Shown one piece after another: positions 1 to 64,000 of a stretch of DNA of 64,000 nt; position 1 is the first letter of the stretch; each line of letters opens with the position of its first letter. This stretch comes from Tubiluchus corallicola (taxonomy: Eukaryota > Priapulida > Priapulimorpha > Priapulimorphida > Tubiluchidae). The translations under genes were made by a program, and so were the position numbers. The DNA is taken from assembly GCA_030141605.1 (NCBI GenBank), contig JAQGDQ010000208.1, positions 1 to 64,000 on the forward strand, in the 5' to 3' direction. The notes under the pieces were generated by a model that was not told the DNA's origin, did not search any database, and was given only the letters and a program-made list of their open reading frames with translations.

Positions 1-954
1 ACCGGTGCATTCTATATACATTACTCGTCGTTTTTATTTAATTTCAGGTGAATACATAATTAGTTATTTTTGTGTATTGTAGGCTTTGTCTATAAAACTG
101 GTTGCTGTTTGTATACTTTATCACACTGAAGGTGACTGTTAGGCTGTGCAGTCGAAACGTTTGTCATGATTTTAGTATTTTATGTGTTAAAGCTTTTTAT
201 AAAAGTTGTTTCTGCAATAACACGATTACAGTATTTACATACGCATTACTGAATAAATTATTGCAAAACTGATCACGCTCTTTCACTGTATTCACTTTTC
301 ATTGCCCTATCATGTTTCAATTTTGAATATAACACTAGAAAATCATTTCATTACTACCGACTTTTCCCAAACAGGCAGTTTCATGCTAGTCATTATTAAC
401 AATTTAAGCCGCAAATTTAAGCCTTTTTATGCGACTGTTCCATGGTGAGAACATTGCGCCTTTGGTAGAGTCTCAATATAATTATAATGCACTTCTAATT
501 ATACTAATTATAGTAAATTCATATCAATACAACCGTATTGATGTAGTGTCCAGGATTAAGCTTGCATGATTATACAGTTTGATCGTGGCTTTTGCAGAAG
601 CTAATTATCAGTGAGATTACAATATGGCCTTTGGGAAAGAACTCTCACAAACCCTACCAGGTAAAAAAAGAACGCGAGTTAGCGTAAAGGTGTATGCAGC
701 GGAGCAGCTATTAATACCTTTGCGCCTTGCGCCTTTATTGGAGACGGAGCAATAATATTTACGTAAGTAGAAGGCCATTATAGCAACATTACTGATCTAG
801 ATTTGCTAGGTAGAATTTCTTCAGAATTTAGTTGCTTATTAATGTTAACCTCGAATTATTTACTCAGTTTGCTAATGGCACTGCTGCTGCACGGAATAAC
901 CCTAAGTCTACGTTCAATCATGTCCCATTTCCTACTAAAACAATAAAGCTTAAT

Positions 955-956
<2 letters not shown>

Positions 957-1018
<62 letters not shown>
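957..1018. repeat. Compound (CA)n(TA)n microsatellite
   Basis: About eleven CA units run directly into about seventeen TA units. Nothing nearby suggests a coding role; the 82-codon open frame across it is low-complexity. Confidence 0.9.
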
Positions 1019-1020
<2 letters not shown>

Positions 1021-1074
1021 ATGCTCGTCAACATCATTTACGTAACGACCACAACACGATGTTGCCGATCATGG

Positions 1075-1260
1075 AGATAATAATAAAGACGATTATGATA
1101 AAGAAGACGACAACAATGATGAAGCTAACGGCAAGGTGACAATGCCGACGACAATGATGATGATTATTACAATAATAACCAGAATGACAGCAATCATGAC
1201 AATGGGCCTGATGATGATGATGTCTCTAGCAAAGACGATAACCACAGTAACGATAGTGGC
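1075..1260. repeat. Degenerate trinucleotide repeat (GAT/GAC/AAT)
   Basis: A roughly 185-base stretch is dominated by GAT, GAC, AAT and AAC triplets with many interruptions. It looks like an old, eroded trinucleotide microsatellite. No long open frame crosses it. Confidence 0.6.
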
Positions 1261-3185
1261 AATTAAAATAAATCAGAAATGGCAATTGAAGTGGCGACGC
1301 AGGTAAAAAAGAAGCCCAGCGTACAGCTGGATGTAAACGTATTAGCAGCTTTTATGCAGGTTGTCATACAGCAGGGACCAGGGGACCATAATGATTGTAG
1401 CATTGCAGTTACAAATTGGCTTCATTTGTAAAAACACGTTAGATCTGCTTTTTTTCTTACAGTTGCTGACGTCATAAATTAACGTGAAAATCACAGTTTT
1501 GAAAAAATTGCCAGCAGATATACGTGTAGACAAAAGCCAAATGAATTAGTAAAGTAACGCTGATAAATACGCATTTGTAGTACCAATTCAAATACTGACA
1601 TAATGTGTTTTACAATGATTTACAATTCACATTAGCTTAATCATAACAAGTTTTTGATGACAAATTTTTATAGTCCTGGCACAGTTTCGTTTTATGATAT
1701 GGAAACAAAATGTTTTTGGCAAAATTAATAACAACTGACCCAATTCACTGGTCCATTCATGCACTACAGAGGTGAATGACGTAATTTGATTGTTTAGCAC
1801 CTAATCACCTGAACAATATGACGTGGCATAACGTGATATACGACATGACATGAGATGACTCAAACAGACATGACACGAGATGGTTTGGCTTGATCATCTG
1901 TGATGTAGTTCTGACCAGGTATAGTAACTAATTCAAATAGTCACCTGCTTCAGACTTGGACATGCTATCTCTTGGATTGCTTTCAAATGTAGCAGGCTGA
2001 ATTACTTGAGATTTGGCTTGTCCACATCCCATCATCTGAAATGACGTTCCAATCAAACACAAAGTATTTGCATTAAACCATAGCTACATTACAAGTCGTA
2101 CAGTACCCTGTGTCGCAAAAAATTAAAATTTCCACCTGCAGTGAAAAATCAACGCACTTAGGATACCATAAGCCAGTATCCAGCTTTCAAAACAAAGCCT
2201 AGTCAACGCAGCGTTCATGCTAAGTTCCTAAAATAAGTCACTGAACTGGCAGAGGTGGCTAGCTGTCTCCACGAGCCTGAAAATCGGCTTCTGCGAGATA
2301 AACAACTGCAATCTACTAATATGGTGAGTGAAACCATCCAGAGCGAGCACCGAGGTAGTCAACCATTTGCTCACAGACTAGCTTTGGCATTGCCTAACTT
2401 TGGTCCCGAAGTACAAATAATGATCACTCAACTATTCACCTGTCTCAAAGTAAAACAATCTATATAATAACATGTATGCTGTCCTGCCATCACGCCGATC
2501 CATTTGGTGGCAGTTTCTCAATTCAGTAATTGATGTGCTAATGATTTTTTTTGAAGTTGATTATTTCATTATTTCGTTCGTTGATATAACGTTGTAAGTC
2601 TATTAACCTTCGCTAAGGATATAATTTCCTGTTTTTGTATAAATTTTACAGTATATAGCATTAAATTAAGAGGACATTAGCTAATAATGTTTTCCGTTCC
2701 TACTTACTTATGGCGTCACACATACATGGTATAGTTCGCACTACCACTACCGCGCTACACATCACATTCACATTTTTAAAAACACTGAACTGACGTTAAA
2801 ACTCAATTTAAAATTTGTTCAATCAATTTTGTGCTTTTCGCTAATTTCACCAGGCTTATTAAAACACTGGAGCTGACGTTGAAACTCACTTTAAATTTCG
2901 TTCAAGTATTTTCGCTCTTTTCCGCTAACTAGGCCTCTGAGAATTATTTACTTTGTAGAAAGCGAGTAGTTGGCGTAATATAGCGAAAGCCGGCATAATT
3001 TAGATGAAATGATGTACTGAAATATTGAGGTTAAAAAGCGAACCGTCGTACAAAGAAAAGAGAAATGGAAGTAACAAAGGAACGGGAAAAGAAGTATAGA
3101 AAAAGAAACAAGTGACAGAAGCAGAAGAGAGAGAAAAATTGGAGTGTAGAGAAATAAGGAGAAAGAGTGAGAGATGGAGAGAAAG

Positions 3186-3217
<32 letters not shown>

Positions 3218-3248
3218 ATATAATAATATATAAATATAAATATAATAA

Positions 3249-3320
<72 letters not shown>
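3186..3320. repeat. (TA)n, A/T-rich, (TA)n(GA)n compound microsatellite
   Basis: An alternating AT tract at 3186-3212 is followed by an A/T-rich spacer, a second TA tract near 3249-3273 and then about 48 bases of GA. The flanks on both sides (3060-3420) are purine-rich on the plus strand, so the simple repeat sits in a longer strand-asymmetric block. Confidence 0.9.
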
Positions 3321-3323
<3 letters not shown>

Positions 3324-5989
3324 GAGAGAGAAATATAGAGTCTAAGAAAGAATAAGAAATATATGGGTAAAAAATGTAGAAGAAGAAAAGAGAACAGAAC
3401 AGAGAAGAAAACTAATACTTACCTGCGTAAACCAGGTTTTATTCTATACACTTGTAAAACTTTACTCTTTCCATGACGCTGAGGTAATTATATACTTCCA
3501 CCACTTGTTATTAGCAAACCAGGGAAGTAATTGATTCTTGTAAACAGAATGACTGTGAAAGATGATTACCGCTGAGATGCTGACATTACCTGCTCGCGGA
3601 AGATATGTGAGTTTGAGTGATCAATATGTTGGAGTTGTACGTCATTTGATACAGGTAGAGAAGGATATCAGCAATGCACATGTGCAGGACACGAAAAGTG
3701 ATTGACTGCCAGGTTTTCATTAAATGAGATTAGTACGTGAGCTTCTGACTTGTGTATAACTGTTCGCAATAATGGCACGAACATGATGTCGCCACTGTTC
3801 TGGGTTGAGAACTTCTGTCAATGAGATTGTCTTTTGTCTTTCTTATTTTTTAGACTGTTGAAACCCAAACGTCTTTGCAGATGAGCAAATACATAATTTG
3901 CGACATGCCAATTTTTGTATGAAGTTAGGAAATTACGGTTTTATCTCATTTGTTTAAATAGAAAAGTTATTCATCTCGTGCTATATGAATACTAGTGCAA
4001 TAAGGAACAGTCAAAAGATGTTCAGAATACAATGACTTATTTTCCTTCACGCAAAGCAAAAAGGACATTTAAAAACAAAAGCGGTCCTTTTTATTTGTAA
4101 TAGAGGTATTAAGGATTGCCTTGCTTCTGTTAGTGGGGGTGTCTCTATTCTAGTTTTGAGATACCCCAGGACGCACTTTGGGCCTTGAATGGTACGCCCC
4201 CGGTAATATTAAAACTGGGTTTGAATAATGAATACTGGAGTATATAATGAATGAGGGTTTATCTAAATCGGCACAACGGTGAGGTAACGAAGCGCAAATT
4301 TATACTAGGTATTATTATTGCGATGCTTCGCATTCCAGACTAGTTGTTATAAGTCTTTAATTGAACTTCAATTCGCAGGTACAAACATATTTCAAGTAGC
4401 ATGTATGATTAAGTAAATATAACTGTTTACAGATATTTATACACAAAATACACGTTAAAAATTAAAAAAGCTATCATTACAAAACAACACAACACAACAT
4501 GTTTGTCAACAATAGCTTTTACCACGTTTATACACGGTAATTTGTACGTAATTTATTGAATCATTATGACAAGTGATGACATTGACAGTTATTTATCCCG
4601 AGAGATGGCTGACAAATCTGCTTTATTTACTTAATGACAGCTCCGAATCACAGTAATGACTCGAGCTATACGGAATAGCAGTTTTAAATCATAGTGTGAC
4701 GGCGGCATCGGAAATTGCTTGGGTGAACTTTTTTATTTAATAGCTAGTAGGATGTTGCAGGTGGGAGAGCAGAGCGTGTTCACAAATTCACTCTTAAAAT
4801 CAGCATCAGAGGTGGTTGTTAATTGTTTTCTTCTGCGGTTCCAGCTTTGCTGTAAAAAGAGACGCTAGATATGTGAGTTATACTTTATTTTGCATATGAT
4901 ATTGCAAACACAAACATAATAATTTTATGATGATGAAAAATGACAAATCAAAAGCATTAAGCCATTAGTAAAAACTAAAATTCGTACCCAAAACCAAATC
5001 AAATTGCAAAAAGCCATAATGCCATGATACTAGTCGACTGCATGCAAAAAGTACTGGCAGAACAAATATAATTTGTAACATAGCTAGGATCAGCCTCCCG
5101 ACGTACAAACAGACCGATAACTGACAACAAACCTCAAAATAAGCGACTCAAACAGGTTAGAAATAAGTTTGTGCGACTAAGAAAAACATGTTTTTGTTTG
5201 ATTTCCAATTTTGATTTCACAGTCAAGTTTTTTGCTGTGATAACTGTAGTAATTGCCAGTGTAATCTACTTGCGCTTTCAATAATCACATTATCGTACTG
5301 TTAGCCTAATGTAGTGTAAGAGTCTCTGGTCCTATTAACAAACCCAGGTTGTGTAGTTGTGCTCTGGAATGGCTACGATACTCACGGCTTCTTTCAAACG
5401 CGTGAAACCCATACAGGTGTGAAGTAGCATGATGACATACTTTTCAGCTATTTTTCAAATAGCTTGAGATGTGCAACCTGGCAGTTAGCCTGCCATTGTT
5501 GAATTGATATTAAGCATGATGGCCTATCGCTCCGCTTTCATTGTGACGGAAGCACGCTCAAGGAAAATCGGAACATCTACAAGTACCACAGCTACGTAGA
5601 TTCTACGTATATGTAGTAGACTCAAAATAGTCTCATTTTGACGGTTGAAGCTATAGTACAGGCATTTTAAGAGAAATGGGGTATAGTATATATTTCATTT
5701 ATTTATTATTAATTAGTTAATTTTAACTACTTACATAATTAATTTTGGTGCAAAGTACCGTGTTTGGTTGCTAATAACATCGAGATCGAGTTGCTCTTGG
5801 ACAGTTTCTTCGTGCTTGTTTTTGGCTCAGGTTTGGCTCCATATAAAGGAAATATCATTTTGACATGTGATTGTTGTGGTAAATATGGAGAATAAGCAAA
5901 TCTGTATCATCATCAATAAGCACTGCGCTTGTTGCGGTTGCAGACTCTACAGCTTTTGCACTATAAGAAGATTAGCTTCCAGTGAGGCA

Positions 5990-6514
<525 letters not shown>

Positions 6515-6593
6515 GTGAGGCATACCATACTCAACAATCTTTTCCATGCAAGTGCATACCAAGCATTTTGATTCACGCATTAAAATTTGTTGT

Positions 6594-7260
6594 TTATTTT
6601 TTCACAAGAATCACATTTTTATTTACTCTTGTAGGCATGTTTTCATCCACAGACACTGTTATTTCACTCCTGCCGCCTCTACGATTCGGGTGTGTCTTTG
6701 GTTGGTATTCCATGATAACCATCAAATACAACAATTGCGTCTCCATATTTTCGTGTGACATAGTCTGTGTAAAGCTAGTAGATGTATTTGTATGTTGATC
6801 TACGTGTCCAAGCGAAGTACTGATCAAGTGCTCCACCGAACATGCCTTGTAATTACGAAAGATCAGGTTTCAGGATGTCCTAGATGGTGTCTGCTGGTTT
6901 ATGTGGCTGTCGAAGCAAATAAAAATCATCAAACACTGCTGGTGGGTGACTACACAGCTCATACTTAAGCACTGGTGTCACGTCCTTTGAAGCCTTTTGC
7001 TACAATTGTGAGTCACTGGAGCAGTAGCTGAGGCTCCATATGTACTTGCATGATTCTCCATCAATCTCGACTGAAGATTTTGCTGGTCACTGCCTAATCT
7101 TTCTTCTGAAATATGTACTACGAAGCTATCTGTCCAGCCAGGCTTGTCAAAATGGTGTTTCAGATTTTCTTCGTCTTGTTATAATTCACGAGGGATGTGC
7201 GTGGACTCCAATTCAAATATTGGGCAAACTTGGGTCCAAGCAGTGGGGGTTGTTGTCTTG
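6594..7260 (-). pseudogene. Relic of a repeat-borne uncharacterised ORF with VVFDGY motif
   Basis: Read on the minus strand, broken frames contain G-G-A-L-D-Q-Y-F-A-W near 6800-6835 and then A-I-V-V-F-D-G-Y-H-G-I-P-T-K-D-T near 6690-6740, followed by stops. I recall this order of motifs (LDGG...W, then VVFDGY...PSTKD) from a large family of uncharacterised proteins found in many copies in invertebrate genomes; its function is unknown to me. Several stops and frame changes break the copy. The upstream part, to about 7260, may encode the family's N-terminal region but is less clear. A hAT-type MITE ends about 80 bases away. Confidence 0.4.
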
Positions 7261-8867
7261 GAGATACCTCAAAACAGTTTTTATTGAAAAGTTTGTCACA
7301 TATTTATTAAATTAAAAAGTTCAATTACACTGATCCAGACCCACGAAAAATTAGTGGGCTCTTCCTTGCGTCATTTCTTACCACTACAAGAAGGTTTGCA
7401 GCTATAATATAATTAACAGGCAAACTAAGAAACAAATATTATTAACTGCATTAACTTATTTACATACCTTATTAATTTTGGTAGAAATTGCAGTTTTCGG
7501 TCGATGTGGATGATGTTGAATCTTTCCCAGACAAGGACGTGTTTGCAAACCTATGTTTTATATAGGCGGCAATGGCGAATCATGACGTCATCAAATTTTC
7601 CATTCTTCAATACTTTGCACCACTCTAATGTAATTCGTAAGTTCATGTTTGCATTCAGCATTCTGAAATATTTCTTTTGTGTTATTTTCGTATGTATCCA
7701 ATTAATTTTGAGTGTGCCCTATTTCCAGGCCCGAAAAACCTAAAAGTACTGTCCTGGCAACCACGTCCATTCATAGGAAAAAACTACCGTCAAATTCGTA
7801 TTCGTATTTAGGTATTCACGAAATACCTAAAACTTTCAGGTTTATATAGCCTATCCGAATGTAGGAAACTTTGGTATACAAGTAATTTGGTACAGGTAAC
7901 TTTGGTGCAGGTAGATTTTTTACTATCATCTTAACGTACAAAGAATTTTTAGTACTAAGAAAATGTGGTACGAGGAAAATATGGCACGAAGATTGTTTAG
8001 TACTAAGATATATTGGTACATTGAAGTTTTGGTACTAGGAAAGTTTGGTACAGGAAAATTTGGTACGTAGCGAAAAAGAGAGCGTTTCTATACCTCAGTA
8101 CAAAATAATTGTTTCAACTAGAAAATAAAGCAATTCATTCAGTATGATGTTTGAGAATTCTTTCATACGTCTTATAGGTAAAAAATTTAACAGCAACATT
8201 TCTGAGAAGTTTTTACCTAAAAGTACAAGCTAGCATCGACTCACTTTCTTTTTTTCAAATACATGTAGGAATTTCTACAAAAAGTCCAACAATGAAAAAG
8301 ATAAAACACAAAAGCGAGAGTACTGCCTCAATGATCTCTTTTTTTAGATTTTATATTTGGCACACTATTTTTCAGCACAGAATACGAAAATCGTGATCCA
8401 TCACAGAAAAAAACAAGAAAAGAAAACACAAAATATCGCTTAAAACAAACACAATCGCCGAGTAATCTCGTTTTTTCATTTCTTCATTTTGGGATTTTTA
8501 ATTGTTCGTTTCAATTTTTGTGATTAAAAATCATGATCGCCGTCCAATCCCATGTCAGTAGCGCCCTCTGTTAAGCTGAAATACAGTTAATCTGTTCGTT
8601 TTGCTGATAATGCTGACAAGTTTGTACAAGTACTCGATGGCTAAAATCAATTTCCGAAGGTCGTGGAGTAATCATGCGCACATGGCCTGGTATAGGGCCA
8701 GAAAGATATTCGTATTCATTTGAAGAATTTATGCGCACGCATAGTAAAAATAGTGCTGAGTCATTGCTCTAGCGCTTATCTAGTCAATCGCGTGCATAGT
8801 TTCATTTTCACCACTTCGTGATATATTTAGCACCCTATTCATACAACTGCATTTACTGTCAGTAGTA
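7261..8867. other. Intergenic region upstream of FMN reductase
   Basis: No exon is recognised. The region holds a degenerate short tandem repeat (7865-8070). The 5' untranslated region and promoter of the FMN reductase gene must lie in the last few hundred bases, but I see no distinctive core promoter element. Confidence 0.5.
7865..8070. repeat. Degenerate short tandem repeat around TTTGGTAC
   Basis: The words TTTGGTAC, TTTGGTGC, TATTGGTAC and AGTACTAAG recur roughly every 13 to 20 bases, separated by short A-rich spacers. It looks like an eroded minisatellite or the subterminal repeat block of an element. I did not find a matching inverted block nearby. Confidence 0.6.
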
Positions 8868-11273
8868 ATGGCTTCCCAAAAGCTAAGAGTGATATTATTT
8901 CTCGGTACGGTGAGAGAAGGAAGGTTGGGCATTAGAGTGGCAAAATTTATGCAGATGGAGATGGAGAAGGCTGGGTGGGATGTTACTTTATTTGGTAAGT
9001 AACTAGTTGCCCATATTTATATAATGATAACTTTATTACGTTACTGTCTGTGAAAACTGTCAAATTCGGTAGAATAATTATTTAAAAACCTATTTCTCCG
9101 AACACTCAGTTGCTAACTTTTTTATTAATTTGTTAGCACACATACAAGTATAATAACTTTACATAGTAGAGTGGCTGATTCACTACGAACAATTTCTGTA
9201 ACATACGATCATTATAAGATCGTCGTAAATTCTTTTTATGAATCCTTCCTCGCCTCGGGCGACGTCCCACATTCTGTTACTTGCGTGTTCAGTTTTTTAA
9301 ATACAGGTTCGAAAGATCGTTAGTGAATCCGTCTCTCCTTTTCTATTCTGAGGTTCGATTGTGCAAATGCAGCGCACCCTTTACTTCTACTAAACCTCAT
9401 TTACGTACGTGATTTGGGAGTATTAATATTAGATACCCTGAAGTGGAACATAATTTCTCAGGCCAATATATGCACTGGAATGATAAAAGTACAAAAATGC
9501 TGCATTTTATCATATAGAGCGAAAGTTATTGTACTTTTGTACAATAATAAGTACAAACCCTGTGATGTACTTTTGTACAATAACAACCTCAGATTTTTCT
9601 TTGTCGTCTTCCCTACAATAAATACAACACAATGTAGTTAGGTTTAACTTTGGTCACCTCAATATGTGAGTTTAATAAAATGCTTTAGAAATACTCCTTA
9701 TTAGTATGGCTTCTGATAGTCAACTAAGGTCTGTGTCGTCTTAAGTGTAATAACACCGTGATCTTATTAAGTGTTACAAAATCATAACTGATAATTCTAT
9801 TTACATAATGACAAATTCTTTTCTAAAGGACAACGTGATTTATGTGGATGCAATTCTAAATTATTTGTACAGTACTGTCGCTACCTTACACACTGATATT
9901 AGAGCCCACTTCTCTCTTTATGTTGTGTGTCCCCAACTTCACTAGGTTATTAATAGTGAAACCATTGAAGCATCAAATCTGTCTTTGTTTTGTATATTGT
10001 TGAAGACAGACTTGAAAGATCATTTTATGGCCTCTAATTTTGAATCTTCGCAAGCAAGCAAGCTATAACATAATGTTCTTTCCAGATCCGGAAGCATTGC
10101 AGTTCCCGCTGCTAGTGAAACCTTTACACTTCTACAAAGACGTCTCTCAAGCGCCCAAGCTGTTGAGGGATTGCAATGAGAAGATTAGGGCAGCCGATGC
10201 ATTTTTGATCGTGTCAGCAGAGTACAATCACAGCATTCCTCCGGCACTGTCCAACATGCTGGATCACTTTCCAGGCTCATCTTTCAGCTGGAGACCTGCT
10301 GGCATTGTTTGTTATTCACCAGGTATATAGATTGAGAGCCTACTAGTCTTTATCCTGTCAACACGGAACATCTTTATGGATGTGTCTTGCAGAGACAACC
10401 TGTCCAGTGTGCTCACTCTCATGCATTATGTAATTATAGTCTGCTGGAATTCGTGCAAGTACAGTTTGAACAGTTATAAAAAATGGCTTGTTGTTATTAA
10501 GATTATTTATATTTTTGCTAAGTGTGACAAAGTGTTCACTGCATGTGCTTGCAAGTGACCATAGGCTGATTGTGGGGTTCAGTATTCACTCTAGATACTT
10601 TCACTCAGTACCTACTGTTTATTTTGTAGGGATAAAAATTTGTGTAAGACACCTCTGTTAGTTTGCTGTTTCATCTTTAGGACTAGCCTTGATAGTGAGC
10701 TAGATTCCAGTGTTGCCATAATCATCTACTCTCTGCTAGACTGACTGCTGAGCGCCAGATTCCTGTTTCTCATGTGCTGAACTACACGTATGTCCACATA
10801 AAAAACATCCTGTTGCCACAAGTTACTTTTTCTTTCTGACCCTTGTAGATAAAAATAATGATGAAATTTTGCAGTCAGCTAACATGCTTGACGTAATACA
10901 AATTGACGTATTTGATTGAAAGATGATGGTTGATAATTGAATTTTATTTCTAGCACCTCTTATAAATAAAATGCCTCATTTACATTTCGTCTGATTGTCC
11001 TCTATTTACTAATTTTGTTTCACTTAGTTAGTTTAATTTACAGGCATTTATGGAGGTATGCGAGCGGCTATGCAACTACGAGCCTTTCTGGGTGAACTGG
11101 GTATGGTAACCGTCTCTAATCTCTTTGGGATCCCCAAAGTACACGAGAGCATAGACGAAAATGGGACACCTCTCAATAGTCATATGACCTCTGGAGCAGC
11201 AAAGCTCATCCAGCAACTTGAGTGGTTCACGGAAGCCACAAAGAACCATAAGGACAAAGTTGGAACACCGTAG
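8868..11273 (+). CDS. NAD(P)H-dependent FMN reductase (flavodoxin-like)
   Basis: Three exons join in frame: 8868-8994, 10086-10322 and 11044-11273 (198 codons, 197 residues). All introns are GT-AG. The protein has the flavodoxin-like fold signature of the NADPH-dependent FMN reductase family (LOT6/YieF-type): G-T-V-R-E-G at residues 13-18 as the FMN phosphate loop, S-A-E-Y-N-H at 86-91 followed by S-I-P-P-A-L, and S-P-G-I-Y-G-G at 120-126. Members reduce flavins, quinones or other electron acceptors in the cytosol using NAD(P)H. The length matches the family's usual 180-200 residues, and the start is the first ATG before the phosphate loop, with purines upstream. I see no signal peptide or membrane segment. 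The physiological substrate cannot be read from sequence. Confidence 0.9.
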
Positions 11274-14200
11274 TTGAACTTTTTGGGTCAGGGTGTCTGG
11301 TCCTGTTACCATTCACTGAAGGAATTTGTGTGATGTGAAATTGTTACCCATCCACCATTTTTGTCGATTTTTGTAATTACTTTGAACGATTATAATTCAA
11401 CTTCATTCTTTTTCAATTTTTTTAATTACTTTAGTTAGCACATTAGGCAAAAATATCTACTAATTGCATATGAACTTCAGAAAACATCTCACCCAACGGC
11501 ATAACACATCTTCTCATCCGACAACATGAGAAAACATCTCATTAATAACATGTGAAAATATCTTCTCACATCATATTAAACAACATATGAAAGTATCGCG
11601 TAACAATGCATTATGTGAAAATGTCTTCTCACCAAGCAACTTAAGAAAGTACATCTTCACATGGAAGTTATGAAAAATCTCCTTGCACAAAAACGTATGA
11701 AAACATCTCTTTACGCAACAAGATAAGAAAATGTCTGCCCATTGTATAGGAAAACCTGTCACTACCATTAAAGTTACGACAGGAGGTTGTGAAAACAAAA
11801 TGTGTCAAATGTTAAACATGTTTTAAGCATTAGACTATTAACTTGAACTTAAATTTTCTGTGATAGATATTATTCTGTTATGGTGCAGTAGTGATGTTAA
11901 ACACAGTAGTTACATGTTCGTTTTTATGGTTGATGTTCGTTTATATATTGTGTATTCAAATTTTACGCCAGTAAGTTGACAATAGACTTTAAAACAAAAT
12001 TTTCTAGCATTTTATAAAAGGATTGTCTTTTATATGACATTTATCATCCTTGTGATAGACCCTGTATTAAGTTAGGAGCTGTGTATATTCCAGAGCAAAA
12101 GTATTCAAAGTAACAAAAAGTAAGTATCAGCTATTTTTGAGATAGCTATAGGAAACCAAATGTTGAGCACTCACAGTGGGACCTCAAAGCGAACCACAGT
12201 GGGAAGCAATGCTGATGTGATTAGTAAATTGATGGGTAATCAACTGTTTCATCAGCCATATTGGTCCACTTATTGAGAAAAGGATGCATACAATCCAAAC
12301 ATGCTTCTGTCTTTTCTTAGAGGATTATGCTTGAATTACCTGGATTGCTGTCGTGTTACAACCATCTACATTTTGTAGGCTCTGCTGTTGAGTTTTGCCA
12401 CTGGCTTAAAAGCGTGGAACATGGCTAAAAAGTACATCAATTAAAAAAATTGCTAAATTACAGAAGCTAATTATTGGAAAAGCTACCTATTTTTATGAAA
12501 ATGTTATTGTGATCTCACTTTTACATATATTTCCTAGGCCTCAAATTTTTTTTATTACTCTGTTATTAGAGTATTATCTAGGTCATATACAAAAACATGT
12601 TCCTTGAGTGTAAGTATATGAATTTGTAGATAAGTAGGTCATAGTTATGTCTTGTTCCTGCATGTTTTTATCTTATACTAACCATGTTTCATTTTAGCAA
12701 AGGAGTTTATTTATGTTTGACCTACCTCAAATTAGATAGCCATTCCGAGTAACAATACAAAAGTATATAATCATGATATCATGCAGAAGGTGAAGTTTAT
12801 TCTTGTTGCACCTGTCTTTCATGTACTGTTCAATTTTTGTTCACTAGTTAGCATTTTTTCACTTCTAGGAGTTCTTGCAATACATGTACCAACTCCAAAA
12901 AGAAGTTCGTTGCTGTAAAGCTACTGTATGTAGTAAATACAGACATGTCAGGCAACAAATAAAAGGTATCAAAATGTTGAATGAATTTTACCTATGTTTT
13001 TTTGGATAATTAATAAGAATGATAAAATATTATCAGAAAACAATGAACAACATTGGAAATTAGACTGCTCCCAAAAATAAATACAGAAATAAATGAAAGG
13101 TGTCTGTCCTACTTGATCTACTAAGAGTTTGCAAGAATAATTTCATGCTGAAAAATAAGTTACTATACAAATACATAATTAAACATAATCAGATCAATAC
13201 TATATTTATAAGACAGTTCTTGGGTACTCCAAACAAATGAAATGGTTTTTTTTCATTTGCAATGGCAACACTCTGGCAATGTTTAAATCAGGCGATTAAC
13301 GGGTTACCTGATTACCAACAAAATCGAACTTGCCTCAAATTCTACATTACTTTAATGGTAATTTGCAGACTAATTTTATCTACAATTAGTTAGATCTTAC
13401 ATTAGAACAACCAGCAATGTATGACTAGAATAATTTTTGTACACAGAGATTTGCAAAGAAATGACAGTAAAGTTGGCTATAGGTCTATATATGCATAAAT
13501 TAACTTACTAAATGACATTACAAAAATCCAATTAATAAAACACACTTAGTATAAAAAATATAAATTAGCTATCATTGTAATTAGGCAAATTCATAATGAC
13601 ATATTAGTTTTTCTTCTTGTACATAAGTGAGCTGCTTGTGCCTCTTAATATGTATGGAAAACTCAACTTGTGGTAAATTCATTTGTTACCATAAATGTTT
13701 TTAAACTAATTCAATTTTCCTTATCAGAATAAAAGGAAAAATCATTACCTAGAATCATTTTCCTTACCATAATTAGTGAATTGAAATTACAACATGATAA
13801 TTGCTTATAAGTGCAGCAACAGAATTTGTCAATAAAATACAGTATTATATATTACGACTGCAAGTCGTACTGTAGTGCAATTACACACTTGTATTGTTTC
13901 TTAACTCGCCCCTAGATGGCAGACAAAAAATGCTCAGTCACCATAGCAACGCCAGCTTTAGCAATTCATGAGGTGTGATATTAGAAGCTACAGCAGGACA
14001 ATGGACATATCAGCTGCGTGTCACAAACATGGCAACCGATTGTTTCAGCTAAGTTGTGACCTGCTGCTACATGAAATTTTACACAAGTTTTTACAAATAT
14101 CATTAGCGCACAAAAAGTTTATGTCCAGCATTTGCATAAATAACATATTCCGGCTTGATATTTCATTAGCTATTTGTTCAAGTAGGCAATTAATTTAACC

Positions 14201-14822
14201 ACTAGAGAAAAATTTGCCAGTACCCCATGAAATACCCTACATTTACTGAACAAAACAGCATAAAACACTTAATAAATTTTCGGAAAACGCACAATACCCA
14301 AAAATGATCTTGACACAAAAATGTGATCATTACAAAGCTTAAGAACCCCTCTTAATGGATCCGTAGGCTGTTTTTACCTGCAAATACTCAATGTAACAAA
14401 ATTAAGGAATGGTGTGTGGAAAGTGAAATTTCTCAATGGCTAACAAGTTGACCAGGCAGAAAAATGAAACTTGTAATTGCACTTTTTGCAGTGGTATGGA
14501 CTATTGGTAGTCTATAAGATAGATATATCTAATTTTTTAGCAAGATAGGTAATGATTTTTTTGAACATGAAATATTATTTGACATAAAAATTAGTATATT
14601 CTGAGCTCCCAAAGTTTACATGCTCACAAAAGTGTAATGCTCACTGCAATGTAAAATACAAACTACTAATGGTTGGTAATCAAGCTGATAACAGAACATT
14701 GAATTACCTAGTAAATTTTACAGAAAATGTACTGAAATATCCTAAAACTACGAAGCAAAACTCTATGAAATCGCATGTGTGATTAATAGCACCAGTGGAA
14801 ATATCAACACTCAAGAACCTTG
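11274..14822. other. Convergent intergenic region between FMN reductase and UNC45
   Basis: This holds the 3' ends of two genes facing each other. Apart from a degenerate minisatellite at 11480-11790 the sequence is A+T-rich with no convincing open frame. No clear AATAAA signal is placed close to either stop. Confidence 0.55.
11480..11790. repeat. Degenerate minisatellite (unit about 30-38 bases)
   Basis: The core (T)GAAAACATCTCAC or its variants GAAAATATCTTCTCA and GAAAATGTCTTCTCA recurs about nine times, each followed by a variable CAACA/ACGTA-like spacer. The units have diverged strongly, so the array is old. It begins about 200 bases after the FMN reductase stop codon and may lie in its 3' untranslated region. 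Confidence 0.7.
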
Positions 14823-17800
14823 CTAATCTGCATCTGGATTCTTTTTTATCAACTCCCATTTCTCTGCCGCCTTCAAGGCTCTGTCCGCTTCCTTTCGAGC
14901 CTTATCACGCATGAAATCCTGGATTTTACTCATAGCCATCAATGTTTCAAGCAACTCACCTTCAACCTGAAAAAGATAAATGTACGATGCAATGGAGCCT
15001 TGGTAAATGACATGGCTGGTTGTTTGTCCTCCAGCAAATCAATAAATACATGTTTTTTGCTGTTCTCTTATTAGATTTCTTCTTAAAACAGGCATTTAAA
15101 TCGTTATTTTGCTATTAGAATTGATAACAAAAACAGAAAAAATGTGTAATCATGAGCTATGGATTACGCCATCACAAAAAAGTCACAACTGCTGCATAAC
15201 AAAAAAAACTTTCTTGACTATTCATACCAGTATCGTTTTTAGTTTCTGTTTCATTCCTTAGGGGCTTATGTAACCATTCTAGCGATAATGGTCTTCTTCA
15301 GTCTTTACAATATATTGTCACTGTTGTATCATTCTACTAGAATTAGCCTAATTCGTAAAACAGTTAAATGAAAAAATTGGCAATTTCGTGCACTCACGAT
15401 CTTTTGACACATTTCTTTGTTCCGTTCCAAGATGTTAGCTAAAACATACATTCCTCTGTACTGTAACTCCGTATGATCATGCACAATTAACTCTTTAATG
15501 ATGTCATAGAAAGATTTTACCTACAAAAGAGAGAGGCAAAGATAAAATCAGTGTCTTTATAGAACAACACTTTTACATTGACGATTACTATGGTTAGGAG
15601 GACCGTAGTTGATCATTATCTGCCTGGAAGAATAAAATTCATCTTACCAGCAGGACCGTTATTGGTCAATCAAACCACATCTCAGTGCCAGGGCGCTCTG
15701 AAGTCGATTCTTTCAAATCTAATAGGTTTATAATTTAGCATTTAGCAAACTGTAAACAGGTGGAACATCTCATAATTGCGTATTAACACTGACTACTCTG
15801 CTACATCTTTTTTCTTTCTTGTTATTCTTACTAAACGATTTTGAACGTACTGCAAACTAGCTATTACTTTTGCAAGATGCACCAAAAGCAAGTAGAAAAT
15901 CTACTAAATGTTATCATAGTATGAAAGTCAAATAGCATTCAAAATATAGATGTTTTTGGCAAAAGAACCACAATCTAGGAAACCTAAATGCTTCTCAACA
16001 ATTCAAAAACATTTTGTACAATAAAAGCAGCTTTTTGCAGCACTGATGAGAAGCCCTGCTGCTTGCCAAAATGCCATTAAGGATGTTTCTGCTTTGACAA
16101 AACCCTGCTTTAGCAATCGCTTGTCAAAGATGTGCATTGTCCAAACAATGATTAATGTCACTAAGCCATTTTCGTATAAACACAGTCAATCAATAACATT
16201 CAGTGAAGCATAAAAGGTAAATGGACGATTGTGAATGGAAAAGGTAAATGTAAATATGAGATTTAGTAATAACAACATTGATAAAAGAAATGCACGATCA
16301 CAAGTTGCTAGTTCCACAAGCTATAATTGAGTTTTAGGGCAAATCATAGTTGCTTAAAAACTGACCTCATTGTATTGTATATGCAGATAATGAATAACTT
16401 AAAACAAATATCAAACCCGGAAAACCACTTCTTATTTCTTTTACAAACTCATTCACTACTGTGTGCTTAGAACAGGTGCATAAAAATCTCATTTTTACAT
16501 GTAAAGAGTGTTAATGAAATGTGCTGGTAATTAATTCTTACTGACAATAATCACACTTAATCATACTGACTCTTAGCCATAATTAATAATGAAGAGATGT
16601 GCAGTAATTATGCATGTATATGGTGAATCACTGGATTTATGTTTCTGCTGCTGTAACATCTCCTGTTATTTATAGTGCAATTATGAAACTAAATATGCAT
16701 GGCATTAGTGTAATTATGTGTAGTTATATGTATCAAGTAACTCAAAAAACTCTAATTAATCTCGTAATTAGCAACTTCAACTTAAATCTTTCTTACACTA
16801 CTAATTTATAGTCACACTGAATACTGTCTGCTAATGCTATAAGTTTTCAAAATTCGGCTGCAACAGTTTGGCTACACTATAATCACATGCAAATGGAAAA
16901 ATCCCAGACAGTGTGTGGTAGGTCACGACACTATTATTAATCTGAAAAATCGTTTGAAAAAATGTAAAATCTGTCAAAAGATGATTAGCATGTGAACAAG
17001 GTTCACACACTGTTCACACACTACATGATGGCATGAAAATGCCTAATAACCAAAGGAAAATCAGAGCAACATGCCAGGAAAGTCAGACAATGTGTAAAGG
17101 TGCACCTACATACAAAAGAAGCTAATTATAGTTGTTTGGGTTGTCAATTGGGAAGTAATTATATCGACCAAGCAAACGGGGAATTAAAATAAACCGAACG
17201 GCTGCATTAATTCCATTTTTCTTGGGAGCCTGCCAGGCCTGTGAACGGTGTTTTTGTGTGTGTTTAATGATGTCATTACGACAAAACTAAAATGTCTACA
17301 ATCTTTGGTAGCTCCACCAATATTAGACAAAGCCCTTGTATTAACGTATCAGAAAATCTACTCTGATTGCGTTTAAACTTTCTAACTTATTGAGCTCTGG
17401 TTTAATTACGTAAACTGAAAGTTAGCATGGTCCCATAGTCACTGAAGTAGGGCAGTAAGAATTAAAAATATTTCTTGCTTGCGAAGTAAAAAATCTCAGC
17501 TGGTATAAATAAAATGCTGAGAAATAAACTAGGCATTTCTAATACATCATACATTATTTGTGTTCGATATTGTTTTTCAACTCTTTAAACATAGCACGAA
17601 GTGACATGTTTTGATTGTAAAGACATTCTCAGTCTATGTGTTCACATCCTGATTTATAGTTGAAGAATGCAAGTGTTTTTTGCACAGTTAACAACTTGGC
17701 ACAGGTACAGCTTTATGCGTTGTAAGTCCTGATTACCCTTAGAAAAAGTAAAATGTACTGACGAGATTTTCACTGATTATACCTTATTATCATTTGCTTC

Positions 17801-20800
17801 TATATCTAAAATGGATATAGTGTGAAATGCTACTAAAATGTTTTAACTAATGTTTAACTAGTGATATGTACTACAGTTACTACTGTCTGTAAACGAGTAT
17901 GAAAAACAAATCTTACATCTGCTATTTTGGTAGTTCCCCTCTCGTCATGTGATAATATTGCAAGGCAACCAGCAGCAGCAAGAGATAGCTCTATATCATC
18001 ATCAGGATCTCCACAATACAAGACGAGCAATTTGACACGATCTGTCTCGAGTCTGAGAAACATTTCTACTGTCTGTAATAAAACATATAAAGCACCTCTT
18101 AATTACAACAGGAGCAAAAAAATTTCAAACATCATAGTTGGCATGGCATTGCAAGAAATCGTAGGTTAATATTTTAAATGTATGTGCCTTAAAAAAGCAT
18201 GCAGGTGTTTTTTGCAGAGTTAACAACTTGGCACAGACATAGCTTTATGCATTATAAGTTCTGATTACCCATAGAAAAAGCAAAAATATACTGACAAGAT
18301 TTTCACTGATTGTATATTATTGTCATTTGCTTCTATATCTTAAATGGATCTAGTGTGAAATGCTACTAAAACGTATGGTAAAATGAAATACCAGCCAACT
18401 GGCATGCTAACCTGTTCACATTGCAACATGTTAAGTATGCACTGTACAGCAGAACGTCTGATCATCTCGTGTTCCTCGTAACACCAGTGTTCAATCTTAC
18501 TTAAACCATCTTCTGTTATAATCCTCTGTCTAAAAAAATGAAAATATAAGTGACTAATAGGATGTAAGTAACTTGATAAAAGTGATTTCAACCATGCAAA
18601 ATAACCAATGTATAACATACCAAACACTCAGTGGTATGCGTGCGTGTGAGTGCACGCGTGTGTATATACACGCATGCACGCACGCACACACACAAATATA
18701 TATATATTCAGACCAAGGAATATGTGTGTGTGTGTGTGTGTATCACGAAAAACACAGAAAAGCAGGCCAAAATAAGCGAAGTAAAACTACCAATAAACAC
18801 ACAAATGCTCACTAAAAATAGCTCAATTTAAAACACCAGTAGCTTAAAAAACGTTACTAGCAAATGACAATTTACACTAGTTTGTAGGATTAAAAGATGA
18901 ATAATCTGTTTGCGTGAAACTTGTCAAATATTTCTTCTCACAGCTACTCAATAAGCAGTGAATTCAAGTAGTGACATTTTCACAAAAGTTAACATACAGA
19001 ACAGGTTGCTATCAAGTCAAACCAATGGAGATTTGTACATACCTTACGCTGTTACTCACAGTAGCTAAGTTTGTGAGAGCCATGAGTGCTTCAAAATTCG
19101 CCAGTCCAGTTTGATCTGGATGCAACAATCCAATCAGCGGTCTGACAATCTCACAACACTTTGTTCAATATAAAAAAGTAATTAATGATAGCATTGGAAT
19201 AATAGTTTATCAAATGATAATATACAATAATCAAATGACGACTAGAAATTGAATGCAAGTGTTGCCACTGGTCTAGAAACCTATCTGCACATTGTGCAAG
19301 CAGAATGCTGTTTCAGAAAAAGGGTTATCTTTACGAGGCAAGCATACAAGTTTATCATGGTTGGGATGACAAAAATTTTAATATAATAATTTGGGTTACT
19401 AGTAACCCAAGTAAGGAAAAAAATCAAAACCAAACAATCATCGTCAAGTGAGAAAACGCATCGTTGCTAAACTGTGCGTCGTTACAGAAAGACTTACTGA
19501 ATAATCAATAATCAATTAATTTTAACAGTTGCCTCTGTGACAATTGTTCAGCCAAACATTTGCCCGTTCTCTGCTATGTTAATGATAAAATAAAATCTAG
19601 GATAATAGAAAAATAAAGTTAGATCGAATCGCTGTAAATATAAGTTTTATTTAACTTGAACTCAATTAGTTACTGAAGCAATATACGGCAGTAAAACGTT
19701 AAGATTGTTTCACACTAACCCGTTGTCCTGGGAAAGCAATTTGTGGGTTGTTTGTGATTGCAATGCGCGCCAAAGCGTGAGCCGCTAAGGACTTTGCTTT
19801 TGGAGTTCCTTCAGTAGCAATAGGTAACAACACCTGAAAATTGACATTTAAATTTAGCAAAATTATGAATATTTAGCATTACAGTTTTTCCCATTTTGCA
19901 CCCAAGCAGCACAATGTTCACATTAAGTAAAAATTTAGTTGAAATTTACCTTTGCACCGCCTTGTTGCACAATTATACCTCGATGCTCTTTGGCTTCTGT
20001 TACAGCAAAGAATACCCTATTACAAAAATAAATTCAAAATGCAATGATTTCTTAAAACAAGGCAAAACAGTGCCAAAAAAGCCAAAAGCATAAAATGTTT
20101 GTTATCATAATATTATAACCTTGTTGACAACATTATGAATAACCAAGCTTCTGGTGGAAGAACAATGTTTCTTGCATTTTCCAATTTCTATCCTTAAATA
20201 AGTTATAAAATAAAAAAGTGCAAATATGCATATGTAAACAAATGAAAAGGAATACCAGACCCAATTTCAAAAATTATAGCTCAAAACAATCTACCCTATA
20301 AAATATTGAAAAGGAACACACTATTTTTATCAAGAATTGTTACCGCAGAGATATAATTTTGCATTCACGTGGTTAATTCTTCACTGTTGCATGCATTTTG
20401 CCATTTGCTAGTTAAATAGGCACTATAGCCTACATGCCGGAAATGTGTTACACAAAAAAGCAGATGCCATTCCTCCCCAATGTTTACAGTTGTTCAGTTG
20501 TGATGTAGTGTGTTCGAGAGTACATGAATGCATGATCACAGCAGTAAACATGAAATTTGAATTTTAAACTTCAAATTTGCTGCACTTTTGTATATCACAC
20601 TAAATGTTGTACTTTTACAAACACATGCAGCACACTCATGGAATGCTTGTTCTGTTAAAAACTCAGTTACAATGTCATCAATAGTTGGGCTTGCTCATTA
20701 TTAATTAAGTTTTTAACTTATTATTTAATTATCAAAAGTGCTCTGAATTTTTATAACAGTAAAAATAATTATTATTACCGTACTTCAAAATGGGGATGAT

Positions 20801-23800
20801 ATGAAAATTCATCCTATTTCCCTTTACATTTGCTGAAGCTTTTGACACAGTCTTTTCTTTTGATACAAGTTTTCTGTTAATTTGAGTGAAGATAAAATAC
20901 TGGACAACCACTCATTCAACCTACATTAATAACAACTGTGCTCATGTTCTAGCTGCTAGAATTTGCCATGAAGTATTACGAGAAACGCTGCCTTACCTTG
21001 CAATGTTTTCTTTGGTACTGTAGCTGTTACTCTTTGAAACTCCAACCAACGCACTTATGACATTATTTTTTACGAGAATTTGCACTCGTTTATCAGCATA
21101 CTCTTTCGCATCCTGAAAGAAGTTTATTCATGCAACATGTTTACAGACACTAATGAAAGATGCAATTCATATATTAATGAGAACTTTGTGAATGTGTGTG
21201 TTTTGTATTAACACAGATAAGAAAATTTTCATATAATTTTTACTTTTTAAGTACATACATTTCCTCTGTTTATGTTCCACTATGGTTTCACCTAGCACTT
21301 GATTCGATAGTTTCAATTTAATGCCTGTCCTTAATGGACTACCAAGAAAAACGGAAAGGAAAACCTTATTTTGACATTGTTGTTATGCAATCGATTATTC
21401 TCGGTCACATAGCTGACTACTAATGATGTAAGTAATGGCCATTGCTGGCAGATAAAACACAGTAAATACAAATCAAAGTTGAATTAATATCAGAGCATTA
21501 TAATAATTATTTCAGTTTAATCTTCAATTATGCACAAAAATGTCTTTGCATGGCCTTTGCTAGTTAAATAATTAATTGGGTAGCTTTCTTCATTGTTAAG
21601 TTGATTTTCTACTGGTATGTAACCATACATCTACTAACATACTACAAACAGCCAGTTATTTAAAATTAAGTGTTTTCAAAAACAATTTTGCAAATCCATG
21701 TCAAACAGCACAGATAAAAAACCACCAACTTTCTTCTTCTAGTATGTTAAGCAGATTATTAAACTGACTAATCACTTTTTCAATTTTCCTCTCCGCTTAT
21801 GTACGTGAGACAATACACGCTGCCTTCTATATTCATTATAATCTGTTAAGCTGGAGTTACAGTAGCACTTACAGCTTGCTGCCTCAGCTAAATGAACAGA
21901 AACTACTCAAAGGTTTGCAAGCTTAACTATCACTTGCAGAATGTAACGTAATGTTGCAGATAAGAAAGTGAAACAATTCGATAATTCAAAGTGTAAACAC
22001 AATTTAAAAACCAATGACTAAAACTATGCCGGACTCAAATTTTTAAAATGACAGCTTACAAATTCATGCTCCTCCGGTACATGTTTTTTAGCGAAGTTTG
22101 CGAGCTCCACCATCTCTGGTTCAACTTCAGTTTTGTCGTAACTGTTGGTGAGATTGACTAGTACTGATGATATGCTGAACACTCCCATCTCATCAGTGTG
22201 CTGAAAAAGTGCATAATAAATGCTTAGCAAAAATAACTGCCACGTGTCTAGGAAACGTGCACAATAATATCTGTTCTCAAAGTAAGGCTTTTTTAGGAAA
22301 TAAACAACAGGTGTTGAAAGAATTGTAGAAGGAATTAAATTAGTAAAGTCTGTAACAGTTCAATTTACAGACATGGAAGAAGTTTGGTATCCCAGTGAAA
22401 AGTATTAACTTTTTTTTACATACTTTTTTATTTAAGCAGTATTGACTTACTTTAACCAGCAGATAGGCAGTTGCTGCTGTTTACTTGTTTTGAGTTACAA
22501 TAATAATAATAACAGTATATTCATAAAGATGTTGAAAAATAAACTGAATGAAAAGAGCTAAATAAAGTTTTGTGCTACATGGTTTTGTTTACCTTTGATA
22601 ATTCAACAATGGCTCTAAGTGCTTCTATATCCCCAATGATCAGTTCTTTTACGTCAGCATCAAGAGACAGATAAAGTAAACCTTCTGTAGCCCACTTACG
22701 CAGATCTGTATCCTTTCTGGGATTTTTTAAAAAACTGCAACAGACAGAATATTATACATACAATAAAAATAATAATTAGCAAGTTAACAAGGTTAAAACA
22801 TTTTATGAAAAAACTGGATAACAAAGTGTATAGATCTTTTGCCATCACCTCCCTAAGAGTTTTTGGTATTTAAGCCGCAGACAAAACTGTTACTAAGTGC
22901 TATTGCAGTTATCAGTGCTACCATGGTGAGATAACAGCATTAGCAACAGATCAATTAATTGTTATTTAAAACAGATAGAATGGTTTCTAAACTGGGAAAG
23001 GTACGATTTACAGCCAAATGAACTAACCAAAAATGAAAAGAAATAAAAACAGCAAAGAATCACAGCATAAAGAACAAGAATATGTAAAGGAAGCATATAA
23101 TTGTTAGTCTCTTCTGTGCAATTTAGCACCCTCGACAAAATGATATTAGTATAGTTATGTAACCTTACTTCAGACAAGCAGTAGCTAATTTCACTGTGCT
23201 GCCCTCTGCCAAAGGCCTGCTTGCTGCATCGGTACCGCCCGATGATCCAGCTTTACACAAAGCCTGTCACATAAAAATCAAATCAAACAGTTTTGAAAAT
23301 AAATAAACTTTAACACAACTTGCAATGAGGACTCTTTCACAACTAACTGACATTTTTATATCACAGATAAGTTTTTACATTTACATGAGTTGAGCTCATA
23401 CAAATATTGGAACACCCCTATTGGGGATTTAGTTAAAAGTAGAGTTGAAGATATGATAACTACATCGAATAAAACTGAAACTGCTAAGTAACATTGAATG
23501 TAAGAATGAGTTTTATTTAAAAATTGGCATTTAATGTGAAAGGCAACGTGCGCAGTTTATCACTGGTTATTTCTACATATAGAACAGACCTATACACAAC
23601 CATATGCGACTAGAATACCACCGACAGTGCCAAATATTTCACTTAAAGGACTCTCCTTGAAAAAACAACTTTCACTCCAACCACAACCAGCTACATTAAA
23701 CTCACTCTGTTGCCGAATGCTCGATCTTGGCTTGCAGCACGACAAAATGTACAAAAACGAAAAAAGACAATGTGCAATACTCACTGCCAAAGCTCGAACT

Positions 23801-26800
23801 CTGATGTGATCGTCCTGGGACTGATACAGCTTCTTCAAGATGGCGCTGCCTTGATTTACAACTGCTGTACTTTTGTCTGGTTTTGAAGCGGCTTGAATGA
23901 TTGCTTCAACAGCCACTTTCTTTAAAATTAGACAAAAAAAGAAAATGTAAAAAATTATCAGTTTAAGTACAACTGTCACAAAAACATACGTAAGAGCAGC
24001 CAATGAAAAAAAAACTTTTATGCAATAAGAAATCAAATACCATATTTGCAAACAGTTCACAATTACTGGTAATTTGTCATTTGTCAGATAAGCTGGTCAT
24101 AATTTTATACAAAAATGCACTGGGGAATTGAAATAACTGGCAAGTCAAATTACATTGTGAAGGCGTGCCATACGTCTAATTGTAATCAAAAGATTAGTGA
24201 GATAGTTAAATTTAAAATGTTCTGGTGACTGGCGAAAAATGTTCACGACTTTATGTCAGTTCAACTGTAGTTAGAAGACTAAAGTCATCAGTATGTCAGT
24301 ACATTTACGAAGAGAATAATCAGACAAAAGAGAATTTTTCAGGAGTCAAAAAACAGTTGAGGCAGAACTGTCTGCCATTTTATAACAAACTACACAAAAA
24401 ATAAAATATGAAAAATTGAAAATTACTTGTTGCAATGTGTCTTCCGATCCTGCCATTACTAACATGATCTCAAGGAAACCCTTTGTCCCAAGTATGCTAT
24501 TACCAACATCAAATGGCCCCTGTAACAAATGAAGACTTTATTGTCAGTGTATTTTGAAAAACAAACCCATGTTATCCTAGGAACATTTGTATCTTTCTCA
24601 GTGAGTTTCTGGAGAATAACAATTTTCTATTATTGCAAAATAATAGTTAGTAACAAATTCAGGTTTTTGTGGTGGCATCGTCAACATGAAAGACAAATAG
24701 AATGTAATAAAACTTTGGGTCCTGACGGTATTACTTACAACTTTTTAAAGAACTGTGCAGATGACTTGATGATTGCACCCATGTAGATTCTTTAACACAA
24801 ATTCGCCCAGTGGTTATATACCAAGAGCCTGGAAGAATGTCACTGTCTCCCCTATATACAAGGGGAACGAGAAAGATAGTGATTTGTTTGACAGTTATCG
24901 GTTCAGTCACATGTGCTATTGTTACGGAGAAAATCATAGCTGATTCAATTGTTAATTACCTTGAAAGCCGGGTAATCAGTAAACTTGGTTTCTTAAAAAC
25001 CTAGATATGATGCTCAGTATGCTATGTTATACGACCAGTAGTGCAGAATATTAGACGAACACTGTCAGCTACGCAGTGACGCTGTATTTATAGATTTTTC
25101 TTCTAGAGCATTTGGCATAGTGTTACATGCAAGGTTACATGCTGGTATATGTGGACAATAAGTTTTTTTGTTCCACAGACTGCAACATCTGATATATCAC
25201 AGCACATTCCATCTGGATACCTGAAACACCTGGGGTGCACTAAGGTTCCATTCTTGGACCCTGCCATGTTTTTGTTGCACTCGAATTTCCTAAATGAAGT
25301 TATATCACAAGACACACATTATGCAATAAGCTGATGATATTATTACACATAAGGTCATAGGAAAACCTAAATACACTATTTGCTTTTAAAGTAATTTGAC
25401 TAGAATTCATGATGTTTGCCAAAATAAAAAACTGTTCTTGAATCTTAATAAAACTGAACCTCTTGTTAAAAAATTCTAACCTTACAACATCAAATACACC
25501 ATTAATGAAAATATAGTAACAGAAGTACCAACTCATAAACACTTAGGGTTCACCAGCCCAATGATATCAACAAAGAATATCCAAAAAGCAAAAATCTGAT
25601 GCCAACCCAGAAGGATACTTGGTTTCATCATTAGGCCCAGCAGGTGTGAAAATGTTTGCACTTTCAAACTATTATCGAAGAAGCAACACATTGCACACAG
25701 GAACAAAATTCTTTATCTTGCTTTTTATTCTTTAATAGGCAGATTTTAGAGCACTGCTCTGCAATCTGTCCCCACCCACACAACATCGGGAATACGTTAA
25801 AAACTGACACATTTCAAACAAAGACTACAAGATACATGTGTAATTGTGTATTCTTGACAGGCGTCAAATAACTGACTGCAGTACTAGGTCAAGAACTTTT
25901 AGACTTAAAAGCCTTAAACGTCACAAAAACCTGTCTTTGGTCACATTTGGTTTTAAAGCTTTAAATGGCATGTTGAGACATAGTCTGGACAGATCTGCCA
26001 CGTTGAGCAGGTGTTTGTTTAGACACATGAATAGTTTTTCACGTCTCAGTGGAACGACCTGCCACAAATTATCATCTAAACACAATTCCTTGAAATGTTC
26101 TGAAGTAGTGCAACTATTTAGTATCTAGATTATGAGCATTTACCATAAAAATTGCGAGTACATGAAATTTCTGTTATTAATTATATATTTTTAATATTAA
26201 TTGTATTTATTGAATGTATCTGTTTAAAATGCTTTTCTGTCTGGATGACGGACACTTTTCACTGGCCAGGGATTTGTTACTGTGCTGCTACTCTCGAAAC
26301 ACAGAACAGCTTTTTACAGGATTTGTTTGTTTATTTGTGAATTTATTCTGTTCACGTGCTATATATAACTGTATACGTATGGTTTGTTAGGTGCCAAATA
26401 AATCTGGAATGAAATAATTTCAGGTTCGCTAAAAGTTTAGTAAATTGGAAAACAATTTATAACCGAAAAATTGTAGAACACTATAGTAACTAGGCAACAG
26501 CACACGACCATGAAAATTGTATGTCGTTGGTTAAACAAGCAGTCATAAATACTATAATATTATATTGTCACGGCAGAAAGTGTCAGGAACTCTTAGGAAA
26601 ACCTAAAGGCAATGCAAGTTAACACCACACAATTCTGGAATGATAGAAATGTCAAAAGTGGAAATAAACTCGCAGTGTACCTGAAGAAGTGTGGTTAAAC
26701 AAACAACACACTTGACTTTGGCATTGATGTCTTGCAAGTCTTTTAACAATGTCCTACATAAAAAATGTATAAAACAGTGTTTGTATAAAACATTGTCAAA

Positions 26801-29800
26801 ACATATATATTTTACACACACAGAATCAAGTACTTATGATGATTAATTTGCAACTCATGACAGTTTTGGAGGTAATCAAACCGAGATATTTCGATAATCC
26901 AACTCAATAATCAAGTTAATTCGAACACACGATTTGCAAAATAGATTGCTTATTCTTCATACCAGATTAATTAAGAACTCAATATAATTTTGGTAGCAAA
27001 CTACTGCTAAAACACAGAAATATGTACTTGAAGGAATAGGCAAAGTTTCACTCAGTTTTCATTAACAGATAGTATTGCCAGATGCTTGATTTTGGGCTGT
27101 CTCATCATGGAGGCAACCCGGTTTTTTATAGTTTCTGTTCACAAAAAATCATAGACTAAAATGGAAAGTTACTCGATTTTAACATCATTTAAAAAATATA
27201 ATATACTTCCCTGCTAAGAAGCTAATATTTGTGTTATAAACACTGCTTTCACTGTCACATAAACAAAGCATGAGACATGAACAAGGAACATACCTAAAGT
27301 TATATTACATCAAAGTAAAAAACAAAAAAATCCGTAGATTTGGGACTGCGTCACTACCTCTGAATCAGTCAGCATTCACTCTATTCAATGCCAGAGCAGG
27401 GCTAGATGTGCTTAAGCTTTTTTTTATTTATTAGCTCTTCAACCATTTTACTTACCACACAAGTGACATAACTTACATGATGAAATCATCACACTGTTCT
27501 CTGAACCTAGCTCGTTCCTTATCACTTTCCAAGTCATTATAAATGTTATTGAGGCACAAAGCGACATGTCCACGCGTGTCTTTGGTAATTGGCAGATCAG
27601 TTAACTCCAATAAGCAACTTCCCACCTTGAGAAGTTCCCATATTCCTGAAAAAAAAAACAGAAATTTTGAAAGGAACACCCATAAGCCAAAAACATTTTT
27701 CTGGAAGTGTCGTAATATTGAACTACTAGCTTTGGCTCTCCTCTTTTTCATTCAAATTAAGGAAAGTCTCACCTTTGTCATCAAGGAAACGTCGAATCCA
27801 GTCAATGCCATCCGTCTGTGGAACAAGTTTCAACAGCAAATCGATGACAGCGTCGCGACCATATCCGGATAATTTTGGATCAGCCACTAATTGCGTCATA
27901 GTCTTCATAATGGCACCAATGGCTTTAATGTTTGCTGAAAAACAAAGAAAAAATATTGATTATTAACGACTCTAATTATAACTGCACATACTTCAACATT
28001 GAGTGTTCATAGAAATTGAAATTAAACAAACAACAAATTACAAATTTTTCTTTCTACAGCTAATTCTAAAAAATAAAATTTTAAACATGGAACATTACCA
28101 ATGCAGGATTAAATGGAAAGAAGTTAAACGAATAATGAACTGAACCATTTACATATGGATCAAAGTCAGTAGAATTATTGCAGTGAGCAACTAAATTCTT
28201 AAATGATCACATTTATGCAGGGCCTTTTTAGCAGAATCATAGGCCACCAGGCAAAACAGTGTACCTAGGTATAAATTAAGCAACACATATGTTTGAACAA
28301 TATCACATATAAATTATACTCAAAATGATAGACCACAACAGATGGAAATGACACAGTATGGACTAACAAGTATTTATAGTTTAGTATACTATAGTACAGT
28401 AGTCGCCACTTAATAAACTCACTTTGGGACCGAAGTGTTTTGGCCCAATTAACAGACGGGTATAGTATTACAGGTATCGAGGTATGAGTCATCAGCTTAC
28501 TATGCACACCAACGGTTTTTAATAAATTTTAGAAACGAACTAGTCCCTAAATTCCTTTTTGCGCAGTTAAAAATTAGAAAAAATATTTTAAAATATTAAT
28601 TTATATAAGTGAATTAGTAATAAGTTAAAAAGTATACTTTTCTAAATCACAGACTTTTTCAAGTCTGTTTATTTGCAAAAATTACAAAAATTCCTTTAAG
28701 GTCATCTACTTCATTTTCTTCCGAAGAAGTTGGCCCACAAAGTCCTCGTAACTATAGAAACGTTGAAAATCTGTTGTTGTGCATGACTAAAACAGTTCTG
28801 AATCGTCTGCTCACTTACATTGCTCTTATTTGCTGTACGATGTTTATTCTTGTAAGTCATAAGGAATACTGGCTGATTACTGTACCTGCATCTTTGACTA
28901 TTAACTCATTAAGCCTGAAAATGTGATTTGCAACTAGTGCATCAAAAGGTTCCAGACATTTTTTGGGTAACGAGGTTAATTGCAGTGGGCGAGCGGATAA
29001 CAGATTCAAAGCAAAACCACTAGCATATTAGCGCATGATAAACGTACCCATTTGCAAACAAAACTTAACATGATTGTTTCTACATATATAATGCACAAAA
29101 GGGAAAATGACATAAAAGTAGGAAAGGATGTTTGGGCACATACAAATGTCTTATTTTAAGTATGCGAAGGAAAAATATTGAGTCAATTAAGCAAAGTTAT
29201 TTGAGTCAATTACTATTAGTTAATGACTTAAAAAAATGAATAGAAACGGCCCGTTCCAGGCGTTTCTGCATCAATTAAGCAATTGAATCTATTAACCGTG
29301 AGTCTATTAAGTGGCGACTACTGTATTTATTTACTGACAGCAAGTCACAACAAACATAGACTAGCATGAAGCCCCTATGCTCATGCCCAGTGTGCCAATG
29401 CACTAAGACAGTCCTGCATTTACATAGAATAAATGTTAATCGTGAAAAGCCATTATTAATAAACCCAGTGATATATGCTAAACAAAAATTAAACCAAACT
29501 TTTAGTGAAGAAAATGCTAAAAATATATAAACCAGTCACGGCTTGAAGCCAAGACTTTGCAAACAGACCTCACTTGTTCCACATTCACTGAATGATCGAC
29601 TCATACAGCAAAGCAGCTCTGAATTTTCATCCTTGTTTCAACATTTTCTTCAATTTAATAATTAGGCAGTAGATTAATTGTTGTTCCACAGAAACCATTA
29701 GGTTTAATAATCACTTTTAGGACCTACTGTTGACAACTGAATTGATTAACTAATTCATCTGAAATACAAACTACAACAATATACAGTCAATAATAAAACA

Positions 29801-32800
29801 TGAAACCCAAGTTGTTACCATTAATTTTAGCCATCTCTGGTTTTTTGGCTTCCTTGCGACTGAGGCCAGTCAGCGAACAGACTAATGTCATTATTAAGTG
29901 ACCTGTGGCTAGACAAACCTCTTCATTGTTCTTCGTTAGCTGATACTGCAGTCGTGGTGCGCCAACAAGACTGAGAATTGCTACAGCCTGTAATGAATGT
30001 ACACAATGTAGCCTGTAACGAATGTACACATTATTATACAAATATATTATACAAAGTATTTAGTACAATTCACTGCTCACAATAGCAAACAGTTCCTCTT
30101 ACGCTTTGCCAATCCAACAACCAACAAAACCTTGCATACAAGTAATTTAGTAAATACAATTAAGGTCCCAAGTCAAACTTTATAGCTTATCACACATTTA
30201 CACAAGTATCGATAGGATATACTGAAAATTTCTTTTTCATTCCGTGAGTAAATTAAAAACAATCTTTTTCTACCTGATTATCAGAATGCAGTTTTGCAAA
30301 TATAAAACATCATGACCAAAACTGACAAAACAAAATTCTACTCTCCAACAGGATTCCATAACAGTAACACTTGGTATGCCTGAAAACCTGCGCAAACTTT
30401 AAGCACAATGTCAGAATCAGAGAAAGTTGGTTTCACAAAATAACGACGACAAATTACGCTGTTTGAGACTTTGCACGAATTAAAAATGTACCTGTTCTTC
30501 GCCACATCCTGCCATACCTCCTATTGCTCTGAGAGCAGCTAGCACATATTCCTCTTCTTTAGATTCTAAAACGGGTAATAATTTCTGAACACCACCACCC
30601 TGAAAAGATGACTAACATTAGGAACATTTCTAAACAGGATAGGCACATGCTGTATATCAGTCTCACAAACAGTTTAAGTAGATGTAACTCAAATCGTGAA
30701 ACAGCCATATTAGCAAATGGAAATGAAAAGATTTTTTGACCTGTTTCATGAACATCGAACTCAAACGCAGGAGCAAATGCACAACAGATTAATGCCAGCC
30801 GATACACCATATTAGATATCAGAAACCCTCGAAATTTAGCAAAATTCCAATATTTCTCAATAAATAGAATTTCTTTAAAATCTGTCGATTTTTATCAGCT
30901 TAAACTTTCAATAGTTAAGGTTATAAAGCTAGAAAGTGGGAAATATCTTAGAAACAGGAAAAAGTCTAATTACTAGAAAACACTCATTTTATGTTTAACA
31001 GTTAAACAAACTGGCCGTAAGAACTACTTTGATGGGTGAAACACTTTGGAAATTGGTTGTTTTCAAGTTATTAAGTTGTGTTTCATTAGTATGCTTGTAT
31101 TTTTGAAGTACATGTACTATATTAAAATTTCAAATTCGGAACTTAAAATGCAAATCAGTTCTTTTTCCTACAGAGGGACCTGGAACTGAAACTGGTTTCT
31201 TGTCTAATTTATTAATGAAGACACTGGAGTGCTAGACTATGCTACTGTGTTGGGAATTTTAATACTGAAAATGAAGATTAAATGTTGTCATGTGACTCAT
31301 ATAGGCCACTAATGACAACCTACTTAATAATGAATTTTACCAAAATACTTTGAAACGTAGAGTGAGTTACCAGTAATAAATTATTGCTATGCACCTCTTA
31401 CAAACTGCTCTACAAGTTTGCAAATGTGTAACAACGACTGAGCACTACAAATTTTTTCATATAAAATATACCCTGATATTAGATTTTTTTGCAGTATTGG
31501 ATTGTACTAAATTGGTGCCCAAGAGTAAATATCGCTATCATATTGGATAGGAAAAAAACAATATCGAACCCTATAACAGCTATATGTAGTTTGTCTCGCA
31601 GGCTTTAGTGACTGCACTCTTTTGCTGCAGCATGTTTTGTCCAGATAAATCATCAGACATCAATTTGTCTTATCAGTACAAACTTCAATAGAATGAAAAG
31701 CTACAAGTGCAACATTACAAAACTTACATTAAACAAGTTAGAGAATAACAAAAAAAAGACCTGAAACAATTGAGCTGGGCAATCTCTGCCAAGGACGACC
31801 AGGTTGTTAGCAGCGTTCGATCGCTTTTCGGCATCGGCATTTTGATCAAAAAAAGCATTGAACATCTGAGTGACTTTAGCATTTGTGCTATCCCTCTCCT
31901 TCGCCTAAAAGGAATATTGTACAAATCTAGCTCAAAATAGTTACAATACTTTAATGATGATAAATAAGAAGAACAAAAAAATCATGGCATGTATTTTAAC
32001 ACAATTTTTACAAACAAAGAAAACCTTATGCTTACACAAAAGGAATCAGGTACAATATCCAGAATGCATAATGCATTACTGAGCACTCAATGCATCCGTA
32101 TTATTGAGCAATTTAACTAGAAGAACTATAGCTACAGAATAAATAAGGTAGTACGAATAAATATTAGTAACACAAGTCAGATAAATAAGTGCATTGAAAA
32201 CAAAATAATGACTTTTACCTATAACACAGGAAAACACAATGCATTCCAAATGTCAGGTAAATGCCCTCAACAGTTTCCGGGAAACTGACAATGCCAAGCA
32301 CAACATAATGGCACATGTACAAAAATGATATTTATTTTACATTTTGGCAGTTTGCTTCATTATACAGAGTCAAAGTTGCAATCATTGGTTTCGATAGCAC
32401 AAATGTAGTATAACCAAAGTCATTGAACTAGAAAAATGAGAGTTTCTGGTCCTTTCCACGTGTCAAAGTGTTTAATGGTTATCAAATCCTGTGCATGCCT
32501 ATCAAAATACTTATTAGAAATATATATGCACTGTGGCTCTTTAAGTTTCATTTTTTCTTCTCTCTTATTACATTTACTAAGCAATACTTGTCTTAGTTAC
32601 CATGTGCTGAATTTTTTCACTAAGCCGTTTAAGAATAGGTAAAACAGCCTTGTTTTTTGGATCAAAATGAACAACGTTTCTTGCGTCTTTGAAAGCTAGC
32701 TCGGTTTTCCCTAGCTGTTCCAATGCCTGTGCCCGGCGAAATAAAGCTTTAGTGTCTGTAGGAGAAATCTCCAGTGCTGAAAAGACAATAAATGTAACAA

Positions 32801-33605
32801 ACAATACATGTTTGTAAGTAGAATAGTTTAAATCAACTTAAAGGAACAGATAGATAGCTTGATTGGCTTAGCGATGGAAGGTAACCAATACCGTGCCAGG
32901 TCAAAAAATGGAAGGGTGTCTGACAGCGGTTTGATGTCATACTACAGGCAACCATTTTTTCTAATTCAGGAAGGCTGCAACTGCATTCAAATGTAATTAA
33001 GACACCTCTGTTGGTCCAGGGTGGCTTTAGAGAATTCTTACTAGTAGTAAGCTAGACTCCAGTCTCGCCACAAATATTTACATTACACAGCTTTACCGTT
33101 GGGTGCCGCTGAGTACCAGCGTGCAGAGTGCCAAACCATATAAAAAGCATTCTATACCAAAAAACAGCAAAATAAGTTTAAACTAGTTAACACCAACGGT
33201 TTCATTGTTTCAGCCATTAACACATGGAGAAATTTAATTAAAAAGCAAATTATCTATAAAGCCAATCCAGTAAATGAATGTAAACTGTTACTATAATTAT
33301 AAATTATTACTGTTAACTGATACAGAAAGCTCATTCAGTTAAGCTCTATGTTCAGTGGTGTATGAATATGAACGAATGTCTCATGAAAGCTTACCTTTTG
33401 TAGCATCATCATTTGCTCTTTCCCAATTTTCCAATTTCAGCTGGCACGCAGCTCGATTTTTATAATACACAGCTTGATCTGTTTTGTTTTCAGGAGATTC
33501 TAATTTGAGAGCTTTTGTATAACAGACGATGGCATTAGCATAATCACCAGCCTGGAACAGCTTGTTACCCTCTTCCTTTTGTTGCTGAGCTTCCGTTGTC
33601 GTCAT
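14823..33605 (-). CDS. UNC45: UNC45 myosin chaperone (TPR + UCS), complete 21-exon gene
   Basis: UNC45 proteins fold myosin heads and hand clients to Hsp90. Exons in transcript order: 33395-33605, 32601-32776, 31761-31904, 30492-30599, 29819-29987, 27773-27934, 27477-27645, 26681-26753, 24427-24519, 23785-23919, 23169-23263, 22593-22734, 22060-22200, 20997-21112, 19950-20016, 19720-19833, 19043-19149, 18412-18529, 17917-18072, 15398-15520, 14823-14966. They sum to 2763 bases, 921 codons with the stop, with every phase matching. Residues 1 to about 120 are TPR repeats (K-E-E-G-N-K-L-F, then Y-Y-K-N-R-A-A-C). The UCS half shows [30 protein letters not shown] and D-R-V-K-L-L-V-L-Y. The 920-residue length fits the family (about 930). 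Exon 3 has an unusual GTCTTT donor. Confidence 0.95.
17664..18376. repeat. Direct duplication of about 180 bases flanking UNC45 exon 19
   Basis: A segment at about 17664-17840 recurs in the same orientation at about 18197-18376 with scattered substitutions; both contain TTAACAACTTGGCACAG and GTGTGAAATGCTACTAAAA. Exon 19 (17917-18072) lies between them. The copies are about 532 bases apart and are non-coding in both introns. Confidence 0.85.
18629..18745. repeat. Palindromic alternating purine-pyrimidine microsatellite
   Basis: In UNC45 intron 17 a TG/CG-rich block (18631-18665) is followed by its near complement of CA/CG units (18666-18692), a short TA run and a further TG run (18724-18740). 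The alternating purine-pyrimidine pattern and the self-complementarity would favour hairpin or Z-form DNA. Confidence 0.75.
24680..26420 (+). mobile_element. Decayed LINE reverse transcriptase in UNC45 intron 8
   Basis: On the plus strand, antisense to UNC45, broken frames carry non-LTR reverse-transcriptase motifs in the right order. They are L-G-P-D-G-I-T-Y near 24715-24745, a S-P-L/I-Y block near 24845, an S-V-T-C block with I-V-T-E-K-I near 24900-24930, G-S/P-I-L-G-P near 25240 and an A-D-D-I box near 25332 in a shifted frame. The C-terminal domain ends with an open frame at 25844-26128. Stops and frameshifts make it dead. The 3' end is probably near the AATAAA-like tail at about 26397. 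Confidence 0.75.
28397..29323. mobile_element. pogo/Tigger-like non-autonomous DNA transposon (TA target site)
   Basis: The left end reads CAGTAGTCGCCACTTAATA and the right end is its inverted repeat with one mismatch in the first 26 or so bases. Both ends abut TA dinucleotides (28395-28396 and 29324-29325), matching the TA target of the Tc1/mariner/pogo group; the CAGT start is typical of pogo/Tigger elements. The 927-base element sits in UNC45 intron 5. I see no intact transposase frame. Confidence 0.78.
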
Positions 33606-33859
33606 TATGAAAGTGGATATGGTTACAAAAAGAAATCAGCAGCTAGGAACTTGGTTAATATCTGAAAATAGTAAAAAATAGGATAAAAGAAATCAGCTGT
33701 GGTAAAAATATATTGTAAGTTTTATGAGCAAAAACTTGAAAGAAAAAATAATAATTTTAATAACTTTCATTAAATCAACTTGCGAAAAGTAATACACTGG
33801 TAGCAACTCAAGTTTTCCGAAAGCTCAACCATAACCTTATTGCTAGATCTCATAACTTT

Positions 33860-34130
33860 TTTAAATTACAGTTGACAAATGATAAATATCTAGATAACAA
33901 AGTAGGCATAATTATTAAACTGCCTTTTTATGGGCCATCCAGAGCTTTTTGAAAATTGTTTTAACAGTGTTTGGTCTCCATGTCAGGTGCAAATTTCATT
34001 TCCGGTGGTAGAGCATTCCATTAGAGAATTGTGCATGGATAGAGAGACTGTTTATAACAGTCCTTATCTGCCTGCTTACAGTATTTCTTAATTTAGGCTA
34101 GAATTTGAAAGAGTGTTTGGCTGACATGGG
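33860..34130 (-). mobile_element. 3' fragment of a LINE ORF2 (minus strand)
   Basis: The minus strand reads C-Y-K-Q-S-L-Y-P-C-T-I-L, a stop, then W-N-A-L-P-P-E-M-K-F-A. This matches the C-terminal motif of many LINE ORF2 proteins, in which a basic block and RTI-x-x are followed by W-N-x-L-P-P-E. Only this end is preserved. It lies a few hundred bases upstream of the UNC45 start. Confidence 0.6.
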
Positions 34131-34265
34131 TTCATGCGTAAGTCACCAAACTGATTTACTTTGGTTGTACCCATGTGTCTCTTTATAGACAATAACAAGA
34201 GGAAAATTTACTCTTCTTGGTGCTAAAGCTGTTAATGTACTCCTAATAGATAATACTAAAATTGA

Positions 34266-36310
34266 ACTGGCATTCACAAAATTTTACCAAAAGTTACTAT
34301 ACAGTGAAACAGAGTCGCCCATGGAAGAGTTACCCAAACAATTAAAGATGTTGAAATGATCAACGAACTTAAAAAAGGGTAATATAGAACCGATTATGGT
34401 TGAAGAAATTGGAAAGGTAGTGAAACAGTTACATTTGTGGAAAGCAGTTGATAATCAAGGCTGGGAAAATGAGATGTTGAAGTTTGTGGGCAGTAATTTA
34501 TTACAAAGTGTAAAATGATGCCGAATGAAATTTTATTTCAGGAAATTATACCAGAAGAATAGATGAGTATAACTGTGAAATCAATCTAAAAGAAAAAAGG
34601 TGGCAGAAGTGAATTAAAAAATAGAAGAGGCATATTCTTACAAGTAATATTTCAAAATTGTTTGAAAGAGTGATTTTGAAGCGAAATGAAGACATGATAA
34701 CTCAAAAAATATCAGAAAGTTAATGTAGGGGCAAAAAAGGTAGCAGTATTGTAGATCATCTGTTTATTCTATATAGGTATACAGAATGTAGCCTATATCA
34801 TGGAAAACCAGTTAAGTTAGTTTTTATGGATGTGAAGAAGTGTTTTGACAAATTATTGCTAGAAGACTGTTTAGCAGATCTGTGTACCCTTGGATTACAA
34901 GAAAAGTATATCAGCATATTGTCTAAAATGAACAAGTTTGCAGATATAGTTGATACACCGGTGGGAATAACGGATAAATTTCAAGTTGGAAAGTTAATCT
35001 GACAAGGAACAATATGGGGACCTATTATGTGTTGTGTAAATTTAGGTAAATTAAGTAAAAGTAGTCAACGAAATAGAGTGCTATTTAATAGTGAAGTTGG
35101 TATAACCCCTAGAATATATGTTTATGACATATTAGGACTAGGTGATGAAAATACCATTAGTCAAGTTGTGTCAACCTATAGAAGGCTAGAAGACTTAAAA
35201 AAAGATGACATTTAGCAAATCAAAATCACAATATACGACAGTGAACGAAGTTAAAGAAACACACAAGATGGAAAAAATGATTTGTTTGTAAGAAGTGGTT
35301 TTCTAGAAGAAGTTTGTCAATATAAATATGTAAGAGACTATGTTACAGAAAAAGGAGATCACTCTTGCAGCATAAGTAAAAGAGGAGAAGAAGTAGCGTA
35401 TATGAAGAGAGAATTGATGTAATGGAGTAATGAAAGAGAAGTTGGTACAGAGTGTATGAGAATAAGAATTCTTTTGTTTGAATCAGTAGTGCTACCATCA
35501 TTAATACATAACACTGAAGTTTAGGGCCACGTAAATGAAGCACAGTGGGATGAAATGGAAAGATGGCAGAAAGAAATGACATGTGCAATCTTAAACCAAA
35601 TGAGTTCTACAAGTTACTGGGGCACTATCATGATATCAAGCTTTTGGCCCTTAAGACAAATACATTCTAAACAATTAATGTTATTGGGAATGTTGTGCAT
35701 CTCCGAGGAAGAAAGAGATGTAAAAAAAGTATTTTGGCAATGTTGGAAGAGGAAATTCCTGGAAGTTGGACTGAAAACATAAAAGAAACAGCAGAGTTGT
35801 ATGAAATAGATATAAATGGGGAGAGATTAAAACAGATAACCAAATCTGAATGGAAGTGAGAAATAAAAGTAGCTATTAGTAAATATTTGGAGTACTATAT
35901 TGCTAAAGAGAAGTGTCAGAAAATTAAAAAACTGAGATTTATGGAAAATGCTACAAAAAAGTGGAATAATCCAGTGTCGGCAGTGGATTATGTAATTTAA
36001 GTGTAACCAAAAAACACTATGAAATAACAGAGTGGAAATTGAATACGATTAAAGTGAGGACAAATATCAAAAGTAAGTTTAACAATGATCTGAAATGTCC
36101 TTTGTCTAAAATTCACGATGATACAACGGAACACTTACTAATGTGTGAGAAAGCTATAATACTAATAGTATAAAGTCTATTAAAAACATTGTGAGAAGAT
36201 ATGGAGGTTGATATAAAAACATTTGAAAAACAGAACCAATTGATCAATACCAGGATACAGAAAGTAATGAATGTTAGACAGAAAATGGGTTTAGAAATAG
36301 AAATTTAATA
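34266..36310 (+). mobile_element. Non-LTR retrotransposon copy 1 (dead)
   Basis: Frames broken by many stops carry reverse-transcriptase landmarks: a K-A-V-D-N-Q-G segment near 34440, F-M-D-V-K-K-C-F-D-K near 34825, a D-T-P-V-G-I-T block near 34955, Y-V-Y-D-I-L where the active-site box should read Y-x-D-D, near 35120, and S-Y-W-G with W-P-L-R near 35610-35660. A C-terminal finger-like block near 36095 has lost a cysteine. The mutated catalytic box and the stops show that it is inactive. It shares order and wording with the next element and probably belongs to the same family. Confidence 0.78.
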
Positions 36311-36609
36311 TCATAATGTCTACACTAGGTTGTGGGTACAGCGCGTTAAATGTAGAATTTTTGGCTCGCTATTATTAGTATTAGGACTTTCACTGTAGTA
36401 GAGAGGCCAATGTGAACCGCCTGTCGAATCAGTTTAAATACATAAAACTCAAGTTTCAAAATAAATAATTAAAATAACAATATATTACACTGTCACAAAT
36501 ACACACAAACCATCAAAAATACGCTCCAGAAAATTCGGGATAAATTACACAGCGGCAACGCACGTGCAATAACATGCCCATATTTAGGATTAGCATGCAG
36601 TGTGCCACC

Positions 36610-38240
36610 TTTTGGGGATTATAATAACTATCAATTATTGACAAATTGGAAACGACTTTAGGAAGACACCAATGTGGTAGAATATCTAATCGAAGTACTG
36701 CTGATCACCTATTCACTATTAGGGCAATTTTAAACTATAATAAATATTCAAACAATGATATTTACATGACATTTTTTGATATAGAAAAATGCTTCGATAA
36801 GCTTTGGTTTAAAGATGCTGTAGCTGAAATGTGGCATTTAGGGATGCCAGCACACATTTGTGAATTAATTTCCAATTTGAATGAGGTAGCATATGCTGTT
36901 ATTGGCACACCAGTTGGTATCACTAAGGAAATTAAAATAAAGGAATCTGTTAGGCAGGGAACTGTTTTAGCTCCGCTTTTGTGCTGTGTAACAGTAAATA
37001 AAATAAATTCTCTTGAAAAAAACAAAAACAATAATAACTCCTGAGCTTGAAATCTGTATATAGATGATATTTTAGAGATAGGAAATGAAAATACAATTAG
37101 AAGAATGATTAAAAATTGCAGGAAAACAGAAGAATTAAAAAGAATAAAGTTCAGTGTCAAAAAAACGCAGTCAATGCGAACAAAGATGACTAGAAAGAAA
37201 AGAATTCCCCCAATAAAAGAAAAAATTAGCAAAGGAGAAATTGGAGAAACACAAAGCTATAAATACCTTGGTGATTGGCTAAATGACGAAAACACCTATT
37301 AGACGTTAATTGAAAAGTGAAAAGAGCAGAACAAATTCAAACTTAGCTATATTAACTCCTTGACAAATATTAATAATGCAGGAATAATGTCAGAAGAAAT
37401 AAAACTAAAACTTTATCAATCACTTGCAATATCATCTTTAATTTATAATACCTTAACTTGGTCAAACATGAAAAGAAATGAGTATGAAGAATTGGAAAGT
37501 GTTCAAGGTAAGCCAATAAGAATTATGTTGAGAATAGATAAAACTACAAGTTACTGGGGGTTAATATCAAAATTGGGAATTTGGCCAATTGAAGAACGTA
37601 TTTGGTACAAAAAATTTATGTTTTATAGAACTCTTTTAATATTAGGAAGTGAAAGGTTAGCCAGCAAAGTTGTAGCACAGCAAATTAAATACAGGAATGA
37701 TGATAATTGGTATAATGAAATCGAAAAAATGGCAAACATTTATGGAATTAATATCGACAAGGAATACGTGAAAAGTCAAAAGAAATCATAGTGGAAAAAA
37801 TACATAAAATTTAAAATAACATCTGCGATACAAGACAAATGCAGTAAAAAATATAAATAAGAGCTCAAAATTAAGATTTTTGGAAAGCAATAAAGGGGAA
37901 CAGAAGGATTATTTTACAAAATTCAGTCACGCAGAAGTTAAAAATATTTTGAACTTAAGATTTAATATGGTCAGAGTGAAAGCAAACTTTAAGGGTTCAT
38001 TTATAAGAAAATTAATATGTCCCATGTGTGATAGTGAATTAGACACAACAGAACATTTATTTACTTGTAGCAAATGTAAAAGGATTAGAGAAAATCTACG
38101 TGAAGTCTCAACGGAAGAAGTTATAAGCTGTTGTAGTGAAAATTTGTTGAAAGCATCCAAATATGTCAATGATTGTTTGTTTTATAGGAAAAGCATTTTG
38201 AAGGAAGTTGGTGAAGTAAATTTTGAAGAAGAATGAAGGT
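36610..38240 (+). mobile_element. Non-LTR retrotransposon copy 2 (5'-truncated, frameshifted)
   Basis: The copy opens within the reverse-transcriptase domain. It has H-Q-C-G-R-I-S near 36665, F-F-D-I-E-K-C-F-D-K near 36772, an R-Q-G-T-V-L-A-P block near 36950, an intact Y-I-D-D-I-L box near 37059, Y-K-Y-L-G-D-W near 37258 and S-Y-W-G-L-I with I-W-P-I-E-E near 37550-37590. A C-terminal C-P-M-C ... H-L-F-T-C-S-K-C finger lies at about 38018-38075. Internal stops at about 37042, 37300 and 37790 and a frame change near 37860 inactivate it. It is better preserved than copy 1 and lies downstream in the same orientation. Confidence 0.82.
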
Positions 38241-38380
38241 GCTAAAGTGTTGAAGAACCCCTGCAGTCGATTTCATCGTATGCCCATACAAGTGGAGAGG
38301 GGTGAGAGAAACCACGAAACCACGAATTATTTTAATTTTGCACATAGGGAGCGCTACTACTGCGTTATTGTATAGCAAAG

Positions 38381-41300
38381 ATGGCGTTGATTTGTAGCAA
38401 AATTCACCCTAAAAACATTAAACTTTTATGTTTTAGTAAACAAATTTATTGCAACAGCAGTTCTTTTATTACAGTGTGTAACAGGTGGTCATCAAGTGAA
38501 ACAGATCATGCAAAAGATGTGATACGAGCAGATCCTGATGATACTCAAATTCACACTGGACAGGTCGTTTCATCATAATTAATAAAATCGGTTTTGGTTT
38601 ATTATATACAATGCTAATGTGTTCATGTATATACAGAACTATACCTAGCAATACAAAAAATAAGTTATAAATAATCAGCACATGAGGACACATCACCAAG
38701 TCAACACTATAAGAGAAGTTGTGCTGTGTTGAGTACTTAATTATTTAAATCAATAAAGCATTAAATGTCATGATTTAATACAAGAAAAGATAATTTTGAA
38801 AGAAGATGAACACAGAAATAACTGAATGGATTGCAAATGAGAATGAAAAAACAATTAAATTTTATAATTATAAATTTGCTAAAAACAATTTCTGTTACCA
38901 TCGTTAGTAGTTTTACTTTACTCTTTAGTATGTCTCTGCTAGATCTGTTATGAATTCTTATCCCTGTATTATCTTTGCTCCTGTGTGTCATTATGTTCCT
39001 AAATATAGACCAACACCGTGATCACTCGGTTTATTTCCCCATCTCACCTGCACGAAACATTTTAAAGTGCTGTGGTTTTTATAGATCTGTGATGTAAATT
39101 TCAGCCTGCATGGAGATTTTTCTAGTAAATTCCTGACGTTTTCTGCAGCTGGGTTGCTGCCATTAAGCCCGACAGTAACTTAACAGTTTCTGTATCAATA
39201 CTACTCTGCCATCAGAAATGACTCGTATACACCATTTGCTCATCACCAGATAAGGTTGTTAAAAAAACGTCTCTCAAACCGAATAAAAAAATTAATAATA
39301 ATATAACGCAGACACCTTCAGTTTGCGACTCTGCGTTTTAGGCTTTTCCAGCCCTTAACTCCTCAATCAGTGTTATGCATGAATATTAAATTTGTAAAAT
39401 TACCGGTCTTACGTTCTTACATAAAAGAAAAAGACGCCCTCCTGCAGTTTACTGTCAGATGAGTAACAGGAACCATTACTTGTGAGGTCTAGAGTATTTT
39501 GTAATTTTAGTTTTGCTTTATTGCATATAAATGCCACACGTATATACTTTCGAGACTCGAAAATTCGAGAGCAAGGTTAGAATTTCAACAAGAATCCGTA
39601 AATCCTGTGACACAAAGGTTCCCCTATTAACCTCCACTGAATTCACATAAAAATTAAATTAAAAAATAAGTTTTTGACTGAGTGCCACTATATCTAATAA
39701 ATATAAACACCATCAGTATGTCATAGAGCACTGCCATTTTCTGCAATATATACGTGTGGCATTTATATGGGATTAAGCAAAACAAAACTTTCGAGACTCG
39801 AAAATTTAAGAGTACAGTACAGTTTAGCCATGTTCTCGAACTCTCGAAATTTGTCGCGAGGTTCGAATTCTCGCACACACAAAATTTGTCCTGAGGTTCG
39901 AGTTCTCGCACACTGCTACGCTATAGATTCAGAAACGGTCACTGATGGTACTAAATTAATTATGTACACATTGTATGATACTTACACATTCTTAGGTGTA
40001 ATCCTGTGTTATTAAAGCTATGTAAGCACTTAAAAGTTGTTGTTAATTTCATCTGATGACTAATTTTTACGTAAACACAGTTAAATACAATGCTAGAATA
40101 GCAGAACTTCTGAGCAAACAGTGGAAGTTTAGTTACATGTACCTTCATGGTGTTCACACCGTCCACCAGCTTACATCATTTTTTCCAAATATACCCACAG
40201 CGAGGTTCATTTGGTGGGAGATAAGAAATATTTAAATTTCTTTTGCATTATTAAGCAAGGCATTTTATGCTCATATATTGTGGGGTAATATCAATTCAGA
40301 ATATACAAAATATATGCAAAATACACAATATTTTTAATTGTACATTAAAATACAATGAATGTTGTTTGAGTGTTGGTTTTTCCTTTAAAGAACACATTTA
40401 AAATAATGCTATTAGAGCACACTAAAATTACTCAATTAAGAATGTGAAAAGATATATCACTTTTAAGTGAAAGTGATAAAACAAAATTTCAGAACTATTT
40501 AACAGAGAGTTTCTGCTATAGTCAAATACTAAGAAAATCTGATTCTGAAATGGTTGTGACTACATTTACAGGTAGAGTCACACCCAGTACATTTCGCTAC
40601 AGTCCTTTACACTACGGGCAAATTTTTGAAAAATTTGGATCGTTTAAATTCTTTAAACATTACAAAACAAGATAAAACACACAATTACAAACTAAAGTAC
40701 ATGTGCTGGTGCTACCCGGCTGGAAATCATACAGAAATTGTTGACGCTGACTATAGAAAAATCTACAATCAGCTTGTGATTGTAGAATGCGCTATACAGT
40801 ACAAAGGATTCTAGTCTACGATTACTGCCATGATAGGATGTTGTCAGTTCTGTTTCCACAATCATAAAAAAATGTTCTGTGATTGTAGTGGAAATTCTCT
40901 AATATGTACAGTTGTCAAGTAGGTAAGAAGTTACTATGTATATACAACTGCAAGTACTTGCTGTAAGTGTGATGTCTTTCCTAATGTGTATGTTTTTGCA
41001 GAAATGGAACAGTGATGACTACAGAATGGCAAGGTTTGCATTCAATCCCAAACAAGTGAATAGCAGCTGGGCCATTGACTTAATAAAGCAAGTTGCTCCT
41101 AAACCAACCAAAGACAGAATAGTTTGGTGTAATGGTGGAGGTGGGGCATTGGGACATCCCAAAGTTTTCATAAATTTGGTTAGTATTTATGAACAGCGTT
41201 AATTACCTTCTCACAAAATTTGATATGGCATGATGTTTGAGGTGTGTTTTAACTAAGACAAGATGGTTAATTTTTATGCATCTCACTGTAATTATAAAAG

Positions 41301-41971
41301 ATAGGCTACACCACTTATTAAAACTTTTCTCTTATTCTGCAAAGCCTGTTTGCCTTAATTTATTAACTAGTGCTTTCATAACTTAAAAAGTTTCCTTATG
41401 GTGTACTACCAAATTTCTGCTTTGTTTGTACTAGATTTAATTGGTTGTCTTTGTAAAAATTTATTCAACATTTGGCGCTCCATGTAAGAAGTCGGGTAAA
41501 TAACATGCACTCAACTTAATCAAGTTTCTGTGACAACCCTAGTTAATGTAACTTAGTATAATTAGCAGCTGGTGCAAATCAAATCTCATGCTGTTAAAAA
41601 AGATTGAATTCGAAATATTATGTCCAATTGCAATAATTTGTACTTTCAGTTCATCATATATAAAATTTCAGGCATGTTCAAATTAAAATGCAAGGATGAC
41701 AGACTTGAGCTTTTTCACAAACTTCTAACATGTCATCAGAACAGAATTTAATGGAAAATGTTTATAATTTACTGTTATTGCTTAATCACACTAGGTTATA
41801 GTCATCTTATGCAGGGTAGTGATACTATATGAATTATTGCACCATTTCAATATAAATGCTTTTCTAATTTTCCATTCAATTATTTTTTGCAATAATCCTT
41901 TTTAGGATCAGCCAGGGGACCATACATGTGGTTACTGTGGGCTCAGGTTTTACAAAGAAGATCATCACTAG
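38381..41971 (+). CDS. NDUFS6: NADH:ubiquinone oxidoreductase subunit S6 (complex I)
   Basis: Three exons (38381-38563, 41002-41178, 41906-41971) join in phase 0 to 142 codons, 141 residues. NDUFS6 is the small zinc-binding subunit of mitochondrial complex I, on the matrix side, needed for late assembly. The first 45 or so residues are basic and Ser-rich and look like a mitochondrial presequence. T-G-Q-K-W-N and D-Y-R-M-A-R-F follow, then C-N-G-G-G-G-A-L-G-H-P-K-V and H-T-C-G-Y-C-G-L-R-F. The four zinc ligands, Cys104, His113, Cys128 and Cys131, are present. Length and ending agree with animal orthologues. The first intron uses a weak GTCGTT donor after CAG; the correct joined sequence at that point supports it. 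A likely poly(A) signal lies at 42213-42218. Confidence 0.95.
39509..39789. repeat. Inverted repeat with adjacent direct repeats in NDUFS6 intron 1
   Basis: The left arm (39509-39546) and the right arm (39747-39789) are imperfect reverse complements centred on ATATAAATGCCACACGTATA. Each arm is followed or overlapped by the same direct word, ACTTTCGAGACTCGAAAATT (39546 and 39787). The roughly 200-base spacer has no open frame. It resembles a small foldback or MITE-like unit, but I could not define a target-site duplication. Confidence 0.65.
39847..39913. repeat. Two tandem 32-base units, period 35
   Basis: The units begin AAATTTGTC, contain GAGGTTCGA and end TTCTCGCACAC; they differ at three positions. 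They follow directly on the inverted-repeat unit and are rich in TCGA-containing words. Confidence 0.8.
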
Positions 41972-44794
41972 GCATAGGAGCTTGTCTTGTGTTGTTTGTA
42001 CATATTAGCAGAAATTAAGTCAGGTGCTTCGTAAATTAAATTTTTGTTATTTTTAAAGGCTTTCTTTCCTGCATGTAATGGCAGTATTATTAAACTTACT
42101 GTCTTATGTAACTGCAGTAACGTTACTGGAGTCCGGTGCCCTAACCAGGCAGAAATTGAGAAAGTAATGCGTTTGTTATCTGCACCGTAAGTTTTTATTG
42201 GCGCAGTGACATAATAAATCTGTTGCATTAAAATTGAGCCTTTGTTTTGGTAATTTTGGCATGGATTTTTACTTATTTAAATTTTGAAAAAGAACAGTTT
42301 GATTGTTGTTCAAGTGTAGTAGTGCTCAAGGGTGAAAATATGGTTAGCTAGTGCTGCCATCTGTTGGATGGTTTAATGCTACCCCACTAAGCAGAATAAT
42401 TGCTAGTTGGTATTAAGCATACACATTCATCAGCAAAGAACTAGCTCTTCCATTCCTAGCTCAAAAAATGAGCTTTGCCTAGAGAAGTTTAAGCATCCGT
42501 ATTTATTTTTTCATGAACCTTGTTTCCTGTTTGTAACTTTGTGTGGGTTATTTCAAGGGCACACGGTATGCTATGTTTTCCTGGTAGACACTATTTGCAC
42601 ACTGTAGTGCTAAAATTGTGATCACAAGCATGTCACTTGTAGCATTAAGTGAGTGGAGTAAGCCAAAACATTTTAAGACATGTTAATTGGCACATACTGT
42701 AATTAACTGAAGTTTCATTTCTTTACAAGCTGAATATAATAACAATTATGTGAACAATTAGTCCATTCAATGTTTTTATGATCTCTTACACACAGGACAT
42801 CAGACACTAGTCACGATATATGCACACATCACGATACCAAAGTCTAATTACATTTCATTGACATTTCAGCTGCAACTAGGCTTTCTGAAAACAATCATAA
42901 ATCATTTCTTGATCAATTATTTAAATCATTTGAAAAAGTGCATATCGGTTATGGCAATTCGTGTGCACAGCATAAGCTTGTAAGTGCAGCAAGTGCAATA
43001 AACAATAAGTGTATTTAAAATAATTACAACTAAACTTTTATTTGTAAGCACTAATTACTCTATTTGAGTGCAGACACTCTATTTGATTGAGCAACAAATC
43101 TACATAAAATAAATCAAAAACAGTTTTTAAAATACTCTTAGTTCTAAATAAAAGATTACAGTGTATGTTGTTGTTCTACACAAAAAAATTTGCCCAGCTT
43201 TGAACACAATTGACACAAGTGGATTATCTCAGTTGTCAGTAACGTTAATTGTCAAGAATTTGAAAATAAATTTGCCAAGTGCTGTAATGCTTTTAAATGG
43301 TCTCAAACAGCACAAAGAAAATGCAACACTGGTTACTACAAGCATAATAGGCTGCTTATAAAGTAATGAAACTAGGAGTGAATTTTTAATATGACTCATA
43401 TAGCCACAGGAACTAAAATTATTCAGCAGGCTAATTGTGTACTGGAACAGCATTAATGTCAAGCAGAAAAGCAGCACATTCTAAACCTTTTAAACTTTAA
43501 AAGAAAACTTGGCTGAATACAAGTCTCTGGCTTATACAGTAAGAACCAAACTAAAAGCCAATGTTTGTTAAAAGAGCTGTAACATGTTATAGAGAGGGCT
43601 TGAGCTATAAAATGTTATAGAGAGGGACACACCTGACACACCATCAACTTGTCATCCAGCACAACTCGATTGCAAGCAGTGATCGACTTATAATAATAAT
43701 AAATGCATGCATCAATTATACTCAGCACACATCATGACTTTGATAAAAAAGACAAGTCTTGTAAATTTTGCAATGACTGATGCCATTCATAAACCTGATG
43801 ACTGATACAGTGTCTAGGTGTCATGTCAATGACGACAGTGATAACGTGTGCCTTGTGTGACATATATCTTTGCAAATTTGTATATCATTATTATTACTAT
43901 ATAAAAGCAATTCAATGACAAATTTACATTGGGAATACTATTGCCAGCATAATGTAATATGCAACATGATATGTAACAACATCGGTGAATGCCTGTGAAT
44001 GTAACTTCACACAAAGAAAATTTAATAATTCAGAAGGAAACAGGCAGCCATAGTTGATATTTTTTAGTATTTTAGGATATGTTTGCATTGCTAACCTTAG
44101 CCAAATGTGTAATGTAAATACTAGGAATGCAGCGGCAGCTATCATATATATATATATATATGTCGTATACAATGTATTGTTCATTATTCATGTCTTAACA
44201 TAGTGATTAATAAATAGTCATCACCTTAAAGTACTAAGACGCTATGATTACCGGGAATGCAGGGATGAAAGCTTAAAATTCATCTACGTAATAGTTTGCA
44301 TTCATGGGAATATGAGGAGAAGGTCATTGCAGTCTGAGGTTTGGAATGGCGAGCTATAGCTTAAGAAAGTAAGGCGCAGTTAGGATGAAGAAAACTGCGC
44401 TGAGATAGCCTGAAGGTAACGAGTCTTATACTAAATGATGACAAAATCTTGCAGTTACACATCTAATTCTGACACGTACGATATACACAGTACTAAACAT
44501 AATACCATGACTTACTCCACTGATGTAGTACAATATATGTAGTACAAAAGATAATACTATGCCAATAGAACAGATACGTGTTGTAGACAGAGCACATACA
44601 AAATTAGTCCTGACCTAGTATAAGTGGTTTAACCGGCAAAACTAAAAATTCATGTGCAATTTTTCAGTATATTGAAAAAAACAGTAAATAATGTTTCGAA
44701 TAAGATCCTTTCTTTATGGGCCATTACAAACAGAGCTCTACAGAACTAAAACCACTGTAATTGCAATAGTGTAATATGGGCATTGGTCGTCATC
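41972..44794. other. Intergenic region between NDUFS6 and the FAM210-like gene
   Basis: This contains the NDUFS6 3' untranslated region and the 3' side of the convergent FAM210-like gene. I recognise no further exon. A short TA run lies at 44143-44162, and a short duplicated word, AAAATGTTATAGAGAGGG, at about 43567-43627. Confidence 0.55.
42213..42218 (+). promoter_or_regulatory. Probable poly(A) signal of NDUFS6
   Basis: A canonical AATAAA lies about 240 bases after the NDUFS6 stop codon, at a distance suited to a short 3' untranslated region. The assignment rests on position only. Confidence 0.5.
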
Positions 44795-47700
44795 TTATGC
44801 CTTTGTGGCAACTGGACGTGGACCACGCAACCATCCAATTTTACGCAAATAGCCAACAATAAATGGTGTTGCAGATAGTGTGATACCTATGCGAAGAGGC
44901 ATAAAGCATTTGTAGACAGCATAGGAGATCACAAAAGTGCTGGCTCCGGTGACGGCTTTTGATTCCAAAACTGCTTGACCTACTCCCAGTTTTCCCAGCA
45001 ATCCTACCATGTCTATGCCGCTGGAAAAAAGTAGTTAGACAATTAATCTTTACATAGCAGTTACAATTTTACATTTAAATTTTAATTGTACTGAGACAAC
45101 CTCGTTTCAAAATAAAATATAGTAAGCTGCTAGGAGTAGTGATTTTTTTGTACAGAAATTAACATTACATTTAGTAGCTAACTACTGAATGTCAGAACAG
45201 AAGCAATATGTTCAAGATTAAAAAGATGTCCCTGAATGACCGTGACTGCTTTCTAGAGTTAACTCTGAAGGGAAATTACATTTTTTGACAGTTATGCAAT
45301 ATTTGGAATTTTTCCCAACGAGACTGCCTCTGGTTGATGGGAAATATCTTTATTTCCCTTCAGTATAAATTCCCATCAGGGCCGGAACTAGATGTGGCAA
45401 GCAGGGGGGGGCGGGGCGTAAAAATTTTCTGGGGGGGGGGCGAGGTATCCGAAGTGGTTAAATAATGGTTAAGCCAATTTTAACCCCTTTTATACTGCAT
45501 GCAGGCCTATAATTAGCATGTGTGTAGGACGGCGTAGCAGACAGCAATAATGAGAAAATTAACTCTCAGTTAACACTAACGTTATTAATGTGCCTCTAAC
45601 TAAATTGTTATTTACAGAACATTTATCACATACATGTTTTAAGAAAATAATACACTGAAGCTACCAAACATTTTTTTACCTAATTCTAATTCATATTGAA
45701 AATGATTACATGCGAACTGCAATTTTCACTGCAAAAAAAATTATTTGTCCGATTTTGCAAGGGCGGCGCAAATTTTGACAGGGGGGGGGGGCGCCCCCTC
45801 GCTCCCCCCTAGTTCCGCCCCTGATTCCCATGAACCGATGGTAAACATTCAAGATAGTGACATTGAGAGATTTACCTTTGAATATTCTCTCAAACTGTTA
45901 TAGTAGCGCTAGACTCTAATAAGGATTCACTGTTTTCCTAAAATCATTCGATTTATATGACATACATATTTGGTTCCATCTTGTACCTTAAAGCTGTGAC
46001 TAGCATAACACGAATGAATGAAGGAAACTGATGGCTGCCAAAGATGGGAAGGTTGCAAATCCACAAACAGGATATTTTTAAAAAGCCACTAGTCGCTCAA
46101 AACTCATGAAATGTTGGCAATTTGATCCTGCAGTTTCAAGATCTCGGAATGCCCCATGAATCAGATTGAGTTGAAATAAAGAGGAATGTCTGGTTAGCAG
46201 CTGACATTCATAATGATCAGAACTGCGCATTCTCTCATCACAGAATCTGCCACGGCTATTTCTAGTCTTAAAGTAAATAAGGCTTTTCAATGTCTGATGG
46301 ATATTTTGATTTCACCGATTTCACACGTTTAAAAATAGGTAAACCTAAAACTTTCAGGTCTGGTATTAGCTTTCTCATGTTTCTGTGGGTAAAGAAGCAA
46401 AATGAAACAGAGCTTTAGCAATTTAACATCAAAATTTGTTATGAATATTACGGTTTTACTAATTCTTGTATGATCAACGGTCTAATAAAATGTTATCAGC
46501 CTGTTTAAAAAAGTAGTAATACTGCGTGTATGTGATAAAAAGAGAAAAGTGGAGAGACCAGAGACAGTTGTGTTAATATTGAGATCAAAGACAAAGTTAT
46601 GCTACTATTTTTCAATACTCATTTCTCCACTGAAGGTCGCTGTTAGTGAAGAGTTACTAGGCAATGTTCATTTACGAAACCCAAATAATTTTTTTAGTCA
46701 TTAATTATTTGTTGGGCCAACATAATAACTGTATCAGCTTGGGAAAAGCTGGAAAGTATATATGCATCTCTTTGTGAAAAACTTTGAGAAAGAATAAAAG
46801 TATTAAAGTTCTAGGTTAATTTAAGCCATTCAAGATGAATGGCCCATCCTGCAGAAGGAGCTACTGGTTTCGGTCGTTTCACTAATGAGCCTACTCTAAA
46901 ATTTATAACGATTTTGTTTGACAAAAACAACATGAGACAAATTATAAGCAGTAGCAGCTCGTGTATAAGTACTGTGTTACGGCAGCACCCTGTTTTCACT
47001 CATTGTTACCGATAATATTCAATATAATAAGTCTTTTTTCTTTAGTTCTTTTTTTATACTTGTGCGGAACTGAAGTACAATTTGCTTCACAGCCCAAGCA
47101 ACGCGGTGTCTGGCTGTTGTGCGCATGCGGCCATGAGATAGCACGCTGCTCGGTAGCATCTGCTGCTAGGTAGAAAAGTACTGTCTCTATCACAGTAACA
47201 ATTGCACGTGCGCACCATGTACCGTCATATTCTTGGATGTGATAAAGTGTGAACTTAGCGTGTGTGCTTAAAACATAAATTATTTAATAATGGACGCCTT
47301 GCATCATCAAGAAATAATTTCTGTGACTGTAAGTGAACTACAACAGCTTAATTTTTCACATTTGTCTCTCCATGCGGAAGTTGCAGTTAAGAAAAGAGGC
47401 CGTTCTACACCTGATCTTCAAATATAACTACAACATTAATATTACATATGTTTGTTACATTTTACACAGTATTAAAACAATGGCTAAGAATTTTCTGAAG
47501 CATCACCCCCACTAATTTTAGCTGTGAGCCGCCACTGATTCTAAGCGATATTTCAATAACTTCAAGGATACACTCTAATGTATATCTCCGGGATTATGGG
47601 TGCAACGAATGTTAGTCATGATCACCAATCACCAACACATTTTTGAAAAATAAAACGAGATGTCAACCACTTGAGGAAGAAAGCAGTTCGACTAAAGAGA

Positions 47701-48676
47701 AGTGACGAGTTGTGCAAAGACCAGACATTTATGTGCTGCAAGAAAAACCCTACCTGGAAATGGCTAGGTAGGTGGCACCCAACATTGTTAGGGACATGGA
47801 AATGTGAAAAATGACCACAGTGGCACCATATTCTTTCACTGCAAGCTTCAACCTCTCCTTTTGTGACAATGGATGTACGTCAGACTTACCACGTTGATCC
47901 TCCTGCTCCTGTATTTTTTTGATTATCTTGTCCTGTTCGTCAAAGACATGGGACAGGGTGTGACGTCCAGTCTGGACTCCTTGCAGAAGTTCATCGCATT
48001 CAGCCAAGCCATACTTCTCACAGTTTTCCTTGAAGATGGCAAACCTCTTTTTGTCCTCTTCAGACCCTTGTATGCCTTGTGGAAATGAAAGTTCGTTGTC
48101 ACCAGCCAGTTTTTCACACTGATGAACAAAAGAAGTTGACAATCCTCTCTTCCATGCCTTTTTTTGTTTCAGATCAAGCCTTGAAGAGTTCACATATCTA
48201 TTTTCTAAAGGTGCCATTCCACCAGGCATGTTCTGATATGTAGGATTACCATAGTCATGGATCAAGTCATTGTCCCTTCCAGCTCGAAAAGGTTCTGGCA
48301 CATTACTTTGCATGACACTACTAAGGCTTACTGTGCCTTGACTGTTGTAGTTTCCTATGTCTTTATCACGAGAGCAGACATCAGTGCTAGGAACTCTGGA
48401 TTTATCTCCATGAATACCTGGTTCATCACCATGAACATAAGGTCCATTTCCATTCTTTCCCATTTCATTCATTTCCATCGCTTTAGATAGGACCTCAACT
48501 GCTCTGTGCTGTCCGAATTCATGGTCTCTGCCTTGGTAACTTTGCAGTATATCTGTTTCAACGTTTGTATGTTTTGTTTTAACATGTTGAATTAATGCTG
48601 GACAAAGTTTGTGCAGATCTTGAGGTCTACTCCTACTTGCCAACTGCATAAGCATCGTCGTTTTTGCGGAAATCAT
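44795..48676 (-). CDS. FAM210-like mitochondrial membrane protein (DUF1279)
   Basis: Two exons (47754-48676, then 44795-45020) join in phase 2 to 383 codons, 382 residues. The C-terminal 100 residues form a DUF1279 domain as in FAM210A/B: K-L-A-V-K-E-Y-G-A-T-V-V-I-F-H, a first membrane segment to about residue 307, G-I-D-M-V-G-L-L-G-K-L-G-V-G, then A-T-P-F-I-V-G-Y-L-R-K. FAM210 proteins sit in mitochondrial membranes and affect mitochondrial translation and metabolism. The N-terminal 30 residues are basic with few acids, consistent with import. About 240 residues of polar low-complexity sequence precede the domain, so the protein is longer than vertebrate FAM210A (about 270) or B (about 190). 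The sequence before the ATG reads ATTTTAGTT, which could be a splice acceptor, so an upstream exon cannot be excluded. Confidence 0.88.
45377..45823. mobile_element. hAT-type MITE with perfect 8-bp target duplication
   Basis: Ends are CAGGGCCGGAACTAG on the left and, reverse-complemented, CAGGGGCGGAACTAG on the right. The element is flanked by ATTCCCAT at 45369-45376 and again at 45824-45831, a perfect 8-base target duplication. Long G runs sit just inside the left end and long G and C runs near the right end. The 447-base body has no transposase frame. It lies in the single intron of the FAM210-like gene. Confidence 0.9.
47090..47430 (+). other. CpG-bearing block with a short ORF in the FAM210-like intron
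   Basis: A locally GC-richer block contains GCGCATGCGG (47121-47130), which resembles an NRF-1 palindrome, and CACGTGCGC. It is followed by an ATG at about 47290 that opens a frame of some 45 codons on the plus strand, opposite to the host gene. That frame includes a possible GTAAGT donor after 14 codons. A K-K-R-G-R-S-T segment near its end weakly recalls a SAP motif. This could be the start of a separate transcript or an element's 5' end; evidence is thin. Confidence 0.2.
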
Positions 48677-50267
48677 AACTAAAATTAATAATCCAGAATA
48701 TTATATGCGTTTCTTTTCAGAAAAAACTCTCACGCCACGAAACCAAGCCTTTTACATTACTTTGATAGGCCTATCAAAGTTCACTGATAACTTCAATGCG
48801 TCAGCTGAGAGCTCTGCGTGAATGTTTACTTTCTGCCTGGCTGAATTTACTGGGCTGTTACGTTCATATACACTATACGATATAACAGCTTCGGGTAGAC
48901 TTATTTTACATGTATATCGTTTACTGCAAAGGCAATACTTGTATTATTTCCTGCTTACATTATTTAAATTAAAACTATATAACGTAGTATAACACAAATA
49001 ACGCTGTTTTACCACACTCCCTTTTACGGCACACAGTACGCGAGTATAATAATCGATGCCGTATAGTGTCACTGAACCCTAGAGCGGCCTTGGTCATCGG
49101 TGTGCACGTGACTAAGCCGTGCACATCACATCACATACTTTCATTTGGTTTTGCTGCTTGTTACGAGATGGCGCCAGCACCAAGCTTCAGCGGTCCGATG
49201 AGTCTTACGGCAACAAGTGATTACAACAGTTTCCCAATGTCTTACACCTCTAAAATTAAATGCTTCAATTGCCGCCGCAATTTTAAAGCCTATCAGAGCT
49301 ATTACACTACCGTCGAGAGCACAAAAGCGATGTCAGGGCTTTAGGCTAGCCTGAGCTGTAGGCTTATGAACTGCATACTGGAAATGTAGAGTTAAGTATA
49401 CGTACTACAATTTTATAGATTATTGCAGACTCCAGAGTATCCAAAATTACCATTTAACTTTTCAAATATTGAAGTTCTGATCATTTCAATTTTTGTCATT
49501 GTAATACATTTATTCATTCAAAAGCCAAAAATAGCAAGTCAATATTTACAGGATAACAGCAAAATAATAATCTATTTTATTGAGTGACATACTGACTATT
49601 CCTTTAGTCTATAGATATGCATGACAGATATAGCTTTTCGATGGGTTGAAACGGCATTCGAATCGAATAGTGCGGGAGCTGAGGTCATGCCTATGATGCT
49701 GTCTAAATTCAGCTCGAAATGATTTGACAAGCATTTTAAAATAAAAGCGAGAAACGCTCGCTCAAAATTTGTTTATGGGAACTTCGGCTAAATAATATCA
49801 TAATACCAGCGTAGGTAATCTAAGTAGGACATACGAATGATCAAATATTTTGGAAACTTTTCTGTGAAATGTTAATTTTGAATGATGCTGTCATGCTTAA
49901 CTAAGGACGTAATTTTTAATCGTTTAAATTAGTTTTCGGATTTTGACAATTAAGAAGTGTCTGACTGCACTACTATAAACATGAAAACGCTCTCTTTACC
50001 AATTTCCATCAATGGCCCGGCATGTGCACGGCCGTGTTAGGAACTTAGGATGATAAAAGCACACGCGAGAATGAACCTGCGTCACGTATTTGCAGTATTT
50101 CTGGACATTTTTCGAATGATATCGGTACCTCTGCAGCGGAAGAAAAAAAATTGCGGAGGGATTTTCTTTTCAGTAAAATGGCGGTAGTGTTAAAGAATGC
50201 ACCAGCGAACGTCACCAGGTGTTTTGATTTGTCAGCCAGTTCCCCAACTGTTCTTCCAGGGCAGGCA
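48677..50267. other. Upstream region of the FAM210-like gene
   Basis: This should contain the promoter of the FAM210-like gene. A plus-strand frame starting with ATGGCGCC at about 49168 runs 58 codons and has a C-F-N-C pair, but I do not recognise it and found no splice partner. Further on, to about 50200, the sequence is A+T-rich and without motifs. Confidence 0.4.
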
Positions 50268-50800
50268 CTAGGTTGAGACCAGCATTATGAGAGTGAACAT
50301 TAGCGAAGTCAAGAAGACAAGAATGCTGAAGACAATGCTGGATCTCAACTTTAATTTTCTGTCTCGTTGTGAGCTCTTGAACTGACAGGCCACAAAACAA
50401 GAAACTTCAACAGCGGTATGAACGTACCTGCGGGTAATACCTTTCGTTTTCAACTTTGACCTCCTCTCTATAGTCTTTTTGACTTTTGATCTTCCGCGCA
50501 GTCTTTTGGGTATTTGCTGCAGGCGCAGATGCTGGTCTATTTCTGTGGCTTGCCGGTATATTCAAAAACTGAATTTGCAATTGAATGTTGGTAAAACTTT
50601 AGTTTAAGAAGCCAGATGGTCAACCAAAGGCCAAAGCACAAACTAACTCAAAAACTTTTCAATTATGTCTTTTACGTTCTTCGTAACGCAAATTACCAGT
50701 GAATCACACTGTCATTGATACTCTCGTCTAGAGAAGTTTTTACTTGTATTCGGTTTGCAGTTGCATTGTAAAGTTTCAGACCATCCGAATCAGGACGCAT
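50268..50800 (-). CDS. Predicted small tail-anchored protein, three short exons
   Basis: Three short minus-strand exons, 50744-50800, 50428-50568 and 50268-50381, join in phase 0 to 104 codons (103 residues) using GT-AG introns of 175 and 46 bases. The start ATG opens M-R-P-D-S-D-G-L-K-L-Y-N. The middle exon is polar, with N-R-P-A-S-A-P-A-A and a charged K-D-Y-R-E-E-V-K-V-E stretch. The last exon has a basic block, R-D-R-K-L-K-L-R, then about 22 hydrophobic residues and a stop, the layout of a tail-anchored membrane protein. I do not recognise the family. Support is the agreement of start, phases, splice signals and a terminal anchor; the 46-base intron is short. A different frame through the last exon is also open (ending L-V-P-A-L-E-E-Q-L) but needs a poorer acceptor. 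Confidence 0.45.
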
Positions 50801-50984
50801 GCGGATTATAAAAGACAAGTAAGGTTACTAAAACAATGCGCGCAAAACCTGTTGTGTTAAACAAATATTAGCTGCGTATGTCCTAGGGACGGCTTCTTTC
50901 GTATTTTTTTGACCGCGGTGATGCTCACACCTAAATGCACATTTATGGAGTAGTGCTCTAGAATCGGTCTAGATACTTCTTATT

Positions 50985-51130
50985 GGTCAATGCAGCCAAA
51001 CCAACCAGCAAACCAACCGGCCAATTAACCAACTAACCAGTAAATGAGTCAGCTAGTCACTTGGTTGGTCAGTCAATTAGTCGGTCAGTCAGTCAGTCAG
51101 CCGGCCAGCCTGCCAATCATTCAATCACTG
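50985..51130. repeat. Degenerate tetranucleotide repeat (CCAA/TCAG)
   Basis: CCAAC/CCAAA units at about 50993-51040 give way to TTGG and TCAG/TCAA units to about 51125. The two halves are partly complementary (CCAACCAAC versus TTGGTTGG), so the block could fold. It lies upstream of the receptor gene. Confidence 0.7.
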
Positions 51131-51620
51131 ATAAAACAATTTGTCAATTAATAGAAAAAAACAATCACTCAAGTGCAACAATCGACCAATTAACCGTGCA
51201 AGCCATATAAACATGTATAAATAGAATATAGAGCATAAACAGATCTAGCAATTCTCGGTCTGCCGAGCTATTTGCATGGAAGACTGAGAATGGAAACTAT
51301 CAGCTTTTAACCTGATTGATGGTTTTATTGAAACAGATGCTAGCATTATGCTTATATTTGCAGAGTGGCAACTATTTAGTCTGCAATCAGGCGGCTTCCT
51401 ATTATTGTGTGCAAAAACTGGATATTTATTTTCAGCAGAGTGTTTCAACACCGTTGCCATGGCGATTTGGCCTGCTTTTATCCCAGGTAAATAGTTTTCA
51501 GGCGTTAAAACACCTGAACAATAAGATAACGCACTACTCTTTATATGGGTCGCTGTTAAGAGTTACGGAGAAACCTACGAATGAGGAAAATCTGAAATCG
51601 CTAAATACAAACACTACACG

Positions 51621-54344
51621 ATGAAGAATTTGTATCGACCTGCAACGATGACTGTGACGACAGTATTTACTATTTTGTTGTTGGTTACATACAAGTATCA
51701 AGCGGCAGCGATGACTCTAATTCTCAGCAACAGCAATTCGTTTCCTGTGCAGGATTCATTTTTGAAAACACTGAGTGGTTTCCTCACTAATGATGTTGAT
51801 GAGCCAGTTAACATTACGACGCTGAATCTTGGAGCAAAGTTTCAAAGTGGCTTGTGTAGCGAGCTAAGCACCAGTCCTTCGGCAGTGGTTGACATCAGTC
51901 GCAATGCTGATCTTTACAAATTGGCTTCGTCTACGGCAAAAGAATTTGAAGTACCTTTGATATCATACCAACCAGAGGAGGACTGCAATCAGGAACCCCA
52001 AGTTGCTAAAAACTTACAAGTTGAAAAAACACAAGTGGGCGACCCAGCAGAAGTGAGAATGCTGTCACCTCCCGACATTTCCATGAATGCTATCTTGGAT
52101 ATTATTGATAAGGAAGATCTCAACAATGTCGCAATGTTCTTTGACTCTGGAATAGTGAATCCGGACACCGTGTACAATGAACTGGTTTTACGACTTCAAA
52201 TTCCGTACATTTGTCAAGAAATTGTCAAGAGTCATGATACTACAAAGGAGCAGATGATTGTGATAAAAGAAAATGCGCTAGAAAATGTTTTTGTTGTCAG
52301 TAAAATTACAGAAGCAGATCGTTTAGTACAAGCAGGACAAGAGCTTAGAATGCTGCTTGCTAATGGTTTCAAGTGGTATGTGATTACTTTTGATCAAGCA
52401 AGTCTTACTCCATCTATAGGTCTTGATTACAATTACAATACCATGGTAGTGCACATGAAACCCTTTGCAAAACAGAAGTTGCTTCAGATGCCTGTTACTA
52501 AAGAACTGGAGGCTCAAAAAATTTCAATTGCTCCACAACACTTCTGGTATACAGACCTTCTAACACACACTGCAAGAGTTGTACGCCAGCTCCAGAGGGA
52601 GAATAAGTTGACACAGAATGGAAGTCATGAATGTAAGATCGAACAAGCTAATTTGGTCGGGTCAGAGAAGCTACAAACGACTGATCTTGTGAGAGCATTT
52701 GAAGATGTCAGTAGCAGAGACTTGCCATATGGAATATTCCTGTGTTCACCTAATGCTACTTGTTATCAAGAAACCACCTATGAGGTATATAGAGTGGCAC
52801 TGATGTTGGGTAAACAAAAAAGTAGATACAAACCATTGGGTACTTGGTCTATTTCTTCAGGTTTACTGAAAACCTCTAACAATTCGTTACTTACTGTAAG
52901 TGGAAGACGGTTTTACAAAATTACAACTAACATTGATACGCAGCCTTTCATGATGCTGAATCCAAAAGCAAACAGCACAGGCAATGACGTGTACATGGGA
53001 TTCTGTAAAGATATGATTGATTTATTGGCTACTGAATTGAATTTTGATTACTACCTGTATACACCAGACGACGGTGAAGTGGGACGTCAGTACGATAATG
53101 GAACATGGACAGGAATGGTGCGAGAACTTATACTTCAAAATGCAGACATGGCAGTATCACCATTCTCTGTTGTGGCTGAAAGAGAGGCTGTCATTGACTA
53201 CACGGCCCCTTTTTTTGAGCAGGTTGGCATTTTGATATCAATGAAAGCTCTTCACTATGATAATTCACTGCTGAAGTTTGCTAATGTACTAGAAGGAAAA
53301 GTGTGGATTTGCATAGTGGCAGCTCTGTTTGGGACGTCCATAATACTTTGTGTGTTTGACACCATAAGTCCATACAGTTACCAAAACAATAAAGAAAAAT
53401 ATGCTAACGACAATGAAAAGAGAGTTTTTACATTAAAAGAGAGCCTATGGTTTTGCATGACATCACTTACGCCACAAGGTGGCGGAGAAGTACCGAAAAA
53501 CCTTTCAGGTAAGTTTGTGGCGGGAACATGGTGGATATTTGGTTTTGTCATTCTGGCATCTTACACAGCAAACTTGGCAGCCTTTCTCACTGTTCAGCGT
53601 TTTGATGCATCCGTGAAGTCACTGGATGACCTCGCCAAGCAACATGATGTAAGCTACTCTGCTCTTGAAGGGTCAAGCTCTAAACTCTACTTTGAACGCA
53701 TGAAGGACATTGAGTACAAATTTTATGAGATCTGGAAGGACATGAGCTTAAATATTAGCGTAGATCCAGCACAGAAAGCAAAGTTTGCAGTCTGGGAGTA
53801 TCCACTGAGTGAGAAATACACACGCATATGGAACAACATGGTAAAGACCGGATTCCAAAATACTGTTGAAGAAGGTTTTGCAAAGGTCCGAGCTAGTGAA
53901 CCAGGGAAGTTTGCCTTCATGGAGGATGCAACTATTGTCAACTACATGGCTGACACAGACTGCGATTTAGTTGCTGTGGGAGAGCAGTTTAGCAAGAAAC
54001 CGTATGCCATTGGTGTACCCAAGGGTTCTCCTTTGAAAGAAGAGTTATCAAATGCCATTCTCAAACTACAGAGTGAGCGAAAGCTTGAGGATCTGAAAAG
54101 AAAATGGTGGAAGGAAAAGGCCACTTATTGTCCTTCGAAGGACAACCAGAACAACGGAGTTACTTTTTGGAGCATCAGAGGAGTTTTTCTCATTGTTCCT
54201 ATTGGAATTGTTCTTTCTCTAATAGCATTGTTGATTGAGCACTGTTACTATCGAGAGAGACCAAAATCCAAGTCTACTGTTGTTCAGCCTATAAGCATCA
54301 ATGTGAAGGAACCAGCTCAGGATGTTAAAGAGATTCGCTACTAA
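51621..54344 (+). CDS. Ionotropic glutamate receptor, IR25a/Epsilon-like, intronless
   Basis: A single uninterrupted frame of 907 residues encodes a complete ligand-gated cation channel subunit. Residues 1-30 are a signal peptide. About 31-425 form the amino-terminal domain, 428-545 ligand-binding half S1, 560-582 M1, 609-625 the pore loop, 636-660 M3 and 661-840 S2; M4 is at 851-876, with a short cytoplasmic tail. M3 carries the diagnostic S-Y-T-A-N-L-A-A-F. Arg521 in V-A-E-R-E-A-V is the conserved alpha-carboxyl ligand contact, and the amino-group contact is Asp769 in F-M-E-D-A-T. The pore reads S-L-T-P-Q-G-G-G-E and S2 has F-Y-E-I-W-K-D-M-S-L-N, wording I recall from the IR25a co-receptor class rather than AMPA, kainate or NMDA receptors. 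A signal peptide soon after the first ATG supports this start. Absence of introns contrasts with the intron-split genes around it. Confidence 0.92.
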   Translation: MKNLYRPATMTVTTVFTILLLVTYKYQAAAMTLILSNSNSFPVQDSFLKTLSGFLTNDVDEPVNITTLNLGAKFQSGLCSELSTSPSAVVDISRNADLYKLASSTAKEFEVPLISYQPEEDCNQEPQVAKNLQVEKTQVGDPAEVRMLSPPDISMNAILDIIDKEDLNNVAMFFDSGIVNPDTVYNELVLRLQIPYICQEIVKSHDTTKEQMIVIKENALENVFVVSKITEADRLVQAGQELRMLLANGFKWYVITFDQASLTPSIGLDYNYNTMVVHMKPFAKQKLLQMPVTKELEAQKISIAPQHFWYTDLLTHTARVVRQLQRENKLTQNGSHECKIEQANLVGSEKLQTTDLVRAFEDVSSRDLPYGIFLCSPNATCYQETTYEVYRVALMLGKQKSRYKPLGTWSISSGLLKTSNNSLLTVSGRRFYKITTNIDTQPFMMLNPKANSTGNDVYMGFCKDMIDLLATELNFDYYLYTPDDGEVGRQYDNGTWTGMVRELILQNADMAVSPFSVVAEREAVIDYTAPFFEQVGILISMKALHYDNSLLKFANVLEGKVWICIVAALFGTSIILCVFDTISPYSYQNNKEKYANDNEKRVFTLKESLWFCMTSLTPQGGGEVPKNLSGKFVAGTWWIFGFVILASYTANLAAFLTVQRFDASVKSLDDLAKQHDVSYSALEGSSSKLYFERMKDIEYKFYEIWKDMSLNISVDPAQKAKFAVWEYPLSEKYTRIWNNMVKTGFQNTVEEGFAKVRASEPGKFAFMEDATIVNYMADTDCDLVAVGEQFSKKPYAIGVPKGSPLKEELSNAILKLQSERKLEDLKRKWWKEKATYCPSKDNQNNGVTFWSIRGVFLIVPIGIVLSLIALLIEHCYYRERPKSKSTVVQPISINVKEPAQDVKEIRY

Positions 54345-54355
54345 ATTTTCAACAG

Positions 54356-55340
54356 ATAAAAATGGCACAGGAAGAAATGGGACAAATGGAAAAGTAGGTA
54401 AAATCGCACAGGTAAAAATGGCACGGGAAAAAATGGCATGGTAAAATGGCACAGGAAAAAATGGCACAAATGCAAGAGTATGTGAAAATGGCACACCTAG
54501 TAAAATACGTGTTTAGGGTGAGGGTCATAATGGGGGATAATTATTTTAGTAATTTTTACCTCTGCCAAGGAAGTTATGCTTCAACACAGTCTGTTTATTT
54601 GTTTGGTTGCTTTTTGTCTGTTAAATCAGTAAGCCTATATGCAAAAACTATCTAACAGATTTCCACGAAACTTTGTGAAGAAAGGCGGGTATAGGATGCC
54701 AAAATGGAGTTCTTGCAAAACTTGACCGAAAAAACATTCGTGAAGCACTTCGAGGAGGTTTCAGAGCGAGTGTTTAGTCCTTCATTTTTGTTATCTGCGC
54801 CTGGACAAGCATCAACGATATGTTTCCGTTCCATCTCGAAAACTTCTCGCTCGTAAAATTGTGTAACGCTGTCTGTAAGTTTTGCTTATTAAAATTTATA
54901 GCCTTATAAGATGTCTTGGTGCGTATACATTTGTTAGCTTACTACCGTCACCAAAATTAATGATTGAAAAGGTAGATAAACACAATGTGGAACATTCGTG
55001 CATTTTTGGTTATAAATTTATTTAATGAACAAATATTTTGTGAGTCTTTTGTTAGTCTATATAATACTTATAGCGGTATATGTTTGTATGTTTGCTTGTT
55101 CATCTTTAGTTTTATGTTTTTTCTATCAAAAGAATCAGACAAACGCACCTAGAATTTTCGACCTTGGCGAAAATTCGCTTTCTACTCATCTCACTCTAAT
55201 TTTATTACAAAAATTATTTGCATCAACTAACATATGTGTGAGTTTTTCCCATTTTTCGTTTTGTGCCATTTTTCTTGTGACATTTTCACCTGTGCCATTT
55301 TTCCTGTGCCATTTTACGTCTGCCATTTTTACCTACATTC
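54356..55340. mobile_element. Foldback-like element with inverted arrays of GGCACAGG words
   Basis: At 54356-54502 the word AAAAATGGCACAGG and variants recur about eight times. At 55247-55335 its reverse complement (CCTGTGCCATTTTT) recurs about six times, so the two arrays are inverted relative to each other around an 800-base middle. This is the layout of foldback elements or MITEs with repeat-rich ends. The middle includes CTCTGCCAAGGAAGTTATGC and GTTTGTTTGGTTG-like words that I recall from a repeat widespread in marine invertebrates. The array starts 12 bases after the receptor stop codon. Confidence 0.6.
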
Positions 55341-58209
55341 ATGTTCTTAAATGTAAATAAGTAAATAAATGATGCAAGCAAACAGTACAGGACATAGCTG
55401 GCACGGAGGCTATAACACTTATTATTTATGATTATAATGGAAGCTGAACTCTGTTTGCATGAACAGTGCACTTAACAGTAGCAAGAGTGGTTAGGACGTG
55501 GTAGAGTAATGAGGTGTAATCATTTTTTTTCGATTTTGTTGTTTCAATGTACATATATGACCGTTTTTTGTCTGTTGTGCCAGATCGTTCAGATACTTCT
55601 AAAACCTGCCTTGATTAAAATTACACTCACAGTCAAAGTTTAATGCAGTCTTTTAGCATTAATTATGTCACTTGTCTATTGTTTAAAACGACTATCATCA
55701 AATGTATATTTTGAAATAAACTTCTACACTCATTTAATGTCTGTGTGATTTTTTTATAAAGGTCGACAGTCTAAAAGCTGATATTCAACTGTCGCCAGAA
55801 CCTAACTAATTGTGAAGGGTGATCGTCTGAAGTAAGAGGCTAAACAAGCGCATATGTGTGGCCACTTTTAGAGGGTGTACGTCATCCATTAAAACAATTG
55901 GGGGCTGTATAGCAGCTGAAACCACCCCATACAGTTTTTGCCCTGCCGTCCCGTTTATGTTAGGTAGTAAAAATGAAGTACTTGATTTTGATTTGAGCTT
56001 AGCGGTCAGACTTGGCTGGGCATTGTTTACCATTCGTTATTAAACCCACACAGTGAACATTCGGCTATTGTGTGGCAGACCTCACAGTTGGTTTCTGGTA
56101 CGCACAAAAGTTGAGCCTTTTCAGAACAAAGATCTTGGGAAATGAGAATACTACTAAGAAGATGGATGAACAAAACGCAAGTGTAAAAGCAGTATCACTT
56201 ACCAAATTTTTGTTGCACTGAATCTCGAGTTTGATTCAGGCAAGCTGGTACACAATTCCGTATTTTTCCTTTCATTGTTAATACTGCCACGTCACATCTT
56301 TAGACTGGCATTTTCACAATTGCCGTTCGCCTTCTGGCAACCGTAAGGTCGTGAGCATACAAGCTCGCTCGGTGAGAACGTTTATACTTAACTGTATTAA
56401 CTTTTTTTTAATTTGCTGATAAACATACCTTCAGTAATGGTTTATTTTGTAAGTTGCATCTTCCCTAACACTTTCATGCCACGCTTTATAAAGGACCATA
56501 TTCAATTGTTTATTATACAACTCGTTGAAGCAATGACCGACTTTACCTAAACGCTTAGCCTAATGTAGAACAACTTAATTTTTGTTTCCGACTTTTCACC
56601 GGAATTAATTGTTTGTGTAGGTAAATAACATAGATTTTTTGACTGTTTGAGCCAAAATGTAAACATAAAATTGTTATAATCGTTTTAAAAACAAGGGGAT
56701 AGTAATTGTAATAATATCAGTATTAATAGTAGTAATTACTATATTAATAGCCCTTATTAATAGTACTAATTAATAGTATTACTATCACTATATTACTATA
56801 CAGGGAGTAAACCGTTTTTCAAACGGCTGAAAATAATGCTGCAAATGTAAAAAATTTAAAGAATAAGAGGAAAACTTCCGCAGTTGAGCTGTGATTAAAT
56901 GCAATCTGCCGTCAGTGCATATTATTCACAAATGAACAACACAGAGAAAATGCTTGTGAGTACATTAGCGCTTGCCTGTTCTATTCTATTACATTTCTCT
57001 CATGTCGTCACTGATCTCAGTATTGCAAACACTTAAAATAATTCAAATGCCACAACCACAAAGTTGTTAATTGCGTCCGACGTTGCCTTGCCAAACTGCC
57101 CGAGATTACCTGCCAGTACCCAGCACCACTTTTCTGCAATTCCTGATTCCTTAATAATATAGCTTATCAGCTATCAGGAATTATTCCAACAAAATTGTAA
57201 AAATACAGATAGAAATCTTAAAAAGCCATTTTTGTCCGACATTAGCCTATTTTACCCTATACCAAAAAACTTCTGACAATTGTTATATTAGTTTGCATTA
57301 CACTTACCTGCTTGAATAACTTGAATGCTTGAATTATATTTTATAGGTACATCCGTTTTTCAAGCAGGTTAGCGTAACGCAAACTAATATAACTTTGTGC
57401 GAAAAGTTTTTTTTTATAAAAAAAACATATCTTGTTCTTTCTGGATTAAAACGTTTGTTGCTTATTTTTTGTGTTACACAGTTGCGAGTCCCGGGAGAAA
57501 ACGTCTAGAAATAAATTAAAAACGCTTTATACGGGCTGCGTTAAGGCGTTATCTTGGTGTGAAATGCAGTACTCGGAGCGAGTTATGCTCGTTGGAAATT
57601 GACCTACCTTCTAAAATCTAAATGCACGACAGCAATAAACATTTTTAGCAAGGTATTCTGTTTAGAAGTTAAGTTTTCGCCTCTTACGATAAGCCAGAAA
57701 TCTTGGATGTCGGTTTGCTAATATTGAAGTGGCGTCTCTGCGTCAAAACCCAGTGCTATCTGGCATGTCACAAAGAAGAAATAACCAAAGCAATGATGCT
57801 AACAGCAGTAAAGTTGCAGGTTACAAGTGTACGAATCCTGGAATTGATTCCTAGTGCAGTGTATTATAGAAGATACAGAAAGGAGTGAAATACTGAATTC
57901 AGTGGTCTAGAATGAGTGATTGTGACTTTCTGCTCACAATTAGGAATTAGCCTATAGGTATTCAGCAATAGCGCCCAGAGAAAACAGCTAGAATATGTCA
58001 ATGTGGTACAAACCCGCCCGCTGTACAAACTGAATTGTGCGAAGGTTCTGTATCACATATTCCTGGCAGATACTGACCTTTTCAGAACTATATACTATTT
58101 TCAGTCATTTACATTTACGTGAAAGTATTGAAGCTGTGTACATAATTATGCACATTTATGACGCTGATGTGTTATAAAGTGACATAATATTATGGACATT
58201 TCGTTACGT
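55341..58209. other. Intergenic region between receptor and SLC34 genes
   Basis: No exon is recognised. AATAAA signals at 55364-55369 and near 55712 could serve the upstream receptor if its transcript runs through the foldback-like element. A TAATAGTA-rich block lies at about 56700-56810, and an inverted repeat at 57283-57392 is listed separately. A 61-codon frame at 55858-56043 has no recognisable motif. Confidence 0.5.
57283..57392. repeat. Inverted repeat (34-base arms, 42-base loop)
   Basis: Arms 57283-57316 and 57359-57392 are reverse complements with about three mismatches; they start TTATATTAGTTTGC and end CTGCTTGAA. They would form a stable hairpin as RNA or single-stranded DNA. No flanking target-site duplication is evident, so this may be a solo hairpin MITE or a structural element. 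Confidence 0.75.
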
Positions 58210-58497
58210 CAGTGGTTCCCAAAGTAGGGGTAAATCACCCCCCGGGGGTAATATGTTTTTTTTGGGGAGGGGGGGGGGGGTAACGGGCACCCCTCTGAAA
58301 ATTTTTAAAACTTCGCTCGGAATGCATTTTACGTAGTTTTCTTCTTGAAGAGACTGCCTCCGGCAGGCAACACTGTGTCATGGGGTCCATCATTCGTACA
58401 ACTTTTTGAGTTGGAGAAGTAGCACTAGGTGGGGGGTAATGGACACGACCGAGTTTCCCGATTTGGGTAACGGTCCGAGAAAGTTTGGGAACCACTG
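58210..58497. mobile_element. hAT-type MITE (CAGTGGTTCCCAAA ends)
   Basis: The left end reads CAGTGGTTCCCAAA and the right end is its perfect inverted repeat, TTTGGGAACCACTG. The flanks CGTTACGT (58202-58209) and CGTTAAGT (58498-58505) form an 8-base target duplication with one mismatch. These ends are the well-known hAT form. The 288-base body has long G runs and no transposase, so the minus-strand open frame across it is not a gene. Confidence 0.9.
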
Positions 58498-59707
58498 CGT
58501 TAAGTATATATGGACCTAATATTACGATATACTTGTAAATTTAAATATTTAGTTAGATTTGCTTGTGAACCTCGAGGTAATCGATGTTTACTAAATTTAT
58601 ATAATTATATATATATTCCACGAATACATGGACCAGCTCTAATCTCATAATCTGAATTAATTCAAGCATTTATAATAATCTAGAAGAATCATATTTAATT
58701 TGCATAAAAATGGACTACTTACATGTAGTTATATTTACAAAAACGATAATATGTATTTATTGTAACTATGTGCACTATACAGCTTGCATAACAGGTCTAT
58801 TAAAGTTAGACATTTTTATGACTACGTCAGTTTTTGACAGGATTATATGACCTCTAAGCAACAATAAATAAAAGGAGCTTATTTACATAAAAAGAAATGA
58901 TAAACTTGTCAAACAATTATGAAAATAAAACAGATAAAAATAATAATGTAAAAATTATACGCAATTACGCAATAACCTATTAGTAAGATTATTGGCCATT
59001 TGTTAACCAAACACATAGTTTAATATTAAATTGATAAATTTAATAATTATTAATTGCCTCAACATGAAATGTGAAATGATCGGAATTGAGCTAAACTTAA
59101 AGCAGGGTCAAGTTCAGCTATTAGACAATTAGATCACACAGTGACAGTTCTGATTCAACCCAATAGCTCACCAGGGTTATCCCATATAGCTAATTGTAAA
59201 GACTACTTATCAAGTCAATATACGTAAAGTCTACTTATCAGGTCAATATACAACAATAACAATAATATATAAGCACAATGATATATAATTAGTGATTACA
59301 TATCACAAAACAGTAAAACAAACATATCCGTCTAATAAGCAAAATTTACGCTTCTTTATCACGTAGAAGCATGCAAAATTAAATGCCCCTGCGCTTAAAA
59401 CAAGTGTTTTCCGCAAAGTGATTCGTGAGTACGGGGGAGTATAAGTGGGACGGATTGCCCAACGCTTATGAGCATGCGTCACGATCACAAACAAAATACT
59501 GCATCATATATTTGTAAAACAGCAAAGCAATTTACATTATTAGAGTCGTATAATTTGTATAATTTGTACCTTACAAATTAATTTTGGAAGGTACCAGTTT
59601 AACCGACGACGTATTGGTGAATAACGTTGCTATATGATGGGACTGGGGTAGCAATGAATATGTTTTCAGTAGTAAAAATAATGTTTAACTAAAAATCGTG
59701 ATATATG
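58498..59707. other. Region downstream of SLC34
   Basis: A+T-rich sequence without a recognisable gene. It must include the SLC34 3' untranslated region at its right end. A tandem pair of 28-base units lies at 59196-59251. Confidence 0.5.
59196..59251. repeat. Two tandem 28-base units
   Basis: The unit starts GTAAAG, contains CTACTTATCA and ends GTCAATATAC; the two copies differ at two positions. It is a recent local duplication. Confidence 0.85.
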
Positions 59708-60633
59708 TTAACTTGCCAGTGGGTCTTTATTTTGTTCCAGTTGTTCTAATGGAACTGTGTTTTTCTCACAATCTTTGGGATTGGTATTTTTATACAAAGG
59801 TCTACAACAGATACAGTATTTAAACAAGAGATCGGCAGCTTTTAAGGAACGCATCCACCACGGTATGAAATTCCACGACCTCAGAACTTCTGGTAGCCAT
59901 TTTGGCTTCTTCTTTTGCAGAACATTGATGACAGTCAATAATAAAACAAAAAAGGCAACTGGTACACCTACTCCAATCAGAACCCAGGTTCCAGCCAGCG
60001 AAAGGCCAAAAACAGTAGCGGGCAAACCAAAGAAGACTACCACAATATATACTATGGCAAACCACCTGTACTTGGCTGTCTTGTTCCCAAGTCCCTGAGC
60101 CAAACGCATGGGGACATCTCGCATGAACGGAATCGGATACCACAAAAGAAGTCCACTGATGTTAAAGAACAAATGACAAAGCGCCACTTGAAGAGCTGCA
60201 CTTAAAGTCTCTTGGCTTGCAGCTAAACTTGCTAACATAGCTGTTGCTGTTGTTCCGATGTTAGACCCTAAGCAAAGAGGATACATGCGCTCCAGAGACA
60301 ACACACCTACGCCCACCAAAGGAGTTAGAGTCGACGTAAAGATGGAGCTGCTTTGGACGAGAAACGTCACACCAGCGCCTACCAAGATGGCAACGTAGCC
60401 TGTAAGGTGTCGTAGAGGTCCCGGAAAGTCAGCGTTGACGAATCTCTTGACGGCAGAAGCCATGCTGCTCTTGAAGATGGAATTAAGTATCTTGACGACA
60501 ACAATGAGGCAAAAGACTAAGGAAAGAATGGAAACTACAAGGAGAACAACACCAACAATCTCGTCAGACCAGTCTACTAAAGAGAAAAGTGTTTTACCTG
60601 AAAAACAAAAGAACTAAATTTTAATAAAATGAA

Positions 60634-60670
<37 letters not shown>

Positions 60671-63600
60671 ACAAATATACAGTATATATATATATATATA
60701 TATATACTGTATATTTGTCTTTATATATACTGTACTGTATATGCTGTATAAATATAATTTATATATACTGTACTGTTTATGCTGTATAAATATCATTTAT
60801 ATATACTGTACTGTTTATGCTGTATAAATATATACGGTATATAAAGCTGTATATTGTTTGGAAGAATATTTGTTTATGAGTAATAAGCCAATTCCAAGCG
60901 ATCGCATAACCGTGTACAAAAGATTCAGAATTAGTGCGCATAAATTAGATGTTGAAAGGGGCAGGTATAATAAACCAAAAAATAATTGCTCATCACAAAC
61001 TACGTAACATATACAGGATGAATGAATTAGATGATGAAATAGTATATGTCCTGCTTATGAGGGATGAGCATTATTTGAAAATATTGTAAAATTATTTTCT
61101 TCTTTTGCAAATAATTATGCCTTTAAGTGAACAGTTTGTCTTTATTAATGGCCTAAACGAAGTGAGAGCCTTAGTGAAAAAATTATATATGAAATCAGTA
61201 AAAAAAGAGAAGAAACAAGATAGCAAATAACTTTAACTTACACAGTTATACTACGTTTATCAAATATGCACTTTTTTGTACTATGATGTTTTGTACTGTA
61301 AACAATTTTGCCGTAGGTTCGACAATTATGTGGTTGGCGCCAATCTCTTACAATAGATGTAATTTACCTCGGTTACATCGCTGCTTATAGCCTATAAAAA
61401 TTATATATGTTACTGTTGTTTTTTGTCACTGTTATTTGTGTTTCTACCATGTCTTACTTCGTTTCATCCTATGTATAGGATTAACGTTTTTTCGATTGCA
61501 TTCTATGTATCCGTACTTATACGTTATACCGCGCCGCCCTAAAGTCCTCATGGGGTGTCGTTTGTTAAAAAATCGGTATTGTATTAGCTGACCCGCCGAG
61601 CAGTCATAGAAAGCGAACCCAACTTTTACCCGTTTTATTGTTTACAAATTATTTCTTCTCATTGACCAACAAAATATAACGACCGAAGTCTGAAGTTCTT
61701 TTGAATACTTACATCGCTCGACTGCTAAGGTGGGCTCACAACCAAAAGTCTTTTGAAAATGTTCAATATGTGATTCGGGCGAACTCTTCACTTCACACCA
61801 TTTCTTGTTGACGGTCGTGCTGGAATTTACTGTGTAAATACCTTTACTGACCAATTTAAATGTACAGTCATCAATCTGAAAATGTGAAAAAACGAAATCG
61901 ATCACACCTATCCTTGTTTTCCACCTTCGCGTTATCTGTTGGAGGTTTTAGCCTGAGCGTTATGACAAAGTAAAACATCTTTTTCTGTGATATCCCAGTT
62001 ATTGCAAAAGTTCTGATATTTCTAAACAATGAAAAGTAGCTTTAAATTTTTTAAAAATGATGGAATTTTATTACCTGCACAATCAAAGATGTAAATGGCC
62101 TTGTAAGTTTGGTGAGGTATTCTTTCTCTTCTGGCTCATTGTTACCTGTGTGATTGTTTTCAGGCTTGTCCATTTGAGAAAGCACAGCACTGGATAATTT
62201 ATACAGGTAGCCTAAGAAAATTGAAATATTATATTTCATCTTCCCTAAGAATATAAAAACAAGGCATTATCATTAAATGTTTTAATTTATTAAAATCGAT
62301 TTTGACTATCACTTTCTGAACAACCCAGAAATCAATTAATTAGGTAATCAACAGAATTTCGAATATTCGTTGTGCAAGCTGCTTATTTGTGCTTATAATA
62401 GTACAAATTACTGACTTAGTGCTTGTTCAACCTGATTATGCCATTTCTTCTTTCATATCAGTAACGTGCAGCAAGAAAACTGCCACAAAAATTGACAAAT
62501 CACTTGTATGACGCGCAAACTTTGTGGCCCGAGCCAAGCTTGACCCGCATCAATCTATCAATGGCCCCCGAGTATTATAGTACCTATTCGCATCTGGTAG
62601 CAGCAGTCGTACTGACCTAGTCGTCATTCTGCCACCTGTATCTTTTTTACTATATTTACTTGTAAGAATAAGAATCAACAGAAGCATTTATTAGTAATAC
62701 AACTGCTTTATGTATTGTTATGTTATGTATTATGCAACTTATACAGATTTACAAGGCATTATTAAAATAAAAAAATCCATTTTAAGAGAAAAACAGCAAA
62801 AAATACTTTTTGAAAGTAGACTGAACTTTATTTTACAAAATTTGCCGCTTACACTCGCGGTTACTTAGGTATCATAATGGAGTGTCATACACTCAACTTT
62901 GACCCAAGTGACCCATTACAAAATGGCCACCCAAATATCCATGATCTATAACACAATAAGAAAGAAACGAAGCCACTACTCACGGGTAGCATATTCTAAT
63001 GGAAGCAGAACAAAAATGGTGAGCCAATTGAACATGTCATGCACGGTTGCACCAGCAAAAGCTAGTCGAAATTCATCTTTGGCTCCAACTTGGCCAAGAG
63101 CAACTATGGTATTCGTTACTGAGGTTCCAATATTGGCACCCATAATGAAATATATGGCAGGTTGAACAGTTATCACTAGAAGTAAAAATCAGAGTTACTG
63201 CTAAACTGAATGCAGTGAATGGCTCATTATCGGTAGCATGAAAACAATAAAATTAATGTAAAATTTAGCTATAAAAACAAACTTTGTACTTCGTGATTAA
63301 GAAAATAGGTTAATATATATAGCGAAAATATAGCAGTACAATCGAAATCGTAGTTGATGCTGATATAATTTGTGTGCAAACTGTCATACTTGTGGCAAGA
63401 TACTTAAACTTATGGATTTTTCTGTCAAGAGACCACCAAGGGATCAATGGATGTGGCACATTGGTAAAACCACAAGTAGACTATTATTCCATAGCTGTAA
63501 TTGCTACTGTAAATTCTAAATTTAAAATAATAATTATTTTGCTTATGCTCACTTACGGTTAGAAGATACCATTGTAACTATAATGGATGATGAAGTAGAC

Positions 63601-63700
63601 GAGCTTTGTACAAGCACTGTGGTAAGAACACCCATCATCATTGCAGCTATTGGATTTTGAAAAATTTCGCTATTTGTGAAAACATGACCAGCCGCCTTTG
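59708..63700 (-). CDS. SLC34: SLC34 sodium-phosphate cotransporter, 3' part, apparent frameshift
   Basis: SLC34 proteins couple sodium to phosphate uptake at the plasma membrane. Exons in transcript order: 63557-63700, 62984-63175, 62075-62211, 61713-61875, 59708-60598; earlier exons lie beyond the window end. Both inverted-repeat signatures are present: [12 protein letters not shown] with M-G-A-N-I-G-T-S-V in the first half, and [11 protein letters not shown] with [10 protein letters not shown] in the second. The exon at 61713-61875 encodes the Cys-bearing extracellular loop with an N-S-S glycosylation site. The last exon is one base too long: the frame entering it ([16 protein letters not shown]) and the frame of the transporter body meet only if one A of 60539-60541 is dropped. 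An acceptor at 60535-60536 would restore the frame but removes that conserved segment. Confidence 0.88.
60636..60833. repeat. TA-rich palindrome plus three 38-base tandem units
   Basis: A TA run at about 60639-60666 leads into a long perfect palindrome (about 60660-60728) whose arms read AAAGACAAATATACAGTATA around a TA core. It is followed by three 38-base units starting at 60720, 60758 and 60796, each containing ATATATACTGTACTGT and GCTGTATAAATAT. The block lies in the last SLC34 intron, close to the acceptor of the frameshifted exon. Confidence 0.9.
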
Positions 63701-64000
63701 CTGAAAAACAAACCAATCTGTTTTCAATTTGATACAAAAGTTTTGGTACAGTAGTCTGGTACAGAAAACTTTAATGATTAAAAACCCTAAAAACGGAAAG
63801 ACTGCTAATAAAGATAAGTTGCAAAAAAGGGAACGGCGATATTCAAGACGAAAATAAATAAAGATAATAAAGTAAACCGAAGTAATGAATCCATGGAAAA
63901 TGTAGTTTAAAAGTTTCCCAATAAGATAAAGGTAAGGAATACACGAATAACAGCAAAGAGAACAACAAAACAATGAGAAAGAAGATGACAATGCAGATGA
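63701..64000 (-). other. SLC34 intron, no exon seen
   Basis: The sequence upstream of the first visible SLC34 exon shows no motif of the preceding transmembrane segments in any minus-strand frame. The 114-codon frame at 63647-63991 is only exon read-through in a wrong frame. The N-terminal exons must lie past the window end. Confidence 0.6.

Follow-up and report, generated by a model that had tools for sequence, protein, structure and literature searches.

Organization of the receptor gene

The analysed window, a stretch of 64,000 nt taken at its full length, carries on its plus strand a 907-codon ATG-to-stop frame (positions 51621–54344, stop codon included) that encodes an ionotropic-receptor channel protein of 907 aa, here annotated from the frame, Pfam searches and trees as a single-exon ionotropic receptor (IR) gene of the IR25a class. 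The frame is enclosed in a stop-free run of 919 codons; with independent bases at the composition of the window, the probability of meeting no stop in 919 given codons is ~8e-31. The coding frame is a single exon, and further non-coding exons may lie upstream.

Searches against Pfam identified Lig_chan (2.4e-39) and Lig_chan-Glu_bd (4.7e-30) in the protein. The hydrophobic N-terminus was judged by eye to be a putative signal peptide (approximately residues 1–30; 51621–51710) and is followed by the amino-terminal domain (ATD) region (approximately residues 31–424; 51711–52892). The length of the N-terminal region, ~390 residues, fits an ATD like that of ionotropic glutamate receptors (iGluRs), although the Pfam ANF_receptor profile has no match in the N-terminal 420 residues, nor was it found in the second intronless copy on contig C1809 described below. 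The S1 ligand-binding lobe, delimited by Lig_chan-Glu_bd (residues 432–542; 52914–53246), contains Arg521. The channel and S2 lobe, delimited by Lig_chan (residues 560–863; 53298–54209), includes the pore loop SLTPQGGGE (53463–53489), the SYTANLAAF motif (53559–53585), a co-receptor extra loop (CREL; approximately residues 694–730, limits set by eye; 53700–53810) with one N-glycosylation sequon, N711-I-S, and Asp769 (53925–53927). In the alignment, Arg521 matches the Arg of the AMPA- and kainate-type rows, and Asp769 stands where those rows have Glu; we take both positions to be ligand contacts. A preliminary description of this DNA had called the frame complete and had pointed to Arg521, Asp769, the SLTPQGGGE pore loop and the S2 motif FYEIWKDM, all of which were recovered in the translation and alignment. 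Judging from the retained Arg521 and Asp769, the protein may have kept the ability to bind an amino acid in its ligand pocket. An AF2 model of the protein (10 rows) had a mean pLDDT of 42.4, too poor for use.

Absence of introns and its probable origin

The same genome (343.5 Mb in 2344 contigs) encodes an intron-bearing IR25a on contig C623, so called because it is 61.9% identical over 370 residues to a provisional fly IR25a sequence. Within the region shared with the window gene, five introns were placed in C623 by homology and GT/AG ends, with phases 0, 1, 1, 2 and 1, and the alignment of the window protein runs unbroken across all five sites. The corresponding stretch, in which every site is empty, spans 53139–53924 (codons at nt 53139, 53337, 53478, 53727 and 53922). 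The earlier proposal that the single exon reflects retroposition or intron loss is thus supported by C623, the intron-bearing paralogue for which a genome search had been suggested, although the evidence does not separate the two routes.

The intron in the pore loop occupies an identical site, in phase 1, in C623, in the co-receptor-like gene on C2151 and in the kainate-type gene C1776c. The frames of the kainate-type genes C1776a, C1776b and C19 continue uninterrupted across this site, and the AMPA-type gene C543 has an intron a few residues beyond it, which argues against a simply ancestral intron. Nevertheless, because C623 and C2151 retain the intron, its loss in the lineage of the window gene remains the simplest reading.

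Retroposition is the likely origin of the intronless gene. A spliced IR25a transcript would have been copied back into the genome, with loss of the introns, and a later duplication of the intronless copy would have taken in no less than 350 bp of the DNA upstream. No convincing poly-A tract or target-site repeat flanks the gene between 50000 and 57000; at the dS of ~1 that separates the window gene from its C1809 copy, such traces may have decayed, so their survival is not required. A distinctly less probable course is that the introns were lost singly, or through cDNA-mediated conversion at the gene's own locus, without retroposition elsewhere. IR25a orthologues are extremely variable in the positions and numbers of their introns (PMC2924276), and the conserved upstream block shared with C1809 shows that promoter-proximal DNA has persisted at least from the time when the two copies duplicated, both of which are in keeping with loss in place. 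Against it, five of the five mapped sites are cleanly empty while C623 has introns there, and the many receptor frames and the GluN1 gene of the same genome, all apparently single-exon, suggest repeated mRNA-mediated loss.

Retroposition, which we favor here, has precedents in other receptor repertoires. Divergent single-exon IRs of Drosophila, likewise intronless, were already described in 2010 and retroposition was proposed for them, according to passages of PMC2924276; the Drosophila genes are divergent, whereas the window gene encodes a full-length protein of the co-receptor class with low dN/dS. Similarly, parts of a 2019 study report intronless nicotinic receptor genes beside intron-rich relatives in molluscs, with expansion by retroposition and tandem duplication (PMC6896357), an arrangement resembling the present one in a different receptor family.

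Assignment to the IR25a class

The iGluR and IR set of the genome comprises the AMPA-type gene C543, the kainate-type genes on C1776 and C19, an NMDA1 gene on C2110, divergent IRs and several co-receptor-like genes. The AMPA/kainate sampling of our trees includes one AMPA row from the PDB, and the kainate-type rows are in-genome genes; the label "kainate-type" rests on their sister position to the AMPA rows in the second tree, the trees carrying no kainate reference. The fly IR25a and IR8a sequences are provisional, the PDB search having named no IR to check them against.

In the first tree (21 rows, including both provisional fly sequences), the window gene, C1809, fly IR25a, fly IR8a and C2151 grouped with support of 98/95. 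In the second (18 rows, now including C623 and C1408 and lacking five of the divergent rows), the window gene, C1809, C623 and provisional fly IR25a formed a clade at 96/96, and the co-receptor clade was recovered at 99/99, with the AMPA-, kainate- and NMDA1-type and divergent rows falling outside. When the two provisional fly rows were omitted, the window gene, C1809 and C623 grouped at 100/99. A clade of the window gene, C1809 and C2151 has an AU p of 0.0565 in the first tree, i.e., is not rejected at 0.05, and the second tree separates them. Since the branching among the window pair, C623 and provisional fly IR25a received only 59/19 (AU p 0.437) in the second tree, we name the gene an IR25a-class paralogue rather than a daughter of C623. 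Membership of the AMPA, kainate or NMDA1 class is ruled out by all three trees.

Sequence comparisons agree with the trees. Over 844 residues, provisional fly IR25a and the window protein share 36.8% identity (E 4e-172), and over 371 residues the window protein is 54.7% identical to C623 vs. 36.2% to a kainate-type row and 37.1% to GluA1. As described in sections of PMC6472016, CREL is conserved in IR8a and IR25a and missing from tuning IRs and iGluRs; the window protein has it, with its sequon, and neither GluA1 nor the kainate-type row does. Because loops resembling CREL are seen in C2151 and C1408 as well, this feature characterizes the co-receptor group, and it is the trees that narrow the assignment to IR25a. 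The S1 arginine, kept in the four of four IR25a proteins compared in an excerpt of PMC4890853, where the S2 contacts vary, is R521 in the window protein. Thus, the window gene shares with IR25a the clade, CREL with a sequon, an N-terminus of ATD length, the S1 Arg, the QGGGE pore and SYTANLAAF, and differs from it in lacking coding introns and in existing twice, as diverged intronless copies, in a genome that also has an intron-bearing IR25a. With IR8a it shares CREL and the overall layout, but the provisional partial sequence of fly IR8a sits outside the IR25a clade that holds the window gene. The IR25a co-receptor assignment of the preliminary description is therefore supported, and the comparison it proposed with AMPA/kainate and NMDA rows places the gene with IR25a, apart from them.

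That the gene belongs instead to Epsilon or another iGluR class is very improbable. Its best PDB matches are AMPA and kainate receptors, with no IR named among the best 60 of 371, and the rows of the trees include no Epsilon or Lambda; yet CREL, the IR25a clade (96/96, or 100/99) and the higher identity to C623 than to the kainate-type row and GluA1 all speak against such a class. For provisional fly IR25a, too, no IR was named among the best 60 of 373 PDB matches, so the PDB cannot decide the class; a PDB search for Epsilon named none among the best 60 of 365.

A second intronless copy and a conserved upstream block

The intronless copy on contig C1809 is 77.7% identical to the window protein over 902 aa, with a dS of 1.04 and an overall dN/dS of 0.113. 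By region, dN/dS is 0.049 for residues 426–880 and 0.154 for residues 30–425. To judge from these coding-sequence comparisons, the two genes look like maintained proteins rather than alleles. Comparison of window positions 45001–60000 with C1809:279500–289400 yielded one match at E <= 1e-3, from 51268 to 54340. It is very improbable that the gene is a nonfunctional retrocopy, or that it duplicates C1809 as an allele or through the assembly; the absence of introns alone would speak for such readings, and against them stand the complete frame, the dN/dS of 0.113 at a divergence far beyond that of alleles, and the upstream DNA shared by the two genes.

The shared upstream block (51268–51517, plus strand) agrees between the two copies in 172 of 251 alignment columns (69%), which would exceed the expectation for neutral DNA at a dS of ~1. 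It contains an RFX X-box-like palindrome, GTTGCCATGGCGAT, at –168 (51453–51466), whose minus strand fits RYYNYY-AT-RRNRAC, a consensus given in a portion of PMC2375033. The C1809 copy has a counterpart at –180, and matches to the consensus occur within 800 bp upstream in two of the two copies vs. none of the 12 other single-exon receptor genes examined; since the two upstream regions are homologous, the site counts as one event rather than two. Across the window, the consensus has six matches vs. 2.59 expected by chance, and in the Drosophila RFX screen, as recounted in the same portion of PMC2375033, the loosest consensus was equally frequent in control genes and a conservation filter was used. 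A match at position 602237 of C623, ~1.3 kb before the first recognizable amino-terminal frame, proves nothing. RFX control in ciliated neurons is thus a hypothesis for which the X-box-like site is only suggestive. Among the literature matches listed for RFX together with IR25a, there was no mention of "IR25a".

Proposed function

Taken together, we consider it probable, from sequence comparison, that the window gene is a co-receptor paralogue of the IR25a class that still functions, whose introns were lost most likely by retroposition and which was then duplicated along with 350 bp or more of upstream sequence. The X-box-like site would drive the gene in ciliated cells; in ciliated sensory neurons, the protein would assemble with tuning IRs into heterotetramers, and the sugar on CREL might aid export from the endoplasmic reticulum, by analogy with fly IR8a, for which this has been shown. 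More speculatively, and with considerable doubt on our part, the retrocopied and duplicated IR25a genes, each behind the same kind of promoter, might constitute a second, dedicated co-receptor set for a large expansion of single-exon tuning IRs, while the intron-bearing IR25a diversified through two alternative ligand-pocket exons, amounting to a lineage-specific, rebuilt co-receptor layer.

The window gene represents a known gene, the smell and taste co-receptor IR25a, duplicated in an unusual form. In the open-licence literature, judged mostly from listings, we found no intronless, duplicated and selected IR25a next to an intron-bearing one. No retroposed IR25a appeared among the literature matches listed on IR25a duplicates and retrogenes, as represented by titles and the beginnings of abstracts, and a literal text search of the open-licence literature for the IR25a pore peptides found none. 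One of these matches, a butterfly paper (PMC10210156), does contain the wordings "IR25a paralog" and "IR25a duplicat". The coexistence of an intron-bearing IR25a with two selected intronless copies and about a hundred single-exon receptor frames would indicate that mRNA-mediated copying can multiply the co-receptor besides the tuning receptors, and the window, C1809 and C623 genes offer a clean test case for the division of labor among co-receptor copies.

Taxonomic position of the animal

The preliminary description had raised the possibility of a non-protostome origin. A search of the assembly for COX1 gave no match, while 8 of 14 control genomes did match. The mollusc haemocyanin domain matched neither this genome nor any of the others searched and so carries no information, and GTDB and IMG/VR contigs yielded no confirmed relatives. 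With a Ubx-type homeodomain plus UbdA peptide as the query, the best genome match covered 69 of 69 residues at 86%; from the last part of the homeodomain onward, its sequence is MKMKKENQALKEMKEQ. A UbdA-type peptide after a Hox homeodomain is a mark of protostomes. A non-protostome origin is therefore not borne out; its UbdA-type Hox peptide, together with its IR complement, makes a protostome the most likely source, and at a guess the animal is a lophotrochozoan. The 2010 survey found IR25a, the IR nearest to iGluRs, in every protostome that it covered (PMC2924276), so the presence of the gene is ordinary and provides no evidence for IRs outside protostomes.

Other receptor genes and the genomic neighborhood

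The search of the genome with Lig_chan returned at least 150 matches, of which at least 116 lie in open frames of 400–600 aa on 46 contigs (23 on C1556, others on, e.g., C1241, C344 and C654). Many of these frames share contigs, forming a large, apparently single-exon expansion. The 10 that were translated are mostly divergent-IR-like; one more, on C1008, reads NMDA-like, and others may not be IRs. Four divergent frames scanned with Pfam have Lig_chan and lack ANF_receptor. At C1556:161199–162038, the Lig_chan match lies inside a 2138-aa open frame, far longer than its neighbors. GluN1 is apparently encoded by a single exon as well (C2110:677763–680537; 924 aa) and includes a CaM-binding C0 segment. 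In the second tree, the intron-bearing co-receptor-like IRs on C2151 and C1408 form their own clade beside IR25a/IR8a (96/94).

In the IR25a gene on C623, the S2 exon encoding the ligand-contact Asp exists in two versions (C623:614906–615038 and C623:617086–617218), each of 133 nt and with identical splice phases (1 in, 2 out). The pair is likely mutually exclusive, in which case the choice of exon would change part of the ligand pocket. Near C623:600071–600208, the minus strand carries a third version that looks degenerate.

Among 10 frames of the window scanned with Pfam, matches were obtained to UNC45-central (two frames, below the cut-off), zf-CHCC, FMN_red, FAM210A/B (below the cut-off) and Na_Pi_cotrans (301 aa). 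The short, separate neighboring frames fit split genes, for which the preliminary description had given 2 to 21 exons, the scan itself giving no exon numbers. A remnant of a LINE-type reverse transcriptase spans 36628–38236, with RVT_1 in 36628–37041. Immediately downstream of the receptor gene, beginning ~10 bp past its stop codon, inverted tandem arrays of a 14–15-nt unit (AAAATGGCAC...) flank ~800 bp at 54354–55334, an arrangement in the 3' flank that resembles a foldback element.
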